From assembly GCA_030647115.1 (NCBI GenBank), contig JAUSJZ010000011.1, positions 1-34,667 of the forward strand: 34,667 bases of DNA, in the 5' to 3' direction. The notes under the pieces were generated by a model. That model was not told the origin of the DNA and did no database searches. It saw only the letters and a list, made by a program, of their open reading frames with translations. Positions 1-34,667 of the stretch are shown here, piece after piece. Made by a program: the position numbers and the translations under genes. The DNA comes from a bacterium. GTDB taxonomy: Bacteria > Patescibacteriota > UBA1384 > CAILIB01 > JAUSJZ01. Position 1 is the stretch's first letter; each line of letters starts with the position of its first letter.

Positions 1-163
1 AGCTGACATCGAGTACTGCCGGTTCAGTAGTAGGACGCCAATCGCCTGACTGACTCAAAGCGGCCGGATCGTTAGATCCAGCCTCGACTTGAACTTCACC
101 ACCGGCACTCAAATCAGTTAGTGTCTCTGGAATTGCTCCAGGTTCTGTTGGTTCGTTGGGCAT
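1..163 (-). CDS. N-terminal part of an unknown acidic protein
   Basis: An ATG at 161-163 opens a reading frame that stays open to the window edge (54 codons). The visible part begins MPNEPTEPGAIPETLTDL and is rich in Pro, Glu, Thr, Ser and Gly, with almost no basic residues and no signal peptide or membrane segment. It looks like a disordered N-terminus; the folded part, if any, lies outside the window. I do not recognise it. No Shine-Dalgarno sequence precedes the ATG, but an AT-rich stretch and a 7-bp palindrome (174-192) do, which is the reason for trusting this start. It is the last gene of the minus-strand group in this window and is separated from the doc-like gene by about 220 bases. 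Confidence 0.5.
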   Translation of the reverse strand, partial: MPNEPTEPGAIPETLTDLSAGGEVQVEAGSNDPAALSQSGDWRPTTEPAVLDVS

Positions 164-173
164 TTTATATAAA

Positions 174-192
174 GAGTGCAATTACTGCACTC
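174..192. promoter_or_regulatory. Palindromic operator-like site before the edge gene
   Basis: GAGTGCA (174-180) and TGCACTC (186-192) form a perfect 7-bp inverted repeat around a 5-nt centre. It lies 10 bases upstream of the ATG at 161-163 and beside an AT-rich TTTATATAAA stretch that could be a -10 box. A dyad of this spacing next to a -10 box is what a dimeric repressor would bind; an RNA hairpin in the leader is the alternative. No run of U follows it on the minus strand apart from TTTATAT, so a terminator is unlikely. The regulator is unknown. Confidence 0.4.
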
Positions 193-194
193 AT

Positions 195-350
195 CTAGCC
201 GGGAATGAGGCCTGTCGACAGAAACAGTACCGAATTGCGACTTAGCGCCAAGGTACTGCCGTTGAGGTTCTGCCAAGCAAGACTCCACCACTCCCAGCCA
301 GGTGACTGAAGTATTACGCCTTCATACTTTCGGTCATCAAAATACCACAC
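195..350 (-). CDS. Candidate 51-residue ORF (GTG start)
   Basis: This open frame runs from GTG at 348-350 to TAG at 195-197. Its composition looks protein-like: it starts VWYFDDRKYEGVILQ and has a Trp-rich centre (GWEWWSLAWQNL). It would sit between the doc-like gene and the edge gene. Evidence against it: there is no ATG, only a weak AGG upstream, and a good promoter match (339-367) overlaps its start. It could instead be untranslated leader or a degraded gene end. No family is recognised. Reported because it fills an otherwise empty 217-base gap. Confidence 0.25.
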   Translation of the reverse strand: MWYFDDRKYEGVILQSPGWEWWSLAWQNLNGSTLALSRNSVLFLSTGLIPG

Positions 351-367
351 AACCTGTCAAAAGTCAA
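339..367 (-). promoter_or_regulatory. Candidate sigma-70-type promoter, minus strand
   Basis: On the minus strand TTGACT (362-367) is followed after exactly 17 bases by TATTTT (339-344). It would start a transcript near 332 with a leader of about 170 nt toward the gene at 1-163. An inverted repeat AAGTAT/ATACTT (309-314 and 324-329) lies just after the predicted start. It is incompatible with translation of the 195-350 ORF from its GTG on the same transcript. Confidence 0.35.
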
Positions 368-380
368 GTACTATTGCCTC

Positions 381-902
381 TTATTTACGTTTGCGACGGT
401 ACCAGTAGATGGGCACCAGCCAAGTCAGGGCGACCCAGATGCGTCGAAAAAGCCCGCGACTTTTAGTTTTAGATCTGTTCGTGGAGTTCTGATAGAGCCA
501 CCAAGTCAGCTTTTTCAGAATCTGTTCGCGCTCACTCGTGGCCGATTGGGCAATATCTACCGCCCACCGGTAAACTCCCTCTTGTTCACTCTCCAGCCAC
601 TGACCGTTCAGATACAAGAAGACCAACAGGGCAGTAGTAGCGATGCGTTTGTTACCGTTAGCAAAGGGGTGATTCTTAATGAGAGCGTAAAACATGACGG
701 CCGCCTTGTCGGCCAAGGTCGGGTAGAGTTCGATTCCGCCATAGGTCGCTTTAGCCAGCGAGAGCGCCGAATCAAGTAGGGCCGGGTTATGCTGTTCAAA
801 CGAAGGAATCGGTTCTTGGTATTCGGTAAAAAAAGATTGGGCCAGACGATGGATGATCTCTCTTGTTAAATCCACCGAGAGATAGACCGTCGCCGTACCC
901 AC
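381..902 (-). CDS. Fic/Doc-family toxin-like protein with C-terminal tail
   Basis: This 173-residue protein has the Fic/Doc core. Residues 78-86 read HPFANGNKR, matching the Doc-type HxFx(D)xNKR active-site loop, and the upstream stretch (ALLDSAL, then YPTLADKAAVMFYALIKN) matches the family. Doc proteins are AMP-transferase relatives; classical Doc phosphorylates EF-Tu as the toxin of a toxin-antitoxin pair. The acidic loop residue that helps hold Mg2+ is Asn82 here, so activity may be altered. After the domain a basic linker (about 141-154) leads to a Trp-rich hydrophobic stretch (155-168) and ends RRKRK, which resembles a membrane-binding or tail-anchor segment and is unusual for Doc. The start is GTG (900-902), with GGAG about ten bases upstream, and abuts the TAA of the small upstream gene. 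Substrate is unknown. Confidence 0.8.
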   Translation of the reverse strand: MGTATVYLSVDLTREIIHRLAQSFFTEYQEPIPSFEQHNPALLDSALSLAKATYGGIELYPTLADKAAVMFYALIKNHPFANGNKRIATTALLVFLYLNGQWLESEQEGVYRWAVDIAQSATSEREQILKKLTWWLYQNSTNRSKTKSRGLFRRIWVALTWLVPIYWYRRKRK

Positions 903-1055
903 TTAACCGTCTCCTAATTTCTTCAACACCTCGCCGTATTCTTTAACAATACGATCTACCGCCGCCTCCACTTTCTTATCAATATCTTTCGGAAGCTCGT
1001 GCTTCACCTTGGTTTTTTGGAACGCATGCTTGCGCTGCTTCTTAGACTTGGGCAT
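903..1055 (-). CDS. Small basic protein, candidate antitoxin for the Doc-like toxin
   Basis: This 50-residue protein starts MPKSKKQRKHAFQK. It has a strongly basic N-terminus and a predicted helical C-terminal half (KVEAAVDRIVKEYGEVLKKL). Its TAA directly touches the GTG of the Doc-like gene, so the two must be co-translated. Small size, position immediately upstream of a Fic/Doc gene and a charged helical composition fit an antitoxin, though it is shorter than Phd (about 70 residues) and I see no clear Phd fold. The start was set at ATG 1053-1055. The frame is open upstream to 1100, but that would lengthen the overlap with cysS; the chosen start overlaps the cysS end by 14 bases. A DNA-binding role is inference. 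Confidence 0.55.
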   Translation of the reverse strand: MPKSKKQRKHAFQKTKVKHELPKDIDKKVEAAVDRIVKEYGEVLKKLGDG

Positions 1056-2415
1056 CGGTCTGTTTAATAATTGAACCCTGTGCTTGGTCAATGACCTCAA
1101 AACCGGCTTCCTTTATTTGCTGCCGTAGTCTATCAGCCTCTTCATACATACCGTCAGCCCGGGCTTGATCTCGCTGTTTATTTAGAGCCAAAACCGCTTC
1201 GGGTATGGTTGACTCCGCTTTAGGTCTCTTAGATTGATTGATTACTCCAAACAACAGCTCATCGGCCCGCCTGATAGTGGCGGCTAAACCGGGCTTAGCT
1301 TCTTTTATATATAGGTGTAGCTCTGCAATAGCTTGAGGATAGTCTAGGTCTTCGCTCACAATCTCTGTTAATTTGTCGATAAAGTCCTTATCGGCCGGGT
1401 CATCGTTGGTATGATTAGCTTTCTCAATCATTCGCAAACGGGCCACCCGTGCCGCCTGCAAGGCCTCCCAGGTGAAATTCTGTTTCTGGCGGTAGTGTGT
1501 CAACAGCACCAGATAACGCAGATCGAGCGGGTCAAAGCCCTTCGCCGTTAAGTCGGTTAGGGTCAGCCCATTACCCTCGCTCTTGCCCATGCGTTTACCC
1601 TCTACTAACAAATGTTCAATATGTAACCAGATTCTGACAAACGGTTGCCCGGTCAGAGCCTCGGTTTGAGCCAACTCGTTCTGATGGTGCGTCGTTAGAT
1701 TATCAATACCCCCGGTGTGGATATCAATGGTATGGCCAAATAGTTTAGTAGCCATGGTCGAACATTCGATGTGCCAACCAGGGAAGCCTTTACCCCAGGG
1801 TGAATCCCACTCCATATCACGGTGACTATTAGGTTGTGAAAACTTCCACAAGGCAAAGTCACTGCTGTTTTTCTTCTCCGGGTTTTTTTCTACTCGGGCG
1901 CCTTCTTTTGAACCAGCCAGATTGAGACGGGCCAACTGACCGTATGTGGCAAATTTACTCGTATCAAAATAAACTCCGTCACTGGTCTGGTAGACAAAAC
2001 CTTTCGCTTCCAGCTGTTGAATAAAGATAATCATATCTGGTACCAGAGCCGTTGCCCGCAAGACGTGATCGGGCTTGATTAGATTAAGGGCTCGATACCC
2101 GGTTTCAAAAATGGCAATAGTCGCAGCGGCAATCTGGTCTGACTTCTTATGCTCTAACTTAGCCTGTTGTTGTAATTTATCTTCACCGGTGTCGGCATCA
2201 GACGTTAAATGACCGACGTCGGTATAGTTGAGCGCCCGTGTGACTTTCAGATTGTTGGCTCTTAACGCCCGTACCAACAGATCATCTACTATATAGGTAC
2301 GCCAGTTGCCGATAGTCGGGGCATTATAAACCGTCGGCCCACAAGTATACAGAGTGAGCCCATGATCTTGGGGTACCGTCTCTAGTTTTTGGGTAGCCGT
2401 GTTGAATAATTTCAT
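1042..2415 (-). CDS. cysS: Cysteinyl-tRNA synthetase
   Basis: This 457-residue class I synthetase charges tRNA-Cys. Length is normal for the family. The N-terminal Rossmann fold starts with CGPTVY (25-30). The zinc ligands expected from the E. coli enzyme are present as Cys25, Cys218, His243 and Glu247. The KMSKS loop is KRMGKSEGN (274-282), a conservative variant. The HIGH-type motif reads TIGN (34-37): the first His, normally part of the ATP-binding site, is Thr. The rest of the motif region (GNWRTYIVDDLL) is family-like, so this looks like a true variant and not a frameshift. The ATG overlaps the recR TGA (ATGA), so translation is coupled. Confidence 0.95.
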   Translation of the reverse strand: MKLFNTATQKLETVPQDHGLTLYTCGPTVYNAPTIGNWRTYIVDDLLVRALRANNLKVTRALNYTDVGHLTSDADTGEDKLQQQAKLEHKKSDQIAAATIAIFETGYRALNLIKPDHVLRATALVPDMIIFIQQLEAKGFVYQTSDGVYFDTSKFATYGQLARLNLAGSKEGARVEKNPEKKNSSDFALWKFSQPNSHRDMEWDSPWGKGFPGWHIECSTMATKLFGHTIDIHTGGIDNLTTHHQNELAQTEALTGQPFVRIWLHIEHLLVEGKRMGKSEGNGLTLTDLTAKGFDPLDLRYLVLLTHYRQKQNFTWEALQAARVARLRMIEKANHTNDDPADKDFIDKLTEIVSEDLDYPQAIAELHLYIKEAKPGLAATIRRADELLFGVINQSKRPKAESTIPEAVLALNKQRDQARADGMYEEADRLRQQIKEAGFEVIDQAQGSIIKQTDAQV

Positions 2416-3026
2416 ATTAATTCTCGTCTTCCTTCTAATGCTCTAACTAACGTGGTCGGATCGGCGTATTCGACATCGCTGCCCATGGGTAGACCACGAG
2501 CGATGCGAGTCACCGCACAACCGCTCTCTAGACCGTCTAGCTGCTCTTTAAGATAGGTGGCAGTTGCCTCTCCCTCAATTGACGGGTTCATGGCTAGTAT
2601 TACCTCAACCGGTTCAGCACTCTGCTGTACCCGCTCTAACAACGTGGTCACTCGTAGCTGTTCGGGGCCAATACCTTCTATCGGTGATAATACTCCACCC
2701 AGAACGTGATATAAACCGTGGTACATACCCGAACGCTCAAAGGCGACGACATCGAGTGAATCTTCAACGACACAGATTAACTCTGATTGTCGTTTGGAGT
2801 TTAGACAGATAGAGCAGAGTTCGGCGTCGGTAATGAGGCCACACCGCTCACAAGCCTGTAACTCTTCGGTGATATTGCTAATTGCCGCCGCTAGCTCTTG
2901 CACGTCGGCTTTGCCTCGCTGCAATAGATAAAAAGTCAGCCGCGAGGCCATCTTAGGCCCCACTCCGGGCAATTTAGAAAAAACCCCAATGAGATCGTTG
3001 ACGCGCTGCGGCAGGATAGAAGACAT
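2412..3026 (-). CDS. recR: Recombination mediator RecR
   Basis: This 204-residue protein has normal RecR length and order: an N-terminal helix-hairpin-helix region (LPGVGPKMASRL, 19-30), a four-Cys zinc finger (Cys59, 62, 71, 74), and a Toprim domain from about residue 82 (ICVVEDSLDVVAFE). RecR works with RecO (and RecF) to load RecA on single-stranded DNA gaps. Here it may also serve recombination of DNA taken up through the pilus and DprA. It heads the recR-cysS-antitoxin-doc group. An extended -10 box lies six bases before its ATG, which suggests a leaderless mRNA. Confidence 0.96.
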   Translation of the reverse strand: MSSILPQRVNDLIGVFSKLPGVGPKMASRLTFYLLQRGKADVQELAAAISNITEELQACERCGLITDAELCSICLNSKRQSELICVVEDSLDVVAFERSGMYHGLYHVLGGVLSPIEGIGPEQLRVTTLLERVQQSAEPVEVILAMNPSIEGEATATYLKEQLDGLESGCAVTRIARGLPMGSDVEYADPTTLVRALEGRRELI

Positions 3027-3032
3027 AAATCT

Positions 3033-3041
3033 ACTGTAGCA
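3033..3041 (-). promoter_or_regulatory. Extended -10 promoter before recR
   Basis: On the minus strand TGC-TACAGT occupies 3033-3041, with six bases between the hexamer and the recR ATG (3024-3026). Transcription starting seven bases after the box would begin at the A of the ATG. No convincing -35 box is seen, as is common for extended -10 promoters. Confidence 0.45.
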
Positions 3042-3062
3042 AAAAAGAATTACAACAGGTTC

Positions 3063-5108
3063 TTACCCTTTCTTCGTTGCCTTTTGTTGCAAATCGGTTT
3101 TGGTCTGCGCCAGATGAGGCAGCTCTTTACCCTCTTTCACAAATTCAGCCACCTTTTTAGCTAGATCTTTCTCGGTTAGACCCCATAAGGCAAAGGTACA
3201 AGCCGGATAACCGGAGCAACCAAAGAAGGTCTTTCTGGTTCTGGTCTTCTTGGCCGTCAATGGTTTACCACAGGAGGGACAGCTAACCCCGACTTCAGTG
3301 ACCACGTTTTGAGTAAACTTACAATCGGGAAAACCGGTACAGGCTTTAAAGCGCCCGAAGCGACCCGTCTTGATAATTAACGGTTTGGTGCAGAGCGGGC
3401 ATTGCTCATCAATCTCTTCATCGGTATTTACTTTGACTATCTCGTCTGTCTTTTTTAAAACAGTCTTAGCAAACGGTTGATAAAAATCACCAATAACCTT
3501 CTGCCATTTCTTCTTACCCTCGGCGACGCTGTCGAGGTCTTCTTCCATATGGGCGGTAAAGTCGACATCCACAATTTTGGGAAAATGCTCACTTAACAGA
3601 TCGATAACCTGTTTACCGACCTCTTGCGGCACCAAGGCCTTACCGTCGCGTTCAATATAGCCCCTAGCATACAGGGTAGAAACGGTCGGAGCGTAAGTTG
3701 AAGGACGGCCGACCCCAGATTCTTCGAGTTGTTTGATGAGGCTGGCTTCGGTAAAACGCGGTGGTGGTTCGGTAAAATGTTGTAGATCGTTCAGTTTAAC
3801 TAAATCAACGGCATCGCCCGTAGCCAGTTTAGGCAGAATAGTCTCACCGGCCTGTTTACCGAGCGCCTTCAAGTAACCCTCAAACAACACCCGCAGACCG
3901 TTGGCCTTGAAGAGATGCTTGTTCGCTTCAATTACTACGGCCGTTATCTTTAATTGGGCCGGCTTCATTTGAGTAGCCACGGTTCGACGCCAGATCATTT
4001 CGTAGAGAGAGGCTTCGTCTTTGCTGACCTTGCCGGCCACTGTCTCGGGCAGGGTACGGACATGAGTCGGTCTAATTGCTTCGTGCGCTTCTTGAGCCGA
4101 TTTCTTGGAAGCGTAGTAAGGGGCCTGATCGGGTACAAACTCATCGCCGTACTCTTTCTGCACTACCGCTCTAATCTCCCGTACCGCCGAAGTGGCTAGT
4201 TGGACCGAGTCGGTACGCATATAGGTAATAAAACCCGCTTCGTATAACTTTTGGGCCGCCATCATGGTTCTCTTGGCGCTGTAGCCTAAAACCCCGGCCG
4301 CTGCCTGTTGTAAGGTGGAGGTTGTCAGCGGCGGGCGCGGACGACGTTGTTGATCGCTCTCTTCAACCGATTTGATCTTCCATTTGGCTTTGGTAACGGC
4401 TTCGATTACCTTCGCCGCCGTCTGTTTATTAGGCAAGAGAGGGTCGGTTGCTTTAGCACCAGCCTGACCTTGATATTGGGCGCTAAAAGAGTTACTGCCT
4501 TTTTTGAGGGCTGCTTCGAGTGACCAGTACTCGACCGGTTTAAAAGCGTCCCGTTCTCGTTCACGATCGACAATGAAACGCAAAGCGACCGACTGCACCC
4601 GCCCGGCCGAAAGCCCCTTATATAATTTCTTCCATAACAACGGCGAAAGAGTGTAGCCCACGAGTCGATCAAGTACGCGCCGACCCTGTTGGGCATCGAC
4701 CAGGTTAATATTAAGTTCACGGGGTTTCTCAATGGCCTCTAATATAGCCGGTTTGGTAATTTCGTTGAAAGTAATGCGCTTCACGACCGCATCTTTATTA
4801 ACATCTGTTAGTACATTGGCGATGTGCCAGGCAATGGCCTCTCCTTCGCGATCAAGGTCAGTGGCCAACCAGATGACAGTTGCCTTCTTGGCTAGCTGTT
4901 TCAGCGCCGTCACCGATTTCTGGGCTTTTTTGGGAATGATATATTCTGGCTCAAAATTATGGTCAACGTCTACCCCCAGTTTTGACTTGGGTAAATCACG
5001 CACGTGACCAAAACTGGCCGTTACCTTATAGTCAGAGCCTAAATAAGATTCAATGGTAGCCGCTTTGGCCGGTGACTCCACAATCACCAAGTTGGTTTTT
5101 GAGTTCAT
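3063..5108 (-). CDS. topA: DNA topoisomerase I
   Basis: This 681-residue type IA topoisomerase relaxes negative supercoils by single-strand passage. The Toprim domain is N-terminal (LVIVESPAKA, 7-16; acidic triad Asp84, Asp86, Glu88 in DLDREGE), with Glu11 conserved. The catalytic tyrosine is Tyr296 in GFITYMRTDS, followed by the conserved Arg298. The C-terminus keeps two four-Cys zinc ribbons (CPLC...CTGFPDC and CPSC...CSGYPAC) and ends in a Lys-rich tail. It is shorter than E. coli TopA (865), mainly through fewer C-terminal repeats. It starts 22 bases after dprA with no clear ribosome binding site. Confidence 0.97.
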   Translation of the reverse strand: MNSKTNLVIVESPAKAATIESYLGSDYKVTASFGHVRDLPKSKLGVDVDHNFEPEYIIPKKAQKSVTALKQLAKKATVIWLATDLDREGEAIAWHIANVLTDVNKDAVVKRITFNEITKPAILEAIEKPRELNINLVDAQQGRRVLDRLVGYTLSPLLWKKLYKGLSAGRVQSVALRFIVDRERERDAFKPVEYWSLEAALKKGSNSFSAQYQGQAGAKATDPLLPNKQTAAKVIEAVTKAKWKIKSVEESDQQRRPRPPLTTSTLQQAAAGVLGYSAKRTMMAAQKLYEAGFITYMRTDSVQLATSAVREIRAVVQKEYGDEFVPDQAPYYASKKSAQEAHEAIRPTHVRTLPETVAGKVSKDEASLYEMIWRRTVATQMKPAQLKITAVVIEANKHLFKANGLRVLFEGYLKALGKQAGETILPKLATGDAVDLVKLNDLQHFTEPPPRFTEASLIKQLEESGVGRPSTYAPTVSTLYARGYIERDGKALVPQEVGKQVIDLLSEHFPKIVDVDFTAHMEEDLDSVAEGKKKWQKVIGDFYQPFAKTVLKKTDEIVKVNTDEEIDEQCPLCTKPLIIKTGRFGRFKACTGFPDCKFTQNVVTEVGVSCPSCGKPLTAKKTRTRKTFFGCSGYPACTFALWGLTEKDLAKKVAEFVKEGKELPHLAQTKTDLQQKATKKG

Positions 5109-5130
5109 AACTAATTTAAATTAACAGTTC

Positions 5131-6177
5131 TTAAGAGTCTGACAAGAGCGTCACCGTTCCGCCGGGTTCACGCCGCACTATCATATCGACTTCGGCCTCT
5201 TGTATCAGTTGCCAAAATTGAGCCGGTCCTATATTTAGGTTAGCAAGAATACTTTCAGGCTCAAAACAACCGCGCTGCAAAACACTAGCTAAAGCGCGAT
5301 ATTTTAGAGGGAGCGACTGTACTTGGGGTCGGACATTACAGAACTGAAACCAATCCTCATAATTACAGATAGTGACAGCCCCGGCCGCAATGAGTTGATT
5401 GGAGTAGGCGGCGCTTACTCTGGTAATATCGGCCGGCAGAACAGCCAATGATTTGCTCTGATTCAGGGCATACTCGGCCGTTTTTCTAGTACCAGATTTA
5501 ACGGCCGCCTCTGGTATAAATAGCCAATCAGCCATCGCCGCCATTAACCGGTTGCGCCACCAGAAGTGTAATTTGCACGGTTTGGCCACAGACCAGTATT
5601 CGCTTAAGATCATGGCTCGACCCTGCTTAACCCATTCCTCCAATTCAGCCCGGTGACCAGCGGGATAAATATTGGCCACTCCAAACGGCACCACCGCTAC
5701 CACCCGACCACCGGCGCTGATAGCTGCTCGCAAGGCCAACATATCGATACCATAGGCTAAACCGGAGACCAATACTCGCTCCCGTGACACCAAACGCACT
5801 AATTTCTCGGTCTGTGTCTGTGCGTATTGACTGGGTCGCCGCGGCCCCACGACTACCAGATAAGGACCCGCAATTAATGGCCCCCGCTGCCAGAGCGCCA
5901 GTGGCTTAGGGTCAGCTTCAGACCAGTAATCGGTCAACCAATTTTCGGCTATAAATTGGAATTGCGGCCGAGCATGGCGGTAAACCAGACTTAACCGCTC
6001 AATTTCCGGTAAAATGCTGTGCAACCAATTTTGCTGCGGCCAGTGCGGTAAAACTTTACCCTGACCAATGAGCGCCAATTCTGACCGTGGCACCTTAGCG
6101 ATTACTTCTAAAGCCAGCCCCGGGTTGCACGTACTGGCGTGCAATAAGACAAATTCAATTAGACCTATCTCTTCCAC
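5131..6177 (-). CDS. dprA: DprA/Smf-family DNA-processing protein
   Basis: This 348-residue protein is a DprA homologue. In transformation DprA protects incoming single-stranded DNA and loads RecA. An N-terminal SAM-like region (about 1-90) precedes the Rossmann fold. Recognisable motifs are VVGPRRPS (109-116, where GSRxPS is usual), VSGLAYGID (137-145), SEYW (192-195), FWWRNRLMAAM (205-215, for FPxRNRIIAGL) and EAAVKSGT (223-230). The C-terminal part (about 283-348) looks like the DprA winged helix. The sequence is more divergent than most. It overlaps the mfd-like gene by 13 bases, so the two are probably expressed together. Confidence 0.9.
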   Translation of the reverse strand: MEEIGLIEFVLLHASTCNPGLALEVIAKVPRSELALIGQGKVLPHWPQQNWLHSILPEIERLSLVYRHARPQFQFIAENWLTDYWSEADPKPLALWQRGPLIAGPYLVVVGPRRPSQYAQTQTEKLVRLVSRERVLVSGLAYGIDMLALRAAISAGGRVVAVVPFGVANIYPAGHRAELEEWVKQGRAMILSEYWSVAKPCKLHFWWRNRLMAAMADWLFIPEAAVKSGTRKTAEYALNQSKSLAVLPADITRVSAAYSNQLIAAGAVTICNYEDWFQFCNVRPQVQSLPLKYRALASVLQRGCFEPESILANLNIGPAQFWQLIQEAEVDMIVRREPGGTVTLLSDS

Positions 6178-8057
6178 AAATTAAGCATAGCGTCCGTTAA
6201 ATGAACGGCCGATGACGGCTGCCGCACCAACTCCACCGCCCGTTTCAACAGCCGCCCGTACAGTACCAGACCGATGGCTTCTAAATTACCGTGTTGTCTC
6301 TTGCCAAGCAGAGTACCGGCTCCCCTCAATTCCAGATCCTTCAAGGCGATAGTCCAACCACTGCCTAGCTTGGCACTATCGGCCACAATCTCCAGCCGCT
6401 CGAGTGCCGTTAGGTTTAATGGTCGCTGTTGTCGTTCCTCCCGTTCCCCAATTAATAGATAAGCATAAGCAGTGCGATCTTTACGGCCGACCCGACCTCG
6501 TAGTTGATAAAGGTCAGCTAACCCAAATATTTCGGCCCGTTCAATAATTAAGGTATTGGCATTGGGGTTATCAAGACCGTTTTCGACAATGGAGGTCGAG
6601 ATTAAAATATCCAGCTCATTATTGAAGAAACGGTGCATAATATCGGCCAATTTATTAATGGGAGTCTGCCCGTGCGCGACGGCGTAATGCAAGGTATGCT
6701 TCCCTCTTTTAGCAAGCGATAGCCGGTAGGCTCCTTTCAGATTTTCCTGAAGTCGGCGGACCACTCGCGGCAGACTCTGTACTCGATTGTGGATGTAATA
6801 AATTTGACCACCCCGCGAGCGTTCTTTGATAATTGCCTCTCTGATGAGGGGCCCGTTGTAGGGCCGTACTACCGTCTCTACGCCTCGTCGCTGACCGGGA
6901 GCCGTTTTGATGGTACTCATATTACGCAACCCCGCTAGACCTAAATAAAGAGTTCGGGGAATGGGGGTAGCGGTAACCGACAGTACGTCTAAGTGACTAC
7001 GTAAATTTTTAAAATGTTCTTTGTGTTTGACGCCAAAACGCTGCTCTTCATCAATAATAATGAGACCAATGTCGGCTGTCGGAATATTAGCGGTAAACAG
7101 TTTGTGCGTCCCAATAAAACAATCGGCTGTTAAATCAACTTTGTTGTTCAGACGACTGACCTTGGCTAATTTGATTGGTAATTGAGCAAACCGGGCCGAC
7201 CAGACATCAAAGTGTTGCTCGACCAAAACGGTCGTCGGCGCCAGTAAGATTACCTTTTTTCCGCTGGCCAGTACGGTCGTCGCCGCTCTGATGGCCACTT
7301 CCGTTTTGCCATAACCGACATCGCCGGTCAACAGACGATCCATCGGGCGGCGCTCCTTGATGAGATCTTGGGTCACGTCGGCAATGGAACTTCTTTGATC
7401 GACGGTCAAAGTGTGGGGAAATGAGGCAGCTATAATCTGCTGCCACTCGCGATTCTCGGCGTAGGGTTCTCGCTCTACGACAGCCCTTTTGGCCGCCGTT
7501 ACAATGAGATCTTTAGCAATGCTGTACAGGTCTTCACTGATTCTCTTTTTAGTCTTCTCCCAAGTCTTGGAATAGAGTCTGGTCAACCGGGGGTTTTTGC
7601 GACCGTAGTAAGGCATCAGCTCCGCCTCCCGGTCTTGGGGAAAAGATAGTTGATCGTTGGCGGCGAACAGGAGCGTCAGAAAACTTTTGGGGCGCTGTTG
7701 CCACTGTCTGATACGGCGGCCGACATATTGGGCAATGCCAAATTGGGGGTGGACAACGTACGACTGCGGCATTATCACGCCATCCTCCGTCAATAAGCGA
7801 TTATCCTTAACTGTAAGTTCCGACTGTTTTGTCTTTTGGCCATCACTTATCTGTTCCAGAGACTGACCGAAAAAATCTAATCTAAATAACCGGTTTTCAT
7901 TAACCGGCCATAAAACAAAACGATCGCCACTGACACTGTATTGACCGTAGGTTTCAACGGTCTCACTTCTTTGATAACCGTGGTTAATTAGATACTGTTG
8001 TAGCGTAAAGTACTTTGTTTGGTTGAGAGCAATTTGCAACTGTTCATACTTTTGCAT
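6165..8057 (-). CDS. mfd: Shortened transcription-repair coupling factor (Mfd-like)
   Basis: This 630-residue protein matches the central part of Mfd, which is usually about 1,150 residues. Residues about 20-75 resemble the end of the UvrB-like module (GYQR...GQYSVSGDRF...LDFFGQSLEQI). Residues about 96-160 form a CarD-like RNA-polymerase-interaction domain (VVHPQFGIAQYVGR). The RecG-like translocase follows: Walker A GDVGYGKT (245-252), DEEQRFG (336-342), TATPIPRTL (362-370) and a C-terminal GRVGRKDRTAYAYLL. The protein ends just after the LRGAGTLLGKRQHG region. Thus most of the UvrB-homology region that recruits UvrA and the C-terminal regulatory domain are missing. RecG is an alternative label, but the CarD-like domain argues for Mfd. 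A TTGTCA/TATGTA promoter lies directly upstream. Confidence 0.88.
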   Translation of the reverse strand: MQKYEQLQIALNQTKYFTLQQYLINHGYQRSETVETYGQYSVSGDRFVLWPVNENRLFRLDFFGQSLEQISDGQKTKQSELTVKDNRLLTEDGVIMPQSYVVHPQFGIAQYVGRRIRQWQQRPKSFLTLLFAANDQLSFPQDREAELMPYYGRKNPRLTRLYSKTWEKTKKRISEDLYSIAKDLIVTAAKRAVVEREPYAENREWQQIIAASFPHTLTVDQRSSIADVTQDLIKERRPMDRLLTGDVGYGKTEVAIRAATTVLASGKKVILLAPTTVLVEQHFDVWSARFAQLPIKLAKVSRLNNKVDLTADCFIGTHKLFTANIPTADIGLIIIDEEQRFGVKHKEHFKNLRSHLDVLSVTATPIPRTLYLGLAGLRNMSTIKTAPGQRRGVETVVRPYNGPLIREAIIKERSRGGQIYYIHNRVQSLPRVVRRLQENLKGAYRLSLAKRGKHTLHYAVAHGQTPINKLADIMHRFFNNELDILISTSIVENGLDNPNANTLIIERAEIFGLADLYQLRGRVGRKDRTAYAYLLIGEREERQQRPLNLTALERLEIVADSAKLGSGWTIALKDLELRGAGTLLGKRQHGNLEAIGLVLYGRLLKRAVELVRQPSSAVHLTDAMLNLWKR

Positions 8058-8062
8058 ATTAT

Positions 8063-8092
8063 TACATATGGTAGAAATAATTGGCTTGACAA
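8063..8092 (-). promoter_or_regulatory. Promoter of the mfd-like gene
   Basis: On the minus strand TTGTCA (8087-8092) is followed after 18 bases by TATGTA (8063-8068). Only five bases separate the -10 box from the ATG (8055-8057), so the predicted transcript starts at or within the start codon. It lies between the structured element after rplK and the mfd-like gene, so the mfd-dprA-topA group can be transcribed independently. Confidence 0.5.
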
Positions 8093-8120
8093 GCGGTACT
8101 CGAAATGTTTAACTTTACAC

Positions 8121-8227
8121 AAAGAGTCGTTTGCTCTGCCAATGCTCGCGATGTTTTTGCCCCTCCTTTGGCATCGCACGAGCTAGGTCTTACCTAGCTC
8201 AAGCATTGGTAGATAGAACGACTCTTT
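8121..8227 (-). repeat. Branched inverted-repeat element after rplK
   Basis: Outer arms AAAGAGTCGTT (8121-8131) and AACGACTCTTT (8217-8227) pair perfectly. In the same register CCAATGCT (8139-8146) pairs with AGCATTGG (8202-8209). Inside are two further hairpins: GCGATG/CATCGC (8148-8153 with 8172-8177) and GAGCTAGGT/ACCTAGCTC (8180-8188 with 8192-8200, 3-nt loop). The whole folds as a three-way junction. It begins at the rplK stop codon, so it would form the 3' end of the rplU-secE-nusG-rplK transcript. It may be a complex terminator, an RNA-processing signal, a ribosomal-protein binding site or a MITE-like insertion. The RNA 3' flank has only a short U run. Confidence 0.65.
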
Positions 8228-8649
8228 TATTCAACTTTCACACCCATGCTACGAGCCGTACCGGCAATAATTTTCTTGGCCTGTTCAATGTCGCGCGCGC
8301 TTAAGTCAGACATTTTCTTAGTAGCGATGGTCTCAAGGTCATTTTGCTTCAGGGTACCGACTGTCTCTTTCTTTTGATCGGCCGCCCCCTTCTCTTTTTT
8401 AATGGCCTCTTTGATCAAAACCGCTGCCGGTGGTGATTTTAAAATAAAGGTAAAAGAGCGGTCTTTGAAGATGGTCACCACAACCGGTATAATTGTACCC
8501 ATTTGTTCTTTAGTCTGTTCGTTAAACTGGGTGACGAAACCGTTCATATCAATACCCAGTGGCCCTAAAGCCGTACCAACCGGGGGGGCCGGGGTCGCTT
8601 TACCCCCGGGAATTTGAATTTTAACCTGTGCTTGTATCTCTTTAGCCAT
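8227..8649 (-). CDS. rplK: 50S ribosomal protein L11
   Basis: This 140-residue protein has the normal L11 length and a conserved N-terminus (VKIQIPGGKATPAPPVGTAL, with the Pro-rich hinge). The C-terminal RNA-binding domain ends ARDIEQAKKIIAGTARSMGV. L11 binds the GTPase-associated region of 23S rRNA and helps translation factors act. It follows nusG after two bases, the usual secE-nusG-rplK order. The usual next gene, rplA (L1), is absent here; a structured element and the mfd-like gene follow instead. Confidence 0.98.
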   Translation of the reverse strand: MAKEIQAQVKIQIPGGKATPAPPVGTALGPLGIDMNGFVTQFNEQTKEQMGTIIPVVVTIFKDRSFTFILKSPPAAVLIKEAIKKEKGAADQKKETVGTLKQNDLETIATKKMSDLSARDIEQAKKIIAGTARSMGVKVE

Positions 8650-8651
8650 AA

Positions 8652-9248
8652 TTACATTTTTTTCACTTGCAGATAATCAAGGGTAATAGGGGTCTCACGA
8701 CCGAACATCGACACCAGCACTCTAACTTTGCCTTTCTTGGCGTCAATATCGACAATCTTGCCTTCAAAGTTCTTCAGCGCCCCGTCTTCAATACGCACTA
8801 AGTCGTCCACTCGCAGATCAATCTCGACGGTTGGCTCCTCAACACTCATGCGTCGTTTGATTTCGGTTAATTCTTTGGCCGATAGTGGTGTCGGACGCAC
8901 CCCAAAACCGATAAACCCGGTCACGTTAGGGGTATTACGAACCACATACCAAGAATCATCGGTGACGACCATATCTACCAGTACATAACCCGGAAAGATC
9001 TTCTTCTCCACCGTGCGTCTCTTACCGCTGCGCATCTCTATTTGACGCTCAATTGGTACTAAAACATCATAAATTTTGTCTTCCATACCTAAAGATTCAA
9101 TTCGTTGACGCAGACTTTCGGCCACCTGCTCTTCAAAACCGGAGTAGGTATGAATAACATACCAGTTGCGTTCACCCGATTGACGGCCGGTTGAACGACC
9201 GATAATGGGCTGCGTATTTTCGCCTTCGTCTGTCAGTTTCGCGATCAT
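8652..9248 (-). CDS. nusG: Transcription elongation/antitermination factor NusG
   Basis: This 198-residue protein has the NusG N-terminal domain (NWYVIHTYSGFEEQV from residue 28, then FPGYVLVDM) and a C-terminal KOW domain (VDDLVRIEDGALKNFEGKIVDID). NusG binds RNA polymerase and links it to Rho or ribosomal S10. The first 27 residues are a polar extension before the usual domain start; I kept the ATG at 9246-9248 because no better start with a ribosome binding site is seen. It sits two bases after secE and two before rplK. Confidence 0.97.
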   Translation of the reverse strand: MIAKLTDEGENTQPIIGRSTGRQSGERNWYVIHTYSGFEEQVAESLRQRIESLGMEDKIYDVLVPIERQIEMRSGKRRTVEKKIFPGYVLVDMVVTDDSWYVVRNTPNVTGFIGFGVRPTPLSAKELTEIKRRMSVEEPTVEIDLRVDDLVRIEDGALKNFEGKIVDIDAKKGKVRVLVSMFGRETPITLDYLQVKKM

Positions 9249-9250
9249 TA

Positions 9251-9442
9251 TTAGGTGATGATTGTTTTAATAATATATTGTAACCCGGTATCAATAGCCG
9301 CTACCACTAGGGTGGCCACCGAGACACTTAGTATCACCAGCCAAAAACTGCGTAAAAAGCGTTTTTTACTCGGCCACTGTACTTTTTTAAATTCGGTTCT
9401 TACCCCCTTAAGATAGGTAGATAAAGAAGCAAAAGGCTTCAT
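9251..9442 (-). CDS. secE: Preprotein translocase subunit SecE
   Basis: This 63-residue protein is the short single-span SecE of most bacteria. A cytoplasmic amphipathic stretch (YLKGVRTEFKKVQWPSKKRF, with the conserved WPSK core) precedes one membrane helix (about 33-57). It clamps SecY in the SecYEG channel. Its ATG overlaps the rplU TGA (ATGA). SecE next to NusG and L11 is conserved across bacteria, which supports the call. Confidence 0.95.
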   Translation of the reverse strand: MKPFASLSTYLKGVRTEFKKVQWPSKKRFLRSFWLVILSVSVATLVVAAIDTGLQYIIKTIIT

Positions 9443-9747
9443 GCGATATTGGTAATCTGTATCAAGGTTACGTCTTGTCGGTGACCCATGGTTCTATGAT
9501 ACCGTTTTTTTGACTTAAATTTGATCACCATTATCTTTTTGGTGCGTTTCTTGGCCACCACTTTAGCCGTTACCTCGGTTTTGACAACCGGCGTACCGAC
9601 CTTGGTTTTAGCGCCATCGATGACCGCCAAAACTTCAGGTAGCTTGAACTCCTCACCCTCGGCTTGAGTCAGTTTGGCCACCTCTAAAGTGTCACCGGCG
9701 GCGGCTAAATACTGTTTGCCACCCAAACGTATTACAACCTGTTTCAT
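9439..9747 (-). CDS. rplU: 50S ribosomal protein L21
   Basis: This 102-residue protein matches L21 along its length: an N-terminal GGKQYLAAAGDTL, a middle VGTPVV, and a conserved C-terminus (KIMVIKFKSKKRYHRTMGHRQ). L21 binds 23S rRNA near L20. Its usual partner rpmA (L27) is not next to it. Instead it heads secE-nusG-rplK, an uncommon order. A TAGACA/TAGGTT promoter lies just upstream, and its -35 box overlaps the end of the 9782-9949 palindrome. Confidence 0.95.
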   Translation of the reverse strand: MKQVVIRLGGKQYLAAAGDTLEVAKLTQAEGEEFKLPEVLAVIDGAKTKVGTPVVKTEVTAKVVAKKRTKKIMVIKFKSKKRYHRTMGHRQDVTLIQITNIA

Positions 9748-9755
9748 ACTTATTT

Positions 9756-9784
9756 AACCTATCAGGTTACAGATTACTTGTCTA
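9756..9784 (-). promoter_or_regulatory. Promoter of the rplU-secE-nusG-rplK group
   Basis: On the minus strand TAGACA (9779-9784) and TAGGTT (9756-9761) are separated by exactly 17 bases. Eight bases lie between the -10 box and the rplU ATG, so the leader would be about two nucleotides long. Part of the -35 box is the outer CTAG of the adjoining palindromic element. Confidence 0.45.
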
Positions 9785-9949
9785 GACACGCATTTCGCAC
9801 TTAGCCATTGAAGGCAGATTGCATCCAGAGCGAGCGAAAGCTTTCAATTTGAGTGAGGTGTAACAAATTGTTACATCGAACGAAGAGTGAGAGCTTGCAG
9901 CCGTTCTGGTGTGATCTGACGCGATGGAAAAGTGCGAAATGCGTGCTAG
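9782..9949. repeat. 168-bp near-palindrome with CTAG flanks (MITE-like or giant hairpin)
   Basis: Perfect 16-bp terminal arms CACGCATTTCGCACTT (9787-9802) and AAGTGCGAAATGCGTG (9930-9945) surround an imperfect inverted repeat that continues to the centre. There TGTAACAA-A-TTGTTACA (9859-9875) pairs perfectly around one base. Hand alignment of the middle parts gives roughly 60% pairing (for example CAGAT, CCAGA and AAGCT blocks). CTAG occurs at both edges (9782-9785 and 9946-9949), as a 4-bp target duplication would leave, but CTAG is itself a palindrome so this is not proof. The right CTAG supplies the TAG stop of rodA. It encodes no convincing protein. It may be a non-autonomous mobile element or a structured RNA/terminator after rodA. 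Confidence 0.7.
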
Positions 9950-11061
9950 AGAATAATGCGCTGGTAACGCACCACGACGCTTTGTACAATACCGAGCAAA
10001 ATTAAGTTAGTCAACAAAGATGAACCACCGTAACTCATTAGGGGTAGAGTGATGCCTGTCACCGGCAATAGTTGGATATTCATACCGACGTTTACTACTA
10101 CCTGAACGATAAACAGAGCCGCCACCCCAACACAGAACAGCATACTGAAGTCATCTTGGGCCAAGCGGGCCGCCGTCAGTATTTTGGTAATCAGTAAACC
10201 GTAGATAAAGAGGATAAAGACCGAACCGACAAAACCCCAAGATTCGGCGATTGAGGCAAAGATGAAGTCGGTGTGGGATACCGGTAAGAAATTTAACTGT
10301 GACTGACTACCGAAGCCTAAACCGCGACCGGTAACACCGCCCGAACCGACGGCGATAACCGCCTGCAAGACGTTATAACCGGCCCCACTGGGGTCAGCCG
10401 CCGGGTTGATGAAGGTCTCAATGCGGGCCCGCTGGTAATTTTTGATCAAAGTGGCAAATGGGCCTATTTTAGACCAAGTCATTAAAACGACCGCGGTTAA
10501 GGAAATTAGAATGGTGCCGATGACCAACCATTGTCTCTTATTAAGACCGGCGTGAGCCGTCATTATAAAACCAATCAAACCGATGGTCAGCGCTGAACCC
10601 AAGTCTGGTTCTTGCATGACCAAGATAACCGGTAACAACACCATGGCACCGACCATCAAAAGGCGTCTAGAATGGATACGATGAATTCTGTCGGCAAAGA
10701 CAGTCGCCAACAGACAGATTAGTGCTAATTTGGCTAATTCACTCGGTTGAAACTGAAAAAAGCCTAATTCAATCCAACGTTTGGCCCCGAATGAGGAGGT
10801 GCCAATAAGCCGTACCAAAAACAGGCTGGCAATAGCAATCAGGTAGATTAGCCACGACCAGGTCTTGATAGCCCGATAATCGAAAAAGCTGAAGCTAAAA
10901 TAAAATATCAACCCAATACCAAGAGAGATAAGCTGTTTCACAGCCAAAGTGGCTCCCAGTGTAGTTAAGGTGATGGAATAGATCATTACTACCCCACCCA
11001 CCGCCAAAAACAGTGGTAGTAAAAAGAGCCAGATATCGAACGTTTTAAACTTAGACCACAT
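9946..11061 (-). CDS. rodA: RodA-type SEDS peptidoglycan polymerase
   Basis: This 371-residue polytopic membrane protein belongs to the SEDS family (RodA/FtsW). About ten hydrophobic spans are visible. Conserved blocks are FQPSELAKLALI, PDLGSALT (catalytic-loop Asp region), GSGGVTGRGLGFGSQSQLNFLPVSHTDFIFA and the C-terminal PVTGITLPLMSYGGSSLL. SEDS proteins polymerise glycan strands from lipid II with a class B penicillin-binding protein. RodA (elongation) is preferred over FtsW because of the FLPVSHTDFIFA and length, but the two are hard to separate without a tree. Its ATG shares one base with the ileS stop (TAATG). The 3' end touches the palindromic element. Confidence 0.92.
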   Translation of the reverse strand: MWSKFKTFDIWLFLLPLFLAVGGVVMIYSITLTTLGATLAVKQLISLGIGLIFYFSFSFFDYRAIKTWSWLIYLIAIASLFLVRLIGTSSFGAKRWIELGFFQFQPSELAKLALICLLATVFADRIHRIHSRRLLMVGAMVLLPVILVMQEPDLGSALTIGLIGFIMTAHAGLNKRQWLVIGTILISLTAVVLMTWSKIGPFATLIKNYQRARIETFINPAADPSGAGYNVLQAVIAVGSGGVTGRGLGFGSQSQLNFLPVSHTDFIFASIAESWGFVGSVFILFIYGLLITKILTAARLAQDDFSMLFCVGVAALFIVQVVVNVGMNIQLLPVTGITLPLMSYGGSSLLTNLILLGIVQSVVVRYQRIIL

Positions 11062-13892
11062 TAGCGTAAGTCAAAGGTAATGTCTTGGTCAGCCAATTTC
11101 ACCTCGTAAGTACCGGTAGCGGTGGCCTCTTGCCAAATTAAGTTTACTCTCTTAGCCAAACCGGCCAATAATTCTGGAGTAAACCCGGCTGGCAGCACCA
11201 TTAACAGAGTCGCCTCTTGCCCGGGTGTTAGCCCAAATTGACGTCTAGCATCTTGCCACGCTCTAATTAGTTCTCGCTCGACCCCTTTCTGTCGCAAACT
11301 GTCAGTAAGCGCCGTGTCGAGCGCAATTTCCACTGCTTGATTGACCGCGAACACCGGCTGACCCGCTGGCAGCGTGTCGGCGACTACCATCTGTTCGATA
11401 TTTAATTCAGCGGCAATTATTAGTAAGTCGTCTTCTGCCAGTGCCTCACCCTTGATAGTCAGACGAGCCAGTGGCTGTCTCACCTTAAGTTTTGCCTGTT
11501 GCCGTAAAGTGTGACCGCCCTCCACTATCTCTCTGATGAGAGTCATCTGGCGTAAGACCGCTTCATCATACTTCTCCGATTGAGACCAATCGGCCAGATG
11601 AACCGACTCTGGTTCTGACTCGGTACGAACTTCACTCCAAACGGTTTCGGCGTAAAAAGGAGTAAAGGGCGCCATTAATCGCGCCAACCCGTTGAGAATC
11701 ATCTTTAAGGTGGCGAAGAAAGCGGTCGTTTTGCGATCGCGGCTGCGACGCACGTACCACTGTGACAGATCGGCAATGAAGTCAGAGATGGCTCTAGCGG
11801 CGCCCGTAATATCGTAATCATCCATACTTTGAGTAACCACCGTAACCAATTGGTGGTAACGGCTCTCGGCCCACCGGTCTAACAATTCGGGGGCACCGGC
11901 TGAAGCGGTCGCCGCATAAGTGTGATAAAAACTAACGACGTTCTCTAAAATTTGTTGATTCTTGCGATATGAAGTTAGCAGATCTTTCTCGACAAAGCGT
12001 TTGGTGTTGCCCGGCTGGTTAATGGTGTAGAGATAAAAACGCACGGCATCCATACCGTATTTATCGGCCAGCTCAATGGGGTCAACTATATTCCCCAGAC
12101 TTTTACTCATCTTCTTGCCGTGTTCGTCGTTGATGTGGCCAAGACAGATGACGTTGCGGTACGGCGGTTCTTGCTTATCCATCAAAACGGCGACGGCCTG
12201 CAGGGTATAAAACCAACCCCGGGTCTGGTCGATGGCTTCGCTGATGTAATCGGCCGGATAGCGCCCGGCAGCATCTTCACCCGACGCAAAGGGCATGGCC
12301 CCGGAGTCGAACCAGACATCACAGATGACCTCTTCAAAATGGTATTCTCGGCCCTCATCATCTTGTACGACCACGGCGTCGACAAAGGGCCGATGCGGGT
12401 CGAAATCGGCCGGCACCAAGGTCGGGTCAACCGCCTTCGCTCGCAGCTCATCAACCGAATCAATCACCAGGTGTTTACCCGTCTCTTTATTAGTCCAGAC
12501 CGGTAAAGGAGTCCCCCAAAAACGATCACGCGAAAATGACCAGTCGCGCAGCTCTTGCAGCCACTCCCCGTAACGCCCTGTTTTAATATAATCTGGCACC
12601 CAATTAACTTGATTGTTGATGGCTATCAGCTGCTCTTTCAGGCCGGACATGGTAATAAACCACGAATCTTTGGCATAGTAGATTAGTTTGGATTTACAGC
12701 GCCAGCAGAAAGGGTAGCTGTGTTTATGATCTTGCTGTTTAAACAGACGATCGGTCTCTTTCAAGGCAGCAATGATACCGGTAGTTGCTTCAAAGACGTG
12801 TTGTCCCGCGAAATCAGTTACATCAGCCGTAAAATGACCCGCCTCATCAACGGTATGAATACGAGGCAGATTTTGTTTGACGGCTTCTTCGTAGTCTTCA
12901 ACACCGTACATCGCCGCCGTGTGCACAATACCGGTACCCTCATTGGTGGTGACAAATGGGGCCGCAATTACTTGGTAGACTTTGTCTTGTTCAGCCAGTT
13001 TAGCAACTGCAAAAATAGGCTCATACTGCTTGCCGACCAATTCGTCAGCTTTGACCGATCGAACAATTTCGTAACCCGAACTTAACACTTTGTCGGCCCG
13101 GTCACGAGCCAGGTAGTACTGCTCACCGGCTTGATTGGCCAAAACATAATCAATTTCAGCACCAACGGCTAAGGCAATGTTACCCGGTAACGTCCAGGGG
13201 GTCGTCGTCCAAGCCAAGAAGTAAGTATTTGGTTCACCGGTAACGGGGAACTTAACGTAGACCGTCTTGTCAACCACGTCTTGGTATTCTTGCGCCACCT
13301 CGTGCGAAGAGAGCGGCGTACCACAACGGGGACAGTAAGGTACCACCTTGTGGCTTTTGACCAAACGACCGTCTTCATATACTTTCTTAATGATTCGCCA
13401 GAGAGATTCAATGTATTCTCGTTCGTAAGTAATATAGGCGTTCGAAAAGTCAAGCCAGTAGCCCATGCGCTCGGTGAAGTACTCCCAGTCTTTGATGTGC
13501 GACCAGACATTCTCGCGGCATACTTGGTTGAACTTGGCGATGCTGGCGCTACGATTGCCCGGTACAATGTTTTCAATCTCTTTCTTATTGGCCAGGCCTA
13601 ACGCCTTCTCTACCTGCACTTCAACCGGTAGTCCGTGAGTATCCCAACCGGCGCGTCGTTTAACTTCAAAACCCCGCATCGTCTTGTAACGCACTACGAC
13701 GTCTTTGTAGGCCCGCGCCAACATGTGATGGAGCGCTGCTTTGGCGTTAGCTGTCGGAGGCCCTTCGTAAAAGATGAACGGTTTGGCCCCTTGGCGCTGT
13801 TCAATGGTACGTTCAAATATCTGGTTCTGCTGCCACCAGGCTAAAGTCGCCTCTTCTCTTTGGGCCGTTTGGCTCTTCGCTTGCTTATCCAT
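11061..13892 (-). CDS. ileS: Isoleucyl-tRNA synthetase, archaeal/eukaryotic-like type
   Basis: This 943-residue class I synthetase charges tRNA-Ile and edits valine. The HIGH region is GPPTANAKAALHHMLAR and the KMSKS loop is KKMSKSLGN. Metal-binding Cys pairs appear in PYCPRCGTPL and FCWRCKSKL. The GPPTAN...HH form and the long C-terminal region ending near DITFDLR fit the IleS2 subgroup (eukaryote-like, often naturally mupirocin-tolerant), which is known in several bacterial phyla. The CP1 editing insert is present (WTTTPWTLPGN). It lies between a DUF167 gene and rodA, with single-base TAATG junctions on both sides. Confidence 0.96.
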   Translation of the reverse strand: MDKQAKSQTAQREEATLAWWQQNQIFERTIEQRQGAKPFIFYEGPPTANAKAALHHMLARAYKDVVVRYKTMRGFEVKRRAGWDTHGLPVEVQVEKALGLANKKEIENIVPGNRSASIAKFNQVCRENVWSHIKDWEYFTERMGYWLDFSNAYITYEREYIESLWRIIKKVYEDGRLVKSHKVVPYCPRCGTPLSSHEVAQEYQDVVDKTVYVKFPVTGEPNTYFLAWTTTPWTLPGNIALAVGAEIDYVLANQAGEQYYLARDRADKVLSSGYEIVRSVKADELVGKQYEPIFAVAKLAEQDKVYQVIAAPFVTTNEGTGIVHTAAMYGVEDYEEAVKQNLPRIHTVDEAGHFTADVTDFAGQHVFEATTGIIAALKETDRLFKQQDHKHSYPFCWRCKSKLIYYAKDSWFITMSGLKEQLIAINNQVNWVPDYIKTGRYGEWLQELRDWSFSRDRFWGTPLPVWTNKETGKHLVIDSVDELRAKAVDPTLVPADFDPHRPFVDAVVVQDDEGREYHFEEVICDVWFDSGAMPFASGEDAAGRYPADYISEAIDQTRGWFYTLQAVAVLMDKQEPPYRNVICLGHINDEHGKKMSKSLGNIVDPIELADKYGMDAVRFYLYTINQPGNTKRFVEKDLLTSYRKNQQILENVVSFYHTYAATASAGAPELLDRWAESRYHQLVTVVTQSMDDYDITGAARAISDFIADLSQWYVRRSRDRKTTAFFATLKMILNGLARLMAPFTPFYAETVWSEVRTESEPESVHLADWSQSEKYDEAVLRQMTLIREIVEGGHTLRQQAKLKVRQPLARLTIKGEALAEDDLLIIAAELNIEQMVVADTLPAGQPVFAVNQAVEIALDTALTDSLRQKGVERELIRAWQDARRQFGLTPGQEATLLMVLPAGFTPELLAGLAKRVNLIWQEATATGTYEVKLADQDITFDLR

Positions 13893-14107
13893 TAAATTAA
13901 ATCTATCAGTTTAGTGCGGCTACCAAAACCACTTTTGATTTCCAGGGAGCTTTTAGGAATATCCAAATAGTCGGCTAATATTTTAATCACCTGCTGATTG
14001 GCCGCCCCTTTCTCTGGTAGAGCAGTGGTGGTGATGCGGTAGACGTCAGGCTTAATCAATTCAATGGAATTGGTAGCGCTATTTGGTTTAACGGTAACGG
14101 TAAACAT
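13892..14107 (-). CDS. DUF167/YggU-family protein
   Basis: This 71-residue protein matches the DUF167 fold: a beta strand start (TVTVKPNSATNSIE), the family hallmark ALPEKGAANQQVIKILADYL, and the end LEIKSGFGSRTKLIDL. Length is slightly below the usual 90-100. The biochemical role of the family is not established. It starts three bases after rnhA and its TAA shares a base with the ileS ATG. Confidence 0.85.
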   Translation of the reverse strand: MFTVTVKPNSATNSIELIKPDVYRITTTALPEKGAANQQVIKILADYLDIPKSSLEIKSGFGSRTKLIDLI

Positions 14108-14110
14108 GAT

Positions 14111-14524
14111 CTACTTTGCTAAAGCGTCTAAGGCCAGATTAACCTCGGCGTCGGCTTCAACGTTCTCTTCTCTTTTGATATGCCGGTAGTCACAAGACGC
14201 CACCGGCTGCTCTTCTTCTTGTTTGACCTGTCGGTAGAGCACGGCCAGACCGGGGTCTTTAACTCGATACTCCCCTTTTAGTTGTTTAACGACCAGTTCG
14301 CTATCGAGGTAAAAGGTAATCTTATCTTCCGGTTGGGTATGACCGGCCAGTAGATGCCAGGCCCACAACACCGCCCGATATTCGGCTTGATTGTTCGTAG
14401 TCTCCCCGATGGCTCGGTGCTTCTTGTCTGACGTACCGTTGGGCCAATCAATCACCACCCCAATAGCCGCCGGCCCCGGGTTGCCGCGCGCTCCTCCATC
14501 GGTATGTACTACAAAATCTGCCAT
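14111..14524 (-). CDS. rnhA: Ribonuclease HI-like protein
   Basis: This 137-residue protein has the RNase H fold: HTDGGARGNPGPAAIG (Asp9), NNQAEYRAV (Glu48), FYLDSELVVKQL (Asp74) and ENVEADAEVN (Asp125), so all four metal-binding acids are visible. It cuts the RNA strand of RNA-DNA hybrids. The GARGNPGPA start and compact size resemble the RNase HI subgroup typical of Gram-positives, archaea and plants more than E. coli RnhA. It has its own candidate promoter (14534-14562). Confidence 0.92.
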   Translation of the reverse strand: MADFVVHTDGGARGNPGPAAIGVVIDWPNGTSDKKHRAIGETTNNQAEYRAVLWAWHLLAGHTQPEDKITFYLDSELVVKQLKGEYRVKDPGLAVLYRQVKQEEEQPVASCDYRHIKREENVEADAEVNLALDALAK

Positions 14525-14533
14525 AACGCCTTA

Positions 14534-14562
14534 ACTCTATCGGTTTTTGCCCGATGTCACAA
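14534..14562 (-). promoter_or_regulatory. Candidate promoter of rnhA with a hairpin-forming spacer
   Basis: On the minus strand TTGTGA (14557-14562), a 17-base spacer and TAGAGT (14534-14539) precede the rnhA ATG by nine bases. ATCGG and CCGAT in and next to the spacer form a 5-bp hairpin around GCAAAAA. AAGG is also seen eight bases before the ATG, so a normal ribosome binding site on a read-through transcript is possible too. Confidence 0.4.
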
Positions 14563-14576
14563 GGAACAAGCGGCCC

Positions 14577-15368
14577 TTAAAAAGGTACGTGCAGGGCATC
14601 GGTTGTCTTCTCGGACTCAAGACGGTTAGGCGGGTTTTTCTGCCACCGTAAGGTATCGCGATAAACCACCAGCGCGTCGGTGATGGCATTAGCGATCTTC
14701 CACTGATAAGCCTCATCAACCAAACGAGCCCGCTCGGCATCATTGGAGATAAAGCCGACCAGCAGCGTAATAGTGGGGCCGTCGATAACAAAGGCGGAAT
14801 TACGGACAAAAACACCTCGACTAGCCGTCTGTTCTAACTGCAGCCGGTCTAATAACGCTTTATCTAACTCCTCTGCCAGGGCCGCCCGTTGCTTATAGTG
14901 GTCAGGCCAATCGACGTTCTTATAGTCAATAATAGTAAAGCCGGTGTAGAGCGGGTCGTTATAGTAGGAATCGGTATAAATGGCCAACGCTACGGCCGCC
15001 CCGGCCTGTGTAGCCTGTTGTTTGCGCTCTACCGCATCGACAAATTGATCGTCCGCTCGAGCCAACTTGACCCCAATGCCTTCTTTCTCGAGGGCTCTTT
15101 TAGTAGCTTGGGCAATGGCCAAATTGATATCTTTACCTTCAATTTGCACCTTGCCGTTTTGGGGGTAAACACCCCCCAGTTCATCACCACCGTCACCGGG
15201 GGTAAGAAAAACAATGAACGAACCGGGGTCAACCGTATTATTCTCAACCACCGGTTTTGCTTTCCGGTGGGGCCAGAACCAGACCACTAATATTACAGCC
15301 GCCAAAACCAACCAGCGCCCGGGGCGCCATCTCTTATTGGTCTGCGTGCGAACCGATCTGGCAATCAC
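14577..15368 (-). CDS. Amidase_3-fold membrane-anchored protein, zinc ligands lost
   Basis: This 263-residue protein has an N-terminal basic stretch and one membrane span (18-33), then a domain that follows N-acetylmuramoyl-L-alanine amidase (Amidase_3) order: TPGDGGDELGG (56-66), GKDINLAIAQATKRALEKEGIGVKLARADD, VERKQQATQAGAAVALAIYTDS, then GVFVRNSAF and LLVGFISNDAERARLVDEAYQ. In active enzymes the DPGHGG His, the SIHxN His and the VExGFISN Glu are zinc ligands or catalytic. Here they are Asp59, Tyr131 and no Glu before GFISN (about 204). It is therefore probably non-catalytic and may bind cell wall or regulate a partner. It lies 7 bases after rsmH in the gene run that ends with rodA. Confidence 0.75.
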   Translation of the reverse strand: MIARSVRTQTNKRWRPGRWLVLAAVILVVWFWPHRKAKPVVENNTVDPGSFIVFLTPGDGGDELGGVYPQNGKVQIEGKDINLAIAQATKRALEKEGIGVKLARADDQFVDAVERKQQATQAGAAVALAIYTDSYYNDPLYTGFTIIDYKNVDWPDHYKQRAALAEELDKALLDRLQLEQTASRGVFVRNSAFVIDGPTITLLVGFISNDAERARLVDEAYQWKIANAITDALVVYRDTLRWQKNPPNRLESEKTTDALHVPF

Positions 15369-15375
15369 CTCTTGT

Positions 15376-16287
15376 TTATATCCTTACTGCTACCCTCATT
15401 TTAGCACTACGGGAACGGATATTGGCTCTTACTTCGGTTTCAGTGGCTTTGATTGGTTTTTTAGTGAGTACTTTCAAGAGTGGCTCCAGGGTTTCACCGT
15501 CTTTTTGTAACAGTGAATAATTACGCCAGGCCTGTTTCACTAACCGATCTTCAAGCGAGTGAAAACTGATTATCATAATAGTCGCCCCCTTTGGTAACGC
15601 CGGTACCACGTGGTGTAAAAAAGTGCTTAACTCACCCAACTCATTATTGACGGCGATGCGTAAGGCCTGGAATGTTTTTGTCGCCGGGTGGATGCCCTTT
15701 CGTTTTGGTGCCGGCAACAGTTCAGCAATGAATTCTTTCAATTGGGTAGTGGTTCTGACGTTATTTTTCTTGCGGTGCTCCAGCAAATGACTGACAATTT
15801 TTTTGGCTTGACGTTCTTCACCATACTCAATCAAGATGCGTTCTAGTTCGTGTCGACTGGCGGTATTGATAATGTCAGCCGCCGTTCGTAGACTCAAGTC
15901 GCTCTGGTCGTAGCGCATATCTAACAGGCCGGGTTGCGAGAAGGCGATGCCCCGATCTGGCTCACTTAGTTGGATGCTGGAGAAACCGAGGTCTAGCAAA
16001 ACCAGCTTCACTTGATTCAGTTCTGCTTCCGCTAAGAGAGCCGGTAAATCGGCGTAGGAACCGTGCAACCAATTGAACCGCTGTGACCACGGTTCGGATT
16101 TTTGGGCCAGTTCTTGCCCCGGAGCCTTTGGATCTCGATCGATACCAATGACTCTAATAGCCGAATTATGTTCTAAGATGGCTTGGCTGTGTCCCCCACC
16201 ACCCAAGGTGCCATCCACCACTAAACCCTGACTCGGTAAAAACGAGAGCACTTCGTTTACTAAGACGGGAATATGGGCTGACTGCAT
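15376..16287 (-). CDS. rsmH: 16S rRNA (cytosine-1402 N4) methyltransferase
   Basis: This 303-residue SAM-dependent methyltransferase modifies C1402 in the decoding centre. Motifs are HIPVLVNEVLSFL (5-17), GTLGGGGHSQAILE (SAM binding), GIDRDPKAPG, and the family signature DLGFSSIQLSEPDRGIAF...LLDMRYD. The second half has the RsmH insertion (GEERQAKKI...RKGIHPATKTFQALRIAVNNEL) and the end IISFHSLEDRLVKQAWR. RsmH usually heads the mraZ-mraW-ftsL-pbp division cluster. Here it sits between minor pilin genes and the amidase-fold gene; its ATG shares a base with the stop of the PilX-like gene. Confidence 0.96.
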   Translation of the reverse strand: MQSAHIPVLVNEVLSFLPSQGLVVDGTLGGGGHSQAILEHNSAIRVIGIDRDPKAPGQELAQKSEPWSQRFNWLHGSYADLPALLAEAELNQVKLVLLDLGFSSIQLSEPDRGIAFSQPGLLDMRYDQSDLSLRTAADIINTASRHELERILIEYGEERQAKKIVSHLLEHRKKNNVRTTTQLKEFIAELLPAPKRKGIHPATKTFQALRIAVNNELGELSTFLHHVVPALPKGATIMIISFHSLEDRLVKQAWRNYSLLQKDGETLEPLLKVLTKKPIKATETEVRANIRSRSAKMRVAVRI

Positions 16288-17252
16288 TAGGGTGCTGTGA
16301 GCTTGTCTTGGGCATAAAGGGCGTAGTCGAAGATGCCGATTACCTGATTGGTTCGACGGTCAATTTGCGCCTTCAAACGCCGCTCGTGACCCGGCACTTT
16401 ACCAATAACGTCGATGGTTGTAATACCACCATCAAACGGTACCAGCTGGTCGGTAGACTTATCCTTCATTTGAATTGCCACTGATAGTGGTCCGTAGTCT
16501 GGACCCGACTGATTGGTTTTGTAATAACGAATGGTTATTCTGGCGGCATCACTAAACCGGGGGTTGGCTTGTGATAGGTTGAACCCTTTGTCATCGAACT
16601 GCATAATAAGCTTGCGTTCAATCGACCCCAAATTAACCACCTGATGCGCAATTAAGGTTGGGCTCGGTGCGTTGTCGAAGCCGTTAATCTCGACCGCGCC
16701 GTATTTGATCTCTTGGCCAGGAATTGTCGGTGGCAGGGTGGCCGGCTCCGCTCGAACATATAGTTCGGCCGCGGTCGGTTTAGTGAAAGTAAAAGATTCG
16801 TCCGGTTGAAGAACTACCAGTGGGGTGGCCGAGTCTTGGCAACCACCGGTGGTAGCATCCATTGAATCGGTTGCTATCTGGTTAGTAAAGCAAGCCTGAT
16901 TGCCCGCCCGATAGGTCTCATGTGACATCAGCACCGAAAATGACTGATCGGAGTTGGGCCCGGGTAAAGTAAAAGTTAACGGGGTATCATTTAGGCCGGG
17001 TTGGCCCGGTTGCGCCGGTACGACCTGGCTGTCGACCGCGGCGCTAGAGATAGTCGCATTGGGGTTGATGGAATTTTGGTACAAGGCGTATTCTAGACCG
17101 GCCTCGGCCGCGGCGTGGGCTCTAATAGCAGCATCGTTGATATTGGCGAGCCGCAGTTGCATGATGGCTAAACGGGAGACGCCAAAACCAACCACTCCAA
17201 TAATACTGACGACAATCATGGCAATGATAATAGCTGAACCGCGCTGTTTCAT
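16287..17252 (-). CDS. PilX/GspK-like minor pilin component
   Basis: This 321-residue protein begins MKQRGSAIIIAMIVVSIIGV: a short basic leader, a Gly before the predicted cleavage site, then a hydrophobic helix (about 6-27). This is the form of a class III prepilin. It lacks the Glu at mature position 5, as in PilX/GspK tip components. The motif AAAEAGLEYALYQN (about 48-61) is typical of the PilX N-terminal family. The rest is a large mainly beta, Pro/Thr-rich extracellular part with two Cys close together (about 120-140). It follows the PilW-like gene by a 4-base ATGA overlap and is the last of four consecutive prepilin-like genes. Confidence 0.75.
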   Translation of the reverse strand: MKQRGSAIIIAMIVVSIIGVVGFGVSRLAIMQLRLANINDAAIRAHAAAEAGLEYALYQNSINPNATISSAAVDSQVVPAQPGQPGLNDTPLTFTLPGPNSDQSFSVLMSHETYRAGNQACFTNQIATDSMDATTGGCQDSATPLVVLQPDESFTFTKPTAAELYVRAEPATLPPTIPGQEIKYGAVEINGFDNAPSPTLIAHQVVNLGSIERKLIMQFDDKGFNLSQANPRFSDAARITIRYYKTNQSGPDYGPLSVAIQMKDKSTDQLVPFDGGITTIDVIGKVPGHERRLKAQIDRRTNQVIGIFDYALYAQDKLTAP

Positions 17253-17995
17253 AGGCTGCTATAAGTTGATTGATATAGACGGGGTACGATGGTTGTCTGG
17301 AACGAGCGCGACTGGGTGACGGCATTGCTGTCTGCATCACGTTCAATGACCTTAAACTTGATCAGCAAACGACGGGCGTTTGGTTCCCCGACCGTCGCCG
17401 GGTCAAAACTGATATCACCAATTGAACCGATACTTTTTGGCGGTGTCGCCTCTATCTCAAAGAGGGGTTCCGTTGGTGTTAGCGGTTGGACAAAAGTATT
17501 GTCTGCCAACAACGGCCAGCTGTTAATACTACGAAAGCCGCAGTCGGGTTCAGTGGGTTTGATAGGAGTCGTTTCATATTCAGACAGGGTCAGATTGTAG
17601 TCGATGGCTTGACCGGTCGCATCGTAATGAGCCGGCTGGGCCGCAATGGCGTAGATTTTATAAACCTCCGGTGGTTGAGTAGCCGGCACACTAAGATAAA
17701 TAATCTTACTGCTCGTCTCTTCGTACAGACCTTCAGCCGCTGCCAGCTTAAGAGAATTACTACCGTTTGTCTGACAGAGCCGGGTATGGTTCGGACCGTA
17801 AACAGGGCTGGCGTAGCGGGCATAGAGAGCAATGGTAGAGACGGCATCAAAACCACTGGCCGCGACTGTTCTAGTGCTCTCACTGTTCCGAATTGAGCGT
17901 AAGACCGTGGAGAGCGAGATAAAGGCCGCTGACAAAACGCTGGCGAAGATGGCCGCCGAGATGAGCAATTCAACAAAGGTAAAACCTTTTCTCAT
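17249..17995 (-). CDS. PilW/GspJ-like minor prepilin
   Basis: This 248-residue protein starts MRKGFTFVELLISAAIFASV: a canonical type III signal with Gly4, Phe5 and the conserved Glu at mature position 5. The hydrophobic helix runs from about 5 to 28. The following text (SRTVAASGFDAVSTIALYARYAS) is similar in layout to PilW/GspJ. PilD would cleave it after Gly4. It probably sits in the pilus tip complex. ATGA overlaps occur at both ends. Confidence 0.75.
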   Translation of the reverse strand: MRKGFTFVELLISAAIFASVLSAAFISLSTVLRSIRNSESTRTVAASGFDAVSTIALYARYASPVYGPNHTRLCQTNGSNSLKLAAAEGLYEETSSKIIYLSVPATQPPEVYKIYAIAAQPAHYDATGQAIDYNLTLSEYETTPIKPTEPDCGFRSINSWPLLADNTFVQPLTPTEPLFEIEATPPKSIGSIGDISFDPATVGEPNARRLLIKFKVIERDADSNAVTQSRSFQTTIVPRLYQSTYSSL

Positions 17996-18537
17996 GGTCG
18001 GGTCTGGTTCCAGTTGGTTAGATAAGACGAGATGACATAACTGTTACCTGAAACCCGACCGGGCCAGGTAACGGTGACCATTACCTGCCAGTAGTCGACT
18101 TGGTAATCGGTGACTGCTAAGGTCTGCCAGTTATTGGCGTTGTCTTGATAAGCCAGTCGGGGCAAGGTGTGGGCAGCGTCCTGGAAAAACTCAATCTTTC
18201 TGGTATAAGTAATTCCGTCAAGCAAGATATTGGTCGGGCCAACTTGAGCGGGTAATGACTTGTTGGTCTGTATTATCTCATCCCAATTCTCAACGTCAGT
18301 GACGTTTGGGCCGGTCACCACCCGAGAGTTTTTGCTACCAGCGTCACGCCAGCTTCTGGCTAGCTCCAAACCCTCGACGGCTAAATTGGCCGCCGTTGCC
18401 CGTTCATTGGCTAAAGCGACGTTGTTGGTAACGGCGCTACTAATACCGTAAAAAGTCAGCACTAAAGTAGCGACGATAACGCTGGCAATCAACGTCTCAA
18501 CCAGACCAAAACCGGGTTGGCTACGGTTAAACATCAT
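17992..18537 (-). CDS. PilV/GspI-like minor prepilin
   Basis: This 181-residue protein has the prepilin signal QPGFGLVETLIASVIVATLV: cleavage after Gly9 leaves FGLVE, with Glu at position 5. The transmembrane helix is followed by NERATAANLAVEGLELARSWRD, close to PilV/GspI-type proteins (the family has A-x-x-L-A-x-E-G-L-E). It is read with an 11-base overlap after the GspH-like gene, and its TGA overlaps the next ATG. Confidence 0.75.
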   Translation of the reverse strand: MMFNRSQPGFGLVETLIASVIVATLVLTFYGISSAVTNNVALANERATAANLAVEGLELARSWRDAGSKNSRVVTGPNVTDVENWDEIIQTNKSLPAQVGPTNILLDGITYTRKIEFFQDAAHTLPRLAYQDNANNWQTLAVTDYQVDYWQVMVTVTWPGRVSGNSYVISSYLTNWNQTRP

Positions 18538-19021
18538 TCTTAATTACTCCGGTATGCTTATTGATAGACTGCCGTCGACTGGTATTGTTGGCCGTATTGG
18601 TAACCTCAATTAGCAACGATTCGGCCGCAATATTCGTATTCGCGCTGCCTTCGGTGGCCGTGATTTCGTATGGTGGAGCCGTCGAGATAGTGATGGTCAT
18701 GGTTGTAGCCCCGCTCAAATTCTTGAATTGATAGTCGGTACCGGCAAACCGGTATTCGTTAATAACCGTGTTGACTGCAGCCACTTCAACTACCCGACAG
18801 CCCTGCTGGTTATAAACCGCCTGATAAGACGTAGCGGCCGCATTTTGGGGAGCTCGAGCGTAATTTTTGGCCAGCAGATAACAGTGGCGCAACTCACTAC
18901 CGGTAGTTCTTAAATTCTCGACATCGGCCATTTTACTGATTGATGGATACGAAACGACGGTTAACAAGACCATGATGGTGACCGTGACCAACAGCTCGAT
19001 TAAGGTGTAACCTCGTCTCAT
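18527..19021 (-). CDS. FimT/GspH-like minor prepilin
   Basis: This 164-residue protein starts at the ATG in ATGA (19019-19021) that overlaps the pilD stop. The prepilin signal is MRRGYTLIELLVTVTIMVLL, with Gly4, Tyr5 and Glu9. The frame is open 54 bases further upstream, but the signal would then be preceded by an 18-residue leader, so the internal ATG is preferred. The body (LRTTGSELRHCYLLAKNYAR) fits GspH/FimT-type pseudopilins, with two Cys (mature region) that could pair. It directly follows the peptidase that would process it. Confidence 0.75.
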   Translation of the reverse strand: MRRGYTLIELLVTVTIMVLLTVVSYPSISKMADVENLRTTGSELRHCYLLAKNYARAPQNAAATSYQAVYNQQGCRVVEVAAVNTVINEYRFAGTDYQFKNLSGATTMTITISTAPPYEITATEGSANTNIAAESLLIEVTNTANNTSRRQSINKHTGVIKNDV

Positions 19022-19815
19022 AAGGCTTGTAGATACCAATTTATGACCGGTTGACCCCACAGAAGCGCCAGCCAACCGCCGATTAACAGGGCGGGGGCAA
19101 AGGGAACTTTGGCTTGGAGTGACTTCTTTTTTCCAATATAAACTAAGATGAGCCCGTAGACAGAGCCGACCACGAATGAGGCGAAGAGCGCGAAGTAAAT
19201 ATTAGGCAGACCGACCAGTAAGCCAACCAGCGCCGCCACGTAAGCATCGGCCGAGCCCATCGCCTCTTGTTTGAGTAACAGACTGGCAATCAATCTTAAT
19301 AAAGCGATGAAGAGATAGGCTCCGACACCGGCCAGCAGCACTGTCTGTAAAGCACCGACACCAAACGTATATTGCAGCAGTACTGTCAGCAGCACCGCGA
19401 ACCAAATTGGCGCATCGGGAATATCCATGGTGTGCCAGTCGTGGATGAAGATTACCGCCCAGTCTACCAATAGCACGAACAGTATAATCACCTGCCACCA
19501 CTGCCAAACGTTCATTGTTACCAGATAAACCGAGACGAAGAGAGTACCCGTCAACAGCTCAACCCAGAAATAACTGGGAGCAATCTGGCGCTCACACGAA
19601 CGACACTTACCCGTCTGCCAGACATAACTGATTAACGGAATGAGTTCATACCAGCTCAACCGGTGCTGGCAGTTAGGACACGCCGAACGACCGACCAGTA
19701 TCTTACGGAAATCGGGGTAAGAGAGCGCTACGACATTTGCGAATGACCCCCCGGAAGCACCGATGATAAAAACGATGACGAGCTCTAACAAAAAAGGTAA
19801 GAAGTGCCCTCCCAT
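19018..19815 (-). CDS. pilD: Type IV prepilin peptidase
   Basis: This 265-residue polytopic membrane protein (A24 aspartyl protease) cuts and N-methylates prepilins. The N-terminal domain has the cytoplasmic Cys-rich loop (CPNC...CRSC, about 45-73) preceded by GGSFANVVA. The two catalytic acids appear in HDWHTMDIPD and GSADAYVAALVG; the second is usually GxGD, so GSAD is a modest variant. About eight spans are visible. It begins the minor-pilin gene run. A GGAG lies just before the ATG, and the start is only about 20 bases from the divergently read ABC transporter gene. Confidence 0.93.
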   Translation of the reverse strand: MGGHFLPFLLELVIVFIIGASGGSFANVVALSYPDFRKILVGRSACPNCQHRLSWYELIPLISYVWQTGKCRSCERQIAPSYFWVELLTGTLFVSVYLVTMNVWQWWQVIILFVLLVDWAVIFIHDWHTMDIPDAPIWFAVLLTVLLQYTFGVGALQTVLLAGVGAYLFIALLRLIASLLLKQEAMGSADAYVAALVGLLVGLPNIYFALFASFVVGSVYGLILVYIGKKKSLQAKVPFAPALLIGGWLALLWGQPVINWYLQAL

Positions 19816-19824
19816 ATAGCTCCA

Positions 19825-19833
19825 TGCTACAAT
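19825..19833 (+). promoter_or_regulatory. Extended -10 promoter of the ABC transporter genes
   Basis: TGC-TACAAT (19825-19833) touches the ATG at 19834. Transcription starting seven bases after the box begins at 19840, which is an in-frame GTG (ATG-GTG-GTG). The mRNA would therefore be leaderless with a GTG start. No good -35 box is seen. Confidence 0.4.
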
Positions 19834-20583
19834 ATGGTGGTGGAAAAAACTACCCAGCCAGCTCTAGCCGTAAAGAATCTAACCCATCGTTATACCACCG
19901 GTTTGCGCCGTCAGACTACCGTTCTGCATAATATTAATTTCGAGGTTATAACGGGTGAACTGGTTAGTTTTATTGGGGTTAACGGAGCCGGTAAGACTAC
20001 CCTACTTAAAACACTGGTCGGTATTACCAAGCCCAGTCGGGGCCAGATACAAGTTTTCGGTCAAGATTTGAACCGACCCACCGCCAGGCAGACCATCGGT
20101 TTTATGCCTGAAAGCCCAGCCTTTTACGATAATATTTCCGCCCGACAGTTTTTACTGGCCGTCGGCGGTATGTTCGGTCTAGCTAAAGATATCAGTCGTC
20201 AGCGCGCTACCGACCTGTTGTTAGAGGTTAGATTGGAACACAACGATCGCCAAGCCATTAGAACTTTCTCTAAGGGTATGCGGCAGCGGCTCGGTTTTGC
20301 CCAATCTTTAATGGGTGAGCCAAAACTACTCTTTTTGGATGAACCGCTTGACGGTTTAGACCCGCTCGGTCGCATTGAGCTCAAGCAGAGCATTATCAAA
20401 CGCCAGCAAGCCGGTCTGACCGTGGTCTTATGCTCCCATATTTTAAGTGATATCGCCCAGATGTCCGATCGCATCGGTATTATCAACCGCGGTCAATTGT
20501 TGCACCTGGCTTCCACTAACAGCTTTACCAAAGGTAAAGATTTAGAACAGGCTTTCGTTGACTACATCACCCCCAAACTATGA
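19834..20583 (+). CDS. ABC transporter ATP-binding protein
   Basis: About 249 residues. Walker A is GVNGAGKTTLL, the Q-loop region FMPESPAFYDNISARQFL, the signature FSKGMRQRLGFAQSL (the GMRQR form typical of ABC-2 exporters), Walker B LLFLDEPLDGLDP and the switch His in LCSHILSD. It should energise the permease whose ATG overlaps its TGA. The frame is open upstream to a GTG at 19804, but that region carries the -10 box. ATG 19834 is used here; GTG 19840 is possible if the mRNA is leaderless. The transported substrate is unknown. The C-terminal short form resembles NosF/BcrA/CcmA-like subunits. Confidence 0.9.
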   Translation: MVVEKTTQPALAVKNLTHRYTTGLRRQTTVLHNINFEVITGELVSFIGVNGAGKTTLLKTLVGITKPSRGQIQVFGQDLNRPTARQTIGFMPESPAFYDNISARQFLLAVGGMFGLAKDISRQRATDLLLEVRLEHNDRQAIRTFSKGMRQRLGFAQSLMGEPKLLFLDEPLDGLDPLGRIELKQSIIKRQQAGLTVVLCSHILSDIAQMSDRIGIINRGQLLHLASTNSFTKGKDLEQAFVDYITPKL

Positions 20584-21341
20584 CTAGACTACTGGCCGTT
20601 ATAAAACTGACTTTTACTACCGTTATGAGAGGGCGGCTACTAGTGGCCGTCTTGATTATTGCCTTGGGTCTGGCCGGCACTAATTTGCTGTTGGCCGACA
20701 TCTCGCTTCAACAGAACGTTCGTCTAGTAACCGATATTGGCCTCTTAATGGTAACCCTGGTGGCAGTGATCATCACCATTGTCGCCACTGCCAACCTGGT
20801 CTTAAGCGAGCAAGAGCGGGGCACTATCTTTCTGATACTACCCAAGCCCATTAGCATTGGCACCTTCATCGGCGGCAAATTTATTGGTTTGGGCGCGGCC
20901 TCGCTGATAATTTATCTCATTCTAAGTTTGTCCGTCTTCGGCCTAGCCGCCTTTTGGTATCAACTACCTTGGCTGAATATCGGGATGACGCTGTTATTCG
21001 GTTGGTTAGACTTGCTGGTCATTACCGCCCTGGCCACCCTCTTTGCCTCGTTCAGCCAACCCATTTTAGCTACCCTGCTAACGGCTGCTACCTATGTCAT
21101 TGGTCATTCACTCTCTCTCATCGTCTCGGCGACCGCCAAGGGCGGGCTGATACTCTATTATCTGGGCCGGGTTATTTATTACCTCATGCCCAACCTCGAG
21201 AAATTTAACTTGCGTGAGACTTATGTGAGCGCCTCTACCCTACCCGCCTCTTATTATCTCTGGGGACTATTCTATGCCGTTAGCTACATTACTGTCTGTC
21301 TAATACTGGCACAACTAGCGTTGAAGAGGCGTGAATGGTAA
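20580..21341 (+). CDS. ABC-2 type permease
   Basis: This 253-residue protein has about six membrane spans. It opens TRLLAVIKLTFTTVMRGRLL, then runs LVAVLIIALGLAGTNLLLADI. It has the motif LSEQERGTIFLILPKPISIGTFIGGKFIGL, close to the ABC-2/NosY family EERGTLxxLLSxPISRxxFxLGK pattern. It would form the channel for the ATPase encoded just upstream (ATGA overlap). Substrate unknown. The last 11 bases overlap the next gene, so the three plus-strand genes form one translation-coupled unit. Confidence 0.85.
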   Translation: MTRLLAVIKLTFTTVMRGRLLVAVLIIALGLAGTNLLLADISLQQNVRLVTDIGLLMVTLVAVIITIVATANLVLSEQERGTIFLILPKPISIGTFIGGKFIGLGAASLIIYLILSLSVFGLAAFWYQLPWLNIGMTLLFGWLDLLVITALATLFASFSQPILATLLTAATYVIGHSLSLIVSATAKGGLILYYLGRVIYYLMPNLEKFNLRETYVSASTLPASYYLWGLFYAVSYITVCLILAQLALKRREW

Positions 21342-22170
21342 GCGTCAGACCGTAGTCGAAGTCGTTACTCTGACCTTGTTTTTGCTGTTAGCCGCCCTGA
21401 CGCAGTGGCAGAGTGATATGACCCTCGGTCGGGTTTATCACCGACAACAAATTAAGCAGATTCCACCGGTTTACTACCCCACCGCCACCGCCATCAGACA
21501 GACCGATTTGGGTTTTCATCGGGCTAGTGCCGATTTGGTCTGGTTGGCTCTGATTCAGTATTTTGGGGGCGGTAACCCGAATCAACCTTACCTGTCGTTG
21601 GTTGATATGCTCAATACCGTAGTCGATCTCGACCCTTCTTTTGAATACCCGTATCTGTTCGGAGGGGTGATTTTACCCTGGCAAGATGAGCCTCAAGCCG
21701 GCCTGGCATTACTCAACCAGGGAATTAAGCAGTATCCAAATAATGGTCTGCTGTATTATTACGCCGGCTCGACCGCTAAAATTCAACTCGACCAGCCGGC
21801 TCTGGCGGCCACTTATTTTCAACAGGCCATCGGCAAAGAGAACACCCCGCCGGCCGCTGCTATCTTAGCGGGTGTCAGTCTGACCGAGTTAGACAACCGT
21901 GATTTCGCCCGAACCTGGTGGCAGGGTATTTTGGATGACCCCAAACAGACCGAAGTTATTAAAGATAGAGCCAAGGTGTGGCTCGGACACCTTGACCTCA
22001 CCATTGAGTTGGAGCGGTTGATTGCCAAAACTAACCGCGCCAGTGACGTACCAATCAAGTCTCTTGACGATCTCGTGACCAGGGGTATTCTGAAGTCTAT
22101 ACCGCGCTCTCCACTGGAAGCGCCGTTGATCTACAACCCTACTACCGGCCGGGTCGATTTGGTTAAATAG
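21331..22170 (+). CDS. Membrane-anchored TPR-like protein of unknown function
   Basis: This 279-residue protein starts with GTG (21331) inside the end of the permease gene; GAGG precedes it. One membrane span is near the N-terminus (about 9-24, VVTLTLFLLLAALTQW). The outer part has TPR-like helical repeats (PQAGLALLNQGIKQYPNNGLLYYYAGS, then PALAATYFQQAIGK). Near residue 55, FHRASADLVWLALIQYFG is a distinctive conserved-looking block. The C-terminus SLDDLVTRGILKSIPRSPLEAPLIYNPTTGRVDL is reminiscent of a segment often found at the end of pilin-like or similar proteins. Not recognised as a named family. It is probably a partner of the ABC exporter. A terminator follows. Confidence 0.75.
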   Translation: MNGKRQTVVEVVTLTLFLLLAALTQWQSDMTLGRVYHRQQIKQIPPVYYPTATAIRQTDLGFHRASADLVWLALIQYFGGGNPNQPYLSLVDMLNTVVDLDPSFEYPYLFGGVILPWQDEPQAGLALLNQGIKQYPNNGLLYYYAGSTAKIQLDQPALAATYFQQAIGKENTPPAAAILAGVSLTELDNRDFARTWWQGILDDPKQTEVIKDRAKVWLGHLDLTIELERLIAKTNRASDVPIKSLDDLVTRGILKSIPRSPLEAPLIYNPTTGRVDLVK

Positions 22171-22197
22171 ATACGATCTCCTTTGTTTTAGCATCAG

Positions 22198-22226
22198 AAA
22201 AGAGGTCTTTCGACCTCTTTTCTTTT
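22198..22226. terminator. Bidirectional hairpin terminator
   Basis: AAAAGAGGTC (22198-22207), loop TTTC, GACCTCTTTT (22212-22221), then CTTTT. It lies between the convergent TPR-like gene (plus) and the pilin gene at 22239 (minus). The A-tract on its left side gives a U-run for the minus direction too. Confidence 0.85.
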
Positions 22227-22238
22227 ATCTAACTAATG

Positions 22239-22640
22239 TTACAGCGTTACGCCGGCTGGATATTGGTAAGCCGCTGGAGTCTCGGCCTCGAGCGTTGCCC
22301 CGAGTAAATAAGCGTCACCGGTAGCATCTGTCGTGTAGGTGTACTCATCGGCTGCTCCGAGCGGACCGTTGGTCGGTATAGCACCGTTTTGAGCCGTAGC
22401 GGCAATTAGGGTCAGGACATCGGTGTCGAGGTTAGCGGCGGTGGCAGATATCGGTACGGTGTTGTTCTCGGCCTTGTAGGCATCGAGTAACCCCGCTACC
22501 ATCTTGATATCGCTCTTACGCACGGCATCGTTGGCCTTCTTACGAGCATTTCCCAGTGAAACTACGACCATGGCGGCCAAGATACCGATGATGGCGATCA
22601 CGATCAGTAGTTCAATCAGGGTAAAACCTTTTTTACGCAT
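22239..22640 (-). CDS. Type IV pilin (133 residues)
   Basis: The sequence [20 protein letters not shown] is a textbook type IV prepilin signal: cleavage after Gly5, Glu at mature position 5, then an N-terminal helix (to about residue 45, GNARKKANDAVRKSDIKMV). The globular part is short, rich in Ala and Thr, and without cysteine, so it has no D-loop disulphide. This size and layout match CPR/Gram-positive-like major pilins. It follows a second pilin gene after about 30 bases and is followed by a strong terminator, which favours it as an abundant product. Confidence 0.9.
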   Translation of the reverse strand: MRKKGFTLIELLIVIAIIGILAAMVVVSLGNARKKANDAVRKSDIKMVAGLLDAYKAENNTVPISATAANLDTDVLTLIAATAQNGAIPTNGPLGAADEYTYTTDATGDAYLLGATLEAETPAAYQYPAGVTL

Positions 22641-22670
22641 GAATGTATTTATTACTTATATGATCTTATA

Positions 22671-23228
22671 TTAATTAGCGGTGGGGGTACCGGCCAAATC
22701 ACCGGTGTGCTCCAGCGGTGTGCCCAACTGATTAACATGCCACCAGGTTACGTTTGGAGAGACAGCCACTGTTGCCGGAGCTTCTAACTTAGCCATGACC
22801 GTGTAGGCTTTAGGGTCACCGCCACTCTGCGTCCAACCAGACTGACCGACCGGTTTGGTTGACCGGTTAATATACTTGTACATAGTACCGCTGGTCAACG
22901 GATCATCTGGCAAGGTGCTACCGGCCAGGTAACTACTAAGAGCGGTGCTGCTGTCGAAGAGAGTTTTCAGATCAATGGCATTACTAACGACAGTACCATT
23001 AGCCGTAGCTGCAGGTCCGCTAGCAAGAGCACCTTGACCCGGGTAAACCCCACCTCTATCAGATTGATATTGGACCATCACCGTACGCACCTGACTTAAA
23101 TCACTCTTGCGCCGCGCATCCCGAGCTCGTTGCTGTGAACGGTTCAAGGCAATGAGCGCCGAAGCGGCCAAAATGCCGATTATGGCAATAACCACCAGCA
23201 GCTCAATTAAGGTAAAACCCTTTTTCAT
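22671..23228 (-). CDS. Type IV pilin (185 residues)
   Basis: This prepilin starts [20 protein letters not shown] with cleavage after Gly4. The helix continues into [19 protein letters not shown]. The globular domain (about 50-185) contains [12 protein letters not shown] and [13 protein letters not shown], similar in layout to GspG/PilE pseudopilins with their C-terminal strand pair; no Cys is present. Both this and the next pilin share the N-terminal helix nearly residue for residue, pointing to duplication. A TGC-TATAGT promoter is seen upstream. Confidence 0.9.
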
Positions 23229-23259
23229 GGTTTATATATTTAGTTGTCTATTTGCACTT

Positions 23260-23268
23260 ACTATAGCA
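23260..23268 (-). promoter_or_regulatory. Extended -10 promoter of the pilin genes
   Basis: On the minus strand TGC-TATAGT occupies 23260-23268. It gives a predicted start near 23253 and a leader of about 25 nt before the pilin ATG (23226-23228). No strong -35 box or Shine-Dalgarno sequence is visible. Confidence 0.45.
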
Positions 23269-23344
23269 ATTCTCAAAGAGGTTAAAGGTGGAAAAACTAG
23301 CGCTACCCCTAAAAGCTCACCCGCAAAGCGAACTACTTGATTAA

Positions 23345-24553
23345 TTACTGAATCAGACTTATTTGGTAGATGGGTATCAAAATGGCAAAAACCATAAAAG
23401 CGACCCCGATGCCGAGTAGAACAATGACCAACGGCTCAAGCAGAGTGGCTGTCCCTTTGACGAGAGTATCGTAATCATCTTCGTAGCTGTTCGATAGTTT
23501 GGTCAATACCTTATCTAATTCACCCGTCTGTTCTCCGACCAAAATCATCTGGCTCACCAACGGCGGAAAGAGGTTGGATTTAGAGAGCGCCAGCGAGAGA
23601 GCGACTCCCCGCTCAACCTGTATTGAGACCTTTTCTAGCATCTTCTTATAAACCAGATTATCCATGGCATCCGAAGTAATTTGGATCGCTTCGAGTAGCG
23701 GTACACCGGCACTTATCAACATACCCAAGGTGCGGCAGAACCGGGCCATAAAAAAGACCTTAGTCACGTCGCGAATGATGTATACCCGCAATTTCAGGGT
23801 GTCGTAGGTCAATTTGCCCCGTTCGGTCTGGCCGTACACCCGCGCTCCAATAAAGCCTCCGACTGCTACTAAAATAAGCAGCCACCAAAAACCACGCACG
23901 AAGTCAGAGACGCCAATTAAGGCCCGGGTGGCAAACGGTAATTGCGCCTGGGCTTCACCAAAGATGGAGACTAACACCGGCACTACCCGTACCATCATGA
24001 TGATGCCCACAACAATCATGGTAATCATAACAAAGACAGGGTAGAGCATCACCGAGCGTAACCGATTAGTGGCGGCACTGTCCCGCTCGAGCGTATCGGC
24101 TAACTGGGCCAACACCACTTCCAACTTACCGGTCGCCTCACCCGAACGAATGGCATTGACAAAGACCCGACTAAACAGTTTTGGGTGCTTAGCCAGGGCC
24201 GTTGAAAAACTGTACCCCGTCTCAATATCATCTTGAATGGTGATGATTGTCTGTTTAAGTAATGGGTTGCGCTCACTACGAGCTAACAGACTTAATACCT
24301 GGGGCAGTGGCAGACCGGCATTCACCATCGTCGCCAGCTGCCTCGCAAAGAAGGCGCGCTGTCTAACTTTAACCCCACCCAAATGCAATATTTCGGAGAG
24401 GGTTTTAGGAGTCTCGAGCGAGAGTACCGAGAGACCGTGGTCGTTTAAGATGTGTTGCGCCGCCTCGAGCGATTGGGACTCCACTAAACCGGTGATAATC
24501 TCACCGTTCTTGTTGCGGGCCCGGTAACGATATTGAAATTGAGTTTGGGGCAT
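23345..24553 (-). CDS. pilC: Type IV pilus inner-membrane platform protein PilC
   Basis: This 402-residue protein has the GspF/PilC arrangement. A short N-terminal region (YRYRARNKNGEIITG) is followed by two T2SSF domains, each ending in membrane spans. Conserved stretches are RQLATMVNAGLPLPQVLSLL, FVNAIRSGEATGKLEVVLAQLADTLE, then the second copy ARFCRTLGMLISAGVPLLEAI and LVGEQTGELDKVLTKLSNSYEDD. PilC couples the PilB and PilT motors to pilin addition and removal. It starts one base after pilT. Confidence 0.96.
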   Translation of the reverse strand: MPQTQFQYRYRARNKNGEIITGLVESQSLEAAQHILNDHGLSVLSLETPKTLSEILHLGGVKVRQRAFFARQLATMVNAGLPLPQVLSLLARSERNPLLKQTIITIQDDIETGYSFSTALAKHPKLFSRVFVNAIRSGEATGKLEVVLAQLADTLERDSAATNRLRSVMLYPVFVMITMIVVGIIMMVRVVPVLVSIFGEAQAQLPFATRALIGVSDFVRGFWWLLILVAVGGFIGARVYGQTERGKLTYDTLKLRVYIIRDVTKVFFMARFCRTLGMLISAGVPLLEAIQITSDAMDNLVYKKMLEKVSIQVERGVALSLALSKSNLFPPLVSQMILVGEQTGELDKVLTKLSNSYEDDYDTLVKGTATLLEPLVIVLLGIGVAFMVFAILIPIYQISLIQ

Positions 24554-24554
24554 G

Positions 24555-25616
24555 TTAGTAAATAAGCATCTTGAGTGATTTCGGGTCTTGAGCCCAGGTT
24601 AGGGCGTGATCGATGGTAATCTCACCGTTGTTGACGTACTCGGCTAAAACCTTATCGAGACTAATCATACCTTCAGCGGCCGAAGTCTGAATAATATTAG
24701 GCAACTGATGCGTCTTGCCGTCTCGAATAGTCACCCGAACGGCCGAGTTAGCGACCATGACTTCTGACGCCAGAATACGACCGCCGGAGACGCGCGGCAC
24801 CAACCGTTGGGACGTGATGCCCAGCAACACGTTAGCCAACTGGGATCGAATTTGTTGCTGCTGATTTTCAGGAAAGACATCGACGATACGATCGGCCGTT
24901 TGAGACGCCGAGTTAGTGTGCAGGGTAGTCAAAACCAGGTGACCGGTCTCGGCGATGGTAACGGCGGCCTCGATAGACTCGTAATCGCGCATCTCCCCCA
25001 CCAGCACTACATCGGGGTCTTCGCGCAGCGCTGCCCGCAAGGCTGACTTGAATGAAGTGGTGTCGGTACCGATTTCACGTTGCGAGACGATACTTTTTTT
25101 GTGTTCAAACAGATATTCAACCGGGTCTTCAACGGTAACGATGTGAGCGTGACGACGGCTGTTGATAGCGTCGACCATAGCCGCCAACGTGGTTGACTTA
25201 CCGTGGCCGGTCGGGCCCGTCACAATGACCAAACCCTGACTAAACTCGGTGAACTTTTCGATAATGGGGGGCACTCCTAACTCTTCAATTTTTTTGATCT
25301 GGTTGGATAACAACCGCAACGAAGCCGAAATATTGCTCTGTTCCAAATAGACATTAACTCTGAACCGGTAATCGCTGTAAGCAAAACTGAAGTCTAGCTC
25401 CTTCATATCTTTCAGCAACTGCTCTTCTTTGGCTTGGCTGGTAATTGACTTGACTAAACTAGTCGCCGCGGTGGCATCTAACACCGGGTAGTCTAGAGGG
25501 ACCAATTGCCCATCCACCCTTAAAGTGGGCGGTACTCCCACCACGAGGTGCAAGTCGGAGGCCTTATGTTGAATGGCCGCCTCTAATAGTCTATTTAATT
25601 CTTGATTATCGATCAC
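24555..25616 (-). CDS. pilT: Pilus retraction ATPase PilT
   Basis: This 353-residue hexameric ATPase drives pilus retraction. The N-terminal PAS-like domain has ASDLHLVVGVPPTLRVDG (19-36). Walker A is GPTGHGKS (134-141), the Asp box VEDPVEYLF, Walker B VVLVGEMRD (203-211) and the His box TGHLVLTTLHT. Length is normal. The absence of an N-terminal extension and of the PilB zinc cluster marks it as PilT, not PilB. It overlaps the end of pilB by 11 bases. Confidence 0.96.
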   Translation of the reverse strand: MIDNQELNRLLEAAIQHKASDLHLVVGVPPTLRVDGQLVPLDYPVLDATAATSLVKSITSQAKEEQLLKDMKELDFSFAYSDYRFRVNVYLEQSNISASLRLLSNQIKKIEELGVPPIIEKFTEFSQGLVIVTGPTGHGKSTTLAAMVDAINSRRHAHIVTVEDPVEYLFEHKKSIVSQREIGTDTTSFKSALRAALREDPDVVLVGEMRDYESIEAAVTIAETGHLVLTTLHTNSASQTADRIVDVFPENQQQQIRSQLANVLLGITSQRLVPRVSGGRILASEVMVANSAVRVTIRDGKTHQLPNIIQTSAAEGMISLDKVLAEYVNNGEITIDHALTWAQDPKSLKMLIY

Positions 25617-27858
25617 TTGTTTCTCTTAATATCTCATCTAAGGTAGTCAAACCTTCTAATACCTTTAAAATACCATCCTGCTTCATAGTTATCATACCAG
25701 CCTCTTTAGCCGTGCGCTCAATTTCAATCGCCGGGGCTTTCTTGATAGCCAGATCTTCTATTTTTTCATCCATGGCAAAGACTTCGTAGAGACCGACTCG
25801 ACCACGATAACCGGCGGCACAGTCTTTACAACCTTCCAATGGTCGATAAAATTCAATGTTGGCCGGTATGCGAGATGCCTCTTTGGGGTTGTTACGTTTG
25901 ATCTCTTCTAACTGGGTATCAATCTCTTTACGTACCGTGTCGGGCAAATCAAACTTCTCGCGACAGTTAGGACAGAGTTTACGCACCAGTCGCTGGCCCA
26001 CAATCGCGTTCATGGCCGAGGTAATGAGAAAAGGTTCAACCCCCATGTTAATGAGGCGCGGCAGCGCTCCGGCCGCATTGTTCGTGTGCAGGGTAGTTAA
26101 GACCAAATGACCGGTTAAAGCGGCGTGGGTCGCCATGGAGGCCGTTTCGGCATCGCGCACCTCACCGACCATAATGATATTAGGATCTTGCCGCAAGACA
26201 CTGCGTAGACCCTCGGCAAAGGTGAAGCCGATTTTGGGTTTTATCTGGCTCTGGTTGACCCCTTTCATCTCGTACTCCACCGGGTCTTCGAGGGTAATGA
26301 CGTTAACTTTCGAGGTAACCACGCGCTGTAGAATAGCGTAAAGAGTGGTCGTCTTGCCCGAACCGGTCGGCCCCGTCGCCAGAATCACGCCGTAAGGTTG
26401 TTTGATAGCGTTTAATAATCGGTCTAGCCCCGCCCCCGAGAGACCCAATTTTTCGAGCGTATAAATCTGACCCGATTTGTCGAGCAGTCGCATCACTACC
26501 TTCTCACCGTGGACCGTCGGCAGAGTGGAGACCCGAATATCAATCTCTTTCTCACCCGCCACCACGACGTCAAACCGGCCGTCTTGAGGAATGCGCTGTT
26601 CGTCTAGTTTGAGCTTCGATAAAATTTTCACGCGACTGACCATGGCCGGTTGGATCTCGGTCGGCAGCTTGATGACTTCACCCAGTTGACCGTCAACGCG
26701 GTATCTGATTAATAATTCGTCACTGTACGGCTCAATGTGGATATCGGACGCTCGCTGTTCAACCGCATAGTTGATAATGCCGGCCAAAATTCGCGGCACG
26801 CTGCCCTGACGCACAATCACCTGTAACTGCTTAATGTCAGTGACCGGGCGACGAAAGATTACATCCACCTCGCCCCCGACAATTGCGCTCTCATCACTCT
26901 CTCTACTAATACCGATATTTTTAATGACCGGCACGTAGGGAACGATCGGCTCGGCCGGAACGCTTGTCTCGGCCGGAACGGTCAGGGGTTGCTCTTCGGC
27001 GGGCGTTTTGGATGGCTCATGGTTTGGTAGCGGCTCTTCTTTGACAACCGCGTCACTCAATTTTGGCTCTGGTGGCAATTTGACAGCGGCTGTGGCTGCG
27101 GCCGCGGGGTTAGTACCTCCAAAAAAGCCCGATGCCCGCTGTAGTAAACCCGCCACGCCGGCTTTCTCTACCTCACCGGTGATTATCTGGCCGGCCGGAC
27201 CCACCGGTACGGTCTCTTGCCGGTCGATGGCCGCCGCCGCGTCAGCCGCCTCTTTTGGTTCGGGTGGATTATTCAAACGCTCATCGACAGCCTCTCTTAT
27301 AGTAAGTAAACGACTAAACTCACTAGCGGGCACCTCAATGACATGCAGGGTAATGCGGTTGCGTCGCTCAATCAACTGTAGGGCCAGTTGTTGTTTATCG
27401 CTCGGTCTGTCAGTCGCCACCCAATATTCACCGGGGCTATTAGTATCGACGGTAATAAGATGTTTATCACGGGCGTAGTTTGGCGGCATAGTCGCCAGCA
27501 CCGACTCAACGACATCTCCACCGACGGTGTAATTGGGTGGAGTAATTGGTTTAACTACGGCCGGTTTGGGTAGAGCGTATTGAGCCATTACCCGGCTAAA
27601 GTCGGCTTCAGAGATAAGAAATAATTTGATCTTTTTGCCGACCTGTTGCTGTAGTACCGCCAACGCTTCGTTAACTCGATCTTTTAATAATTCCGGATGT
27701 CTGATACCTAGATAAAGTTCTATTGGTGTCTCGGTAAAAAAAACCGCTCCGAACTCCAACGCCAATTCTTTAGGAATACGGTTAAGAGTCTCTGCCGGTA
27801 TGGCCTCATTAGGAACCTGGGCTTGAGGCAAAGTAGCCACAGCGCCTGCGTTTGCCAT
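25606..27858 (-). CDS. pilB: Pilus extension ATPase PilB
   Basis: This 750-residue ATPase powers pilus assembly. The C-terminal half (about 345-750) is a full GspE/PilB motor: SDIHIEP (371-377), Walker A GPTGSGKT (496-503), Asp box LEDPVEYE, Walker B IIMVGE (562-567), His box LTGHLVLTTLHT and a zinc cluster of Cys629, Cys632, Cys677 and Cys680. The N-terminal part (about 25-200) looks like a modified T2SSE N-domain. A long Pro/Ala/Glu-rich linker (about 200-310), which includes a small hydrophobic patch GVAGLLQRASGFFGG, separates the two. The usual family length is about 570, so the linker and N-domain are enlarged. Confidence 0.95.
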   Translation of the reverse strand: MANAGAVATLPQAQVPNEAIPAETLNRIPKELALEFGAVFFTETPIELYLGIRHPELLKDRVNEALAVLQQQVGKKIKLFLISEADFSRVMAQYALPKPAVVKPITPPNYTVGGDVVESVLATMPPNYARDKHLITVDTNSPGEYWVATDRPSDKQQLALQLIERRNRITLHVIEVPASEFSRLLTIREAVDERLNNPPEPKEAADAAAAIDRQETVPVGPAGQIITGEVEKAGVAGLLQRASGFFGGTNPAAAATAAVKLPPEPKLSDAVVKEEPLPNHEPSKTPAEEQPLTVPAETSVPAEPIVPYVPVIKNIGISRESDESAIVGGEVDVIFRRPVTDIKQLQVIVRQGSVPRILAGIINYAVEQRASDIHIEPYSDELLIRYRVDGQLGEVIKLPTEIQPAMVSRVKILSKLKLDEQRIPQDGRFDVVVAGEKEIDIRVSTLPTVHGEKVVMRLLDKSGQIYTLEKLGLSGAGLDRLLNAIKQPYGVILATGPTGSGKTTTLYAILQRVVTSKVNVITLEDPVEYEMKGVNQSQIKPKIGFTFAEGLRSVLRQDPNIIMVGEVRDAETASMATHAALTGHLVLTTLHTNNAAGALPRLINMGVEPFLITSAMNAIVGQRLVRKLCPNCREKFDLPDTVRKEIDTQLEEIKRNNPKEASRIPANIEFYRPLEGCKDCAAGYRGRVGLYEVFAMDEKIEDLAIKKAPAIEIERTAKEAGMITMKQDGILKVLEGLTTLDEILRETSDR

Positions 27859-27861
27859 CGT

Positions 27862-28125
27862 TTATTGCACTAAAGTGCCCTTATCCTTATCGCCCGGGCT
27901 TGGTTCTGCTACCGGTACTTGGTAGAAAAGCTCGGGTTTAGTAAGATCTTGGGCTAACTGGTCAAGAGTGACATCGGTTAAGGCAGTGGTTGGAATGGCC
28001 GGTAAACTACTACCGCTGTTAGTAACACCTCTGGTAAACGACCTAAAGGTAAGCCAACCGAATAAGACCACCGCCAAAACCACGATCACGATACCTTCAA
28101 ATAAACTTTTTTCTTTGGGGTTCAT
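27862..28125 (-). CDS. Small single-TM protein in the pilus cluster
   Basis: This 87-residue protein has an N-terminal cytoplasmic stub (MNPKEKSLFEG), one membrane span (12-26) and a Pro/Thr/Leu-rich outer segment ending DKDKGTLVQ. I do not recognise a family. It is read between the PilO-like gene (4-base overlap) and pilB (3-base gap). By position it could stand in for PilP, linking PilN/PilO to the rest of the machine, but there is no lipobox and no PilP-like domain. Confidence 0.65.
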   Translation of the reverse strand: MNPKEKSLFEGIVIVVLAVVLFGWLTFRSFTRGVTNSGSSLPAIPTTALTDVTLDQLAQDLTKPELFYQVPVAEPSPGDKDKGTLVQ

Positions 28126-28682
28126 AGTGTTGGTGTAATTGGACTGCCGATAACGTAAGCAATGGCTTTGATACTGGCTGTCATACCGCCGTTCTCTCGT
28201 GGAGTCAAATCGATAGCCGTAATATTCATGGGTCTTAAGGCATCTTGAAAGGTTTTGATGAAATTGACGATGCTTTCATAAGAACCGCTGGCCATGACAT
28301 CGATGGGGATACTGGCGACCTCTCCTTCGGACCGATTGCCGATAGTTACGGTTACCGGGTCCGTCAACTGGGCGCTTTTAGCCATATTTTCAATCATCGC
28401 GTACCAATCTTCCAGCTCTTGGGCCGGCGGGATGGTTTTTTTAAGATCGGCCAGTGAAACAGGCATACCCCCAACAACCCCACTCCCCCCTTTTTCAATC
28501 TGGCTCTGGGCCGTTCTCAAGGTCTCAATCTGTTTCTCCAAGTCAGCCCGTTCGGCACTTTTCTGACTTTCGGCCAAAGATAAAGTTTCAATTTTGGGTA
28601 CTAGCCATAACCAGCAACTCACTAAAATAATAACCGCTAGCAACAGACAGGCAATGATAATTAGTCGCTCTTTTTTTCTCAT
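28122..28682 (-). CDS. pilO: PilO-like pilus assembly protein
   Basis: This 186-residue protein has one N-terminal membrane span (about 7-28), a coiled-coil-like segment (ESQKSAERADLEKQIETLRTAQ in parts, about 39-62) and a ferredoxin-like domain (PPAQELEDWYAMIENMAKSAQL...IPIDVMASGSYESIVNFIKTF). This is the PilO arrangement. PilO pairs with PilN in the inner-membrane alignment complex. It lies directly after the PilN-like gene with a 4-base overlap, the conserved pilN-pilO order. Confidence 0.82.
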   Translation of the reverse strand: MRKKERLIIIACLLLAVIILVSCWLWLVPKIETLSLAESQKSAERADLEKQIETLRTAQSQIEKGGSGVVGGMPVSLADLKKTIPPAQELEDWYAMIENMAKSAQLTDPVTVTIGNRSEGEVASIPIDVMASGSYESIVNFIKTFQDALRPMNITAIDLTPRENGGMTASIKAIAYVIGSPITPTL

Positions 28683-29506
28683 AGGTTGGTACTTGTTGGT
28701 GGTTGGCCGGTTGACTGGTCGAAAGCATCTAATAAACCGGCCGAAGAGCTACTAGAAGAGGTCGAATTAGTAGCCGGTACCTCTGGCGGTACGGTAGTCG
28801 ACGGAGCTTCGGTAACTGGCGTTTCGATAGGAGCTTCGGTAACTGGCGTTTCAACAACCGGTGCGATTTCCGGTGGTGTCACTGGCTTGATAATTACCGG
28901 CTTGTACAAGGCCGTATCGATATCGAACGAGATAATAAAATCGGTGACCAGTTTTTTAGCCGCATTCTCGTCGGCTGAATTAGTAATCTCACCCTGGGTA
29001 ACTTGATTGATGGTCACCTCTTTGGTCAAGCCGGTCTGTTCGCCGTCAGCCTGTCTAAAAGCTTTCACCACTTTGGCAAAGGTATTATAGTTATCAACCG
29101 AACCGGCCAACACAACCTTACCAGTGTCAGCCACGGTGATGTTTTTGTAAGTAACAACCTTCAAACTCTCTTTGGCCAGAGCGCTCAAAATATTGTCGTA
29201 CAAGAGCTGCTGTTCGTTAGCTTTTTTGATGGCGCTGACAATGGTGTTGACGGTCTTAACATCGGCGGCCACCGGCTTGAGCGCCTCATAATCGGTCTGT
29301 GATTGAGCGGCTAACTGGGTCACCTGTTCTAGTTGAGTTTTTAAGGAAAAATAGCGGTAAGTTAGAATACCGCCAAAGACTATCGCCAGTGTCACCGCCG
29401 CGATAGCGTACGCCAAAATGGAACCACCCTTCTCTACTCCTCGTTGCAGAGTGGTAACATTGGGCTCGGGTACGGCGCCGACGGTATCTACCTGATGTTC
29501 AAACAT
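28679..29506 (-). CDS. pilN: PilN-like pilus assembly protein with repeat tail
   Basis: This 275-residue protein has a cytoplasmic N-terminus (about 1-28), one membrane span (about 31-50), a coiled-coil-like region (LKTQLEQVTQLAAQSQ) and a PilN-type periplasmic domain (about 75-200: LLYDNILSALAKESLKVVTYKNITV...NTFAKVVKAFRQ). The last 75 residues are a Pro/Thr/Val-rich tail with a repeated ETPVTEAP unit, ending in a Ser run. PilN normally binds PilM through its cytoplasmic tail, but no pilM gene is in this cluster. AGGAGG lies two bases before the ATG, the strongest ribosome binding site in the region. Confidence 0.75.
   Translation of the reverse strand: MFEHQVDTVGAVPEPNVTTLQRGVEKGGSILAYAIAAVTLAIVFGGILTYRYFSLKTQLEQVTQLAAQSQTDYEALKPVAADVKTVNTIVSAIKKANEQQLLYDNILSALAKESLKVVTYKNITVADTGKVVLAGSVDNYNTFAKVVKAFRQADGEQTGLTKEVTINQVTQGEITNSADENAAKKLVTDFIISFDIDTALYKPVIIKPVTPPEIAPVVETPVTEAPIETPVTEAPSTTVPPEVPATNSTSSSSSSAGLLDAFDQSTGQPPTSTNL
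28803..28852. repeat. 27-bp tandem repeat inside pilN
   Basis: GGAGCTTCGGTAACTGGCGT followed by TTC occurs at 28803-28825 and again at 28830-28852. The 27-base period keeps the frame and encodes the repeated ETPVTEAPI/S unit of the PilN tail. Such a repeat can change copy number by slippage. Confidence 0.85.
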
Positions 29507-29540
29507 ACCCTCCTGTTAGTAATCTTATTCATTTTACTCA

Positions 29541-31199
29541 TTACTTGGCCCCACTCGCAAGTGGACGAATTAATGATGACAGACCAATGAGGTTACCCTG
29601 GGCAAAAGTGGAGTCGTAAAATATTCTAACCAGGTGTTTTTCAGTAGACGTGACCTGACGTTGCACATCAATATTTGTCGCGGCCAACAACCCGTTAATT
29701 ATTAGTGGATTAGAATCAACTCCGGTCTTTGATCTAATGTTAATCTGACCGGTTTCGGTGAAGTTACCGGCCGAGTCACGCGTAACGTCAAGCGCCACGT
29801 AGGCTCCGTCAAAATGAGGGGTTGAACCACCCGGCTCACTAGCCGCCGGGCCGATGAGCGTCTGGGTGCTGTTGCCTAAACTGATAAAGGCCACTTTAGC
29901 CGGTGCGGGAGTAGTAACGGTACCATTAAAATCAATGTTACCGCCGCCGGCAAAGACGACTACTTTTTTACCCAAAACCTGTATCGAGGAACCGTCCGTC
30001 ACGTCGCCGGTTACCGGTTGGGTGAAGATGAGCATCTGACCGTTCGGGTAGCGCCATCTTGTCTGGGGAGCGTTTAAGAAATGACGGATGGTCGTCTGTA
30101 CGGTAGAGATGGCCGAATTACCACCGGTACTCAACTGGGCGTTCTCTTGGGCCGCTTTGTTAATGGCGTTACGCAGGGCGTCACGTGCGGCCCCCTGTTG
30201 TTTGCCATTGACCTGATTGGCTGCCACCGCATTAGTAGAGGTATTCTCGAACAGATAAGTCCCAATTTGAGTTAGCTTGTCGGAGTCACACTCACTCTGC
30301 TGTGTAGCCGGTAACCAGGAACATTTATTGGCATTGGTGATGGCACCATTGCTGGTAATGAACATCTGGCCAGCAAAGTGATCGTTCGGCAGCAGTCGGT
30401 CACTAATACTGTTCCCGATAAAAATATCACCCTGTTCGACCGAAATGGTCTGCTTACGGGGGCTTTGCTTCAGCAAAAATGATGGCGATCCACCAGGATA
30501 AGTCAGCACCGGGTCAGGATATAACAGATAACCGCTAGCCGTAAAATAAGCTTCATTGCCTCCAACGGGAGTGGGTAAATTACGATACAAAATGGTTAAA
30601 ATAAGATCGGGTTGGTCAGTGTTATCACCACTCGCCTTATCGTTTTGATAACTGATACCGATGTTACCGGTCAAGGGACTATTTAGCTTGCTAATATTGC
30701 CGGGGCTCCCGCCCACAGGGTCGATAAGCTGATAGATAATATCCCGATTGCCATCATCATCAATTACTTGACTGATGATATTAGACCGTGGCAGATCACC
30801 AAAGAGCATCACCTGGCCGTTAGTTGGCTGCCACTGGGTGGTTGGTTTCAGCCAAACGGCGACGGTATAAGCGATACTTTGACCAGTAAAACGTTCGTTG
30901 ATTAAATTAACACTGGTGTTAATTGGCTGGGTCGGAATCAGCTGGGTAATTTTATTTGGACCCGAACAGGTATGCAAGCCATCACTATCGCTGTAGGAAG
31001 GTAAGGCTGAACCACCAATGTCGCACGGGTCGTGGAAAAAAGTTACCACTCGTAAGACATCCCCTGTCTGGTTGCCACCAGCCAGTAAAAACCCCCTGAT
31101 AGAGCCCGGCGGCGGCATGGCCCGAACCGGTTGTGGCCCGACATAAAGAACGGTTAGACTAAAAACAGCTAGCAACGCCCATGACAATCTCCTTTGCAT
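29541..31199 (-). CDS. Large secreted protein at the head of the pilus cluster
   Basis: About 552 residues from ATG 31197-31199. The N-terminus MQRRLSWALLAVFSLTVLYV, then GPQPVRA-MPP, is a clear Sec signal peptide with likely cleavage after Ala. The frame is open 30 bases further upstream, but the internal start gives the better signal peptide and lies eight bases after a TACTAT box. The body is Gly/Thr/Asn-rich and mainly beta. Its C-terminal part (VVVFAGGGNIDFNGTV...AKVAFISLGN...GAYVALD...NPLIINGLLAATNIDVQR) resembles the repeating surface motifs seen in other CPR secreted proteins. It has two Cys pairs (near 40 and near 290). It might be a pilus-associated adhesin (PilY1-like role), but no von Willebrand domain or PilY1 motif is seen. 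Function unknown. Confidence 0.75.
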   Translation of the reverse strand: MQRRLSWALLAVFSLTVLYVGPQPVRAMPPPGSIRGFLLAGGNQTGDVLRVVTFFHDPCDIGGSALPSYSDSDGLHTCSGPNKITQLIPTQPINTSVNLINERFTGQSIAYTVAVWLKPTTQWQPTNGQVMLFGDLPRSNIISQVIDDDGNRDIIYQLIDPVGGSPGNISKLNSPLTGNIGISYQNDKASGDNTDQPDLILTILYRNLPTPVGGNEAYFTASGYLLYPDPVLTYPGGSPSFLLKQSPRKQTISVEQGDIFIGNSISDRLLPNDHFAGQMFITSNGAITNANKCSWLPATQQSECDSDKLTQIGTYLFENTSTNAVAANQVNGKQQGAARDALRNAINKAAQENAQLSTGGNSAISTVQTTIRHFLNAPQTRWRYPNGQMLIFTQPVTGDVTDGSSIQVLGKKVVVFAGGGNIDFNGTVTTPAPAKVAFISLGNSTQTLIGPAASEPGGSTPHFDGAYVALDVTRDSAGNFTETGQINIRSKTGVDSNPLIINGLLAATNIDVQRQVTSTEKHLVRIFYDSTFAQGNLIGLSSLIRPLASGAK

Positions 31200-31207
31200 A
31201 CAACTAC

Positions 31208-31213
31208 ATAGTA
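31208..31213 (-). promoter_or_regulatory. Candidate -10 box before the pilus cluster
   Basis: On the minus strand TACTAT (31208-31213) lies eight bases before the ATG at 31197-31199; the predicted leader is about two nucleotides. The -35 region (TGGCAT at 31231-31236) is weak. It would drive the whole pilN-pilC run. Confidence 0.3.
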
Positions 31214-31260
31214 ACGCAACAGATTGCATTATGCCAGTTGATGTTCTAACATGGCTTTGT

Positions 31261-31324
31261 CGCCCACATAGGTGTTATTCGCCCACATAGCTCAGTTGGT
31301 GGCGGCTACGCCTACCAACTGAGC
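31261..31324 (+). repeat. Duplicated and inverted tRNA-Thr 5' fragment
   Basis: The first 20 bases of the tRNA-Thr gene with its leader (ATTCGCCCACATAG, then CTCAGTTGGT) occur at 31277-31300 and again in the real gene at 31339-31362. A third short copy, CGCCCACATAG, is at 31261-31271. Directly after the first long copy the D-arm is repeated in inverted form: GCTCAGTTGGT (31290-31300) pairs with ACCAACTGAGC (31314-31324) around GGCGGCTACGCCT, which itself contains GGC/GCC. The result is a perfect 11-bp hairpin built from tRNA sequence. It cannot fold as a tRNA. Confidence 0.85.
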
Positions 31325-31342
31325 GCAGTAGTAATATAATTC

Positions 31343-31418
<76 letters not shown>

Positions 31419-31441
31419 GCCAAAAGCCAGAGGCTTTTGGC
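31419..31441 (+). other. Perfect hairpin directly after tRNA-Thr
   Basis: GCCAAAAGCC (31419-31428), AGA, GGCTTTTGGC (31432-31441) forms a 10-bp stem that starts at the base after the tRNA CCA end. It lacks a U-tract (GGTGAACAG follows), so it is not a standard terminator. It might be a processing or 3'-end maturation signal, or a Rho-type stop. Confidence 0.6.
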
Positions 31442-31442
31442 G

Positions 31443-31559
31443 GTGAACAGTAATTGGTTGACAGTGATCGGAAACAGTCAGCGGTCGTCAGTGTTCAGAT
31501 ACTAGGTTGTATAGTTCTGACGTGGGTTTCTGAAAACTGATTACTGAACGCTGTTCACT
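31443..31559 (+). repeat. Imperfect inverted repeat between the two tRNA genes
   Basis: GTGAACAG (31443-31450) is matched by CTGTTCAC (31552-31559). CAGTAAT (31448-31454) is matched by ATTACTG. Several further CAGT, TTCAG and CTGA motifs recur in both orientations. The spacer has no open frame of note. It is either a degenerate repeat element or simply low-complexity spacer. Confidence 0.45.
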
Positions 31560-31569
31560 ACCCCAGTCA

Positions 31570-31656
31570 GGGTCGGTAGCGAAGTGGTCAAACGCATCAG
31601 ACTGTAAATCTGACGGCCTCGTGCCTTCGTAGGTTCGACTCCTACCCGGCCCACCA
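31570..31656 (+). tRNA. tRNA-Tyr(GUA)
   Basis: An 87-nt tRNA with a long variable arm: acceptor GGGTCGG/CCGGCCC, D-stem GCG/CGC, anticodon arm TCAGA-CTGTAAA-TCTGA (anticodon GTA), variable arm CGGCCTCGTGCCTTC, T-arm GTAGG-TTCGACT-CCTAC, discriminator A and an encoded CCA. The long variable arm is normal for bacterial tRNA-Tyr. Confidence 0.97.
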
Positions 31657-31657
31657 A

Positions 31658-31696
31658 GCAAAAACAGGCATCAAGCGATGCCTGTTTTTGCTTTTT
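31658..31696. terminator. Strong bidirectional terminator
   Basis: GCAAAAACAGGCATC (31658-31672), loop AAGC, GATGCCTGTTTTTGC (31677-31691), then TTTTT. The 15-bp stem is perfect. It ends the tRNA transcript on the plus strand. Its far end overlaps the TAA of the minus-strand gene at 31695, and the A-rich left arm provides U residues for that direction. Confidence 0.93.
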
Positions 31697-32240
31697 ACCT
31701 CTCGATCAGAGCTTGGGTGGCCGTGTCATAGCACTCACTAACCATATCGGTTGGGAAATTAAATGGTTTAATAACGGCACAGTCAATTACCCCGTTGCCG
31801 TCATCCACAATCTTCCACTTATCGTTTACCTTGGCCGCCAACAACCAACCGCCACCCATCTCGTCGCCAAAACTGACACTTCCCTTGGCAAAGTCGGCCG
31901 TGACCTGACTCAAAGTAATCTTAACTTCGCTCTCGTCTTTCTTATATTTCGCCGCCATGGCAGTTGTAATAGCCGCTTTAATAGCGGTCTGGTCAACCGT
32001 CTCCGCCACGGTTGCGTCCGTTGCCGCTGGTGACACCACCTTGCTGTCAGTCGTCGGTACTGACGATGTTGGCGTTACGGTGGCCGTCGATGTCTGTGCG
32101 GTTGATTGCAATTTTTTGATGATTGATCGAAAACGCAATTCTTGACCGATAAAGACTAAAATACCGACCACCAAAGCCGTCAATAGTACGGCTGCCCAGG
32201 GAAATGAACTCGTCTTAGGGGCTACACTTGTTTCGTTCAT
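31695..32240 (-). CDS. Single-TM protein of unknown function
   Basis: This 181-residue protein has a short N-terminal cytoplasmic part, one membrane span (about 15-31), a Ser/Thr/Val-rich linker (about 45-80) and an outer domain (about 85-181: IKAAITTAMAAKYKKDESEVKI, GGGWLLAAKVNDKWKIVDDGNG, then CAVIKPFNFPTDMVSECYD). The domain has two Cys that could pair and resembles a small domain I associate with CPR secreted proteins, but I cannot name a family. It is a lone minus-strand gene with a promoter in the divergent gap to the nucleotidyltransferase. Confidence 0.7.
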   Translation of the reverse strand: MNETSVAPKTSSFPWAAVLLTALVVGILVFIGQELRFRSIIKKLQSTAQTSTATVTPTSSVPTTDSKVVSPAATDATVAETVDQTAIKAAITTAMAAKYKKDESEVKITLSQVTADFAKGSVSFGDEMGGGWLLAAKVNDKWKIVDDGNGVIDCAVIKPFNFPTDMVSECYDTATQALIER

Positions 32241-32286
32241 ACCAATAGTTTTAGTTATCTCTTACTTCTATCTTAGCAACTTATAG

Positions 32287-32315
32287 TTGACATCAGACAA
32301 CACAACGGTTAAATT
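32287..32315 (+). promoter_or_regulatory. Promoter of the nucleotidyltransferase gene
   Basis: TTGACA (32287-32292, perfect -35), a 17-base spacer, and TAAATT (32310-32315) are seen, with seven bases before the ATG at 32323. The predicted start (32322-32323) is the first base of the start codon. It is the clearest leaderless promoter in the window. In the same gap, on the minus strand, TTGCTA and TAACTA (16-base spacing) may serve the gene at 31695-32240. Confidence 0.65.
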
Positions 32316-32322
32316 TTAGACG

Positions 32323-33033
32323 ATGAAAGCACTGATATTAGGTGCGGGCAAAGGCTCCCGTTTACACCCGCTGACCTTGTTCACCAATAAGATTATGTTG
32401 CCGCTCCACGATCGGCCAATTTTGTGGCACATCTTTGACAAACTACAGCAGCTCAAAATCACCGAGGCGGCTCTGATAGTTAGGCAAGAAGAAAAAGAGT
32501 GGTTCGAACAAAAAAAGGAGCTATTGTTACAAAATCGGCCATTGCAGCTGCAAATAATCGCCGAGGATGCTTGGGCCACCAAGGGAATGGCCGGAGCCGT
32601 TTATGCCGGCCGTAATTTTGTCAGCCAAGATAATTTTGTCGTTATTCCGGGTGATAATGCCTTCACCGGTGATCTGGCCAAGACTATCGGTAACTTTAAG
32701 TCGGGGGCGTTGGTCCACCGCACCCAGGTCAATGACCCGTCTCGTTACGGGGTCGGTATCTTCGAGGGCGATGAAATAGTGGGTATCGTGGAGAAACCGG
32801 TTAATCCCCCATCCAACTGGGCCTTAGTATCCCCTTATGCCTTTGATGGTCGGGCCTGTTCCATTATTGAGAAGTTACAACCATCGGCTCGGGGGGAATA
32901 CGAAATTACCGATCTCTGTCGCACTTATTTAGATAATAAAGAGCTGGTCTGTCCGAAGCTCGACGGCCAGATGTTCGATATTGGCACTTTTGATAGCCTG
33001 TTAGCGGCCAACAATTATTTTAAGCAAAACTAG
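32323..33033 (+). CDS. Sugar-phosphate nucleotidyltransferase
   Basis: This 236-residue protein has the nucleotidyltransferase signature LGAGKGSRLHPLT (6-18), then NKIMLPLHDRPILWHIFDKL, and an active-site metal Asp in IPGDNAF (about 111). The region DPSRYGVGIFEGDEIVGIVEKPVNPPSN is the sugar-binding part typical of glucose-1-phosphate thymidylyl/uridylyltransferases (RmlA type). It is shorter than RmlA (about 290) but complete up to the closing helices. It would make an activated sugar for surface glycans. Which sugar and nucleotide are used cannot be told from sequence alone. No RBS is present; the mRNA is probably leaderless. Confidence 0.88.
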   Translation: MKALILGAGKGSRLHPLTLFTNKIMLPLHDRPILWHIFDKLQQLKITEAALIVRQEEKEWFEQKKELLLQNRPLQLQIIAEDAWATKGMAGAVYAGRNFVSQDNFVVIPGDNAFTGDLAKTIGNFKSGALVHRTQVNDPSRYGVGIFEGDEIVGIVEKPVNPPSNWALVSPYAFDGRACSIIEKLQPSARGEYEITDLCRTYLDNKELVCPKLDGQMFDIGTFDSLLAANNYFKQN

Positions 33034-33034
33034 C

Positions 33035-33063
33035 TTGCACCTCATTAGTTGTTCTGATAAAGT
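33035..33063 (+). promoter_or_regulatory. Promoter of rpmG
   Basis: TTGCAC (33035-33040), a 17-base spacer and TAAAGT (33058-33063) precede the rpmG ATG (33073) by nine bases. The leader would be about three nucleotides. The promoter starts directly after the end of the nucleotidyltransferase gene. Confidence 0.5.
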
Positions 33064-33072
33064 ACTTTTGTT

Positions 33073-33285
33073 ATGGCAAAGAAATCTAACCGACAGACGT
33101 TCCCGTTTCGGGACGCCGAAACCAAGACTGAAATCTGGCTCGTGACCAACCCCGTTAACAATCGGGTCAAAGGCACGACCAAGTTAAAGTTGAAAAAGTA
33201 CTCTAAAGAACTGCGTAAGCACGTTGTTTTCGAACAGAAGAAGCGACCGGCCAATGTGCAGCAGGGTGGTAAGAAGAAGCGCTAG
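33073..33285 (+). CDS. rpmG: 50S ribosomal protein L33
   Basis: This 70-residue protein contains the L33 core: IWLVTNPVNNRVKGTTKLKL, then KKYSKELRKHVVFEQKK. It lacks the Cys pairs of the zinc-binding form, so it is a C-minus type. The N- and C-terminal Lys/Arg-rich extensions (MAKKSNRQ and NVQQGGKKKR) make it longer than the usual 50-55 residues. It stands alone on the plus strand and is convergent with atpC. Confidence 0.85.
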   Translation: MAKKSNRQTFPFRDAETKTEIWLVTNPVNNRVKGTTKLKLKKYSKELRKHVVFEQKKRPANVQQGGKKKR

Positions 33286-33304
33286 TTGTCAGTTTAACGA
33301 AGCC

Positions 33305-34667
<1,363 letters not shown>

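Follow-up and report, generated by a model that had tools for sequence, protein, structure and literature searches.

Recognition of REP/REPIN sequences with RAYT is strand-specific, and REPINs are linked to HUH/Y1 transposases and to single-stranded DNA and are not known to leave a target duplication. REP/REPIN sequences are imperfect hairpins dispersed between genes (PMC3116915), and Tn3-derived TIMEs (PMC4133298) are non-autonomous elements bounded by inverted repeats from which mosaic transposons arise. ERIC and Correia (NEMIS) elements are short, multicopy, intergenic imperfect palindromes, the transcripts of which fold and can be processed, and they are thought to be mobilised in trans (PMC10969869). 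QMITE2 of Coxiella burnetii possesses terminal repeats and is flanked by direct repeats; a strong fold is predicted for its transcript, and it is often located downstream of ORFs (PMC10969869). Here we describe a near-palindrome in a window of 34,667 nucleotides (the whole stretch of DNA analysed, contig JAUSJZ010000011.1 of assembly GCA_030647115.1) from a bacterium of the Patescibacteriota. We read it, with good confidence, as a 159-bp MITE with a strand-specific, conserved hairpin core, which most likely acts single-stranded and serves the element.

In its working, the window element is most like ERIC, Correia and QMITE, whose transcripts fold (PMC10969869). Unlike ERIC and Correia, however, it has different ends and a 5-bp target duplication, and its conserved part is the interior, with defined loops, which is common to different-ended elements throughout the phylum. 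QMITE2 has direct repeats of 7-9 bp and terminal inverted repeats (TIRs) of 23-29 bp (PMC10969869), as against 5 bp and 16 bp here, and it lacks a multi-genome covarying core common to other MITEs, such as the window element has. REP/REPIN sequences are similar in being dispersed, intergenic, imperfect hairpins, but the lack of target duplication that marks them is not seen in the window family, which has clear 5-bp and 4-bp duplications. TIMEs are likewise non-autonomous, mosaic inverted-repeat elements, but no common end sequence was identified, and what is shared here is the interior, not the ends. Integron attC sites were also considered and rejected; copies are scattered rather than placed in cassette arrays and, judged by eye, have no consistent attC-like end motif. 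Our search of the literature, which does not cover all of it, found no paper on MITEs in Patescibacteria/CPR.

The original prediction had described a 168-bp near-palindrome between rodA and rplU, with 16-bp perfect arms, an 8-bp perfect centre and CTAG at both edges, and all of these are present. The palindrome is confirmed by its sequence, by a full-length match to its own reverse complement (73% identity, E=1.3e-15) and by the DNA fold of positions 9770-9962, which reaches -51.7 kcal/mol compared with -23.2 +/- 2.8 in dinucleotide shuffles (z = -10); its centre reads TGTAACAA a TTGTTACA. The CTAG edges, however, are four of the five bases of a direct repeat, CTAGA, and look inverted because CTAG is palindromic. 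Since the flanks are a direct 5-bp repeat, the element proper is the 159 bp between them (Table 1). When the flanks are rejoined with a single CTAGA, the stop codon of rodA and the hexamer TAGACA ahead of rplU both remain unchanged, and therefore neither was created by the insertion. Thus, the right-hand repeat does contain the rodA stop, as had been proposed, but the insertion did not supply it, and the idea that the insertion had shaped both neighbouring genes is not supported. The left CTAG as a -35 box of rplU is at best weak, as it is not among the sigma-70 sites of a consensus scan. The sole overlapping ORF of at least 60 aa is a 62-aa frame extending into rodA. Homologues of rodA are present in all 99 relatives searched, and the order rodA-rplU is kept in relatives, those of the same order included, the element being absent from those junctions. 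Two further inverted repeats were observed in the window. One, at 8106-8242, between a 630-aa helicase-like ORF (6165-8057) and rplK, consists of 41-nt arms that are 73% complementary and 55 nt apart, and gave no core-model match in the window scan. The other, at 31656-31693, is a perfect 17-bp inverted repeat with a 4-nt loop directly after a tRNA gene (31570-31653), and is probably an ordinary terminator.

Table 1. Features of the locus in window coordinates; for the element, + denotes the folding strand of the conserved hairpin.
Feature	Position	Strand	Basis
rplU (ribosomal protein L21)	9439-9747	minus	ORF; next gene downstream of rodA
Left target-site duplication CTAGA	9782-9786	unstranded	Sequence; 5-bp duplications in relatives
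MITE, 159 bp	9787-9945	+	Relatives with unrelated flanks; end pairs in several genomes
Left terminal inverted repeat CACGCATTTCGCACTT	9787-9802	+	16-bp perfect arm; sequence, end pairs elsewhere
Conserved hairpin core, about 98 nt	9817-9916	+	Match to covariance model R2, 80 bits, E=5.8e-21 (such E-values are rough; R2 was built from 28 sequences, the window core among them)
Loop motif GAGCGAAA, internal loop 1, 5' side	9832-9839	+	Alignments
Purine internal loop 2, 5' side, GAGTGA (GAnnGA)	9851-9856	+	Alignments
Purine internal loop 2, 3' side, GAACGA (GAnnGA)	9878-9883	+	Alignments
Loop motif GCAGCC, internal loop 1, 3' side	9897-9902	+	Alignments
Right terminal inverted repeat	9930-9945	-	16-bp perfect arm; sequence, end pairs elsewhere
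Right target-site duplication CTAGA, holding the rodA stop codon (minus)	9946-9950	unstranded	Sequence
rodA	9946-11061	minus	ORF; element immediately past its stop codon

The element is mobile, and the suggestion that it is a MITE is borne out: related elements elsewhere share its ends and interior, differ in their flanks and have target duplications. A DNA search found no second full copy in its own genome. Paired, inverted CACGCATTTCGCACTT ends occur in G040 (Berkelbacteria, the class of the window), G137 (CG2_30_37_16), G206 (Howlettbacteria) and G399 (a Saccharibacteria MAG), and single or degenerate end pairs in G037 and G189; the class of a genome is here the grouping used in the search, except for four contigs with organism names. 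G399 holds five copies with these ends, and the four that are full-length are the nearest relatives of the window element, being 77-82% identical to it over the whole length with unrelated flanks. G551, placed in the same class as G399, is full of such elements, with multiple copies at sites that have unrelated flanks. Left and right flanks were compared in 44 elements from 8 genomes, picked by their ends alone. Exact 5-bp repeats flank 24 of them, compared with 0.3 expected from swapped flanks, and 32 when one mismatch is allowed (2.3 expected), with no peak at 4 bp (2/44 exact) or 6 bp (0/44). The duplicated sequence varies among elements, and the 4-bp CTAG target of IS5 type that had been proposed is thus contradicted in both length and sequence. 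A non-exhaustive search, which covered about 765 kb of G551 and the stretches between end pairs there, found no transposase with these ends, and the surroundings of G551 ORFs showed only ordinary genes or MITE-MITE pairs rather than an IS-like structure. Matches to the bare ends in viral contigs were chance-like and without the core. By its short length (under 500 bp), inverted ends, lack of coding capacity, target duplication and multicopy nature, the window palindrome is a MITE, the autonomous partner of which was not found; prokaryotic MITEs without a known autonomous partner exist. In G137 (L090:1501-1837), an element with CACGCATTTCGCACTT-like ends appears to be split by a different miniature element with GGACTTACGCAGTTG ends, i.e., a nested insertion.

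The structure of the hairpin core is conserved. In alignment A2, made from 18 relatives with no structural input, compensatory double changes occur at 29 of the 56 predicted pairs, and 95.5% of cells pair, compared with 31-42% with slid partners; in a 28-sequence core alignment, 19/22 pairs have compensatory changes (covariation 0.603 vs 0.12-0.18 slid), and in a structural alignment of 54 members every one of the 22 modelled pairs has double changes (0.711 vs 0.10-0.16 slid), where the alignment rows are related by descent, A2 and A3 draw heavily on G551, and A4 was made by aligning to its own model. The core is interrupted by two internal loops (Table 1), of which the purine loop may form tandem G.A pairs. 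No Rfam family matches the element. Covarying arms and a mobile element had been presented as exclusive alternatives, and both hold here, a mobile element with strong covariation.

The fold is confined to one strand in its preference. Strand bias was counted at non-Watson-Crick positions in a strand-symmetric self-alignment, and among the A2 relatives G.U exceeds A.C by 146:18 and purine-purine exceeds pyrimidine-pyrimidine by 172:25 (7:0 and 10:0, respectively, in the window element alone). The strand is purine-rich (A+G 1591 vs C+T 1225), and all 18 A2 members are more stable on the window + strand, by 10-41 kcal/mol. In the diverse set, the same strand is the more stable one in 52/53 members, and 52/53 have the excess of G.U plus purine-purine positions; the total is 53 since one of the 54 rows is another row read on its reverse strand. 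Elements with the same ends and other interiors (G137, G111, G189, G206, G040) show no strand bias, and the core model gave no match on same-end loci from G040, G137, G189, G206 and G037.

The core is also found between other ends. G551 has many homologous cores enclosed by CTGGACTTACGCAAAA ends, with a 4-bp target duplication (39/63 exact), and 61 of these 63 elements fold better on the homologous strand, with G.U : A.C of 311:84. A full-element covariance model found more relatives with other ends in G024 (two), G037, G016 and G018, which share the largely unpaired GAGCGAAA, GAnnGA/GAnnGA and GCAGCC at near-fixed spacing. R2 finds the core in at least 39 of 380 sampled Patescibacteria genomes, in elements with differing ends, and this is a lower bound because only ten candidates per genome were scored. 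A fuller search counted at least 139 core copies in G551, 26 in G111, 22 in G357, 18 in G007 and 4 in the genome of the window. Besides the window core, that genome (G000) has three others (C41:2017-2115, C37:1221-1319 and C43:3339-3435, or L269, L270 and L271), which were found by R2 only; they have ends GAACCGGTTGCG... / GAACCTGCC..., are 41-44% identical to the window core, and group in the tree with a genome of the window's own order. The window core groups with G399 and G383, apart from these three, so that horizontal arrival is the simplest reading, and the window copy was probably acquired from outside.

Several other observations were made on these elements. G551 (about 0.8 Mb; L193-L232) has at least two end classes, as well as 68-bp deletion derivatives and some elements that other sequence has made larger. 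In G016:C36 (L236:1501-1661), a core hairpin separates the 3' end of 23S rRNA from 5S rRNA and is sense to the rRNA genes. A further end class, AGAGCCTGT(T/C)..., is represented by L285 and L286 (G007), L272-L279 (G357) and L282-L284 (G137); its hairpin is longer, and motifs like those of the inner loop seem to repeat further out along the stem. Core copies lie less than about 200 bp from contig ends in G001 (C37, C46, C68, C91, C126) and G137 (C6, C28, C37), as expected if near-identical recent repeats break assemblies, and since several copies are so placed, the core probably explains some of the assembly breaks in MAGs.

Orientation of the hairpin follows neither host genes nor replication. 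In tandem settings of the diverse set, 14 copies are sense and 14 antisense to the neighbouring genes, as judged by simple ORF calls around the copies; G551 alone gave 38 antisense vs 20 sense in one setting out of the several that were used (p=0.025). The main contig of G357 spans 826 kb, and GC skew puts its origin near 145 kb and its terminus near 635 kb; there the folding strand is leading in 11 copies and lagging in 10, as assigned by hand. There being no link to gene direction or replication strand, the conserved strand belongs to the element and not to the site, and the hairpin therefore appears to serve the element.

We propose that a non-autonomous DNA transposon inserted into CTAGA at the 3' end of rodA, duplicating five bases, and that a DDE-type transposase, as the ends and the duplication suggest, would act in trans on the 16-bp ends. 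The core would be transcribed and selected as RNA, with compensatory changes and conserved internal loops keeping the + strand fold in elements with different ends. It would act when single-stranded, preferably as RNA of the + strand and less likely as single-stranded DNA, and the hairpin would serve the life cycle of the element, or the tolerance of the host for it, rather than the neighbouring genes. We infer that the core functions as RNA because the G.U pairs, purine internal loops and compensatory stems together match the pattern of structured RNA, and because neither replication strand is preferred. An RNA role in host transcripts would be expected to favour sense orientation, yet the folding strand of the window copy is antisense to both rodA and rplU. 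A wider reading, to which we give nearly as much belief as disbelief, is that small structured RNAs, forming a phylum-wide family, ride as MITE cargo, have been swapped between unrelated ends and at least two transposition systems (with 5-bp and 4-bp duplications), and have been passed between classes.

Among the alternatives, one that we consider unlikely is that the hairpin is folded DNA of one strand, recognised in replication or transposition as in HUH/Y1 elements. A strand-specific fold independent of host transcription would suit this, and G.T and tandem G.A pairs are also found in, and tolerated by, DNA hairpins. To our knowledge, however, HUH elements make no target duplications or inverted ends, both of which are clear here, and the 11:10 distribution in G357 argues against a replication-strand role. 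It is quite improbable that the window palindrome is a plain MITE, in which the interior is a decayed, unconstrained end-to-end palindrome of a transposon and the hairpin has no role. All the evidence for mobility would fit this, as would the unbiased elements with the same ends and unrelated interiors, but the covariation of the core, its conserved unpaired motifs and its strand bias recur in 39/380 genomes and in elements with other ends. We give very little credence to a host regulatory hairpin, i.e., a terminator or RNase III site separating the rodA and rplU transcripts. The element does lie between two co-directional genes, and its minus strand still folds (-61.8 kcal/mol), but the transcript-end hairpin offered in the original prediction is not upheld: no T-run follows at either edge, and a terminator scan gave no match at the element. 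Moreover, relatives have the same junction without it, the strand that folds better runs antisense to the operon, and copies are scattered over many unrelated sites without favouring either orientation. It is hardly credible that mutation (C to T and A to G changes confined to one strand), rather than selection for pairing, left the strand bias, for although a deamination-exposed strand would gather G.U pairs, deamination does not produce compensatory double changes at most pairs, the purine-purine excess and purine-rich strand are unlike its outcome, and same-end elements with other interiors are unbiased.

The window palindrome is thus settled as an inserted element that leaves both neighbouring genes intact. 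MITEs are usually viewed as decayed transposons with a little-constrained interior, whereas here the interior is conserved on one strand across a phylum of reduced genomes, and it is the ends that vary. If the core is transcribed, Patescibacteria would possess a large RNA family that has gone unrecorded, and this would suggest that selection keeps the RNA and not the ends. This makes the role of a mobile RNA hairpin testable in cells with genomes of about 1 Mb.
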